From: a virus
Direction: 5' to 3' (one strand)
DNA: 34,601 bases
Virus record (IMG/VR): IMGVR_UViG_3300043437_000179
Location: 1 to 34,601 of that record
Under the pieces are notes generated by a model. It did not search any database, was not told the DNA's origin, and worked only from the letters and a program-made list of their open reading frames with translations. This document shows, piece after piece, positions 1 through 34,601 of the stretch (position 1 is the stretch's first letter; the number at the start of each line of letters is the position of its first letter). A program made the position numbers and the translations under genes.

Positions 1-167
1 CACCTTCAGATTATCTTTCAATCATTACCGAGGGAGTTAACGCAGGAGTGCCGCCACACGTAACTTATCAGAACCTTTACAACTATGCTTATTCGATCAA
101 CTCGTCTAACAGCAAGGTTGTTAAGATGCTTGACTTGATCTTTGCAGCCGATAAGATTCTGACATTG
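1..167. repeat. Terminal redundancy, left copy
   Basis: Bases 1-167 match 34435-34601 at all but four positions (14, 17, 20 and 41). Each difference is at a third codon position of the portal frame and is silent (Tyr, Leu, Ser, Asn). The repeat lies inside a coding sequence rather than near terminase, which suggests an overlap of a circular or circularly permuted genome assembled from slightly different individuals, not a physical terminal repeat. Confidence 0.95.
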
Positions 168-428
168 TCGAGTGCTGATATCATTGCTCGTATTGCAAAC
201 GGTACGATTGAAAAGTATCAGGACATCTTACACACATCAGCACCTCAACTTATTGCGATGCTCGATGGTACGTTTGAACCGTCCGAACTTTATCCTACGT
301 TCTTCGATCAGCCTATTGCGGATCAGGTGGCACAACTTGAACAAGCTGCAAAAGACGAACTGATTGAAGTTGGAGATCCTATTGCTGAACAGATACGATT
401 ACTTACTAATCCTCCAATCGGGGCTTAA
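1..428 (+). CDS. Portal protein, C-terminal part (gene wraps around from 32967)
   Basis: This is the last part of the portal gene whose first 545 codons lie at 32967-34601. The reading frame enters at base 3, has no start of its own, and ends with TAA at 426-428. Bases 1-167 duplicate 34435-34601, so only codons from 168 onward are new, giving a joined protein of about 631 aa. A GTG at 48 could be read as a start, but the same codons sit in the middle of the frame at the other end, so I reject it. The tail of the protein is acidic and hydrophilic. The stop overlaps the next ATG as TAATG, so the minor head protein is probably translationally coupled. The portal forms the ring at the capsid vertex through which DNA passes. 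Confidence 0.8.
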   Translation, partial: PSDYLSIITEGVNAGVPPHVTYQNLYNYAYSINSSNSKVVKMLDLIFAADKILTLSSADIIARIANGTIEKYQDILHTSAPQLIAMLDGTFEPSELYPTFFDQPIADQVAQLEQAAKDELIEVGDPIAEQIRLLTNPPIGA

Positions 429-1309
429 TGGCTGAATTTGAAAAGTTAGTTAAAGATAAGCAAAGGTTATTCGATGAAACCCCTGCGAACCTTGCAACTG
501 CTTCTGTTGTGGCTCAACGCCAAATTTGGAATGAGATTTCTGATTTAGTTGAATCATTAGAAACAGATCAAGATGGTCGAATTGCTCAAACGCAAAACAA
601 CATTCGAAAGATCGGTGAGATTCAAACCGCTTTAGTTAGTGCTATTGCAGGAAGTGAATACATCGATGCAGTTCGTACATTCTTAGGCGATATAGATGAA
701 GGTGCAAGGCTTTCAGATGATATTGCCAGGCAAATACAAAGATCATTTCAACCGTCCGAAGTCGTTCAGCAACTACTTGAAATATCTAAGCAGAACGCAT
801 TACAGTCGCTTTTAGGTGAATCGATGCGTGCAAGGGTTACGCTTCCATTTGTCGAGCAATTAACATCAGCCGTAGCAACAAGATCAACGCTTAGAGAAAC
901 TGTAAGAGCATTACGAACCGTTATTGAAGGGGACAAAGATGTAGACGGTCGATTGGTTGCCAATGTTAGAACTGTTGCCCAAACAGCCCAAGCAATTGCA
1001 GACCGTAACTATTCCGCACAAGTAAATGAGGCGGTCGGTGCTGAATGGTTTAGATACGCAGGAAGTGAGATAGATACAACACGTGAGTTCTGTTCTGAAA
1101 GACATCAGCAGTATTACCACAAGAAAGAGATTGAGGCATGGGCAGACGAGAACTGGAACGGTAAGATCGCAGAAACAAACTCACGAACGATATTTTCAAA
1201 TGCAGGTGGTTGGAATTGCAGACACTCGATTATTGCCGTATCAATTAGAAGAGTGCCGCCTGAAGTTGTAAAAAGAAATATCGATAACGGGAATTATAAG
1301 CCTGATTAA
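428..1309 (+). CDS. Minor head protein, SPP1 gp7 / Mu gpF family
   Basis: The 293-aa protein is helical for about 200 residues. It ends in the MuF-type C-terminal domain: W207, the D-T-T-R stretch at 216-219, C222, H226, then G260-G261-W-N-C264-R-H266 near the end. This Cys/His/NCRH pattern is typical of phage head morphogenesis proteins that sit by the portal inside the capsid. Its place directly after the portal (TAATG overlap at 428) and before a scaffold-like gene is the classical position. In some phages this family carries C-terminal toxin domains, but none is seen here. The domain call is by motif recognition and the role is known from family members. Confidence 0.85.
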   Translation: MAEFEKLVKDKQRLFDETPANLATASVVAQRQIWNEISDLVESLETDQDGRIAQTQNNIRKIGEIQTALVSAIAGSEYIDAVRTFLGDIDEGARLSDDIARQIQRSFQPSEVVQQLLEISKQNALQSLLGESMRARVTLPFVEQLTSAVATRSTLRETVRALRTVIEGDKDVDGRLVANVRTVAQTAQAIADRNYSAQVNEAVGAEWFRYAGSEIDTTREFCSERHQQYYHKKEIEAWADENWNGKIAETNSRTIFSNAGGWNCRHSIIAVSIRRVPPEVVKRNIDNGNYKPD

Positions 1310-1310
1310 C

Positions 1311-1318
1311 TATATTTG
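1311..1318 (+). promoter_or_regulatory. Bacteroidota -7 box TATATTTG
   Basis: The box matches TAnnTTTG exactly and lies 8 bases before the ATG at 1327. No good -33 TTTG is visible 19-23 bases upstream, so strength is uncertain. It could start transcription of the small ORF and the scaffold. Confidence 0.45.
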
Positions 1319-1326
1319 TACACAAT

Positions 1327-1536
1327 ATGAGTATGAACATCGTAATGCCTGATGGTGACCTGAAACGCAATGTTTCTCCGATGGTTGCTGAACTGTTAAT
1401 TCGTAACGGTGGCAGAATATTAGAACTTAAACCAATCAACATAAATCATGATGAAACCAGAAGAAGCACTGAAAGTAGTGGAGTTCTTAGGACTAAACGA
1501 ACTCGAAAGCCACGAAGAAGCGAGAACGAAGTTTGA
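1327..1536 (+). CDS. Small phage protein between MuF and scaffold
   Basis: This 69-aa ORF starts at ATG 1327 and fills most of the 138-bp gap after the MuF gene, then overlaps the scaffold gene by 89 nt. The first 43 residues look like real protein: a short beta-rich start with M-P-D-G, then a helix ending in L-I-R-N-G-G. This resembles the short head-region proteins of other Bacteroidota phages that have an M-P-G-turn followed by a helix ending in R-G. The last 28 residues are Arg/Ser-rich and are a frame shadow of the scaffold start, so the functional part is probably the N-terminus. The function is unknown. Confidence 0.55.
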   Translation: MSMNIVMPDGDLKRNVSPMVAELLIRNGGRILELKPININHDETRRSTESSGVLRTKRTRKPRRSENEV

Positions 1537-2287
1537 AGAAAAGTTTGCCCCTAAAGATGAGATCGGTAAGCAGATCGGAAAAGTAACGGCTGTACTCGCT
1601 CAAAAAGCAAAAGACATATTCAATCCGTTTGGTATTGAAGTAAATGTTGAAGAATTAAAACAAGGCAAGATCGAAGATGGATTTGTGAAGCTTGGTAAAC
1701 TTGCTCACGAAAACTACACCACCAAAGTAAATGAGTTGACAAAACTTGCTGAACAAGGTGGATCGACTGAAGTTATTAAAGAGTGGGAAGATAAGTTTAG
1801 TAAGTCTACTAAGAAGATCAGCACCTTAGAAGAGCAATTGAAACTTAAGGATGAAGCAATTACTACCTTAAAGACTGAATACACACACAAAGAAGTTCAA
1901 CGCAAGAAAGACGATTTCTTCTTTGGCACTTTGTCTAAGGTAGAACTTGATCCGGAAGTAGCGACAAAGGCAAACAGTAAAGCTTCGTTGTTATACGATG
2001 GATTCGTAAACAAGATCAAGTCTTCGATTAAAATTGAAGAGGATGAGAAAGGTTCGTTCTTTATCGCTGATGCTGAAGGTAACCCAATTAAGAATCCTGC
2101 AAAGGCTCACGAACATTTGACGCTTGAACAATACTTGCAAGCCGAAGCGAATAACTACGGCATCGCAAAGAAAAACCCATCAGCCGGAAAGACTATGGGA
2201 TCTTTTCAAACGAAAGCGAATAATTCAAATGATGAACCTACAAGACCTTCAAACATTAGCCCTCGTGCTATGGGGATAAGACCTTAA
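1448..2287 (+). CDS. Scaffold-like head assembly protein
   Basis: The 279-aa protein is highly charged and helical. A coiled-coil stretch of E/K/L heptads lies around residues 95-160, followed by a more globular part with the acidic I-E-E-D-E-K segment and a Pro/Asn/Ser-rich tail. This composition and the position between MuF and the probable capsid gene match phage scaffolding proteins, which fill the procapsid and leave before DNA packaging. No protease motif is visible, so maturation cleavage by this protein is not supported. ATG 1448 is followed by a second ATG at 1451 and either could be used. A strong terminator follows at 2310. Confidence 0.65.
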   Translation: MMKPEEALKVVEFLGLNELESHEEARTKFEEKFAPKDEIGKQIGKVTAVLAQKAKDIFNPFGIEVNVEELKQGKIEDGFVKLGKLAHENYTTKVNELTKLAEQGGSTEVIKEWEDKFSKSTKKISTLEEQLKLKDEAITTLKTEYTHKEVQRKKDDFFFGTLSKVELDPEVATKANSKASLLYDGFVNKIKSSIKIEEDEKGSFFIADAEGNPIKNPAKAHEHLTLEQYLQAEANNYGIAKKNPSAGKTMGSFQTKANNSNDEPTRPSNISPRAMGIRP

Positions 2288-2309
2288 AGATCGGTTTAAG
2301 TGGTGTTGG

Positions 2310-2344
2310 AAAGCCTCGGTGTTAATTCACTGGGGCTTTTTTTA
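2310..2344 (+). terminator. Rho-independent terminator after scaffold gene
   Basis: The hairpin pairs AGCCTC with GGGGCT and GTG with CAC around an AT-rich loop, followed by at least seven T. It closes the rightward head operon just before the convergent minus-strand cassette. Confidence 0.85.
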
Positions 2345-2614
2345 TTATAGATCAATCAATCCAAAAAACGGTCTACGAGAAACGGACTTCTTAGCTTCAC
2401 AACTCCACAACTGTCTTGCCCACCAATTCGGAGAACCTTTAGGCGATGCAATACCTGACGAACGAGCGCAGTAATTATCTCCTGCATCAGTGCCAGGCTT
2501 TACTCGAAAGTCAGAATCTCCAAAGTGAGTTTCATTACCATCTTCATCAACGGCTTTGTATTTCTTGCCGTCTCTATCCGAACTCGTTACAGTATAACCT
2601 TTGTATTGTGGCAT
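2345..2614 (-). CDS. Conserved small phage protein (minus strand)
   Basis: This 89-aa protein begins M-P-Q-Y-K-G-Y and contains T-H-F-G-D (about residues 29-33), Y-C-A-R-S-S-G-I (48-55), then S-P-N-W-W-A-R and L-W-S-C. The arrangement Y-x-A-R-S-x-G-I followed by S-P-N-x-W-A-R-x-L-W recurs in small proteins of Bacteroidota and other phages, from memory. The function is not known to me. It runs against the surrounding structural genes and ends against the terminator of the scaffold gene. It forms a minus-strand pair with the lipoprotein at 2646-2900, 31 bases apart. It is probably an accessory gene inserted between structural genes. Confidence 0.7.
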   Translation of the reverse strand: MPQYKGYTVTSSDRDGKKYKAVDEDGNETHFGDSDFRVKPGTDAGDNYCARSSGIASPKGSPNWWARQLWSCEAKKSVSRRPFFGLIDL

Positions 2615-2645
2615 GTCGAATTAATTATACTGCTAAAATACAATC

Positions 2646-2900
2646 TTAATTACATTTAACCCGTGTCGATCCTTCGTAATCTTGACCTTGAATTGTTACG
2701 GTCGTATTCGACTGCATTTGTTGAATATAGTTATCGAGTTGATTACGTGTCATTCCGCACATCTCGATTTCAGTTTCAATAGTTTGGAATTGCACACCAG
2801 GTTGTTGAGGTGCGGTTTGAAGAATCGTACATTCATAACACTTTGAACAAGATGTTAATGATGCGATTAAAAGAGATAAGGCAATAATTGAAGTTTTCAT
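2646..2900 (-). CDS. Small lipoprotein (minus strand)
   Basis: The 84-aa protein starts with a short basic end (M-K-T), a hydrophobic segment and a lipobox L-T-S-C18, the signature of a signal peptidase II lipoprotein. The mature part has Cys at +3 and +6 and further Cys at about 48 and 83, so disulfides are likely. Ser follows the acylated Cys, which does not mark inner-membrane retention. The protein is expected on the outer membrane, facing the periplasm or the surface. It heads a minus-strand pair within the head operon. Such isolated phage lipoproteins often block superinfection or alter the host surface, but here that is inference. Confidence 0.7.
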   Translation of the reverse strand: MKTSIIALSLLIASLTSCSKCYECTILQTAPQQPGVQFQTIETEIEMCGMTRNQLDNYIQQMQSNTTVTIQGQDYEGSTRVKCN

Positions 2901-3207
2901 AGTGTTTCGGGTTTATTTTTTTTTGAATCTATAGTTAGTTCCTGACGAGTTTGAGGGAGTGCAATGGTTGGTCAGCAAAAGTGTTTACCCCTTACCCCTT
3001 AATAAGAGATAAACATATTTGCTAACCCTTATTTCCTTCCTGAGAATCGGTCGTTTATAGTTCGGCTGTAACCGGATAGTGTTTCGTCCTGACATTACAT
3101 TTAACAGCTTGTTGTGCAATCTAATTGCTTCGGTGTTATCCTTTAAGTCGTTTGCATCCTGCACGAATTGACTTCGCAGGAGTGTAATTAACGGCTATGT
3201 TTCAAAG

Positions 3208-3304
3208 TGTTTCATCGATTTGTTTTAGTTTGTCATTCTCCCCCGTGCGTGCTGCATTGTATCAATTGTCTAACCTCACTCTTATGAAACAAAACACGCA
3301 CGGG
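3208..3304 (+). ncRNA. Candidate pseudoknotted RNA element
   Basis: Two perfect complementarities cross each other. TGTTTCAT (3208-3215) matches ATGAAACA (3284-3291), and CCCGTGCGTG (3242-3251) matches CACGCACGGG (3295-3304). If both form, the fold is a pseudoknot; the 10-bp GC-rich stem alone would enclose 43 nt. No promoter was recognised directly upstream and the transcribed strand is unknown. Confidence 0.35.
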
Positions 3305-3317
3305 ATATAAAGAACGA

Positions 3318-3352
3318 AAAAGCCTGAGACGGTTGGACACGTTCAGGCTTTT
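3318..3352 (+). terminator. Perfect 10-bp hairpin with U-tract on both strands
   Basis: AAAAGCCTGA pairs perfectly with TCAGGCTTTT around a 15-nt loop, so it can act as a terminator in either direction. The loop carries GTTGGAC (3332-3338), which is complementary to the loop of the hairpin at 3384-3403. Confidence 0.75.
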
Positions 3353-3473
3353 GTGTAAATCTACCCCAGTAGATAAGTCTTGACGAAACGTCCAACTGTT
3401 TCGATCACAAACTTAGACAATTATTTAATATCCAAACATTTTTTACAAATATATTTTTAGTTTCAATTATTAC

Positions 3474-3481
3474 TATATTTG
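3474..3481 (+). promoter_or_regulatory. Capsid promoter -7 box TATATTTG
   Basis: The box matches TAnnTTTG exactly and is preceded by about 60 bases of extremely AT-rich DNA, but no well-spaced TTTG -33 is clear. Transcription would start near 3488 and give a leader of about 95 nt before the capsid ATG. That leader can form small hairpins, including TTGGC 3528-3532 with GCCAA 3543-3547. Confidence 0.65.
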
Positions 3482-3583
3482 CATCGCACAAGATTACTCG
3501 TTGGGATTGCCGCCCATTAAGGCATCGTTGGCGTTGTGAACAGCCAATTCAATCGCTTCACTTCATCTCAACTATTTTTAATC

Positions 3584-4633
3584 ATGTCAATTTCACGTAT
3601 CCTATCCGTGTGTCCTGAAATTCAGCGACCATTAGGAGAATTATTTGCGGAAACACAATTCCGTGAGCCGCTTCCTTTCTTGGAATTCCTTAACTCTGAC
3701 ATCAACACTTCTGCAATCAGAACTGAAGTATCACCAGGTGGTGGAAAGCTTCGTCAAGTTCAGGCTCGTTGGATTCAGCGTTTACCTGAATCAATCGCTG
3801 TTGAAGGTGCTGACATCAAGAACTGTTCTGCATCAGAAGAGTACGGTGATTCAACTGAACTTTACACACTCGAAACAACTGATACTTATCAAGTATCTCA
3901 GTTGATCGATGCTGAAGCAATCGCAACACACTGTCAAGATAACGACCGTTATGTACTTGAATCAATCGCACGTTTAGGTAACGCATTAGAGCGTAAAGTG
4001 GCTTCTGCTGCTGCGACTCAAACTGCTGCTCAAATGGGTGAATGGGGTACTGAGGTTGAAAGCTTCTTCACTGTAACAAGCGATGCACTTGTACTTCCTA
4101 CCAAATTAGCAGATGGTTCAATCGCTCCATTTACTTTACAGCAAATCCAACAAGCAACTCAGATGGCTGCTTATCCTGGTGCGTTCGTAGGTTTCGGTGG
4201 TGCTGCAATGAATTCTTATGCTATGCAAATCATGGCAGGTTGTTGCGCTCAGTATGGTATTGATCTTTCGGCTGTGCTTGCTCAGTACGGATTCTCTTTC
4301 TCATACGATCAGCGTTTAGCGACTGCATTGGGTGGACAAACTCAGAACTTAATTACTATTCCAGGTGCTATTCAATTGCTGTCTTACAATCTTGCTTCTT
4401 GGAATCAAGGTTTGGCAGATTCAATGAAAGGTGGAATGGGTTACTCACGTACTCAGGTGTTCTTACCTTCAGGATTGCCAGTTGATCTTACAATGAAAGA
4501 TGATTGCGGTAACTTGTCTATCGTAATGACTTTCACTGGTAAGGTTGTAACTATGCCTGATGATGTATTCGAGGCTTCTGATAAGTATGCAGGTGTTAAA
4601 TTTGTAAACCAAGTTAGCATCGTAAACCCGTAG
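3584..4633 (+). CDS. Probable major capsid protein
   Basis: The frame is open from GTG 3536. I prefer ATG 3584 (349 aa) because it begins M-S-I-S-R-I-L, whereas the upstream 16 residues are Asn/Ser/Phe-rich and unlike a conserved start. The position (portal, MuF, scaffold, this gene), its own strong-looking promoter, a long leader and a hairpin-rich 3' end point to the most abundant head protein. The sequence is Ala/Gln/Gly-rich, with a helix-forming segment around the A-T-Q-T-A-A-Q region, as in HK97-fold capsid proteins. I do not recognise a diagnostic motif, so the call rests on context. A different abundant head protein is the main alternative. Confidence 0.6.
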   Translation: MSISRILSVCPEIQRPLGELFAETQFREPLPFLEFLNSDINTSAIRTEVSPGGGKLRQVQARWIQRLPESIAVEGADIKNCSASEEYGDSTELYTLETTDTYQVSQLIDAEAIATHCQDNDRYVLESIARLGNALERKVASAAATQTAAQMGEWGTEVESFFTVTSDALVLPTKLADGSIAPFTLQQIQQATQMAAYPGAFVGFGGAAMNSYAMQIMAGCCAQYGIDLSAVLAQYGFSFSYDQRLATALGGQTQNLITIPGAIQLLSYNLASWNQGLADSMKGGMGYSRTQVFLPSGLPVDLTMKDDCGNLSIVMTFTGKVVTMPDDVFEASDKYAGVKFVNQVSIVNP

Positions 4634-4636
4634 TAA

Positions 4637-4681
4637 GTCCTGAGTATTTATTACTTCAGGACGGGGAGAACGTGCTTCTCC
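4637..4681 (+). other. Two tandem hairpins in the capsid 3' untranslated region
   Basis: GTCCTGA (4637-4643) pairs with TCAGGAC (4656-4662), and GGAGAA (4665-4670) pairs with TTCTCC (4676-4681). Neither has a T-run, so they are not terminators. They may protect the capsid mRNA from 3' decay. Confidence 0.6.
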
Positions 4682-4712
4682 AAAATGACGATCAGATACT
4701 ATTAAATTAACG

Positions 4713-4744
4713 AAAAGGGTGCGGTTTATATCGCATCCTTTTTT
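4713..4744 (+). terminator. Terminator after the capsid gene
   Basis: AAAAGGGTGCG pairs with CGCATCCTTTT (11 bp, one G-U) around an 8-nt loop and ends in a run of T. It is followed within three bases by the next promoter box. Confidence 0.85.
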
Positions 4745-4746
4745 GT

Positions 4747-4754
4747 TATCTTTG
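4747..4754 (+). promoter_or_regulatory. -7 box TATCTTTG
   Basis: The box matches TAnnTTTG exactly, 16 bases before ATG 4771. A TTTA at 4725-4728 inside the terminator loop could serve as the -33 element with an 18-nt spacer. Terminator and promoter are thus packed together. Confidence 0.55.
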
Positions 4755-4770
4755 ACCAACACTATTCGAT

Positions 4771-5778
4771 ATGTGCGAATCAACACTATTAGGACTTAAG
4801 GGCTGCAATGCGACCGAACCTACCACGGGATTGTATCTTGATGATTTAGGTATAACACAGTCATTGCTTGGTCAATTAATTACCGATCAGTATCAGAACG
4901 GGGTTGAACTGTTTGAGGCTAAAAGGTCATTTGCTTGGAGGCAATTACAATCCAAGATGATGACTGCTATTGCAACTCATATTAAACCGAACACGATAAT
5001 TGAGGGCAAACGAGTAGGTCAGTTTAATTCGAATCCTGCTGTTGCTGTAACGGCTAAAGGTGCAGGTCAATGGGTTGGGATTCGTTTGAAGATAACACCA
5101 CAATCGACTTCTTTCTTGGAGTTGTATTTGGACAATATTATTATTCACGGCACTGCTACAAATATCGCTGTTAAGGTTTTCGATCTATACACTAAAAAGT
5201 TGATCGATACTTTTACGGTTCTTTCCGGTGGTGCAGAACAATTCGTTCAGAAGAACTTTAAGTCAGCCCGTAGAGCGACTGAAATAGCGATTGTTTACGA
5301 AAGTACGTTCGACACTTTACGAATGATCCCGAAGCAGGGTAGTTGTTTAGACTGTGGTGGAAATCCTAAATATTCTCACATGTGTCCGTTTGTTGATGCG
5401 TTGGGTGTGGTGTTAACGATTGCTGCTGATACAGTTCAAACGGTTACCTCAACACCTTACACTTGGGGTATGTCGTTAAATTACAATGTTAATTGCGATC
5501 GTAACTCTTGGCTGTGTTCAATCGGTGCAAGCTTATCGATGTCGTTGGCTTACTTAACGGCTGTTGAAATAGTTGGTTATGGCTTGACTGTATCGACTAC
5601 ACAAAGATCAAATACGGCTGTAACGATTTCTGCTGAACAATTAACTCAAATGCAATCTGCTTACACAGCAAGGTTTAATGAAGAGTTTAATGCAGTGCTT
5701 CAGCATATTCAGTTACCACAAGATACTTATTGCTTTGATTGCCGTAGAACAAGTCAATATGTAACAGCACTACCGTGA
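4771..5778 (+). CDS. Virion protein of the head-tail connector region
   Basis: The 335-aa protein has an early G-L-Y-L-D-D-L motif (about residues 20-26), a beta-rich middle (segments such as F-L-E-L-Y-L-D-N-I-I-I and A-V-K-V-F-D-L-Y), and a Cys-rich patch near residue 195 with C-L-D-C and H-M-C-P-F. The last 100 residues look helical. Proteins with an early G-L-Y-L-D-D-L and a beta sandwich follow the capsid gene in other Bacteroidota phages, as I recall, but their role is not defined. The neighbours (capsid before, tail-completion protein after, GTGA overlap) suggest a structural protein of the capsid surface or neck. Specific function unknown. Confidence 0.6.
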   Translation: MCESTLLGLKGCNATEPTTGLYLDDLGITQSLLGQLITDQYQNGVELFEAKRSFAWRQLQSKMMTAIATHIKPNTIIEGKRVGQFNSNPAVAVTAKGAGQWVGIRLKITPQSTSFLELYLDNIIIHGTATNIAVKVFDLYTKKLIDTFTVLSGGAEQFVQKNFKSARRATEIAIVYESTFDTLRMIPKQGSCLDCGGNPKYSHMCPFVDALGVVLTIAADTVQTVTSTPYTWGMSLNYNVNCDRNSWLCSIGASLSMSLAYLTAVEIVGYGLTVSTTQRSNTAVTISAEQLTQMQSAYTARFNEEFNAVLQHIQLPQDTYCFDCRRTSQYVTALP

Positions 5779-6299
5779 CAATCGAAGAACTTAATAAAGA
5801 CTTAGAACAAGCAGCATCGGATTTAACGACCGTGTTTGCAGGTTTCTATTTGTGTGCAGCCGATCTAAAGGACGCAATGCAAGAAAGGATCTTTGTTAAG
5901 TCTACCGGTGCTGATGGGCAACAATTACCATCAAAACCTTATAGTACAGAACCCATCTATGTCAGCCCTGATGTAACGATTAGATCCCTTGCAGCTTTTC
6001 AGGTTGGAAAGACTGGCAAGAAGATTAAATCGGCATACTTTCCGAACGGTTATAATCAATTAAAGCAAGCAAGTGGAAGACCTCCATTGGAACTTTCAAA
6101 CAACCTTGCTAATGATTTTCGAAATACTCCACAAGTCGATCAATTTAATACGGTCAAAATTCTGGTCGATGAAAACAATGTCGGCAAGATTGCAGGACTT
6201 GAAAAACTTTATGGTGAAATATTCTTTCCGACTGAGGACGAACTAAACGATCTTGTTGATTGCATTGAAATTCAGACGGCACAAACACTTGAACGATGA
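5775..6299 (+). CDS. Virion morphogenesis / tail-completion protein
   Basis: The 174-aa protein starts at GTG 5775, whose last two bases open the previous stop (GTGA). After an N-terminal helix it has R-I-F, a Y-S-T-E-P-I-Y stretch, F-Q-V-G-K-T-G-K-K-I and Y-F-P-N-G-Y. This is the layout of the gpG-like / HK97 gp10-like proteins that join head to tail. The C-terminus carries G-L-E-K-L-Y-G-E-I-F-F-P-T, also usual for Bacteroidota versions. It is expressed with the connector gene before it and the neck/fibre fusion after it (ATGA overlap). Confidence 0.7.
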   Translation: MTIEELNKDLEQAASDLTTVFAGFYLCAADLKDAMQERIFVKSTGADGQQLPSKPYSTEPIYVSPDVTIRSLAAFQVGKTGKKIKSAYFPNGYNQLKQASGRPPLELSNNLANDFRNTPQVDQFNTVKILVDENNVGKIAGLEKLYGEIFFPTEDELNDLVDCIEIQTAQTLER

Positions 6300-8908
6300 A
6301 CGTATTAAAAGCCATAATTGAAAGGTTAAATCAGAAGTTGGACGCAAGCAATTTGTTTCCATCTATTTATGGTATTGCTTCACCTGATCCTAACAATGCT
6401 AAATCATTCTTAGCTTACGATGGTAACGGGCAGAACTTACTTACTGCTGACTACGACAAAACGGATGGTACTTGCTTTTGGACTTTACGTTCTGCTGTAT
6501 CGGTTCGTAAGGCTGATGCGGTTCAAGTGGTGGCGTGCCAGGATATGTACATTACGACATTCCCACTGCGGGCTTACACGATAGTTAAGAAAACAGCATT
6601 ACCATGCGATTCGAACGCTACTGAAGGATACGTGATGGATATGTTTTGGAAGTACGTTCAAGGCAAGGACACGGCTTTACGATCAAACATTGGCGTTACA
6701 GATATTTACTTTCGCCCCGTATCGGTTAGCCCAAACACACCTGATCTACCCAAACAATTTGAATACGTTACTTTATACTTTGATCTTGATGTTGAGGTCA
6801 CGGCTCAACTCATTGAAGGATGTTACGATGAGTGTGGTGTAAATCCTATTCCATTGCCTGATGGATCTTGTCCACCTATCAATAGGGTTGTAAGTGTAAC
6901 TGGATTAGATACGGATAATACCGATCCATCCCGACCGATCGTAAAGATTTCGGTTGATGGTACAACAATTATCGGTGAAGGAACTCCTGCCAATCCATTA
7001 ACTGCCATCGGTGGCGGTGGCGGTGGCGGTGCTTTGATTGCCTTGCCATTCACTACTGATCACTTGTCAGCTACGGGCAATGCTTATGCTGTTGGTAACA
7101 TCGTTTGGTATAATGGCAATGTGTACCGGTGCATCGCTGCGAATGATTCCATCCTACCAACTAATACAAGCTATTGGGTTAATTTAGGTGCAGGCTTTCC
7201 AACGGTGCAACAGCCATCAGATTGGAACTCATCAAGTGGGAACAATCAGATCCTAAACAAGCCAACGATTCCAGCAGCGCAAGTAAACTCTGATTGGAAT
7301 GCTGTTAGCGGAGTGGCTGAGATCCTAAACAAGCCGACCATCCCTGCTGCACAATCATTGCAGGAGGTTACTGATGTCGGCAATACTACTGACAACGATA
7401 TTCAATTCGATGCAGGCGTTGGCATTCTATTAAACAATACTTCAAGACTTCGGGAGGGAACTATTGATGCAGGGCTTGGAGGCACTAAGGGCATCGCTCA
7501 GATTTGTGCAGTTGGCTACGAGTTAAAGTGGGAAGCAGGGCGGTTGTATGTGATGGATGGCAATGGCATTTTTATCAGATGGTCGCTGTATAATTTTAAT
7601 ATTACTCCAACTGTAAATGATGATAACACAAAAGGCTACATCAATGGATCTCGTTGGTCTTTAGATGATGGCACTGTTTACCTTTGCTCGGATGGCACAA
7701 CAGGCGCAGCGGTGTGGACATTGCAAACTGTTGGCGGTGTTACAGATGTAACGGCAACAGCACCATTATCTTCAACAAGTGGAGCAACTCCTGACATCAG
7801 CATTAGCCAAGCCGATTCAACAACAGATGGTTATCTATCCAGTACCGATTGGAATACTTTTGACTCGAAAGGAAACGGCACAGTTACATCGGTCAACTCA
7901 GGCATCAATATCAATGTCGATAATACCGATCCTGATAACCCAATTATAAATTCACTTTCTGACCGTTACAAGACTACCTCAACAACATCCAACAGCGTAA
8001 GCAATGGATCAAAGTCATTTACTGTTGATCTGAATCTTTCCTATATTCCATTGCAGGAGATCTTAGTTGTGCATAACCCTGCAAATCATATGCACGGTGA
8101 GGTTACAAGTTACAATTCTGCTACGGGTGCTTTAGTAGTTGACATAAAGAATCACACAGGCAGCGGAACTTATACTTCGTGGGTACTTAACTTAGACGGT
8201 ACTCCTGTTGATGCTTTGACGGGATCGGGAACGGCTAATGAGATCGCATATTTTACCGCTGCCAGAGTATTGGCTTCATTGCCTACTGCAACCTATCCAA
8301 GCCTAACCGAGTTGAGTTATGTTAAAGGTGTAACATCTGCAATCCAAACACAGATCAATGGGAAATTCACCACGCCATCAGGCACGACTTCTCAGTATGT
8401 GCGAGGCGATGGATCATTGGCAACATTCCCGACTTCACCAACTATCTACAAAAGCACAACAGATCAAACAGCAGTAACGGGAGTAACGACTAACACTAAA
8501 GTTGTGGGCGTGCTTATCCCTGCAAATACAATAACAACGGGCGCAATCGTGGAGATTAAGGCGAGGGCAGGAAAAACAGGATCGGTAGGGCTTATGACAT
8601 TAAGAGTTTATGCAAATACAGCAGATTCGATAGTTTCGCCTGCTCCAACACTTTTAACTACATCAACAACGCCTGCTCCATCTTCGACCTTTATGTCAAT
8701 TAATAGAATTGCTGTTGTTAAATCTTCTATAAACACTCAAACTGCTCAGGCAACTGTCAACATAATAAGTGAATTTATTGGCGGTACAGCAAGTTTAACT
8801 AACTCTAATATTGATTGGACTGTTGCGCAATACATTATCTTTGCTATTCAGAACAGTAGTGCGCTCGATTCAACTGTTCTATCTTACTACGAAATCGAAA
8901 TTAAATGA
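6296..8908 (+). CDS. Neck-type domain fused to tail fibre with carbohydrate-binding module
   Basis: The 870-aa protein appears to be modular. Residues 1-180 look like a globular neck or tail-terminator domain, suggested by the gene before it and by F-D-L-D-V-E-V. Residues 195-235 contain T-G-L-D-T-D-N-T-D-P and G-E-G-T-P-A-N-P-L, a motif common in Bacteroidota phage fibres. A seven-glycine hinge at 239-245 follows. Residues 260-297 resemble a chitin-binding CBM5/12 fold (Y-x-x-G-x-x-V-x-Y-N-G-x-x-Y-x-C...W). Two 22-residue repeats (S-D-W-N...I-L-N-K-P-T-I-P-A-A-Q) follow at 308-351. The rest is Ser/Thr/Asn-rich fibre with G-D-G-S-L-A-T-F-P and a beta-rich end. Likely role: joins the tail to a receptor-binding fibre that recognises host glycan. 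Confidence 0.7.
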   Translation: MNVLKAIIERLNQKLDASNLFPSIYGIASPDPNNAKSFLAYDGNGQNLLTADYDKTDGTCFWTLRSAVSVRKADAVQVVACQDMYITTFPLRAYTIVKKTALPCDSNATEGYVMDMFWKYVQGKDTALRSNIGVTDIYFRPVSVSPNTPDLPKQFEYVTLYFDLDVEVTAQLIEGCYDECGVNPIPLPDGSCPPINRVVSVTGLDTDNTDPSRPIVKISVDGTTIIGEGTPANPLTAIGGGGGGGALIALPFTTDHLSATGNAYAVGNIVWYNGNVYRCIAANDSILPTNTSYWVNLGAGFPTVQQPSDWNSSSGNNQILNKPTIPAAQVNSDWNAVSGVAEILNKPTIPAAQSLQEVTDVGNTTDNDIQFDAGVGILLNNTSRLREGTIDAGLGGTKGIAQICAVGYELKWEAGRLYVMDGNGIFIRWSLYNFNITPTVNDDNTKGYINGSRWSLDDGTVYLCSDGTTGAAVWTLQTVGGVTDVTATAPLSSTSGATPDISISQADSTTDGYLSSTDWNTFDSKGNGTVTSVNSGININVDNTDPDNPIINSLSDRYKTTSTTSNSVSNGSKSFTVDLNLSYIPLQEILVVHNPANHMHGEVTSYNSATGALVVDIKNHTGSGTYTSWVLNLDGTPVDALTGSGTANEIAYFTAARVLASLPTATYPSLTELSYVKGVTSAIQTQINGKFTTPSGTTSQYVRGDGSLATFPTSPTIYKSTTDQTAVTGVTTNTKVVGVLIPANTITTGAIVEIKARAGKTGSVGLMTLRVYANTADSIVSPAPTLLTTSTTPAPSSTFMSINRIAVVKSSINTQTAQATVNIISEFIGGTASLTNSNIDWTVAQYIIFAIQNSSALDSTVLSYYEIEIK
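7217..7354 (+). repeat. Tandem 66-bp coding repeat in fibre gene
   Basis: Two in-frame units lie at 7217-7282 and 7289-7354, separated by two codons. The second half of each (I-L-N-K-P-T-I-P-A-A-Q) is identical in protein and varies at DNA third positions, so the duplication is old or selected. Confidence 0.85.
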
Positions 8909-9129
8909 TAGACATCACAATTAACGCAACACAACTAAGTTATTCGTCATCGGTTATAGGCTTGTTTTCTGCCGACTTTCAGAGAGATGAGATTGATATT
9001 GTCGATGATAATTCTATTCATATTCCAACCGATCAAGGTGTTATCTTGTTGAATGTTGGTCAATATACTTTTAATGGCTTGGCGTTTACTAATTCTGTTG
9101 ATGCACTTGCCTTGATTATTTCTTTGTAA
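8905..9129 (+). CDS. Small fibre-associated protein
   Basis: The 74-aa protein begins at an ATGA overlap with the fibre gene. It is beta-rich and low in charge, with alternating I/T/S/L residues and D-x-D-x-x-D-D acidic turns, no Cys and no signal peptide. It looks like a small single-domain beta-sandwich protein, perhaps a fibre chaperone, cap or decoration. I do not recognise a family. The tight coupling to the fibre gene is the best hint to its job. Confidence 0.55.
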   Translation: MIDITINATQLSYSSSVIGLFSADFQRDEIDIVDDNSIHIPTDQGVILLNVGQYTFNGLAFTNSVDALALIISL

Positions 9130-9134
9130 TTTTG
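9127..9134 (+). promoter_or_regulatory. -7 box TAATTTTG
   Basis: The box matches TAnnTTTG and overlaps the stop of the previous gene, 17 bases before ATG 9152. No clear -33 TTTG at the right spacing. Confidence 0.4.
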
Positions 9135-9151
9135 TAAAAAACTAAAACACT

Positions 9152-9637
9152 ATGTCAGGCAAGAAAGTTACCGAATTACCAGTGTTAGCAACCGCAGCAA
9201 CTGATGATGTGATCTATGTTGTTGATACATCAACAAACACTTCTAAGCAAATTGCTGTTGAGGATATCTATTCTGGTATGCCACAATTAGATAGCGGTGT
9301 GTTTACGCCTGTTATTTCAAACATCCAAAATTCTGCTATTATAGATCCATCACAAGGACTGTACAGTCGTGTTGGAGATGTAGTTACAATGACCTTTGGA
9401 ATTAATATTGAAATGGATGTAGCAGAATCATCAACTCAATTTGATTTTACTTTACCTATTGCATCAAATTTTACATTATCTAATCAGCTTCTTGGAAGTT
9501 GTAATGTTGATTCTAATATAAGTATTCTGTACGCTAAATCTTCTTCAACTATTGGAAGGGTAGAAGTTCAAACAACTTCGGCAGGTGTTTTAATGCCTGA
9601 TTTACAACTTATGATTCAATATCAAATAATACCTTAA
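9152..9637 (+). CDS. Receptor-binding or fibre-tip protein
   Basis: The 161-aa protein starts M-S-G-K-K-V-T-E-L-P, followed by D-D-V-I-Y-V-V-D-T-S-T-N-T-S-K-Q-I. This start is widely seen in phage appendage proteins that attach at the tail end. The rest is Ser/Thr-rich and beta-forming, as expected for a trimeric tip. It probably works with the fibre encoded at 6296. Its last A is the first base of the endolysin ATG (TAATG at 9635-9639). Confidence 0.6.
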   Translation: MSGKKVTELPVLATAATDDVIYVVDTSTNTSKQIAVEDIYSGMPQLDSGVFTPVISNIQNSAIIDPSQGLYSRVGDVVTMTFGINIEMDVAESSTQFDFTLPIASNFTLSNQLLGSCNVDSNISILYAKSSSTIGRVEVQTTSAGVLMPDLQLMIQYQIIP

Positions 9638-10101
9638 TGCGCTCAACATCCATCAACGGCTTGAAGATCATCGAAACCGCCCGTAAAGAAATAGGGCAAA
9701 CTGAAAAGCCAATCAATAGCAACAAGACCAAGTACGGCAAATGGGCAGGTCTTGACGGTGTGGCGTGGTGCGGTTTATTCTGCTCGTGGGTTTACGAAAT
9801 GGCAGGCAACCCAATGCCTAAAATCGGATTTCGTTTTAATGGATTCGCAGGATGCCAAACAGCCGTAGCGTATTTCAGAACGAATAAGAAGATTGTTACA
9901 GAACCGCAAGAAGGTGACTTGGTTTTCTTTGATTGGAACGGAGATAAACGCCACGACCACGTAGGATTGTTCGTTAAATGGATCGATAAAGACACGATCG
10001 AAACAATTGAAGGAAACACGGCTATCGGAAACGATTCAAACGGTGGCAATGTAATGATTCGGAAACGCCACAAAAGATTCTGTTTGTTCGTTCGTCCTTA
10101 A
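9637..10101 (+). CDS. Endolysin, CHAP-type peptidoglycan hydrolase
   Basis: The 154-aa protein is a single CHAP domain. The catalytic Cys is C45 in V-A-W-C-G-L-F. The His is H108 in D-H-V-G-L-F, preceded by G-D-L-V-F-F-D-W (93-100), and the polar partner lies in E125-G-N. CHAP enzymes are amidases or endopeptidases that cut peptidoglycan cross-links or stems. Length matches a stand-alone CHAP domain with no wall-binding module, usual for phages of Gram-negative hosts. No signal peptide is present, so it needs a holin. It starts in TAATG with the fibre-tip gene, so lysis is coupled to late structural expression. Confidence 0.85.
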   Translation: MRSTSINGLKIIETARKEIGQTEKPINSNKTKYGKWAGLDGVAWCGLFCSWVYEMAGNPMPKIGFRFNGFAGCQTAVAYFRTNKKIVTEPQEGDLVFFDWNGDKRHDHVGLFVKWIDKDTIETIEGNTAIGNDSNGGNVMIRKRHKRFCLFVRP

Positions 10102-10185
10102 AACCTTACAACCTCAACTCGAACCGATATTTAGCAAAACCAAACAAACTTATGAGCGTATAATTGTGGAATAAAACCTACGATT

Positions 10186-10950
10186 ATGCGCTTTTTACTT
10201 TTACTTTTATTAACCACCAACCTATCCGCACAATGCGAAACGGATCGGAACGGTCGGGCTTATTTAGGTCTGCCAAGCTTCTTTAGTTTGTACTTTAGTG
10301 GGCAATGTGTTGAACGTAACATGGGCGATACGACTATCTGCGTTAAGTTTCCACCTCAATCGGTTGGAATGGTGGCAGGTTTTAGCTATTCTTCTCCAAG
10401 TGGTCAACCTGCATTCGTGACGGCTATCAATCAATATCGAACTGATTGCGAACTACTCGAACAAAGCCCTTTAATTTACCCATCCACGGATACTACAATC
10501 GTTTGCTATACCATTGATGCAGTTCTAATCGATAACTTCTGCCCTTATGCGATTCTTTCACCTGGTTTAAGTGTAGATTTTTGCAGCATCGAAGCACAAT
10601 ACGAACAGAACTTTATAAGACTTCACTTTGCGACTTGTTCAAACACCGGAACGCTAAGATACGATGTAGTTATTTCGAGCGATTTAACGAATTGGAAAAC
10701 GATTTATACGTTACAACCCGATCAAGTCAATTCAAGCGATCTAACCGACTATAACCTGACAATTCCGTACAACATTGGAGGGCTTCAGTACATCGCAGTT
10801 CGTGAAATTGACTACGAAGGACGATCTACAGTTTCAGATATTGCAGTTTTGATCGTTCCGGAAGTGGTAAGCAATCAAATCGGCTTCGATATTCTCGGTC
10901 GATCTGTGAACAATTCAAATTATCTTTACATAGTAAAACCAACCCGATGA
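10186..10950 (+). CDS. Secreted Cys-rich protein with T9SS-like C-terminus
   Basis: The 254-aa protein begins with an unusually Leu-rich signal peptide (M-R-F-L6) with likely cleavage after L-S-A at residue 15. The mature part has many Cys and a fibronectin-III-like stretch with Y-I-A-V-R-E-I-D-Y-E-G. The last 25 residues (G-F-D-I-L-G-R-S-V...Y-L-Y-I-V-K) match the end of type IX secretion sorting domains, which usually read D-x-x-G-R-x-V...G-x-Y-x-V. Here the sorting region is short. It sits between endolysin and holin-like gene, 84 bases after the endolysin, and overlaps the next gene as ATGA. Possible roles: outer-membrane disruption at lysis or surface modification. Function unproven. Confidence 0.6.
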   Translation: MRFLLLLLLTTNLSAQCETDRNGRAYLGLPSFFSLYFSGQCVERNMGDTTICVKFPPQSVGMVAGFSYSSPSGQPAFVTAINQYRTDCELLEQSPLIYPSTDTTIVCYTIDAVLIDNFCPYAILSPGLSVDFCSIEAQYEQNFIRLHFATCSNTGTLRYDVVISSDLTNWKTIYTLQPDQVNSSDLTDYNLTIPYNIGGLQYIAVREIDYEGRSTVSDIAVLIVPEVVSNQIGFDILGRSVNNSNYLYIVKPTR

Positions 10951-11153
10951 ATATCAGTAAATTTCGGCAAATCTTAGACCTGATCCTTGACTATTGGACA
11001 CGGACGGTCGGAGCAGCACTCGGACTTATTGCCTTGTTGCTATATCTTTTTAATCAAATAGACGAGCCGACATTTTATAAGTTCATTGGTGCGATGGTAG
11101 CCATTGGAGTAATACCCAAAACAAGCAAAAAAAATGAAACAGATGAGGGATAA
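10947..11153 (+). CDS. Holin candidate, two membrane segments
   Basis: The 68-aa protein has an amphipathic start, a membrane segment at about 21-36 (A-A-L-G-L-I-A-L-L-L-Y), a short acidic turn (Q-I-D-E) and a second hydrophobic segment at about 43-56. It ends in a charged tail (K-T-S-K-K-N-E-T-D-E-G). Small size, two membrane segments, charged C-terminus and location two genes after the endolysin fit a class II holin that makes the inner-membrane lesion. It overlaps the upstream gene by ATGA and the downstream gene by 20 nt. No family-specific motif was recognised. Confidence 0.6.
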   Translation: MNISKFRQILDLILDYWTRTVGAALGLIALLLYLFNQIDEPTFYKFIGAMVAIGVIPKTSKKNETDEG

Positions 11154-11625
11154 CGGAATAACTTACGACACTTTGCTTCACCGCATACCATCGGACACAG
11201 ACACCGTTTCTTTTTATCGTGTTGTTGCTGTGGGCAAAGACTACCATTCTTACTTTACCGTTAACCACGGCATGGTAACAAAGGTCTATGTAACAGAACG
11301 AGGGGACACTTTCTATTATTATGATTATTCTCCTACGATTGAATCCCTTACCTTTAACGTAAAATTGCATAACGCTCAAAGGTCTATGGATGCTCACGAT
11401 ACAATTACACCTGGAACAATCGCACCGATGGGTGACACTCGGTTAACCTCTGAGTTTATCGAATTACCTCAACCGGTAACCGTAAATGTCAAGCACGACC
11501 ATAGTGTTGAGTGTACTGGAGGCTTAATATTCTTATCAATCTTAGCGACTTCAATGTACATTGTTCGTTCAGCAGCTTGTTGGAATGAGTTTGCAGTGAA
11601 GTTTCGAACGATACTAACCGCCTGA
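11134..11625 (+). CDS. One-membrane-segment protein of the lysis region
   Basis: The 163-aa protein has a mainly beta hydrophilic part of about 125 residues and then one hydrophobic segment (G-G-L-I-F-L-S-I-L-A-T-S-M-Y-I-V) near 127-145, with a short basic tail. ATG 11134 lies in an A-rich run and overlaps the holin-like gene by 20 nt. A second ATG at 11143 would shorten the overlap. No family recognised. As the last gene before a strong terminator, it may be a lysis accessory or a tail-anchored envelope protein. Confidence 0.5.
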   Translation: MKQMRDNGITYDTLLHRIPSDTDTVSFYRVVAVGKDYHSYFTVNHGMVTKVYVTERGDTFYYYDYSPTIESLTFNVKLHNAQRSMDAHDTITPGTIAPMGDTRLTSEFIELPQPVTVNVKHDHSVECTGGLIFLSILATSMYIVRSAACWNEFAVKFRTILTA

Positions 11626-11632
11626 TCTTATT

Positions 11633-11660
11633 AGCCTCGAATGTTTCGGGGCTTTTTTTT
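11633..11660 (+). terminator. Strong terminator ending the late region
   Basis: AGCCTCGAA pairs with TTCGGGGCT (9 bp, one G-U) around a 3-nt loop and is followed by eight T (11653-11660). It separates the late lysis genes from the signalling/early region. Confidence 0.9.
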
Positions 11661-11701
11661 GCACAATAACCCCTATATTAGCAACATAATTCATATCTAT
11701 A

Positions 11702-12280
11702 GTGTCAGCATTATTTCTACTTGAAAATTCCGCTTCATGCCTCTACGCAAAGATGGGTGTTGATAAAGTTTTCACATATCGGAACGACCTATTTAAGTCT
11801 AATTTTGCACACATTAAACCGCTTGAGTTCGATCATCTTGTTTCGGATGAAGAAGATACTGACGAGATCCAATTAGCATTTGATCGAGCGAAAAAAACCC
11901 CGAACAATCCGAGGGTGTTTAATTGTCGCACCTTAAAACGTAACGGAGTTCACCAGTGGATCGTTTGGGAAGTGTGTTTTATAATGGGCGAATATCATTT
12001 GTTAGGTGTGATGCTTTACGATGTGGTAAGTTCAACATCTCATCAATATGAAAAGTTAAAGAAGCAGTTGGAAGATGTGAAGTCTATCATTGCTCATGAC
12101 CTAAGACAGCCGTTAAGATCCATCGTAGGTCTTAACTCATTGCTTCAACAAGTGGATAAAAAGACCGAACCCCGTGAATATGCTAATCTTTTACGGATGC
12201 TTAACGAATCAACTCAACAGCTTGACGATGTTTTTAAACGTGCGATTGAACGTGGAGAAATAGGTATTAACCCCGATTAA
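11702..12280 (+). CDS. PAS-like plus histidine-kinase dimerisation domain, no ATPase
   Basis: The 192-aa protein starts at GTG 11702. Residues 1-110 resemble a PAS sensor fold: L-E-N-S-A-S near the start, a central acidic helix, then N-C-R-T-L-K-R-N-G-V-H-Q-W-I-V-W-E paired strands and L-L-G-V-M-L-Y-D-V. Residues 115-185 are a two-helix DHp/HisKA domain with an intact H-box, H132 in I-A-H-D-L-R-Q-P-L-R-S-I-V-G. The HATPase domain that normally follows (N, G1, G2 boxes) is absent, and the ORF stops soon after the second helix. It therefore cannot bind ATP itself. It may pair with a host kinase or accept phosphate. The call is by motif; a link to phage timing or host signalling is inferred. Confidence 0.7.
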   Translation: MSALFLLENSASCLYAKMGVDKVFTYRNDLFKSNFAHIKPLEFDHLVSDEEDTDEIQLAFDRAKKTPNNPRVFNCRTLKRNGVHQWIVWEVCFIMGEYHLLGVMLYDVVSSTSHQYEKLKKQLEDVKSIIAHDLRQPLRSIVGLNSLLQQVDKKTEPREYANLLRMLNESTQQLDDVFKRAIERGEIGINPD

Positions 12281-12299
12281 ACCTATTACCCTAAATGGC

Positions 12300-12307
12300 T
12301 ATATTTA
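12300..12307 (+). promoter_or_regulatory. Weak -7-like box TATATTTA
   Basis: One base off TAnnTTTG, and 3 bases before ATG 12311. If used, the transcript would start within the reading frame or be leaderless, so this is weak. Confidence 0.25.
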
Positions 12308-12310
12308 CCC

Positions 12311-12496
12311 ATGCAGAACACAGTTGTTATTAGTGAAACCGATAAGCGGTTGTATGAGGTTGTAAAATACCGATTCGATAATAAGTTGTTAAGTATAAAT
12401 GGGTGTATTCGTGTGTTGAGGTCTGTTGTTTCGGATCGAGAATATTTCGAGCAAGTCGGAAAGCATGAATTTTTAAGGTCGTTACAATTAGAATAG
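12311..12496 (+). CDS. Small protein, unknown
   Basis: The 61-aa protein has a helical, basic sequence with Y-E-V-V-K-Y-R-F-D-N-K and Y-F-E-Q-V-G-K-H-E-F. It could be a small DNA-binding or partner protein, but no family is recognised. It follows the headless kinase by 30 bases. A promoter-like TATCTTTG starts just after its stop, so it probably closes that operon. Confidence 0.5.
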   Translation: MQNTVVISETDKRLYEVVKYRFDNKLLSINGCIRVLRSVVSDREYFEQVGKHEFLRSLQLE

Positions 12497-12499
12497 TTA

Positions 12500-12507
12500 T
12501 ATCTTTG
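12500..12507 (+). promoter_or_regulatory. -7 box TATCTTTG before a short terminator-ended segment
   Basis: Matches TAnnTTTG exactly. Between its expected start (about 12514) and the terminator at 12534-12572 there is no ORF, so any transcript would be a small RNA of roughly 60 nt. Confidence 0.45.
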
Positions 12508-12513
12508 TCGTGT

Positions 12514-12572
12514 TCGTAGGGGTTACGGAAAATCAGAACGGGTTAGTCATTAGACGCCCGTTTTGTGTTTTT
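12514..12572 (+). ncRNA. Candidate small RNA
   Basis: The segment lies between a promoter-like box (12500-12507) and a hairpin with T-run, and holds no reading frame. The 3' hairpin pairs CAGAACGGG (12534-12542) with CCCGTTTTG (12557-12565). A read-through leader or plain terminator of the upstream gene is an equally good explanation. Confidence 0.3.
12534..12572 (+). terminator. Terminator before the early operon
   Basis: A 9-bp stem (CAGAACGGG with CCCGTTTTG, one G-U) with a 14-nt loop is followed by TGTTTTT. It isolates the early operon promoter at 12616 from upstream transcription. Confidence 0.75.
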
Positions 12573-12615
12573 ATTTAGTTGATGTTTAGCGTATTGTAAT
12601 TATTTTAATCGTGTA

Positions 12616-12648
12616 TTGTCGGTGGTATTATGCTGTTGTGTACGTTTG
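12616..12648 (+). promoter_or_regulatory. Early/middle promoter, copy A of a conserved 33-bp element
   Basis: The sequence follows TGTyG-N3-GTrTTA-N6-TGTG-TACGTTTG with the same spacing as copies at 14062 and 19534. TACGTTTG (12641-12648) is a perfect -7 box. ATTG at 12615-12618 is the -33-like element with a 22-nt spacer. It precedes ATG 12669. Confidence 0.8.
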
Positions 12649-12668
12649 TAATCTAAACAATTAGCCCC

Positions 12669-12893
12669 ATGACCAACCGACTAACACAAAAGACACGACC
12701 GATTAAAGTAGAACCGATTGGCGATAAGTTTAAAGTTTCCGTTGAATTTAAGAAAGATACATTCAGCACGGTAACTAATAAACGACATCCAGTAAAAGTA
12801 ATTCAGCAAGGTAAATGCTCAGGTATTTTAACTTTGCAAGATGCTTACGAAATCATCTACGATCAAATCATTAACGACAATCAATTACGATGA
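12669..12893 (+). CDS. Small early protein, unknown
   Basis: The 74-aa protein is basic and appears beta-beta-alpha: K-V-E-P-I-G-D-K-F-K-V-S-V-E-F, then V-I-Q-Q-G-K-C-S-G-I-L-T, then the helical D-A-Y-E-I-I-Y-D-Q-I. First gene behind conserved promoter A. It overlaps the next gene by ATGA. Early, small, basic and first in the operon, it could be a host-takeover or DNA-binding protein, but no family is recognised. Confidence 0.6.
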   Translation: MTNRLTQKTRPIKVEPIGDKFKVSVEFKKDTFSTVTNKRHPVKVIQQGKCSGILTLQDAYEIIYDQIINDNQLR

Positions 12894-13021
12894 AGCTTTC
12901 TAATCAAACCGTTATCGTATTGATGTGTCTAATAGGCATATCGATACTTACTTCAATAGGTGTGTTTATTTACCACATCACTCGAAACGAATTGAAGAAC
13001 CCTAAGAACGATAATTTATGA
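12890..13021 (+). CDS. Short membrane protein (43 aa)
   Basis: ATG 12890 overlaps the preceding TGA (ATGA), and the stop TGA 13019-13021 overlaps the next ATG (ATGA), so the ORF is held in a coupled operon. The protein has one membrane segment at about 8-28 (I-V-L-M-C-L-I-G-I-S-I-L) and a polar tail (E-L-K-N-P-K-N-D-N-L). It lies two genes before the spanin candidate. It could be a small holin or an antiholin-like regulator, but that is a guess. Confidence 0.65.
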   Translation: MKLSNQTVIVLMCLIGISILTSIGVFIYHITRNELKNPKNDNL

Positions 13022-13254
13022 CCGTCCCCGAACCTAAAGAACTTAAGGAGATAGTCCATCAAATGCGATGGAACTCTATTCCTAAATCTGCAATCTGTCA
13101 TGTTCTATTTGAACGCTACGATCTTAAGTGGCATGAAATCGCTTTTGCTATGGGCTTACAGAAACAAGTCGATGTCGATAGATTGAAACAACAGCATCGT
13201 AAACTAATCAGATCAAACGAAGAATATCAAACCATCTACAACCAAATCAAATGA
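13018..13254 (+). CDS. Small helical protein, possibly HTH
   Basis: The 78-aa protein reads as several helices, with a stretch S-I-P-K-S-A-I-C-H-V-L-F-E-R-Y-D-L-K-W-H-E-I-A-F-A-M-G-L that resembles helix-turn-helix spacing, then a basic helix with R-L-K-Q-Q-H-R-K. No exact family recognised. ATGA overlaps on both sides. A transcription regulator role is possible. Confidence 0.55.
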   Translation: MTVPEPKELKEIVHQMRWNSIPKSAICHVLFERYDLKWHEIAFAMGLQKQVDVDRLKQQHRKLIRSNEEYQTIYNQIK

Positions 13255-13742
13255 AACTAATTGCAACCATCTTAACTCTATGCGTACTAACGTCATGCGT
13301 AACTGAACGCAAACGATTGAAGATATGCGAGAACTGCCCGACCAAAATTGAAACGATTGTACGCGATAGCATCGTTCAGAAAGATTCGATCATTGTGTTG
13401 CCAGGTGAAACGATTACTGAATACATACGGATCGAATGCCCTGATGGTGCAAAGCCAACCGTTACGACTAAATCCAAGTCGGGTAAACGTGGAAAGCTTG
13501 AAACTAAAATGATCGATCCAAACACTATCAAAGCAGATTGCGTTATCGATTCCGCTGCGGTGGTTTTATCTTGGAACGAAACGCACCGAACAATTAAGAC
13601 TGAAAAAGTTCTACCTACACCGGTGAATTGCTACGATTGGAAGGATATGATTATAGCGATCGTTTTAAGTTTGATCGGTTGCGGATTGTTCGGAGCGTGG
13701 ATGGTTTGGGGTAAACTAAGTAAATCATCTAAAAACGAATGA
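13251..13742 (+). CDS. u-spanin candidate: lipoprotein with C-terminal membrane anchor
   Basis: The 163-aa protein has an N-terminal signal with lipobox L-T-S-C16 and one membrane segment near 133-153 (I-I-A-I-V-L-S-L-I-G-C-G-L-F-G-A-W). The 115 residues between contain C-E-N-C-P and run into polar beta/coil sequence. A lipid anchor at one end and an inner-membrane helix at the other is the defining layout of unimolecular spanins, which span the periplasm and fuse the inner and outer membranes at lysis. Length and charge fit. It lies in the early operon, far from the endolysin at 9637, which is unusual. Alternative: another envelope-spanning protein, for example for exclusion. Confidence 0.6.
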   Translation: MKLIATILTLCVLTSCVTERKRLKICENCPTKIETIVRDSIVQKDSIIVLPGETITEYIRIECPDGAKPTVTTKSKSGKRGKLETKMIDPNTIKADCVIDSAAVVLSWNETHRTIKTEKVLPTPVNCYDWKDMIIAIVLSLIGCGLFGAWMVWGKLSKSSKNE

Positions 13743-13743
13743 T

Positions 13744-13953
13744 ATGGATTGGATTGAACTAAAAAAACAACTTCCATCTGATAATGAGTTATTAGTTTGG
13801 GGAACGCTTGAAGGAGATGATGAACCTAATATACACTTAGTTTTATTTTATGATGATACACTTATGTTTAAGGTTTGTGGAGATTCATCTGATAGAGTTG
13901 TTTTGTCAGTAAAATACTGGATGTCATTACCACCACCTCCAATCATTGTTTGA
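13744..13953 (+). CDS. DUF551-like small protein
   Basis: The 69-aa protein opens M-D-W-I-E-L-K-K-Q-L-P-S-D-N-E-L-L-V-W and closes V-K-Y-W-M-S-L-P-P-P-P. These are the two signature parts of DUF551, a small phage and prophage domain whose usual forms read W-x-x-x-x-x-x-L-P and H-W-M-P-L-P-x-P-P. Function is unknown in the family. It is one base after the spanin-like gene, in the same operon, and is followed by a terminator. Confidence 0.75.
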   Translation: MDWIELKKQLPSDNELLVWGTLEGDDEPNIHLVLFYDDTLMFKVCGDSSDRVVLSVKYWMSLPPPPIIV

Positions 13954-13971
13954 TTTATAGACCAACAACCG

Positions 13972-13997
13972 AAGCCGATGTAACAGTCGGCTTTTTT
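13972..13997 (+). terminator. Terminator after the first early operon
   Basis: AAGCCGA pairs with TCGGCTT around an 8-nt loop and is followed by a T-run. It ends the operon that promoter A starts. Confidence 0.8.
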
Positions 13998-14061
13998 ATT
14001 AAAATTAATCGTACTAATTATCAGCATATTAACAACGAAATGAACATAAAAATAACATACA

Positions 14062-14094
14062 ATGTCGAGCGTATTAATAATGTGTGTACGTTTG
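14062..14094 (+). promoter_or_regulatory. Early/middle promoter, copy B of the 33-bp element
   Basis: Same architecture and spacing as copies A and C, with perfect -7 box TACGTTTG at 14087-14094 and AATG at 14061-14064 as the -33-like element (22-nt spacer). It lies just before ATG 14117. Confidence 0.8.
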
Positions 14095-14116
14095 CTATAT
14101 CAAAATACATAACCCC

Positions 14117-14377
14117 ATGACACACTACTTTAAACTTATTGGCAAGCCCGTTTATTTCGGGTACTGTAACGGTCGGACGATCCGAATCAAATTAAATCCA
14201 CATTCCATTACAGTTTTCCCACGTGCGGAATCGGATGACTACCAAATCTTCTCAGCAGGTTCAGAAGATTACGAAGCGATCGGAGCAGAAAGATTTAGCA
14301 ACATCCTAACCGAAGCCAACGAAATCATTCAGAAAGAAATCCAACTTCAACTATCACTTTCAATCATCAAGAACTAA
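14117..14377 (+). CDS. Small protein, unknown
   Basis: A GTG at 14084 falls inside the promoter, so ATG 14117 is preferred (86 aa, begins M-T-H-Y-F-K-L). The protein has a beta-rich front (P-V-Y-F-G-Y-C-N-G-R-T-I-R-I-K-L) and a helical back (F-S-N-I-L-T-E-A-N-E-I-I-Q-K-E-I). It is the first gene behind promoter B, so it is likely made early. No family recognised. Confidence 0.6.
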   Translation: MTHYFKLIGKPVYFGYCNGRTIRIKLNPHSITVFPRAESDDYQIFSAGSEDYEAIGAERFSNILTEANEIIQKEIQLQLSLSIIKN

Positions 14378-14382
14378 CCCCG

Positions 14383-14925
14383 ATGGAAACACTAACCCAC
14401 TACAAGAAACTACGCAACCCTGACTACATGGGAGCGTACTGTATGCCAACTGACGGAGGCGAAATTATCCTAACGATTAAGTCCGTGCGTGTCGAATCCG
14501 TTCCAAATCCTGACGGTAAGAAATCAGATTGCACCGTTGTTCACTGGATGGAACAGAATTGGAAACCAATGATTCTGAACGCAACCAACAGTAAGACTAT
14601 TTCGAAACTTGCAAAGTCTCCATTTATCGAAAAGTGGCAAGGCTTACAAGTTCAAATCTACACCGCTAAGATTAAAGCTTTCGGAGAAGAACACGATGCT
14701 TTACGTATCAGAACATTCGCACCGAAACCAACCGCAGCACCTACGCCCGATCCGGTAATTGACGAACTGGCAATCAAGGAATCGATCGATAAGTTAAACA
14801 CCTGCACTACCGAGGAAGGATTAACCGCAATGTTTAGATCATTCACGCCACAGATGCAGAAGATCGATTCTATTATCAAAGAAGCGAAGATGGTTAAAGA
14901 CATGATTAAAGCGACTGAACAATGA
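14383..14925 (+). CDS. Recombination-linked phage protein
   Basis: The 180-aa protein has two parts. Residues 1-115 are beta-rich, with M-I-L-N-A-T-N-S-K-T-I-S-K-L-A-K-S-P-F-I and W-Q-G-L-Q-V-Q-I-Y. After a Pro/Ala/Thr linker (about 115-125) comes a helical tail. The N-A-T-N-S-K stretch followed by F-I-x-x-W is a recurring feature of proteins found next to YqaJ exonucleases in Bacteroidota phages, from memory. It overlaps the exonuclease by ATGA. The natural guess is a partner in DNA recombination or protection, perhaps binding DNA, but no catalytic motif is visible. Confidence 0.6.
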   Translation: METLTHYKKLRNPDYMGAYCMPTDGGEIILTIKSVRVESVPNPDGKKSDCTVVHWMEQNWKPMILNATNSKTISKLAKSPFIEKWQGLQVQIYTAKIKAFGEEHDALRIRTFAPKPTAAPTPDPVIDELAIKESIDKLNTCTTEEGLTAMFRSFTPQMQKIDSIIKEAKMVKDMIKATEQ

Positions 14926-15536
14926 TACTGCACAACATCGAACAAAGAACAGGCGAATGGTATCAGATACGAGTAGGCAAAGTTACCGGATCAGAATTCA
15001 AAAAAGTAATGTCAAAGAATTGGATGGACTATGCCGATAAGATCGCAGCCGAACAATTGACCGGATCAAGTCTTGACGATGAAGACGGATTCGTAAGTTA
15101 CGACATGCAACGTGGAATTGATTTAGAGCCATTAGCCGCAGCAGAATATCAACAGCGCAACAATATTCAACTTGATCTATACGGCTTTATTCAGTCATCT
15201 AAATTTGAGCATTTAGGACTTAGTCCCGATGCAGTTGGTTTGGAAGTTTCTTTCGGTGTTGAGATCAAAGCACCAAACGTAGCAACTCACATCCGATACA
15301 TTCGCCACGACAAGATACCTGCAAACTATTACGATCAGATTCTATGTTATTTCGTAGTGTGCGATTCCATCCGGCACGTTGACTTTGTTTCTTACTGCCC
15401 CGATCTTGAACAATACCCGTACTGGCAGAAACGAATTACACGGGATGAAATGCAAACCGAAATCGAACAAGCAGAACAATCACTTACCAAATTCTTCAGA
15501 CAAGTAGAAACCGTTAAAACCCTTATCACACAATGA
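14922..15536 (+). CDS. YqaJ-type phage exonuclease
   Basis: The 204-aa protein matches the YqaJ/lambda-exonuclease fold: R-T-G-E-W-Y-Q-I-R-V-G near 9-19, T-G-S (22-24), then the PD-(D/E)xK residues E69 (G-I-D-L-E), D103 (S-P-D), E114 and K116 (V-E-I-K-A-P), and the helix Y136-Y-x-Q139. These enzymes digest one strand 5' to 3' to prepare DNA ends for annealing. A partner annealase (RecT, Erf or Redbeta) was not recognised, so the protein before it (14383) or after it (15533) may help. ATGA overlap on both sides. Confidence 0.85.
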   Translation: MILHNIEQRTGEWYQIRVGKVTGSEFKKVMSKNWMDYADKIAAEQLTGSSLDDEDGFVSYDMQRGIDLEPLAAAEYQQRNNIQLDLYGFIQSSKFEHLGLSPDAVGLEVSFGVEIKAPNVATHIRYIRHDKIPANYYDQILCYFVVCDSIRHVDFVSYCPDLEQYPYWQKRITRDEMQTEIEQAEQSLTKFFRQVETVKTLITQ

Positions 15537-16096
15537 GAAAGCAACTAAATAATACCGTATGTGCTGAACTCGCACAGAACTTCAAGCCGTTTAAAGTAAG
15601 ACGCAATCCGTTAAAGCCTCAGAACGGATTCAAAACCTCAACAACTTACAAAGTAACTGAACTGCGTAAGAACGCACTTAACCAGTGGGTGGTTCGATTC
15701 ATATCTTCTAAGCACGATTGGTTGGCTGAAAACTTTGATTTGATCGTAGAGAAACTACCCGAACCGAAGCGAGTTTTAAGTGGTTATGATGAACGTGGAC
15801 AAATGGTAATAGGAGAATACTCACATACCGATCAAGATGCTTTTACTCACGTTAAATATTATGACAGCACAATTAAGTTAGTCGCTGTTGAGGTTGATCC
15901 AATTCAATTCAAAGCAAAGGAGATCGAGGATAAACTTACAACTCTTTATGAGTTCAAGCCTAAACAACCGAACCCCGACAATCAAACGGTTAAGTCATTG
16001 GTTCAATACGTTTCAGAAAACAAAGATTCAATGAGCAAGGAATCGCTTATGCACTTTGCCAATCTTATAGGACTTGTTAAACTCGGAGCATTATGA
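15533..16096 (+). CDS. Unknown protein of the recombination operon
   Basis: The 187-aa protein is basic at its N-terminus (F-K-V-R-R-N-P-L-K), with a T-S-T-T-Y-K-V-T-E-L-R-K-N-A-L-N-Q-W-V-V-R-F segment that looks like an SH3-like or OB-like barrel. A helical tail follows. No family recognised. It overlaps the exonuclease (ATGA) and the next gene (ATGA), so it is likely used together with them in DNA metabolism. A single-strand-binding or annealing role is possible but not shown. Confidence 0.55.
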   Translation: MRKQLNNTVCAELAQNFKPFKVRRNPLKPQNGFKTSTTYKVTELRKNALNQWVVRFISSKHDWLAENFDLIVEKLPEPKRVLSGYDERGQMVIGEYSHTDQDAFTHVKYYDSTIKLVAVEVDPIQFKAKEIEDKLTTLYEFKPKQPNPDNQTVKSLVQYVSENKDSMSKESLMHFANLIGLVKLGAL

Positions 16097-16344
16097 GTAC
16101 ACTAAGATCAGGACGCACCGGAGTAAAGGAAGAAGTCGTAGTTAATTATTTCGATTTTTCTTTACTTGTTAAAGGCTATTACATCGAAGGAGAAAAAGCC
16201 GATAGAGATTATCCAGGTACTGCTTCAGACTTCGAAATTGAAAGCATAACATTAATCGAAGGAACATTACTTGACATTATTGACCAAGCACTTAACCATG
16301 ATGAATTGGTTAACGACTGCATAAAAGAAATCGAACGATCATGA
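16093..16344 (+). CDS. Small conserved phage protein, unknown
   Basis: The 83-aa protein contains F-S-L-L-V-K-G-Y-Y followed by D-Y-P-G-T-A-S-D-F-E-I-E-S-I and I-E-G-T-L-L-D-I-I. The pattern of a hydrophobic strand, Y-x-x-G, then E-I-E-S-I is common in small uncharacterised phage proteins of replication regions. Overlaps both neighbours by ATGA. Function unknown. Confidence 0.6.
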   Translation: MSTLRSGRTGVKEEVVVNYFDFSLLVKGYYIEGEKADRDYPGTASDFEIESITLIEGTLLDIIDQALNHDELVNDCIKEIERS

Positions 16345-16967
16345 ACTTCACACTTAAAACAATTCATCAGGTAATCAAGGAAGAATTACCTGAACCGTAT
16401 TTATCACTCGCCAATAAATACACTACACAGAATAGGATTGTCCGAGATCTTCCCGATGCGATACTAAAATTAGTACCGTGGCAACCATCCGGCACAGACG
16501 AGGGTTATCAATTTTGGGAGCATATTTATTTATGGGCTAAAGGAATCAGAAAGACCTTACCTGAATTTCTTGATGCTCCAGTTAAGGTAAAATCCTACAG
16601 CTTCAATTCAAGATACAACGATTGTCTTAACGAGGCGAAATTAGCAAACTCAATCATCGTTAAAATGTTTGGTCGTGTTCTGCTAAATCGGGAAATTGAT
16701 GAAGTCTACAAGCGTTACATTATCTTCAATTATCTTCTTTCAATCCGTGGGGATAGGTTTGGGTTTGCAATGATCGGACGAGCTGTTGCAGAAGCGATTG
16801 GAAGATCAACACCTTTTAACCATTCTACGGTCTATCATGCCCAATTGTCAGAATCAAATCTTATCGATACAAACGATTCGACCTACCTAATGATGAAGCG
16901 AGTGTTCGATCACGAAATGATGATGAACAGCGCAGTTGAATGGCACGAAGATGTTATTGATTACTAA
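16341..16967 (+). CDS. DnaA domain IV-like DNA-binding protein
   Basis: The 208-aa protein ends (about 125-170) in Y-I-I-F-N-Y-L-L-S...F-A-M-I-G-R-A-V-A-E-A-I...N-H-S-T-V-Y-H-A. This matches the DnaA C-terminal helix-turn-helix signature (I-G-R...H-S-T-V) that reads DnaA boxes. The AAA+ part of DnaA is missing. Instead residues 1-110 contain W-E-H-I-Y-L-W-A-K-G-I-R-K-T-L-P-E-F-L, of unknown fold. It probably recognises origin or promoter DNA near the replication genes. The last gene of its operon, just before the RNA candidate at 16989. Confidence 0.65.
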   Translation: MNFTLKTIHQVIKEELPEPYLSLANKYTTQNRIVRDLPDAILKLVPWQPSGTDEGYQFWEHIYLWAKGIRKTLPEFLDAPVKVKSYSFNSRYNDCLNEAKLANSIIVKMFGRVLLNREIDEVYKRYIIFNYLLSIRGDRFGFAMIGRAVAEAIGRSTPFNHSTVYHAQLSESNLIDTNDSTYLMMKRVFDHEMMMNSAVEWHEDVIDY

Positions 16968-16975
16968 ATAATTCT

Positions 16976-16983
16976 TATCTTTA
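16976..16983 (+). promoter_or_regulatory. -7-like box TATCTTTA before RNA candidate
   Basis: One base from TAnnTTTG (A replaces G). Its expected start, about 7 bases downstream, falls at the first base of the structured RNA. No good -33 TTTG is seen, so strength is uncertain. Confidence 0.4.
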
Positions 16984-16988
16984 CAGCA

Positions 16989-17106
16989 CGTTCAGAGGTG
17001 AGAGCCTGAACCCGCAAGACATTAACCGCCCAATGGCGGCTACGTCAGAAAGTAGTTAACGCTACTATCTGCTCTCACCGTAGCCTTCATTGGGCTTTTG
17101 CGTTTT
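16989..17106 (+). ncRNA. Structured RNA with kissing/pseudoknot pairing and terminator
   Basis: Hairpin 1 is GTTCAG (16990-16995) with CTGAAC (17006-17011). Its loop carries GGTGAGAGC (16997-17005), complementary to GCTCTCACC (17071-17079). The main stem pairs GCCCAATG (17028-17035) with CATTGGGC (17088-17095) and, across a 2x2 internal loop, GGCTACG (17038-17044) with CGTAGCC (17079-17085). Base 17079 is shared, so the long-range pairing is 8 bp if both form. Inside sits hairpin CAGA-A-AGTAG / CTACT-A-TCTG (17046-17071). The loop-to-strand pairing crosses the main stem, a pseudoknot. TTTTGCGTTTT follows. It may act as a free RNA or as a leader for 17110. Confidence 0.6.
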
Positions 17107-17109
17107 AAT

Positions 17110-17304
17110 ATGAACAATACAGATCGAATAATTATAAAGCAATATGATTTAGAAATGGGAAGGCTTCACGGAGCGATCACACCAAATATGAATCGTGAAA
17201 CATTAATTTCTTCTATTGTAATTTTACAGAAGTTTTTGTTGATGCCCGATGATGTAAAACTTGAAAAGGCAAAAAAGTATTTTAACGATCCAAAGCCTTT
17301 TTAA
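17110..17304 (+). CDS. Small protein, unknown
   Basis: An upstream TTG at 17098 lies in the terminator T-tract, so ATG 17110 is taken (64 aa). The protein is helical with L-E-M-G-R-L-H-G-A-I-T and A-K-K-Y-F-N-D-P-K. It starts 3 bases after the RNA candidate, so its expression should depend on read-through of that hairpin. Function unknown. Confidence 0.5.
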   Translation: MNNTDRIIIKQYDLEMGRLHGAITPNMNRETLISSIVILQKFLLMPDDVKLEKAKKYFNDPKPF

Positions 17305-17305
17305 A

Positions 17306-17986
17306 ATGTTTAACTACTTCAATTATTTCTATCATTGGATAGAAGAAAATCCCGATAAGGTCGATCCGTATATTACTGCAGTTTATTTTGCATTGCTTAA
17401 CCGTGCAAATAAGTCAGGATGGAAAGATAAGTTTGCAATCATTCTTGTTGACCTGCAGGAAACTTGCGGAATCAATTCACGAACTACAATGTTAAAAACA
17501 CTTGCTCGGTTAGAAGAATTTGGATTTCTGCAGACTGTTTCAACCACAACAAATCAATACAAAAATAGAGTAATATGCCTTCCATTAAATGAAAAGCACT
17601 TGGATAGCACGTGGAAAGCAGATGAAAAGCACGTGGATATCACTTGGACACATAATAAGACTATTAAGATAGATAAGACTATAAAGACTATAAAGACCAA
17701 AGGGGCGGATTTAAGTAAGGTCTATTCTGAAAACGAATTAGTCAATAAGCACTTCATCGATTTTCTGCAGAACAGAATCGAAATAAAGAAACCCGCTACT
17801 CAACGTGCTGCAGATTTATTAGTTACCGAAATGCGTAAACTTTACAAAACACCCGATGAAGCAATACAAGGAATTAATCAATCAATAATGAAAGGATGGA
17901 CTGGATTATTTCCAGTAGGTTCGCAAAATAACAAACCTCAACAACCTGCCCAATTCTCACGGGCATCACTAAACCACTTCGTATGA
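17306..17986 (+). CDS. Replication initiator / winged-helix protein
   Basis: The start at ATG 17306 (226 aa) is favoured over an in-frame start at 17261 that overlaps the previous gene. The N-terminal region (1-100) has Y-F-A-L-L-N-R-A-N-K...C-G-I-N-S-R-T-T-M-L-K-T-L-A-R-L-E-E-F-G-F-L, which reads as a winged helix-turn-helix. A Lys/Thr-rich linker (about 110-135) is followed by a helical part with a DnaD-like feel (E-A-I-Q-G-I-N-Q-S-I-M-K-G-W-T-G-L). This is the usual plan of phage replication initiators that bind the origin and load DnaB. The helicase gene follows with an ATGA overlap. Confidence 0.7.
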   Translation: MFNYFNYFYHWIEENPDKVDPYITAVYFALLNRANKSGWKDKFAIILVDLQETCGINSRTTMLKTLARLEEFGFLQTVSTTTNQYKNRVICLPLNEKHLDSTWKADEKHVDITWTHNKTIKIDKTIKTIKTKGADLSKVYSENELVNKHFIDFLQNRIEIKKPATQRAADLLVTEMRKLYKTPDEAIQGINQSIMKGWTGLFPVGSQNNKPQQPAQFSRASLNHFV

Positions 17987-19371
17987 AACAAGCAATCGAC
18001 ATAGAACAACGAGTTATATCACTCCTGCTCACTACTGAAAATCCTGAACATGATTTCTTTGCCTACATCAAGAAAGATTATTTCACAACTGAGCAATACA
18101 TCAAAGCTTACGAATTAATCGAACTTCTCAGAGCCGATAAGAAGCCAGTAAACATAACTTCATTCACGCACCTAAATCGGGAAAAGAAATTACTATCACA
18201 TCCCGACCATATTAAGATCATCACATCATCTGACACGCTATCATACGGTGAACCATTTATGTATTACGTCCACGAACTTCGTGAGGCATACATCAAACGT
18301 GAAATAAGCAGAATCGTTACAGAAGAATCAGTCGGACTATACGATCGAATCGATGCTTCACAATCAGCTGCCACCATCGTCAAGAAACTGACCGAACTTA
18401 TGGACACTGGTACAACCTCGGATAACATCATTACCATTTCAGAACTTACCCGAAATGAACGTGAAGCATACTTCAGACGGCAATCACTTAATCAAGCAGG
18501 CAAGACTTCAGGGATCGAAACGGGACTATCAGCACTCAATAAGTTCACCGGTGGTTGGCAATCTGAATTTATAATCTTAGCAGGTCGACCATCGATGGGT
18601 AAGACAGCACTTGCATTATTTCACGCAATGCGATCTGAAGAACCTGGCATTTACATTAATCTCGAAATGGGACAATCTCAACTTTCGCAAAGGTTGATTC
18701 TCCAATACTCGGACGGAATGATTAATTCAGCACGACTTCGAGATGGTAACTTAACCCAACCCGAACTACATGCTTTCGAATCCACCATTTCAAAAATAGA
18801 AAACAAGCCGTTTACAATTTACGATAAGCCTCGATGCGGTGTTCACGAAGCGATTAGGGTAATTCGTAGGGAAGCAAGAAAAGGACGGTGCAAATGGGTT
18901 GTTATAGATTACCTGCAACTAATGACAATCGAAGGTTACAGAGGCGGAAATCGTGAAGCTGAAGTAGCAGAAATTAGTAAGACACTTAAAGCAGCACAGA
19001 AAGAACTTGGAATCCCGATAATAGCCCTTGCACAGTTGAGCCGTCAAGTAGAGCAACGAGCCGATAAGAAACCGATGCTATCCGATCTTCGTGAATCGGG
19101 ATCATTAGAGCAAGATGCAGATACTGTATGCTTCGTTTACCGTCCTGCTTACTACGACTTGAAAAAAGAAGATGGAGGCGAATACACTAACGAGATATTC
19201 TACCTTTTTGAAAAGCATCGACAAGGTGCAACCGGAACTGTTGAGTTTAGACATAACCAATACATGACCGATTTCTTTGATGCAAAACAAGAACCTTTCA
19301 ACTCTTACCTACCCGTAGCAGAATCCACATCACTAAACCACATAAGACAAAATGAAGATCTACCATTCTAA
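17983..19371 (+). CDS. dnaB: Replicative DNA helicase
   Basis: The 462-aa protein has the DnaB plan: an N-terminal helical domain (about 1-105), a linker, and a RecA-type domain from about 180. The Walker A is G201-R-P-S-M-G206-K207-T208. The Walker B is V-V-I-D309-Y-L-Q-L-M, followed by A-Q-L-S-R-Q-V-E-Q-R and D-L-R-E-S-G-S-L-E-Q-D-A-D. DnaB hexamers unwind DNA at the replication fork. Length matches the family. ATGA overlap with the initiator. It ends 20 nt inside the next small ORF. Confidence 0.95.
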   Translation: MKQAIDIEQRVISLLLTTENPEHDFFAYIKKDYFTTEQYIKAYELIELLRADKKPVNITSFTHLNREKKLLSHPDHIKIITSSDTLSYGEPFMYYVHELREAYIKREISRIVTEESVGLYDRIDASQSAATIVKKLTELMDTGTTSDNIITISELTRNEREAYFRRQSLNQAGKTSGIETGLSALNKFTGGWQSEFIILAGRPSMGKTALALFHAMRSEEPGIYINLEMGQSQLSQRLILQYSDGMINSARLRDGNLTQPELHAFESTISKIENKPFTIYDKPRCGVHEAIRVIRREARKGRCKWVVIDYLQLMTIEGYRGGNREAEVAEISKTLKAAQKELGIPIIALAQLSRQVEQRADKKPMLSDLRESGSLEQDADTVCFVYRPAYYDLKKEDGGEYTNEIFYLFEKHRQGATGTVEFRHNQYMTDFFDAKQEPFNSYLPVAESTSLNHIRQNEDLPF

Positions 19372-19534
19372 CGAATTCGTCAATGTAAGTATTGACAAGA
19401 CTAAGCAATTGATTGAACTTAACGCTTTGACAGATGAAGAAATATCTCAACTTTATCCGGAACTATCTAAGACACTTAATCGAGATGAAATTATAAAAGC
19501 CGTTGTGTTCGGTATCGAAAATAATAACCCTTAA
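19352..19534 (+). CDS. Small protein, unknown
   Basis: The 60-aa protein begins inside the helicase stop region (20-nt overlap). It has V-S-I-D-K-T-K-Q-L-I-E-L-N then an acidic helix with D-E-E-I-S-Q-L-Y-P-E-L. No family recognised. It precedes promoter C by one base, so it closes the helicase operon. Confidence 0.5.
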   Translation: MKIYHSNEFVNVSIDKTKQLIELNALTDEEISQLYPELSKTLNRDEIIKAVVFGIENNNP

Positions 19535-19566
19535 TGTTGCCCGTGTTATTTATTTGTGTACGTTTG
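19534..19566 (+). promoter_or_regulatory. Early/middle promoter, copy C of the 33-bp element
   Basis: Same spacing as copies A and B, with -7 box TACGTTTG at 19559-19566 and AATG at 19533-19536 as the -33-like element (22-nt spacer). It precedes ATG 19582 and the methyltransferase. Confidence 0.8.
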
Positions 19567-19581
19567 TTGAAAGATTAGACT

Positions 19582-19749
19582 ATGGCACGACTGAAGAAAT
19601 ACAATGAAGCAACTAAGCACCTTAGTAAACGAGTTCCGGCAAGTCAGTTAAAGAAGTGCCACGAATTAATTGATGAATACCTAACCCCATTTGAAGCACC
19701 GAAAGATGATCGAACTTATAAACCAACCGAGCCAAAAGGCACAATTTAA
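19582..19749 (+). CDS. Small protein upstream of methyltransferase (55 aa)
   Basis: The ORF runs from ATG 19582 to TAA 19747-19749. The protein is basic at the start (M-A-R-L-K-K-Y-N-E-A-T-K), then R-V-P-A-S-Q-L-K-K-C-H-E-L-I-D-E-Y-L. A strand with R-V-P-A-S followed by a helix ending in E-Y-L resembles small ribbon-helix-helix DNA-binding proteins. It sits 15 bases after promoter C and overlaps the methyltransferase start by 44 nt. That overlap is long, so one of the two starts may be wrong, but no downstream start in the methyltransferase keeps its motif I. A transcription regulator role is a reasonable guess. Confidence 0.6.
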   Translation: MARLKKYNEATKHLSKRVPASQLKKCHELIDEYLTPFEAPKDDRTYKPTEPKGTI

Positions 19750-20956
19750 CTTAAAAGGTTTAACAGTTCTTTCTTTATTTGATGGTATGAGTTGCGGACA
19801 ACAAGCACTTAAACGTGCTGGTATTGGTGTATCTGAATACTATGCATCCGAAATTGATAAACACGCCATAGCCGTTACCATGCACAACTATCCAAACACA
19901 AAGCAGTTGGGAAGTGTTGTTAACGTGGATGGTTACTCATTGCCTAAGATTGATCTTTTAATAGGAGGATCTCCTTGTCAAAGTTTTTCATTTGCCGGAA
20001 AGCGTAAAGGAATGTCAACGAAGGATAGTCAAGAAATATTGACTTTGAATCATTACCTACAATTGAAAGCTGAGGGCTTTGAGTTTGAAGGGCAAAGCTA
20101 TTTGTTTTGGGAGTATATGAGATTGCTGAACGAATGCAAACCAACATACTTTCTGCTTGAGAATGTATTGATGGGCGAAAAATGGGAAAAGGTTTTGAGC
20201 AGGGCTATTGGCGTAAATCCTATCGAAATAAACTCTGCATTGGTATCGGCTCAGAACAGAAAGAGATTGTACTGGACGAATATTGGAATGCAACCCAGTG
20301 GTTTGTTCGGTGATTTGGAAAGCATAATTAAGCAGCCCAAAGACAAAGGCATATTGCTAAAAGATATACTTGAAATTGAAGTTCATAAAAAGTATTTTTT
20401 AAGCGAAAAAACTGTTGCAAAAATTACAAGAACCAACAATGGAGAAAGATGTTTTACAACTGCTGATAAAGCATTATGTCTGGCCGCTGGGTATCACAAA
20501 CAAGGTAGAGATAATCAATACATCGTAGCAAGTAGAGGAAGAAACCCCGAAAATCCAAAAAGCAGAAAGTCGGGATTAGAAACCGAGCAACAGAACAGAG
20601 TTTATGATGCTAATGGGATCAGTCCTGCGTTGTGTGCATATAAATCTGATTTACTGATTACAGGACTTAATGAAAATCAGCAAAAGAAATTTAATACTAA
20701 CATAAATTCAGACAAAGCCAATACACTTACGCTTGCACAAGGAAGAATGGGCAGCAGTAATGAATATATGGATTCGGTTAGTAAAATTGCTAACATAACA
20801 TCTGTTATCAGACGACTAACTCCAATAGAATGCGAACGATTGCAGACAGTTGCCGATAATTACACTTCCGTTGTCAGCGACACTCAAAGATATCGGATGC
20901 TTGGAAATGGATGGACTGTTGATGTAATTGCTCACATATTCTCTTATTTAAAATAA
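19706..20956 (+). CDS. DNA (cytosine-5) methyltransferase
   Basis: ATG 19706 gives 416 aa. A TTG at 19691 would add five residues. Conserved C5 motifs appear in order: motif I L-S-L-F-D-G-M-S-C-G (22-31), S-E-I-D51, catalytic C91 in G-G-S-P-C-Q-S-F-S (87-95), E-N-V, then Q-N-R-K-R-L-Y-W, a variable target-recognition segment, and a C-terminal R-R-L-T-P-I-E-C-E-R-L-Q...L-G-N-G-W-T-V. It methylates cytosine at C5 using SAM, acting on phage or host DNA. No restriction enzyme is next to it, so it is an orphan, most likely protecting the phage from host restriction. Looks full length and intact. Confidence 0.9.
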   Translation: MIELINQPSQKAQFNLKGLTVLSLFDGMSCGQQALKRAGIGVSEYYASEIDKHAIAVTMHNYPNTKQLGSVVNVDGYSLPKIDLLIGGSPCQSFSFAGKRKGMSTKDSQEILTLNHYLQLKAEGFEFEGQSYLFWEYMRLLNECKPTYFLLENVLMGEKWEKVLSRAIGVNPIEINSALVSAQNRKRLYWTNIGMQPSGLFGDLESIIKQPKDKGILLKDILEIEVHKKYFLSEKTVAKITRTNNGERCFTTADKALCLAAGYHKQGRDNQYIVASRGRNPENPKSRKSGLETEQQNRVYDANGISPALCAYKSDLLITGLNENQQKKFNTNINSDKANTLTLAQGRMGSSNEYMDSVSKIANITSVIRRLTPIECERLQTVADNYTSVVSDTQRYRMLGNGWTVDVIAHIFSYLK

Positions 20957-20996
20957 CAAGGACAAATGACTAAAAACGATTGAATCAATTAATCAC

Positions 20997-21004
20997 TAAC
21001 TTTG
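20997..21004 (+). promoter_or_regulatory. -7 box TAACTTTG before terminase
   Basis: Matches TAnnTTTG. It is 10 bases before ATG 21015 and 101 bases before the terminase small subunit, so it is a likely late or middle promoter for packaging and tail genes. Confidence 0.5.
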
Positions 21005-21014
21005 TAACGTGAAG

Positions 21015-21104
21015 ATGCCGAAAGACGTAACACTAATAGAAATCATCGCATGGGTAGTATTGGTTACTATCTTATGTGCAGGTGTGAATTTAATGATTAA
21101 CTGA
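21015..21104 (+). CDS. Very small membrane protein (29 aa)
   Basis: ATG 21015 (alternative GTG 21009) opens a short ORF ending with TGA 21102-21104, just before the terminase ATG at 21106. Residues 8-24 form a hydrophobic helix (I-I-A-W-V-V-L-V-T-I-L-C-A-G-V). It sits immediately after a promoter-like box. Short ORFs of this kind are easily random, so confidence is modest. Confidence 0.4.
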   Translation: MPKDVTLIEIIAWVVLVTILCAGVNLMIN

Positions 21105-21105
21105 T

Positions 21106-21558
21106 ATGCAGTCTTACATTCCAATTTGGCAAACATTAGGAAGACCAAGAAAGTTCGATAAATCCGAACAACTCTGGGAAACAGCACTCGAATACTTTAA
21201 AGCCACAGATCAACGTGTTTGGACTGAAACGGATTGGGTAGGAAAGGACGCAACAGAAGTAGAACGGGTTAAACGAACTCCTTACACTATCGCAGGGTTT
21301 TGCGTATTTATAGGTGTTTCAAGGCATTGGTGGAATGAGTTTCGGAAAGTCGCAGAAGAAGATTTTTTGGAAGTCTTTGCACGTATAGAGGATGTTATGT
21401 TCGCACAAAAGTTTGAAGGTGCAGCAGTTGGGGCGTTTAATGCTACCATCATCGCCCGTGATTTAGGACTAACCGACAAGAAAGAAATTGATGCAACTGT
21501 TAACGCTCCATTAGTGATAACGCTCGATAGTGATAGCACTAACCAAGAAACAAAGTGA
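21106..21558 (+). CDS. Terminase small subunit
   Basis: The 150-aa protein begins with a G-R-P-R-K-F-D-K-S-E-Q-L-W motif, then P-Y-T-I-A-G-F-C-V-F-I-G-V-S-R-H-W-W-N, which is a helix-turn-helix, then A-R-D-L-G-L-T-D-K-K-E. This combination is typical of Bacteroidota phage small terminases (gp3-like). They bind the packaging site and hold the large subunit. It overlaps the large subunit gene by 29 nt. Confidence 0.85.
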   Translation: MQSYIPIWQTLGRPRKFDKSEQLWETALEYFKATDQRVWTETDWVGKDATEVERVKRTPYTIAGFCVFIGVSRHWWNEFRKVAEEDFLEVFARIEDVMFAQKFEGAAVGAFNATIIARDLGLTDKKEIDATVNAPLVITLDSDSTNQETK

Positions 21559-22807
21559 AGCGTATAAGGCGGCTATTAGTGGCAACTATCAGGTAGTAAT
21601 ATTCGGTGGGGCTATTCGTGGCGGTAAGACTTATTGCTTACTTACTACATTCATATCGCTTGCCTTAAACTTCAGACGATCGAGGTGGGTAATCATCAGA
21701 CGGTCATTGCCTGACCTTAAACGAAATACTCTACCATCATTCAATTCTTTACTTGACAATGGGGTAAGGCATCACATTAAGTCTTGGAACGGTGACACGC
21801 ATGTACTGACTTTCTCGAACGGATCAGAGATTATGTTCATGGCTGAATCGTTTGAAACCGATAAGGACTTAAACCGATTCAAGGGATTGGAGGCGAACGG
21901 GTTTGGATTCGAAGAGATCAATGAGTGCCAGGAAGCAGCATTCTACAAAGCAATCGAACGTACCGGCACGTGGTTGAATGCAGACGGTAAACCTCCGATG
22001 GTAGTAATGGCAACTTTAAACCCTGCACAGAACTGGACAAAGAAGTTATTTTACGAACCATTTAGAAACGATAAGCTTCCTGGCAATTGGATTTACATAC
22101 CATCTTTCATAACCGATAACAAGTACATCCCCAAAGAATACATCGATAATCTTAAGTCATTACCGCCCGTTCAATATGCTCGATTCGTTGAGGGCGATTG
22201 GGATGTAATGGAGGCGGTAGATAACCCATTCCTTTACAATTGGGATGATGATAAGCACATCGATAATTCTATTGAGTTAAACCTAAACCGCCCCGTGATA
22301 TTTAGCATTGACTTTAACGTAGAACCTTTATGTGGATTGGTAATTCAGATGGACGGACGAGATACGTACATAGTCGATCAGTTCAGGATCTTTAACGGTG
22401 ACATCAATAAGCTTTGCGATTCGATACTATCGGTTGTTGGTGAGAATAGACGAGGGCTGATTAAGATAACTGGAGACAATACCGGAACGAGGCGAAACAG
22501 TTATTCAATGGAGAACCTTTCTGCATTCGCTTTAATTAAACGCACGTTGAGGTTATCAGACAATCAATTCATAGTGCCACGTAACCCACTGCACACTAAC
22601 AGCCGTGTCGATTGTAATTCTGCACTCTACAAGCTTAAAGTAAAAGTGAACGCCCATAAATGCCCGAACGCTGTTAATGACTTCAAACGAGTTCGATGGG
22701 ATGGTGAGCATATCATCAAGGCAAACCGTAACGATCCGAACCAACAAGCCGATCACTTGGATAATTTCCGCAACTTTGTAAACGCATTCCTTAAACCCTA
22801 CTTATGA
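21530..22807 (+). CDS. terL: Terminase large subunit
   Basis: The start is GTG 21530 (425 aa), overlapping the small subunit. The Walker A is G26-G-A-I-R-G-G32-K33-T34. The Walker B region is G-F-G-F-E-E-I-N-E (124-132). The nuclease part has acidic residues D261 in F-S-I-D-F, D316 in I-T-G-D-N-T-G and D408/D411 near the end, an RNase H-like site. It powers DNA packaging and cuts the concatemer. The length is normal. No cos site or direct terminus was seen. Confidence 0.95.
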   Translation: MIALTKKQSEAYKAAISGNYQVVIFGGAIRGGKTYCLLTTFISLALNFRRSRWVIIRRSLPDLKRNTLPSFNSLLDNGVRHHIKSWNGDTHVLTFSNGSEIMFMAESFETDKDLNRFKGLEANGFGFEEINECQEAAFYKAIERTGTWLNADGKPPMVVMATLNPAQNWTKKLFYEPFRNDKLPGNWIYIPSFITDNKYIPKEYIDNLKSLPPVQYARFVEGDWDVMEAVDNPFLYNWDDDKHIDNSIELNLNRPVIFSIDFNVEPLCGLVIQMDGRDTYIVDQFRIFNGDINKLCDSILSVVGENRRGLIKITGDNTGTRRNSYSMENLSAFALIKRTLRLSDNQFIVPRNPLHTNSRVDCNSALYKLKVKVNAHKCPNAVNDFKRVRWDGEHIIKANRNDPNQQADHLDNFRNFVNAFLKPYL

Positions 22808-23049
22808 TAACAGTCGAAACCTATTCATCTAATTACCTCAAACTATTAACTCCTGAAAAGAACTATTACTTCTCATCTTCATTCGGTTGGATTTGTGCAG
22901 GCATGCCGTTCGAAGTCAAGTCGATGGTCAACAACAACAAGGAGGTTCAACGGTTAGAAATTCTCATGCACGCACATTGTGACGAGATACAACTCAAACA
23001 ATTAAAACTGTATCTTTCGGCAAAGAAACTACAACTTAAAACATCTTGA
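22804..23049 (+). CDS. Small protein after terminase, unknown
   Basis: The 81-aa protein overlaps the terminase stop (ATGA). The first 45 residues seem beta-rich with Y-Y-F-S-S-S-F-G-W-I-C-A-G-M-P-F. The end is helical (E-V-Q-R-L-E-I-L-M-H-A-H-C). No family recognised. Position suggests packaging or tail assembly. Confidence 0.5.
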   Translation: MITVETYSSNYLKLLTPEKNYYFSSSFGWICAGMPFEVKSMVNNNKEVQRLEILMHAHCDEIQLKQLKLYLSAKKLQLKTS

Positions 23050-23050
23050 T

Positions 23051-23398
23051 ATGGCTGTTTGCAATACTTGTTTTAATGGTGGAACGATTCCAAGTTGTGT
23101 CGCTTCGATTGACTTTGGTACTGTTACTCCATCGACTACATTCAACCTTTGGATTCAGAACAATGCAACCCAAGCGATCCGAGGTGCTTCTGTTGATTCG
23201 GATTCATCGGGTGTGGTTAGCTTCGATGATTTCTTAATCGATCCACGTTCAGGTTACACGCTATGGTTAACTGCTGAATTCGAAAGCCCGAACCATACAC
23301 GCATCGACATAACTGTTGGTGAAGATATTTACACATCGATTTGTTTTGATGTGGTTAAGTCCTTTGATAGTTTAGATGTTGTTGCAAATCTAACCTGA
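23051..23398 (+). CDS. Small beta-rich virion protein
   Basis: The 115-aa protein opens M-A-V-C-N-T-C-F-N-G-G-T-I-P-S-C, then strands with L-W-I-Q-N-N-A-T-Q and Y-T-L-W-L-T-A-E-F. It looks like a small Ig-like or jelly-roll tail protein. The Cys-x2-Cys at the start and the I-P-x-C turn are seen in other Bacteroidota tail regions. It lies just before the zinc-ribbon protein and in the tail module. Confidence 0.55.
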   Translation: MAVCNTCFNGGTIPSCVASIDFGTVTPSTTFNLWIQNNATQAIRGASVDSDSSGVVSFDDFLIDPRSGYTLWLTAEFESPNHTRIDITVGEDIYTSICFDVVKSFDSLDVVANLT

Positions 23399-23613
23399 TG
23401 AAACTACTAAAAGCGATTCGTAACATCGTAAAAGGTTGGGGGCTGTTAATTATCGACACTCCTGATTCGTGGCTGTTAAATGCGAAAAGAAAGAAGCATT
23501 GCCAGACCTGTCCGTTAAGAAACAAATACCTAAACGTCTGTAATGATTGCGGATGTTTTCTACCTGCTAAAAGACGAGTTGAAGAAGAAGAGTGTCCACA
23601 AGGTAAATGGTAA
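23398..23613 (+). CDS. Small zinc-ribbon-like protein
   Basis: The 71-aa protein has C-Q-T-C-P-L-R...C-N-D-C-G-C...A-K-R-R-V...E-E-C-P-Q-G-K-W. Four to five Cys in C-x2-C pairs point to a zinc ribbon, and the closing C-P-x-G-K-W is a strong recurring pattern in phage proteins of this type, as I recall. Role unknown. It may help tail assembly. It overlaps the previous gene as TGATG (23396-23400). Confidence 0.7.
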   Translation: MKLLKAIRNIVKGWGLLIIDTPDSWLLNAKRKKHCQTCPLRNKYLNVCNDCGCFLPAKRRVEEEECPQGKW

Positions 23614-23615
23614 CT

Positions 23616-23882
23616 ATGGCAGCTTGGGTAACCCTTAAAACGAACGTAACGCATCAACCCAATACGGAAGATGACATAATCAAAGAAGCCAATTCAATTG
23701 ACTTGGGGACTGTTGATGTCCACATAAACTTTGAACTCGTTACGGATTGGTACGAATTTAACGGAGTGATCCACATCATGCAAATGGGAGAACTTGAATA
23801 CAAAACATTTAAAGGCACTACAACCGATGTTAAAGCACAAATTCTTAAAAACACTATCACGAATCTTTTCAAAGCCAGTTAA
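23616..23882 (+). CDS. Small tail-region protein
   Basis: ATG 23616 (88 aa, M-A-A-W-V-T-L-K) is preferred to ATG 23607, which overlaps the previous stop. The protein has V-D-V-H-I-N-F-E-L-V-T-D-W-Y-E-F-N-G-V-I-H-I and ends in a helix. No family recognised. Located before the tail chaperone, so a tail role is likely. Confidence 0.5.
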   Translation: MAAWVTLKTNVTHQPNTEDDIIKEANSIDLGTVDVHINFELVTDWYEFNGVIHIMQMGELEYKTFKGTTTDVKAQILKNTITNLFKAS

Positions 23883-23898
23883 GCACCGTAACCAGTCG

Positions 23899-24468
23899 AT
23901 GGTGTTTCTGTTCGAAAAGGACGGGCATAAGTATTACAAGTTCCCAAAGAATACGAACCTACCACTCGATCGCTTTAGTGAGATGATGGCTTTGCAGGAA
24001 CTTTTATCTTCAGGGTTATCCGGTGGCGAACTTGAAAAGATTTTAGAGGTAATGGAGAAAGCAATTCACTCAGGACTTGCTAACCCTCAGAACAGTGCTG
24101 TTGTTTCAACGTGCGTGCATTTAATCAGACAGCGGAAGAGTAACATTATCCATCGGGATCTACTGCTTAACATCGCAGCTATTTGGATCGTGAGGGATGA
24201 TGAGCCAATCGAATCAATTACACTGGACATCCACAAATCTAAACTCGAAGTATTTGAGCGAATGACTAAGGAGGATTCGCACGGTTTTTTTACGAGTTTG
24301 GAGTTACCGCTTCTCGTGCCATTAGTGAGCATGTCTCCAACAGACTTCAAGGAATTGTGGGAAGACAACGCCAACCAACTCCGAGCGTTGAATCAACAAC
24401 TAACATTGCTCGATTTGAACTTAGCGGCATCAAGTCCAAAATCAAGACAGCGTTCGATGAGCAACTAA
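23899..24468 (+). CDS. Tail assembly chaperone candidate
   Basis: ATG 23899 (189 aa) is preferred to an ORF start at 23794 that reads through the previous gene. The protein begins M-V-F-L-F-E-K-D-G-H-K-Y-Y-K-F and is then mostly helical. Its position directly before the tape measure gene matches tail chaperones, which coat the tape measure during tail growth. A second reading frame overlaps its last 112 nt (see 24357), the usual arrangement for a two-part chaperone made by frameshift or coupling. Confidence 0.65.
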   Translation: MVFLFEKDGHKYYKFPKNTNLPLDRFSEMMALQELLSSGLSGGELEKILEVMEKAIHSGLANPQNSAVVSTCVHLIRQRKSNIIHRDLLLNIAAIWIVRDDEPIESITLDIHKSKLEVFERMTKEDSHGFFTSLELPLLVPLVSMSPTDFKELWEDNANQLRALNQQLTLLDLNLAASSPKSRQRSMSN

Positions 24469-24587
24469 TGTCATTGTGCGATGGTGACGTTCAAGAATTT
24501 AAGGAATTGAAACGGTCGGACATAGCGACTTATTTGCTTAAATTTGAGGACTACTATAAGCGCAATGTCAAAGAAAGCAATAATTGA
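24357..24587 (+). CDS. Second tail-chaperone part, in the -1 frame
   Basis: The frame is open from GTG 24357 (76 aa), overlapping the chaperone by 112 nt. ATG 24468 (39 aa) would start exactly at the stop (TAATG). Residues 23-39 of the longer form (S-G-I-K-S-K-I-K-T-A-F-D-E-Q) look like real protein, which favours the GTG start or a -1 frameshift in the upstream frame. The rest reads C-D-G-D-V-Q-E-F-K-E-L-K-R-S-D-I-A-T-Y-L. It precedes and overlaps the tape measure gene by 23 nt. Confidence 0.6.
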   Translation: MGRQRQPTPSVESTTNIARFELSGIKSKIKTAFDEQLMSLCDGDVQEFKELKRSDIATYLLKFEDYYKRNVKESNN

Positions 24588-27048
24588 GTTAGAACTGAAA
24601 GCGGACGGCTACAAGGCTGATGTCGCAGAAATTCAGAAAGCTAACACCACTATAAGCGATTCGGCTACTAAGGCAGCTAACCAAGCGACTGAAGCCTATA
24701 CTCAAACGGGTAAGGCGGCTAAGGCTGCATTTGCATCAACTGAAGTTAAAAAAGCCTTAACCGATCAAACGGCAGGAGTTGATAAACTTGCTTTATCACT
24801 ACAGAAGTTAATTCAGGAGCAGGTTGATTTGATTGCAGCAGGCAAGAAACAAACTGATGAATTCAAAAAGAACCAGGCTCAGATTGCTATTGTCAATGGT
24901 GAGTTAGCCAAACTAACCAAAGAAACGGAACAACTTGCAAAGGCTGAAGGTAAAACGGTTTCAAATACCAAAAGCTTAACCGGACAACTTAGAGGTCTAA
25001 AGCAGGAACTTTCATTACTTGAACAACAAGGCAAAGAAGGAACTGCTGAATTCAATAAGTTAGCGATTGCAGCAGGTAGGTTAGAAGATCAGATTGGAGA
25101 TACACGAGAACGAGTGCGTGTGCTTGCATCAGATACATTTGTTTTCGATGCGGCTATTGATGCCACTCAAACTTTAGCAGGTGCGTTTAGTGCCGTTCAA
25201 GGTGCAGTAGGTTTGTTCGCTGAAGATAATGAAGAGTTACAAAAGACCATCGCCAAGACCAATTCAGCTTTGGCATTGCTTAACGGATTGCAGCAGATCA
25301 ATGCGTTTGTAACTGGACAGAGTGCCGCTAAGATTGCAATTGCTACGGCAGCACAAACGGCTTATACTGCTGTTGTGGGAACATCAACGGGTGCATTGAA
25401 AGCATTTCGTTTGGCTTTGGCTGCAACGGGAATCGGTTTGATTGTTATCGGATTGATCGCATTGGTTCAGAACTTCGATAAGGTCAAGAAAGCATTTAGC
25501 GACTTTGCAGCATTTAAACCTGAGAACACTTTCTTTAAGATCGGTAAGGCTATTGTCGATCAGGCTTTAGTGCCGATTAACTTATTGATTAAAGGCATCA
25601 GCAAAATTCAAGATCTTATTGATCCTGCAAAAGAGATTCAAAAAAATAAAGGAGTAGTTGAAGCATTCATAAAATCTGAAGAGCGAAGAGTTGAAGCAAG
25701 GGCAGCAGCTATCGATCGGGCGATTGCATTAGGTGAAGCAGAAGGTAGGAACACGGTTAAGTTAGAAATTGAAAAGGAGAAACTATTTCTTGACTTTGCA
25801 AACCGTAAGTTAAAGATCCTATCAGATAACGAAACTCTTATTCGTCAAGCAGGAATCGACACTACCGACTTACAATTCCAATTGCAACAAGAAGCTTTAG
25901 ACCGTGAGAATAACATCAAAGTTTTAAGGCTTAAGAATGCAAGAGAAGTAGTTGCAGAAATTACTAAACTCGAATCTAAAAGATTTACCGGAACAATTCA
26001 GTTAAGCGAAGAAGAACAGAAAAAAGAAAAAGAATTTTTAAAGATTAGAGTTCAATCTGCTGAAGCACAGATAGCGATTCTTCAGAACGTAAACGATACT
26101 GCTATTGAGTTAGGTCAGAATACTCTAACAAGACGTATTGAGCAGATTCGTTTAGAAGGTGAAGCGAGGAAGTTAGCAGCAATTGAATCGATTAAAGATC
26201 AGCAAGAAGAGGCATCTGCAATCGAACTAATCGAAGCGCAAACGCAAAACGCTATAAGAGATGAACGTAAAAAGACATTAAACGAATCGGTTAAAGTTGT
26301 CGAAGAGTATACTCAAGCGTTTGCAGGTTTATTGTCAAGCTTAAATGATTTAAGTAAGCAGCAAACGGAGAATAGAATTAATGATTTAAATGCTCAACAG
26401 CAAAAAGAAATTGATAATATTAACAGCACATTCCAAACTGAAACTCAAAAACAAAGACTACGTGAAGCGGCTGAGTTTAGATTTCAAAGAGCCGTTGCAT
26501 CAGAGAAACAAAGACAAGCATTAGCAGACAAAAGACTTGCAATCTTTAATGCGACAATCAATACGGCAAGGGCTGTAACTGCTGCATTAACTTCCACACC
26601 TCCAAACATTCCATTGTCTATCTTAGTCGGTATAACTGGTGCTGCTCAAATTGCAGCCATTGCATCACAACCGATTCCTAAATTCGAAAAGGGTGGACAG
26701 ATCCGAGGTAAGCGACATCGTGATGGTGGTACTTTTATCGAAGCAGAAGAGGGCGAGTTTGTAATTAATCGAAATCAAACGAAACGACATAGCGAAGAGA
26801 TTTTTGCATTGAACAGATCTACTGCCGAATTCCACAGACTGCTCGAACGCAAATACATTCAGCCACGCATTGCATCGATTCTTAATGGTACTAATAGAAG
26901 ATCGGATAAAGTAGTAGTGAATGCAACTTTAAATGCTCGAACAATGGAGGGAGAAATAAAAGGACTACGAAAAGACATTAGACGTTCTGCATCTAAGGGT
27001 TACAAAACAAATCAAACAGACACACGCTATCAATGGCAAAGGAATTAA
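24565..27048 (+). CDS. Tail tape measure protein
   Basis: ATG 24565 (827 aa) is preferred to the TTG at 24544. Long Ala/Glu/Lys/Gln-rich helical stretches (about 20-190 and 340-610) are coiled coil. A membrane-type helix at 284-303 (T-G-I-G-L-I-V-I-G-L-I-A-L-V) is typical of tape measures. Near the end lies F-E-K-G-G-Q-I-R-G-K-R-H-R-D-G-G...E-G-E-F-V-I-N, another family mark. The length sets tail length: at about 0.15 nm per residue, roughly 120 nm, an ordinary siphovirus tail. Confidence 0.9.
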   Translation: MSKKAIIELELKADGYKADVAEIQKANTTISDSATKAANQATEAYTQTGKAAKAAFASTEVKKALTDQTAGVDKLALSLQKLIQEQVDLIAAGKKQTDEFKKNQAQIAIVNGELAKLTKETEQLAKAEGKTVSNTKSLTGQLRGLKQELSLLEQQGKEGTAEFNKLAIAAGRLEDQIGDTRERVRVLASDTFVFDAAIDATQTLAGAFSAVQGAVGLFAEDNEELQKTIAKTNSALALLNGLQQINAFVTGQSAAKIAIATAAQTAYTAVVGTSTGALKAFRLALAATGIGLIVIGLIALVQNFDKVKKAFSDFAAFKPENTFFKIGKAIVDQALVPINLLIKGISKIQDLIDPAKEIQKNKGVVEAFIKSEERRVEARAAAIDRAIALGEAEGRNTVKLEIEKEKLFLDFANRKLKILSDNETLIRQAGIDTTDLQFQLQQEALDRENNIKVLRLKNAREVVAEITKLESKRFTGTIQLSEEEQKKEKEFLKIRVQSAEAQIAILQNVNDTAIELGQNTLTRRIEQIRLEGEARKLAAIESIKDQQEEASAIELIEAQTQNAIRDERKKTLNESVKVVEEYTQAFAGLLSSLNDLSKQQTENRINDLNAQQQKEIDNINSTFQTETQKQRLREAAEFRFQRAVASEKQRQALADKRLAIFNATINTARAVTAALTSTPPNIPLSILVGITGAAQIAAIASQPIPKFEKGGQIRGKRHRDGGTFIEAEEGEFVINRNQTKRHSEEIFALNRSTAEFHRLLERKYIQPRIASILNGTNRRSDKVVVNATLNARTMEGEIKGLRKDIRRSASKGYKTNQTDTRYQWQRN

Positions 27049-29066
27049 GATTTTTATTGGACGGTGAAGATCGAGGACAGCCGTTAAATCCTGATGAGTT
27101 TGGATGTCGTGTAAGCGAATCCGATCTTATAAATTCTCGAATAGTTTCTTTTGAGAACGAATTGCAATTTGGTGGGTTGATCTATCAGTATATTTTTGAT
27201 AGAGTTGTTACAGAAGGTTATTGTCGATTGATTGAAGTTCGAGTTGATTATAAGTGTGCAGGTGGATGGGAGTTCCTAACAGACGGTTACATTGTAGTTA
27301 CTGAGTGCAAGTTTGACTATGACCGTTGCAGGGTTTCGACAAAGCTTTACGACACAACATTTTCAACTAAGATAAACAACAACAAGTCAATTCCATTCTC
27401 ACTAAGCAACAATCAAACAAAGAACTTAGAAGCAATTGTACCACCTGCAAGAAGGTTGTTAAAGTTGTTCAATCCTGCAATACCTACAAGCATAAGCGAA
27501 GCAGGTCGAGGCGTTTCTGTTTATGATGCGTTCAAGCATTTAGTTGGGTGCATGACTGATAACCTGGTAGGCTTTGAATCGGATTTCTTTTTTACATTAC
27601 CTTCTGATACTGACACCATCTGCATAAGCAATGGCAGATCAATAAGAACAAATCAAGATGTTGAGATAGTTGTTACGTTTGAGCAATTGTATTCAAGACT
27701 ATTTGCAAAGTACGAACTTGGTATTGGGTTTGAAAGGTCGGCTGCAAATACTCCAGTATTGAGAATAGAACCCGTTGAGTATTTCTTTCAGTTAAATGAA
27801 TCGGCATCATTACTTAATCAGCCCGATATTAAATTAACATTTGACACACCAAGATTGTACGCATCGGTTCGATTTGGGAATGATCCAATTTTGGAAGCAA
27901 ATGAAAGTATCAGCGGTCAACCTCTTACGTTTATTCAAACACCATTCCGAGGATTTAGAAATGAATCATTTGGTTTTACCGGAGAGTGTAACACTGATAC
28001 GGTCTTAGATGTATCGGCTTCTGATATTGTATTTGACACAAATACTATTGAGGATATTTTCAGAAACAACAATAATACATTTGACCTCAACAACGTAATC
28101 GTACAAGTTCAATATGTTTCAAGCGTAACACCATATTTTGAGGCTAAACAATATGATCCATACGGTATTGGTCAGAGCGTTTTTAATGGAGGATTTACTA
28201 ACGAGTATGTTTCTGCCAATTGGATCAACGGCTATCCGAACTCATTATTCTCGTTTTTAGAAGAACCATTTGATCCTACAACAACAGACTTCTTAGTACA
28301 GCCCAACGTAGCATCAGAAATATTTAATGATATTAGATTTGATTTCGATGGTGGATTTGTTTCTATCCTTCAAGAAACTGGTCACAATGCAGTATTTTTT
28401 ACTGAGGTATCAGATCCTAACAACCTATTTGATTTTGATACTTACAATGTACCATTTGCAGGGCTTTATACCTTTTCATCAGGATTGGTTTATGATGCAC
28501 TTAGAGTTGATGGTTTCCCTTTTCCAATAGACACTACAGAATACGGTAGAGAAAGAAAGTTTTACATTCAACAATACGATGCAACCGATACATTTATTCA
28601 AGAGTTTGAAGTTTCAAATTCAGGATCTTCAAAAATTGAAGCTTGGAGCGAACTATTAAATGTTCAGTTTGTTTGCAATCAAGGGGATAAGATCAAGGTA
28701 AACGCAGCCGGTAAAAGATCGACACAAGTTGGTGGTTTTCTTTCTCTTCAAAGATTCTTAGACAATGGTACTGTTTTAGGAGTTCCTCGACAATCATACT
28801 TTACTGGTTCAGGAATACCGTTTGACAATACCGAATTACAGCCCGTAAATATTGACGATGTTCGTTCACTTCTGTATTCATTCGAACGCCCGTTATCAAT
28901 GGTCGAGATCAATTCGATTTTAGGTAATACGTCTTCACCGATTCAATTGGGGCGAACCACGGATGTTAACGCTGCAATTAACGGCTATATCAAAACACTT
29001 GAGATTCAATCTTTCACAAGGCAAAACGCTAACTTTGTCTTAAAATCAAATCAGATACTTCGATGA
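27033..29066 (+). CDS. Tail tip / distal tail protein
   Basis: The 677-aa protein overlaps the tape measure end by 16 nt. It starts M-A-K-E-L-R-F-L-L-D-G and is beta-rich, with V-R-V-D-Y-K-C-A-G-G-W and F-D-Y-D-R-C-R-V-S-T-K-L-Y-D near 75-110, then many aromatic strands. Its place directly after the tape measure, before another large beta-rich protein, fits a distal tail or baseplate-hub protein. No enzymatic motif seen. Specific family not certain. Confidence 0.65.
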   Translation: MAKELRFLLDGEDRGQPLNPDEFGCRVSESDLINSRIVSFENELQFGGLIYQYIFDRVVTEGYCRLIEVRVDYKCAGGWEFLTDGYIVVTECKFDYDRCRVSTKLYDTTFSTKINNNKSIPFSLSNNQTKNLEAIVPPARRLLKLFNPAIPTSISEAGRGVSVYDAFKHLVGCMTDNLVGFESDFFFTLPSDTDTICISNGRSIRTNQDVEIVVTFEQLYSRLFAKYELGIGFERSAANTPVLRIEPVEYFFQLNESASLLNQPDIKLTFDTPRLYASVRFGNDPILEANESISGQPLTFIQTPFRGFRNESFGFTGECNTDTVLDVSASDIVFDTNTIEDIFRNNNNTFDLNNVIVQVQYVSSVTPYFEAKQYDPYGIGQSVFNGGFTNEYVSANWINGYPNSLFSFLEEPFDPTTTDFLVQPNVASEIFNDIRFDFDGGFVSILQETGHNAVFFTEVSDPNNLFDFDTYNVPFAGLYTFSSGLVYDALRVDGFPFPIDTTEYGRERKFYIQQYDATDTFIQEFEVSNSGSSKIEAWSELLNVQFVCNQGDKIKVNAAGKRSTQVGGFLSLQRFLDNGTVLGVPRQSYFTGSGIPFDNTELQPVNIDDVRSLLYSFERPLSMVEINSILGNTSSPIQLGRTTDVNAAINGYIKTLEIQSFTRQNANFVLKSNQILR

Positions 29067-30727
29067 GTTACATTATAGCACCTAATCAACCGATTCCGTT
29101 ATTTACCGAATCAGAACTTAACTCACAAGGTTGCGGCTGTGGCGATCAAGGGTATTCGATGCCAGTGGATGTAAACGATCAACTGTTTATCCAACTGATT
29201 TCAGAACCTTGCGATCCTGCTTACACTAACAATGAAGCTGCTATTCAAGCATGGACTGAAAGTTATGGATCGGTGTGTGCTGATGAAGCTGATCCAACGG
29301 GGTTCTATTCGTTTACTTTCAATGCCGACTATCCTTATTCGGTTTTCGCTGTAACGATTACTGTTGAATCGATTACTCAAGGCACGTTATCGGTATTGCT
29401 GCAAGGTAGTGATGCTCAATTTATTTCTTCAGCAGGAACGGTTACACTTTACTTCTCAACTGATATTGTTACGGGTGGTGACTTTACGCCAAACATTACT
29501 ATAACGGGTTCGCAGTTTATTGGATGCTTTGGTGCTGACGTACAAGTTCAAGGCATACCAACAGAAACACGGATTGCTTTTGTCGATCCTGAAACACTAC
29601 TACCAATTGATGGATTGGCGGTAAGAAATATCGAAGTAACCGAGAATGTACTTACGATCCGCTTAGATGTCAATGCTCAGGACTTAACCAACGGATGCTA
29701 TCGGATTGCTGTTGCTGACTTCTGCACGAATACTTGCAGCCAATTCAGATTGGAGAATGGTTTTTTTATCAACGGTTCAGAAGGTTGGATAATAACCGAG
29801 GAGAATATTACTTGGGACATAACAACACAATACGCTTCATGTACGATCGATGAGGACGATGAGAACACCTACACGCTCACTTCTGAATCGGTGCTATGTC
29901 AAGATGTAGAATACAACATTCAGTTAACCGATGTTGATGTCCAAACCGTTCAATATCGAATTGTTGCAGGTGACACAGTTACGGTTTGGTTCAATACTGA
30001 AGGAGTGTTCTCAACTTCTATTATTGCAACTGGAGCAGCACCGATTAACTTAGAAATCCAATGTCGTGCATTAACTTCAGGCGGTGTTGGAGTTGGTGGG
30101 TTCTTGGCGTTTACCTCCGTTCAAATCAGCCCCGTAGATTCTGATGTTTCATTTGATCTATTTTCGGAAACCATTACGATCGGAGAATTCGAAGGATGTA
30201 TAAACGGAGTAACCTACTTCAAGATCGAAGGGTGTAATGGTCAGGATCAATTCGGGATGACTTTTACAAATACTGACTTCTTACCAGGTGTTCGTGTTGC
30301 AGGTAGATTGTTCCGAGCGCAATACGATGCAGACGTTGACTTGTTTAGATATTCGGACGGCACACGCAAGACCGCCTATGCTGACGTATCAAAACGCAAG
30401 ACCTTAAGCATATCGCAACAACCTGAATACGTATTTGATTTCTTGTCTAAGGCTTTGTTCTTCGATGCGTTATTCATTAATGGGCAATCATACGCTCCGG
30501 TAGAAGATTCATTCCCTGAGATCACTTGGAACGATGCTAACGATTTAGGTGACTTGGAACTTGAACTATACATGAGAACGGGCAAACTTGTTAAGGTCGA
30601 TTGTTCAGGTGTTGAAGCAGGTTGTACTCCATCCGTTCCGAATGATGTTGTTAACGGCTTGCTAACTCAAAACGGAGATCAAATCTTATTGCAGAATAAT
30701 GATGTTTTGTTAGATCAAAATGGATAG
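29063..30727 (+). CDS. Large tail-associated protein, beta-sandwich modules
   Basis: The 554-aa protein overlaps the previous gene by ATGA. It is Thr/Ser/Val-rich and beta-forming. It has a Cys-rich start (G-C-G-C-G-D-Q-G) and a middle section G-W-I-I-T-E-E-N-I-T-W-D followed by aromatic strands that resembles a carbohydrate-binding jelly roll. It ends in degenerate repeats of L-L-x-Q-N-G. This reads like a tail-tip or baseplate protein with sugar-binding modules. It may touch the host glycan before the fibre at 6296 does. No enzyme residues seen. Confidence 0.6.
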   Translation: MSYIIAPNQPIPLFTESELNSQGCGCGDQGYSMPVDVNDQLFIQLISEPCDPAYTNNEAAIQAWTESYGSVCADEADPTGFYSFTFNADYPYSVFAVTITVESITQGTLSVLLQGSDAQFISSAGTVTLYFSTDIVTGGDFTPNITITGSQFIGCFGADVQVQGIPTETRIAFVDPETLLPIDGLAVRNIEVTENVLTIRLDVNAQDLTNGCYRIAVADFCTNTCSQFRLENGFFINGSEGWIITEENITWDITTQYASCTIDEDDENTYTLTSESVLCQDVEYNIQLTDVDVQTVQYRIVAGDTVTVWFNTEGVFSTSIIATGAAPINLEIQCRALTSGGVGVGGFLAFTSVQISPVDSDVSFDLFSETITIGEFEGCINGVTYFKIEGCNGQDQFGMTFTNTDFLPGVRVAGRLFRAQYDADVDLFRYSDGTRKTAYADVSKRKTLSISQQPEYVFDFLSKALFFDALFINGQSYAPVEDSFPEITWNDANDLGDLELELYMRTGKLVKVDCSGVEAGCTPSVPNDVVNGLLTQNGDQILLQNNDVLLDQNG

Positions 30728-30728
30728 T

Positions 30729-30736
30729 TATATTTG
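30729..30736 (+). promoter_or_regulatory. Best promoter in window: TTTG-19-TATATTTG
   Basis: The -33 TTTG is at 30706-30709 and the -7 TATATTTG at 30729-30736, 19 bases apart, a full match to the Bacteroidota consensus. It drives a gene 79 bases downstream with its own terminator. Confidence 0.85.
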
Positions 30737-30814
30737 CAACTATCTTGTGCAACTGTTGGTGCAAATCGATTCGACCAATGTAACTGATCGATACAAACGT
30801 AAACCCATAAAATA

Positions 30815-31351
30815 ATGGCTTGCGTATCATATTGCGATGAAGCATTACCATCGCACAATTTGGTTGATTGCAACGTCTATTCTTTAGGTGGTTCTCCTGC
30901 GATGATCGTTGGGGCTTGCGGTACTACACTTGCAGACCCATCAGACGCTACTGAAATTCAGGCTTTGCTTGATGCAGGAACAGCTACACTTATCGAAGAC
31001 GTGCGAATTGCTCTACCTGCGGGCGCACCGGTTACAGTTGATTCTCCAATCGGCTGCGGTCTACCTATCAGAATTAACGAAGATCGTACTCTTACGATTT
31101 TCGATGCAAACGTAACTGATGAGAATGTCGATTTCTTCGATGATCTTAACAACAGACGTTTAGCATGGGCATTGATCTACTTGTGCGATAGTAACAAGGT
31201 TGTATTTATCAATCCTGCGGCAGGCATCACAAGTTCAATACAGTTTGTTATTCCTGAACAGAACAACGAATTGCAGAACTTCACTGGTGTTTTGACTTGG
31301 AGAGATAAGGCAATCCCGAAACAATATCCTGCACCGGTTGGAATTTTCTAA
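30815..31351 (+). CDS. Abundant tail or virion protein, possibly tail tube
   Basis: The 178-aa protein has its own consensus promoter and strong terminator, so it is made as a single-gene, high-level transcript. It begins M-A-C-V-S-Y-C-D and is beta-rich, with G-G-S-P-A-M-I-V-G-A-C-G and a helical stretch D-D-L-N-N-R-R-L-A-W-A-L-I-Y-L-C. High expression, size and position after the tail-tip genes fit a major tail tube protein. A decoration or baseplate protein is an alternative. No specific motif was recognised. Confidence 0.5.
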   Translation: MACVSYCDEALPSHNLVDCNVYSLGGSPAMIVGACGTTLADPSDATEIQALLDAGTATLIEDVRIALPAGAPVTVDSPIGCGLPIRINEDRTLTIFDANVTDENVDFFDDLNNRRLAWALIYLCDSNKVVFINPAAGITSSIQFVIPEQNNELQNFTGVLTWRDKAIPKQYPAPVGIF

Positions 31352-31370
31352 CTCGGTTAAAATCAAAACG

Positions 31371-31400
31371 AAAGCCCTCGATATTATCGGGGGTTTTTTG
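31371..31400 (+). terminator. Strong terminator after 30815-31351
   Basis: CCCTCGA pairs with TCGGGGG (7 bp, one G-U) around a 5-nt loop, with AAAG facing TTTTTT outside. It ends the single-gene transcript. Confidence 0.85.
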
Positions 31401-31402
31401 TT

Positions 31403-31410
31403 TAAATTTG
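31403..31410 (+). promoter_or_regulatory. -7 box TAAATTTG
   Basis: Matches TAnnTTTG, only 4 bases before ATG 31415, so the transcript would be leaderless or start inside the gene. No good -33 box. Confidence 0.4.
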
Positions 31411-31414
31411 TCCT

Positions 31415-32344
31415 ATGGCAAAAGATAAACAAAACGATTCGGGCGTAGTTCTTTATGCGTTCGGTCATAAAGCTTACTTGTATGCAGCTTATAACATAGC
31501 GTATTCAATAAAGCGATTCAATCCATCGGTTCACATCACTTTGTTTTGCGAGAATGAAAACACAACACGCTCTACAATTTGGAACTGTCAAGTGTTTGAT
31601 CGATTGATTCAGATTAACCCTGAACGAATCAGAACTCACGGGAAGTTTGATCCTGGTAAAGTAAAGGTCACAATGTACGATTCATTGCCTTACAAGTACA
31701 ATCTATACTTAGACTGTGATGCTGTTGCCATTAAAGACATTCAGCCCTTAATCGATGAGTTAATTGCGGACGGCAAAGAATACATTTCACACACGGTCGG
31801 TTACCACACAATCGATCAAGGTGTTGGTGTTATTCCATCAATGCAATGGGCAAAGGCTGAAAAGGTTTGGAAGCATTGGGATTTGAATAAAGAATCGGTA
31901 CTTCCTGCAATCAATTCATCCTTACAGTTCATTGTTAAGTCGGATAAAGCCGCTGAGATTTACGCATGTGCTTCATTCTTTTACTTATCAAATCCATTGC
32001 CTATTAAAGACCTACATATTAAGTGGGGCGGTGGTCAACCTGATGAGTTATACATGAACGCTGCATTTGCTCGATTAGGTTACGATCCTGCACCAACGAA
32101 TCAACCTAAGTCAGATATTGGAGAAGGTGGTTACATTCACTTTGCAATGAGGCGAAATGCCAGCATTGAACAAGTACAAGAACAGTTCTACTTACAATCA
32201 TATTACGGAGGTCGTGGGTTTACTGCTTCATTCTATACTGAGTGGATCGATCGGTTACTGTTTAAGTGGCATCACGAAACAAAGGATTCGCACCTTTACA
32301 AGATTTCAGAAATCGTTAAGAACAAACACGCTAATAAAAAGTAA
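31415..32344 (+). CDS. Glycosyltransferase, GT-A fold with DxD motif
   Basis: The 309-aa protein starts V-V-L-Y-A-F-G-H-K-A-Y-L-Y-A-A-Y-N-I-A-Y-S-I-K, a usual opening of GT-A enzymes. It carries D100-C-D102 in Y-L-D-C-D-A-V, the metal-binding DxD motif, and later G-G-G-Q-P-D-E-L-Y-M-N-A-A. It transfers sugar from a nucleotide sugar. The acceptor is unknown. It sits amid structural genes directly before a methyltransferase (TAATG overlap) and the portal, so a phage tail, capsid or host-surface glycan could be the acceptor. A DNA hypermodification role is less likely given its neighbours. Confidence 0.7.
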   Translation: MAKDKQNDSGVVLYAFGHKAYLYAAYNIAYSIKRFNPSVHITLFCENENTTRSTIWNCQVFDRLIQINPERIRTHGKFDPGKVKVTMYDSLPYKYNLYLDCDAVAIKDIQPLIDELIADGKEYISHTVGYHTIDQGVGVIPSMQWAKAEKVWKHWDLNKESVLPAINSSLQFIVKSDKAAEIYACASFFYLSNPLPIKDLHIKWGGGQPDELYMNAAFARLGYDPAPTNQPKSDIGEGGYIHFAMRRNASIEQVQEQFYLQSYYGGRGFTASFYTEWIDRLLFKWHHETKDSHLYKISEIVKNKHANKK

Positions 32345-32868
32345 TGGCAAAGGATACTTCACATATTGACTTTTGGAACAGCGAGAAAGAGGTTGGCGAA
32401 TTTCTTGCATCATTGATTAAACTTACTAAGTCTCGAACAGTTTTAGAGGTCGGAGTTTTTCAAGGTAATACATCGATGCCAATGATCGAAGCTTTACCCA
32501 TGGGAGGCTATTACGTAGGTGTTGACATCGAGGACTTACGACTTGACCAGAATATTAAGGGTTGGAAGAAAGACGGTTGTGTTGTTGACTTTATCGAAGC
32601 ATCATCTCATAAGGCTTTAGAGAAATTGCCTACTTATCATTTTGATTTAATCTTTGTTGATGCTGCTCACCATTGGGATCATATCTTACCGGAATGGAAA
32701 TTAGTTGAGAAACTACTTGGGCATGGTGGTGTTATTGTTTACCACGATTCAATGCACATTGCAGATGTTAACCGATTAATGGTTTATGCAATGAATTACG
32801 GATGGGAATCGGCAACCCTTAAAACACCTGAGTTAAGAGGCTTAACGATCTTAAGTAAAAATCTGTAA
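32344..32868 (+). CDS. SAM-dependent methyltransferase, class I
   Basis: The 174-aa protein has motif I V-L-E35-V-G-V-F-Q-G-N-T-S, D61 at the end of the second strand (V-G-V-D-I), V-D106-A-A-H-H after strand 4, and Y-H-D135-S at a later strand. This is the Methyltransf_24 / O-methyltransferase layout, often found in cell-surface saccharide clusters. The DNA-type motifs D/N-P-P-Y are absent, so it should act on sugar or small molecule. It overlaps the glycosyltransferase by TAATG, so the two probably act in sequence on one glycan. Confidence 0.75.
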   Translation: MAKDTSHIDFWNSEKEVGEFLASLIKLTKSRTVLEVGVFQGNTSMPMIEALPMGGYYVGVDIEDLRLDQNIKGWKKDGCVVDFIEASSHKALEKLPTYHFDLIFVDAAHHWDHILPEWKLVEKLLGHGGVIVYHDSMHIADVNRLMVYAMNYGWESATLKTPELRGLTILSKNL

Positions 32869-32894
32869 CTTTAACCAACCTTAAAACACAAACC

Positions 32895-32966
32895 ATGAAC
32901 TTTTGTAAATCACGTTCTTGCGGTTCAAACATCATCGACAAACCATCAACTAAAGCAGTTGCATAA
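32895..32966 (+). CDS. 23-aa ORF upstream of portal
   Basis: ATG 32895 to TAA 32964-32966, ending directly before the portal ATG 32967. The protein starts M-N-F-C-K-S-R-S-C-G. It is basic with a C-x4-C pair. Abutting the portal start and lying just after a TAACTTTA box suggest real translation, but the length makes chance possible. Confidence 0.4.
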   Translation: MNFCKSRSCGSNIIDKPSTKAVA

Positions 32967-34601
32967 ATGATACTTACACCACTTCAAATCGATTTAATCG
33001 TTAAGAACTTTGTTGAGGTTCATAAAGGGCGAATGAATGCCGATAAGTCAAGGCATCAATACTTACCTGAATACTGGACGGGTTACAACTATTGTCTTCA
33101 ACAATACGATGCGATTGAACCGCACGTAAGGCAAGATGTATTTCCTGCTAAGTTATTCGAGCAACGTGCCCCAAACCAATCTGAACTACAAGCAAAGTAC
33201 ATCAGAGCAAATTATAAAGGAACGACTACACCAGTATTTGAAGACTTTGTAAATACTGTTGGTCGTGCTTTTGCCGAACAGAATTGGTCGTTAAAGGTCA
33301 ATCAAGAACTTGACAGTCGTTACGTTGGCGAATCGTTTAAGAAGTATGCAGGCGAACAAATTCCAATCTTTGGTTCTTTGGAGTTGTGGGCTAAGTCTAT
33401 GCTGCCAACATTGAAGCTTAAGGATGCAAACGGGGTAATTGCTATTCGTCCGATGTCGCTTGATTACATGCGTTCAGAAGAGAACGAGGTTGTAACAGAT
33501 GCAAACGGTAACCCCGTGCTATCTAACGAACTTATTAAGCCTATTCCGACTTATCATTCAGTTCATAGAATCGTAGGTCAGCAGCTTGGTGAATGGTACT
33601 TAATAATCACTGATGAAAGATCAGAAGTTTTAGTAGGTAATAAAAAGGTTCGTGAAGGAATTGTTCTTGAACTTTACGATGGGCAGTCAATCTATCGCAT
33701 TGAGCAAACGGGCAAAAAGGAAAGTTATAAGTTTGCAGATCCGATTATATTCTATCAGCACGAACTTGGCTATGTTCCGGTTATTAAACTCATGGGCATT
33801 CCGATCTTAGCAGCCGGCACACTTGTTTATAATTCTCCGTTTGTTACGGCTGTTGGATTGCTTGACTTGGTGCTTTTGGATCAGTCTTATTTGCAGATAA
33901 GTAAGGCAACATCAGCATTCCCGTTTATGGTTGCTATCGGTGACATTTGCGACTTTGAGCAAAATGGTAATAAATGCAACGATGGTCAGATTTGGACGGG
34001 AGAAAGAACAACGACTTGTCCTGCTTGTTCGGGTGCAGGTATTCGTTCTCGATTTAGTCCAACTGGTCAACTACTTATCAAGCCTAAGACTTCACTTGCC
34101 GATGGTGACAGTGGGTTATCCGGTAAATACTTGGAGTTCGTTTCTCCTTCAATGGAAACGCTTGAATTCTTAAGGCGTGAAATAAACTTCCAAACAGATA
34201 AGGCTCGTTCAATCCTACACCTCAACACTTCAGATCAGGCGGCAAATTCAGGCGAAGCAAAAACTGCAACGGAAAGCATCAGTCGTAACCGTGCAACTCA
34301 CGCATTCATTAAGCCTATATCAGATCAGATGTTTGCGATTGTGGAGTTCACATACAACACGATCGGACAAATGCGTTACGGTGAATATTACGGTGGAATT
34401 GAATTGCAGAAACCAACGACATTCGATATCGCAACACCTTCAGATTACCTATCTATCATTACCGAGGGAGTTAATGCAGGAGTGCCGCCACACGTAACTT
34501 ATCAGAACCTTTACAACTATGCTTATTCGATCAACTCGTCTAACAGCAAGGTTGTTAAGATGCTTGACTTGATCTTTGCAGCCGATAAGATTCTGACATT
34601 G
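32967..34601 (+). CDS. Portal protein, N-terminal 545 residues (continues at 1-428)
   Basis: The frame is open from ATG 32967 to the end of the window and continues, via the terminal repeat, to the stop at 428 (about 631 aa). The N-terminal half has W-T-G-Y-N-Y and R-A-N-Y. The middle contains Y-N-S-P-F (about 287-291). A Cys cluster occurs at C328, C337, C351 and C354, the last pair in C-P-A-C-S-G-A-G, a DnaJ-like C-x2-C-x-G-x-G motif. Residues 420-470 (R-S-I-L-H-L-N...S-G-E-A-K-T-A-T-E-S) match phage portal style. Position before the MuF gene and after a terminase/tail module supports the call. A dodecameric ring at the capsid vertex is expected. Confidence 0.75.
   Translation, partial: MILTPLQIDLIVKNFVEVHKGRMNADKSRHQYLPEYWTGYNYCLQQYDAIEPHVRQDVFPAKLFEQRAPNQSELQAKYIRANYKGTTTPVFEDFVNTVGRAFAEQNWSLKVNQELDSRYVGESFKKYAGEQIPIFGSLELWAKSMLPTLKLKDANGVIAIRPMSLDYMRSEENEVVTDANGNPVLSNELIKPIPTYHSVHRIVGQQLGEWYLIITDERSEVLVGNKKVREGIVLELYDGQSIYRIEQTGKKESYKFADPIIFYQHELGYVPVIKLMGIPILAAGTLVYNSPFVTAVGLLDLVLLDQSYLQISKATSAFPFMVAIGDICDFEQNGNKCNDGQIWTGERTTTCPACSGAGIRSRFSPTGQLLIKPKTSLADGDSGLSGKYLEFVSPSMETLEFLRREINFQTDKARSILHLNTSDQAANSGEAKTATESISRNRATHAFIKPISDQMFAIVEFTYNTIGQMRYGEYYGGIELQKPTTFDIATPSDYLSIITEGVNAGVPPHVTYQNLYNYAYSINSSNSKVVKMLDLIFAADKILTL
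34435..34601. repeat. Terminal redundancy, right copy
   Basis: Matches 1-167 with differences only at 34448, 34451, 34454 and 34475. In the portal frame all are silent. The last 126 bases are identical to bases 42-167. Confidence 0.95.

Follow-up and report, generated by a model that had tools for sequence, protein, structure and literature searches.

A pseudoknotted phage RNA, conserved by covariation ahead of replication genes, as a candidate terminator-ended leader

A 34,601-nt stretch of viral DNA, hereafter referred to as the window, carries a compact pseudoknotted RNA directly ahead of a replication operon, and 115 distinct relatives of this RNA were found in IMG/VR phage contigs. We read these sequences as a new phage RNA family, namely a leader (attenuator) that precedes the replication operon and ends in a terminator, and would put the probability of this reading at about one half. 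Apparently undescribed and not in Rfam, the family is widespread among uncultivated phages with Bacteroidota-type promoters, a large group in which it occupies the position from which replication is switched on. Should it indeed be an attenuator, the RNA would represent a defined switch for phage replication; in addition, its promoter-leader-ATG cassette could serve as a portable part for Bacteroidota genetics.

The promoter box, RNA elements, operon genes, and iterons described below lie on the plus strand. The stems claimed in a preliminary description of this DNA were all recovered where it had placed them. Hairpin 1 (P1, 16990-17011) is made of 6 bp (16990-16995/17006-17011) closing a 10-nt loop, in which GGTGAGAGC (16997-17005) forms the 5′ strand of a pseudoknot. 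This segment is the perfect complement of the 3′ strand, GCTCTCACC (17071-17079), which is supported by covariation in both alignments described below, and their pairing crosses the main stem, just as had been proposed. The main stem, P2 (17028-17095), comes in two parts (17028-17036/17087-17095 and 17038-17043/17080-17085), while the inner hairpin P3 (17046-17071; 17046-17056/17061-17071), supported by folding energy and covariation, contains the single A-A mismatch noted earlier, at 17050/17067. The P3 pair 17046-17071 and the last pseudoknot pair compete with each other.

The minimum free energy of region 16980-17120 is −48.7 kcal/mol, compared to −30.4 ± 3.8 kcal/mol for dinucleotide shuffles (z = −4.8), none of which (0/200) reached as low a value. 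A chance origin of the fold is excluded because it is conserved in relatives, confirming the region as an RNA gene or leader. From promoter to terminator-like end, the RNA would measure 110 to 120 nt. We also observed that in the window a linker at 17013-17019 (CGCAAGA) pairs with 17096-17102 (TTTTGCG), so that the terminator stem reaches into the T-tract; relatives have an A-rich linker, which could pair with their T-tract as well.

The relatives came from several searches. Probing viral contigs for the DnaB helicase returned 58 phage loci, and blastn with the RNA as query revealed copies of 70-80% identity at several of them. A first search pattern, comprising hairpin 1 and the first P2 bases, retrieved 101 viral contigs, from which 68 distinct sequences were aligned (alignment A2); since members had to contain the loop complement, the perfect pseudoknot of A2 is partly the result of selection. 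A second set of 47 distinct sequences consisted of further members found at the helicase loci once a covariance model (R1) had been built without the pseudoknot, together with matches to a P2/P3-region pattern. This set involved no selection on hairpin 1 or on variable loop bases, the P2/P3 pattern having fixed the ACC end of the 3′ strand, and was combined with the window into alignment A4 (48 sequences). Chosen without the loop complement, it removes the selection bias of the first set. R1 found the RNA in 27 of 28 phage records, and in 26 of the 27 RNA-bearing records the model search returned a single copy. Minus-strand matches of R1 were dismissed as the palindrome of the same element. 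Coverage of the viral collection came from two protein queries and three DNA patterns, which may miss members that have diverged further.

Both alignments show strong covariation. Paired cells amount to 96.6% in A2, with two-sided changes in 20 pairs, and to 96.0% in A4, with two-sided changes in 25 of 35 pairs; in neither case was the covariation score reached by any of 500 shuffles. Sliding the A4 partners by 1 to 3 columns lowered pairing to 28-45%. Looking at individual stems in A4, two-sided changes affect five of the six P1 pairs (100% of cells paired), 9 of the 14 P2 pairs (99.4% of cells paired), and five of the six counted P3 pairs. Pseudoknot pairs 2 to 9 are intact in 48/48 A4 sequences, six of these pairs having two-sided changes, and the 8-bp pseudoknot core is intact in all 47 members picked without hairpin 1 or the variable loop. 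The family can do without the first pseudoknot pair (16997-17079), which is broken in 27 of the 48 sequences. The preliminary description had named compensation among related phages as its test, and every stem passed it in both alignments; its overall picture of a structured RNA with a crossing pseudoknot near replication genes is thus supported by covariation. RNA lengths of members differ by numbers not divisible by three, indicating that the stretch is non-coding.

These data also bear on a reading at the DNA level, according to which the stretch is part of an origin or a recombination joint and its fold incidental. Genes on both flanks have been exchanged around the RNA and iterons lie nearby, as such an element might lead one to expect. 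However, compensation within a crossing pseudoknot, a promoter at one end, and a T-tract at the other are strand-specific features of an RNA; covariation has already largely refuted the DNA-level reading, which we regard as barely credible.

What surrounds the fold is just as regular. The −7-like box that had been noticed at the expected distance upstream is TATCTTTA (16976-16983), a match to the Bacteroidota sigma-A −7 box TAnnTTTG, which is the −7 consensus of sigma-ABfr in Bacteroides (PMC7366714). Since the Flavobacterium box occupies −12 to −5 (PMC9723704), the +1 position is expected near 16988, the fifth base after the box end, which by this analogy probably puts the 5′ end of the transcript 1-2 nt ahead of hairpin 1. 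Of 116 members, 114 have 3-6 nt between the end of a TAnnTTTG-like box and hairpin 1. Going by promoter type only, the hosts would be Bacteroidota-like.

At the other end, the T-tract reported after the fold is present as a T-rich tail, TTTTGCGTTTT (17096-17106), which follows the GGGC stem and was also picked up as a terminator-like site in a terminator scan. The P2 base reads GGG(C/T), and the next 11 nt contain at least 7 T, in 114/116 members; that is, a GC-rich stem plus T-run in the layout of an intrinsic terminator. An ATG opening an ORF lies 9-25 nt past the stem in all 114 members with enough sequence.

The ORFs opened by this ATG fall into about 22 unrelated families. The largest cluster (62/114 members) consists of replication initiators, comprising DUF6291 and O-like replication proteins, and others include HNH nucleases, DNA methylases, and a helicase. 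The upstream genes are similarly diverse, forming more than 20 clusters and usually ending 10-30 nt before the RNA. As a separate observation, five loci (L065, L091, L067, L072, and L141) carry insertions of HNH nuclease, DNA methylase, and NUMOD-like genes precisely at the junction of RNA and initiator gene, and the distance from stem to ATG is the usual one in every case. Judged by its sequence surroundings, the element is a portable promoter-leader unit heading the replication module. The short, fixed distance to the ATG leaves no room for a separate promoter, suggesting that the downstream gene is transcribed through the RNA; close packing of phage genes alone could also give such short distances.

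Among the three options offered earlier, a free regulatory RNA, an attenuator controlling replication genes, and an origin-linked RNA, the attenuator fares best given the fixed spacing of promoter, RNA, terminator, and ATG. The same cassette may be read differently, and its U-rich tract, found directly before the ATG in all members, together with the lack of any Shine-Dalgarno sequence apparent by eye, would suit a translational leader, in which structure and U-rich tract present the ATG to ribosomes and P2 does not terminate. We consider this improbable, since a GC-rich stem base with an immediate T-run is the classical layout of a terminator and the downstream genes are unrelated.

A constitutive terminator would instead release a free trans-acting small RNA, with host or phage mRNAs or a protein as its targets, and the replication operon would be read mainly through upstream-started transcripts leaking past the RNA. 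The promoter and terminator do bound a unit of 110-120 nt, the fold is very stable, and one locus (L060) carries the RNA with 136 identical bases despite different flanking DNA and a helicase that is only 64% identical. Yet such an RNA would not call for an ATG at a constant 9-25 nt, and in 11 near-complete phage genomes neither a second RNA copy nor a second match or trans target of the loop was found above chance. We therefore hold a purely trans-acting RNA to be a serious but doubtful candidate.

An RNA that begins at the +1 of a long operon, is independent of the gene that follows, and has a pseudoknotted fold also recalls cis-acting processive antitermination RNAs such as put of phage HK022 and the Bacillus EAR element, where the leader binds the polymerase and lets it pass later terminators. 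Here, however, the RNA ends in a terminator-like stem and T-tract of its own, which to our knowledge neither put nor EAR possesses, making this reading even less probable than a translational leader.

An attenuator calls for an alternative structure, and a candidate exists in the form of a local hairpin, H2, into which the 5′ strand of P2 folds on itself. In the window, H2 (17026-17039) is closed by CCGCC/GGCGG, where most members have GCCC/GGGC and others GTCGCC/GGTGAC. H2 and P2 are mutually exclusive; as a putative antiterminator, H2 would hide the 5′ strand of the terminator. It folds in all 28 distinct A2 arms, with a mean z of −2.2 against mononucleotide shuffles, and its mean energy in A2 lies below that of column-shuffled arms (1/300 reach the value); in A4, where the search pattern had fixed GGGCTGCGAGG in most members, it does not. 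Thus, H2 is present in nearly all members, with conservation above column composition being clear in A2 only. In eight sequences, and leaving out the pseudoknot term, folds with a free 3′ strand came out 11-20 kcal/mol worse than the P2 fold, from which we would expect termination to be the default and readthrough to be kinetic or assisted.

Following the attenuator reading, the TAnnTTTG promoter would set the transcription start no more than about 2 nt from hairpin 1, and the emerging RNA would fold in order: P1, then local H2, then P3 and the pseudoknot. Once the last strand emerges, it would displace H2 and complete P2, creating an intrinsic terminator 9-25 nt before the first ATG. Termination would yield a short stable RNA of about 110-120 nt, and readthrough the mRNA for initiator and helicase, with the polymerase being carried across an iteron origin. 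The pseudoknot would be the part that sets the decision between the two outcomes; the signal it responds to would most likely be base pairing with a further molecule of the short RNA, such that accumulated leader turns down its own operon. We infer that P2 terminates transcription in the cell, that H2 is an antiterminator, and which signal the pseudoknot reads.

The operon that would thus be controlled opens with a 64-aa ORF without an assigned family (17110-17304), which starts at the ATG discussed above. It is followed by a lambda O-like replication initiator (17306-17986; PHROG 678, E = 3.6e-13) and a DnaB-like replicative helicase (17983-19371; PF03796, E = 5e-77). The RNA had been placed between a DnaA-like gene and this initiator/helicase operon; the operon stands, and the DnaA-like label found no Pfam or PHROGs match. 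All 35 loci whose DnaB is at least 50% identical and which have at least 1 kb of upstream sequence carry the RNA, and none of the five loci with a DnaB of 36% identity or less does.

A repeat search identified about five 11-bp iterons within the initiator gene (17593-17648), followed by AT-rich 9-bp repeats at 17657-17697, an arrangement that suggests a probable lambda-type origin inside this gene. By analogy with lambda, transcription from the RNA promoter would cross the origin. Tandem repeats with units of 7-25 bp, mostly 11 bp, occur downstream of the RNA in 97/110 relatives and upstream in 27/96; these iteron arrays are similarly arranged, with different unit sequences. As for an origin-linked RNA, the proximity to replication genes holds, and the RNA itself is not the iteron origin, because the iterons are found farther along the operon, within the initiator gene. 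Immediately ahead of the replication module, we noted a gene for a YqaJ/RecE-like recombination exonuclease (14922-15536), preceded by a PHROG 21613 gene (the pair spanning 14383-15536). A left-end protein (PSDYLSIITEG..., window positions 1-180) repeats a right-end protein (about 34420-34601), so the record is probably a circular, complete genome.

The RNA had not been matched to a named class, and Rfam 15 gave no match above the gathering threshold in the window or in 10 relatives. Sub-threshold matches in the window, including a weak one to U6 (E = 0.25), were at chance level, and ARAGORN detected neither tRNA nor tmRNA. The C4 antisense RNA of phages P1 and P7, an Rfam class, is likewise a structured phage RNA that pairs short complementary segments, regulating an antirepressor rather than replication; it did not match the leader RNA in the Rfam scans. 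IsrK/SeqA RNA had no match in the window or the 10 relatives either, on the assumption that Rfam includes this family.

With the RNA as query, no match was obtained among cultured phages and plasmids. GTDB genomes yielded 44 pattern matches, of which only one (L223) had a loop complement, without the rest of the fold; presence of the RNA in these genomes was rejected at the level of the pattern search. The model, under strict filters, found none in 395 Bacteroidota genomes, a weak negative given that the set had no positive control. The open literature, in partial coverage, held no description of the RNA.

A precedent for the proposed logic is IsrK of the Salmonella prophage Gifsy-1, where one promoter was shown experimentally to give rise to both a terminated small RNA and a readthrough mRNA (PMC4825925). 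Like the leader RNA, IsrK has its own promoter and transcription either stops at a terminator or reads into the mRNA directly downstream; its short form targets the long one in trans. Unlike the leader RNA, which precedes initiator and helicase genes, IsrK belongs to a temperate phage and has an anti-repressor and AntQ under its control (PMC4825925). The arrangement of the cassette is compatible with such a short/readthrough pair.

Another parallel is the satellite phage P4, as described in PMC4825925: its CI RNA pairs with segments of the leader and thereby stops the replication operon, whose untranslated leader (seqA/seqC) contains complementary segments and controls the replication genes by premature termination. 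Similarly, the leader RNA has a loop complementary to another segment in what would be a replication-operon leader, a likeness in how it may work and not one of membership. In contrast, P4 CI RNA arises by processing of the leader and has its role in lysogenic immunity, whereas here the complementary segments form a predicted intramolecular pseudoknot across an intrinsic terminator. A temperate element with RNA-kept lysogenic immunity was not indicated, as a search confined to tyrosine integrases (PF00589) detected none in 27 records, the controls being found in 14/14 cases; classical lysogenic immunity is therefore unlikely. As IsrK and P4 CI RNA do, the short product of termination may in addition act in trans.

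Plasmids offer further parallels. In the pT181 attenuator (Novick 1989, cited in PMC10724649; PMC3753616), hairpins compete and a terminator can form within a leader ahead of the replication-initiator gene, much as proposed for the leader RNA. Unlike the latter, for which no antisense transcript is established, nor an antisense promoter by a scan confined to sigma-70 patterns, which do not cover Bacteroidota promoters, it is set by a separate antisense RNA. The repZ leader of IncI-alpha plasmid ColIb-P9 has a pseudoknot upstream of a replication-initiator gene (Asano and Mizobuchi 1998, cited in PMC10724649), and compatibility groups of the related IncK plasmids are set by changes in the loop. 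The IncI-alpha pseudoknot is a translation switch and the antisense RNA there is a separate one, in contrast to the built-in terminator proposed here.

The pseudoknot also changes remarkably fast. Its 8-nt loop core occurs in 21 versions, of which four are common, and close relatives differ chiefly in the pseudoknot, with both strands staying complementary. Four pseudoknot changes are accompanied by one body change between L117 and L165, by two between L063 and L065, and by three between L143 and L170. Pseudoknot alleles thus swap between near-identical bodies in a rapid, concerted manner. A link between allele and downstream gene was looked for and not seen: L117 and L165 share the gene and not the allele, and L117 and L119 share the RNA and not the gene.

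Incompatibility loops of plasmid antisense RNAs, as in IncK1/IncK2, also change fast and in concert (PMC10724649), a resemblance that we take as a lead only. We tentatively suggest, while thinking it unlikely, that the pseudoknot is a self-recognition code, whereby the terminated leader of a resident phage would pair with the nascent leader of a same-allele newcomer and stop its replication operon. If true, this would constitute RNA-based replication exclusion in apparently non-lysogenic phages, and rare alleles would escape exclusion, which would explain concerted allele swaps on an unchanged RNA body. The fast, concerted change makes it a testable idea that phages, in the manner of plasmids with their incompatibility RNAs, control or exclude relatives through RNA pairing codes.

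Lastly, one contig (G418) contains two RNA variants, L255 and L256, at positions 3497 and 38213. Their upstream genes are near-identical, and their RNA bodies, alleles, and initiator genes differ. We rejected a true second copy, for the spacing of 34.7 kb is approximately one genome length and the contig is longer than one genome; L255 and L256 probably stem from two variant strains joined in a single contig and illustrate how the RNA-initiator module is exchanged.
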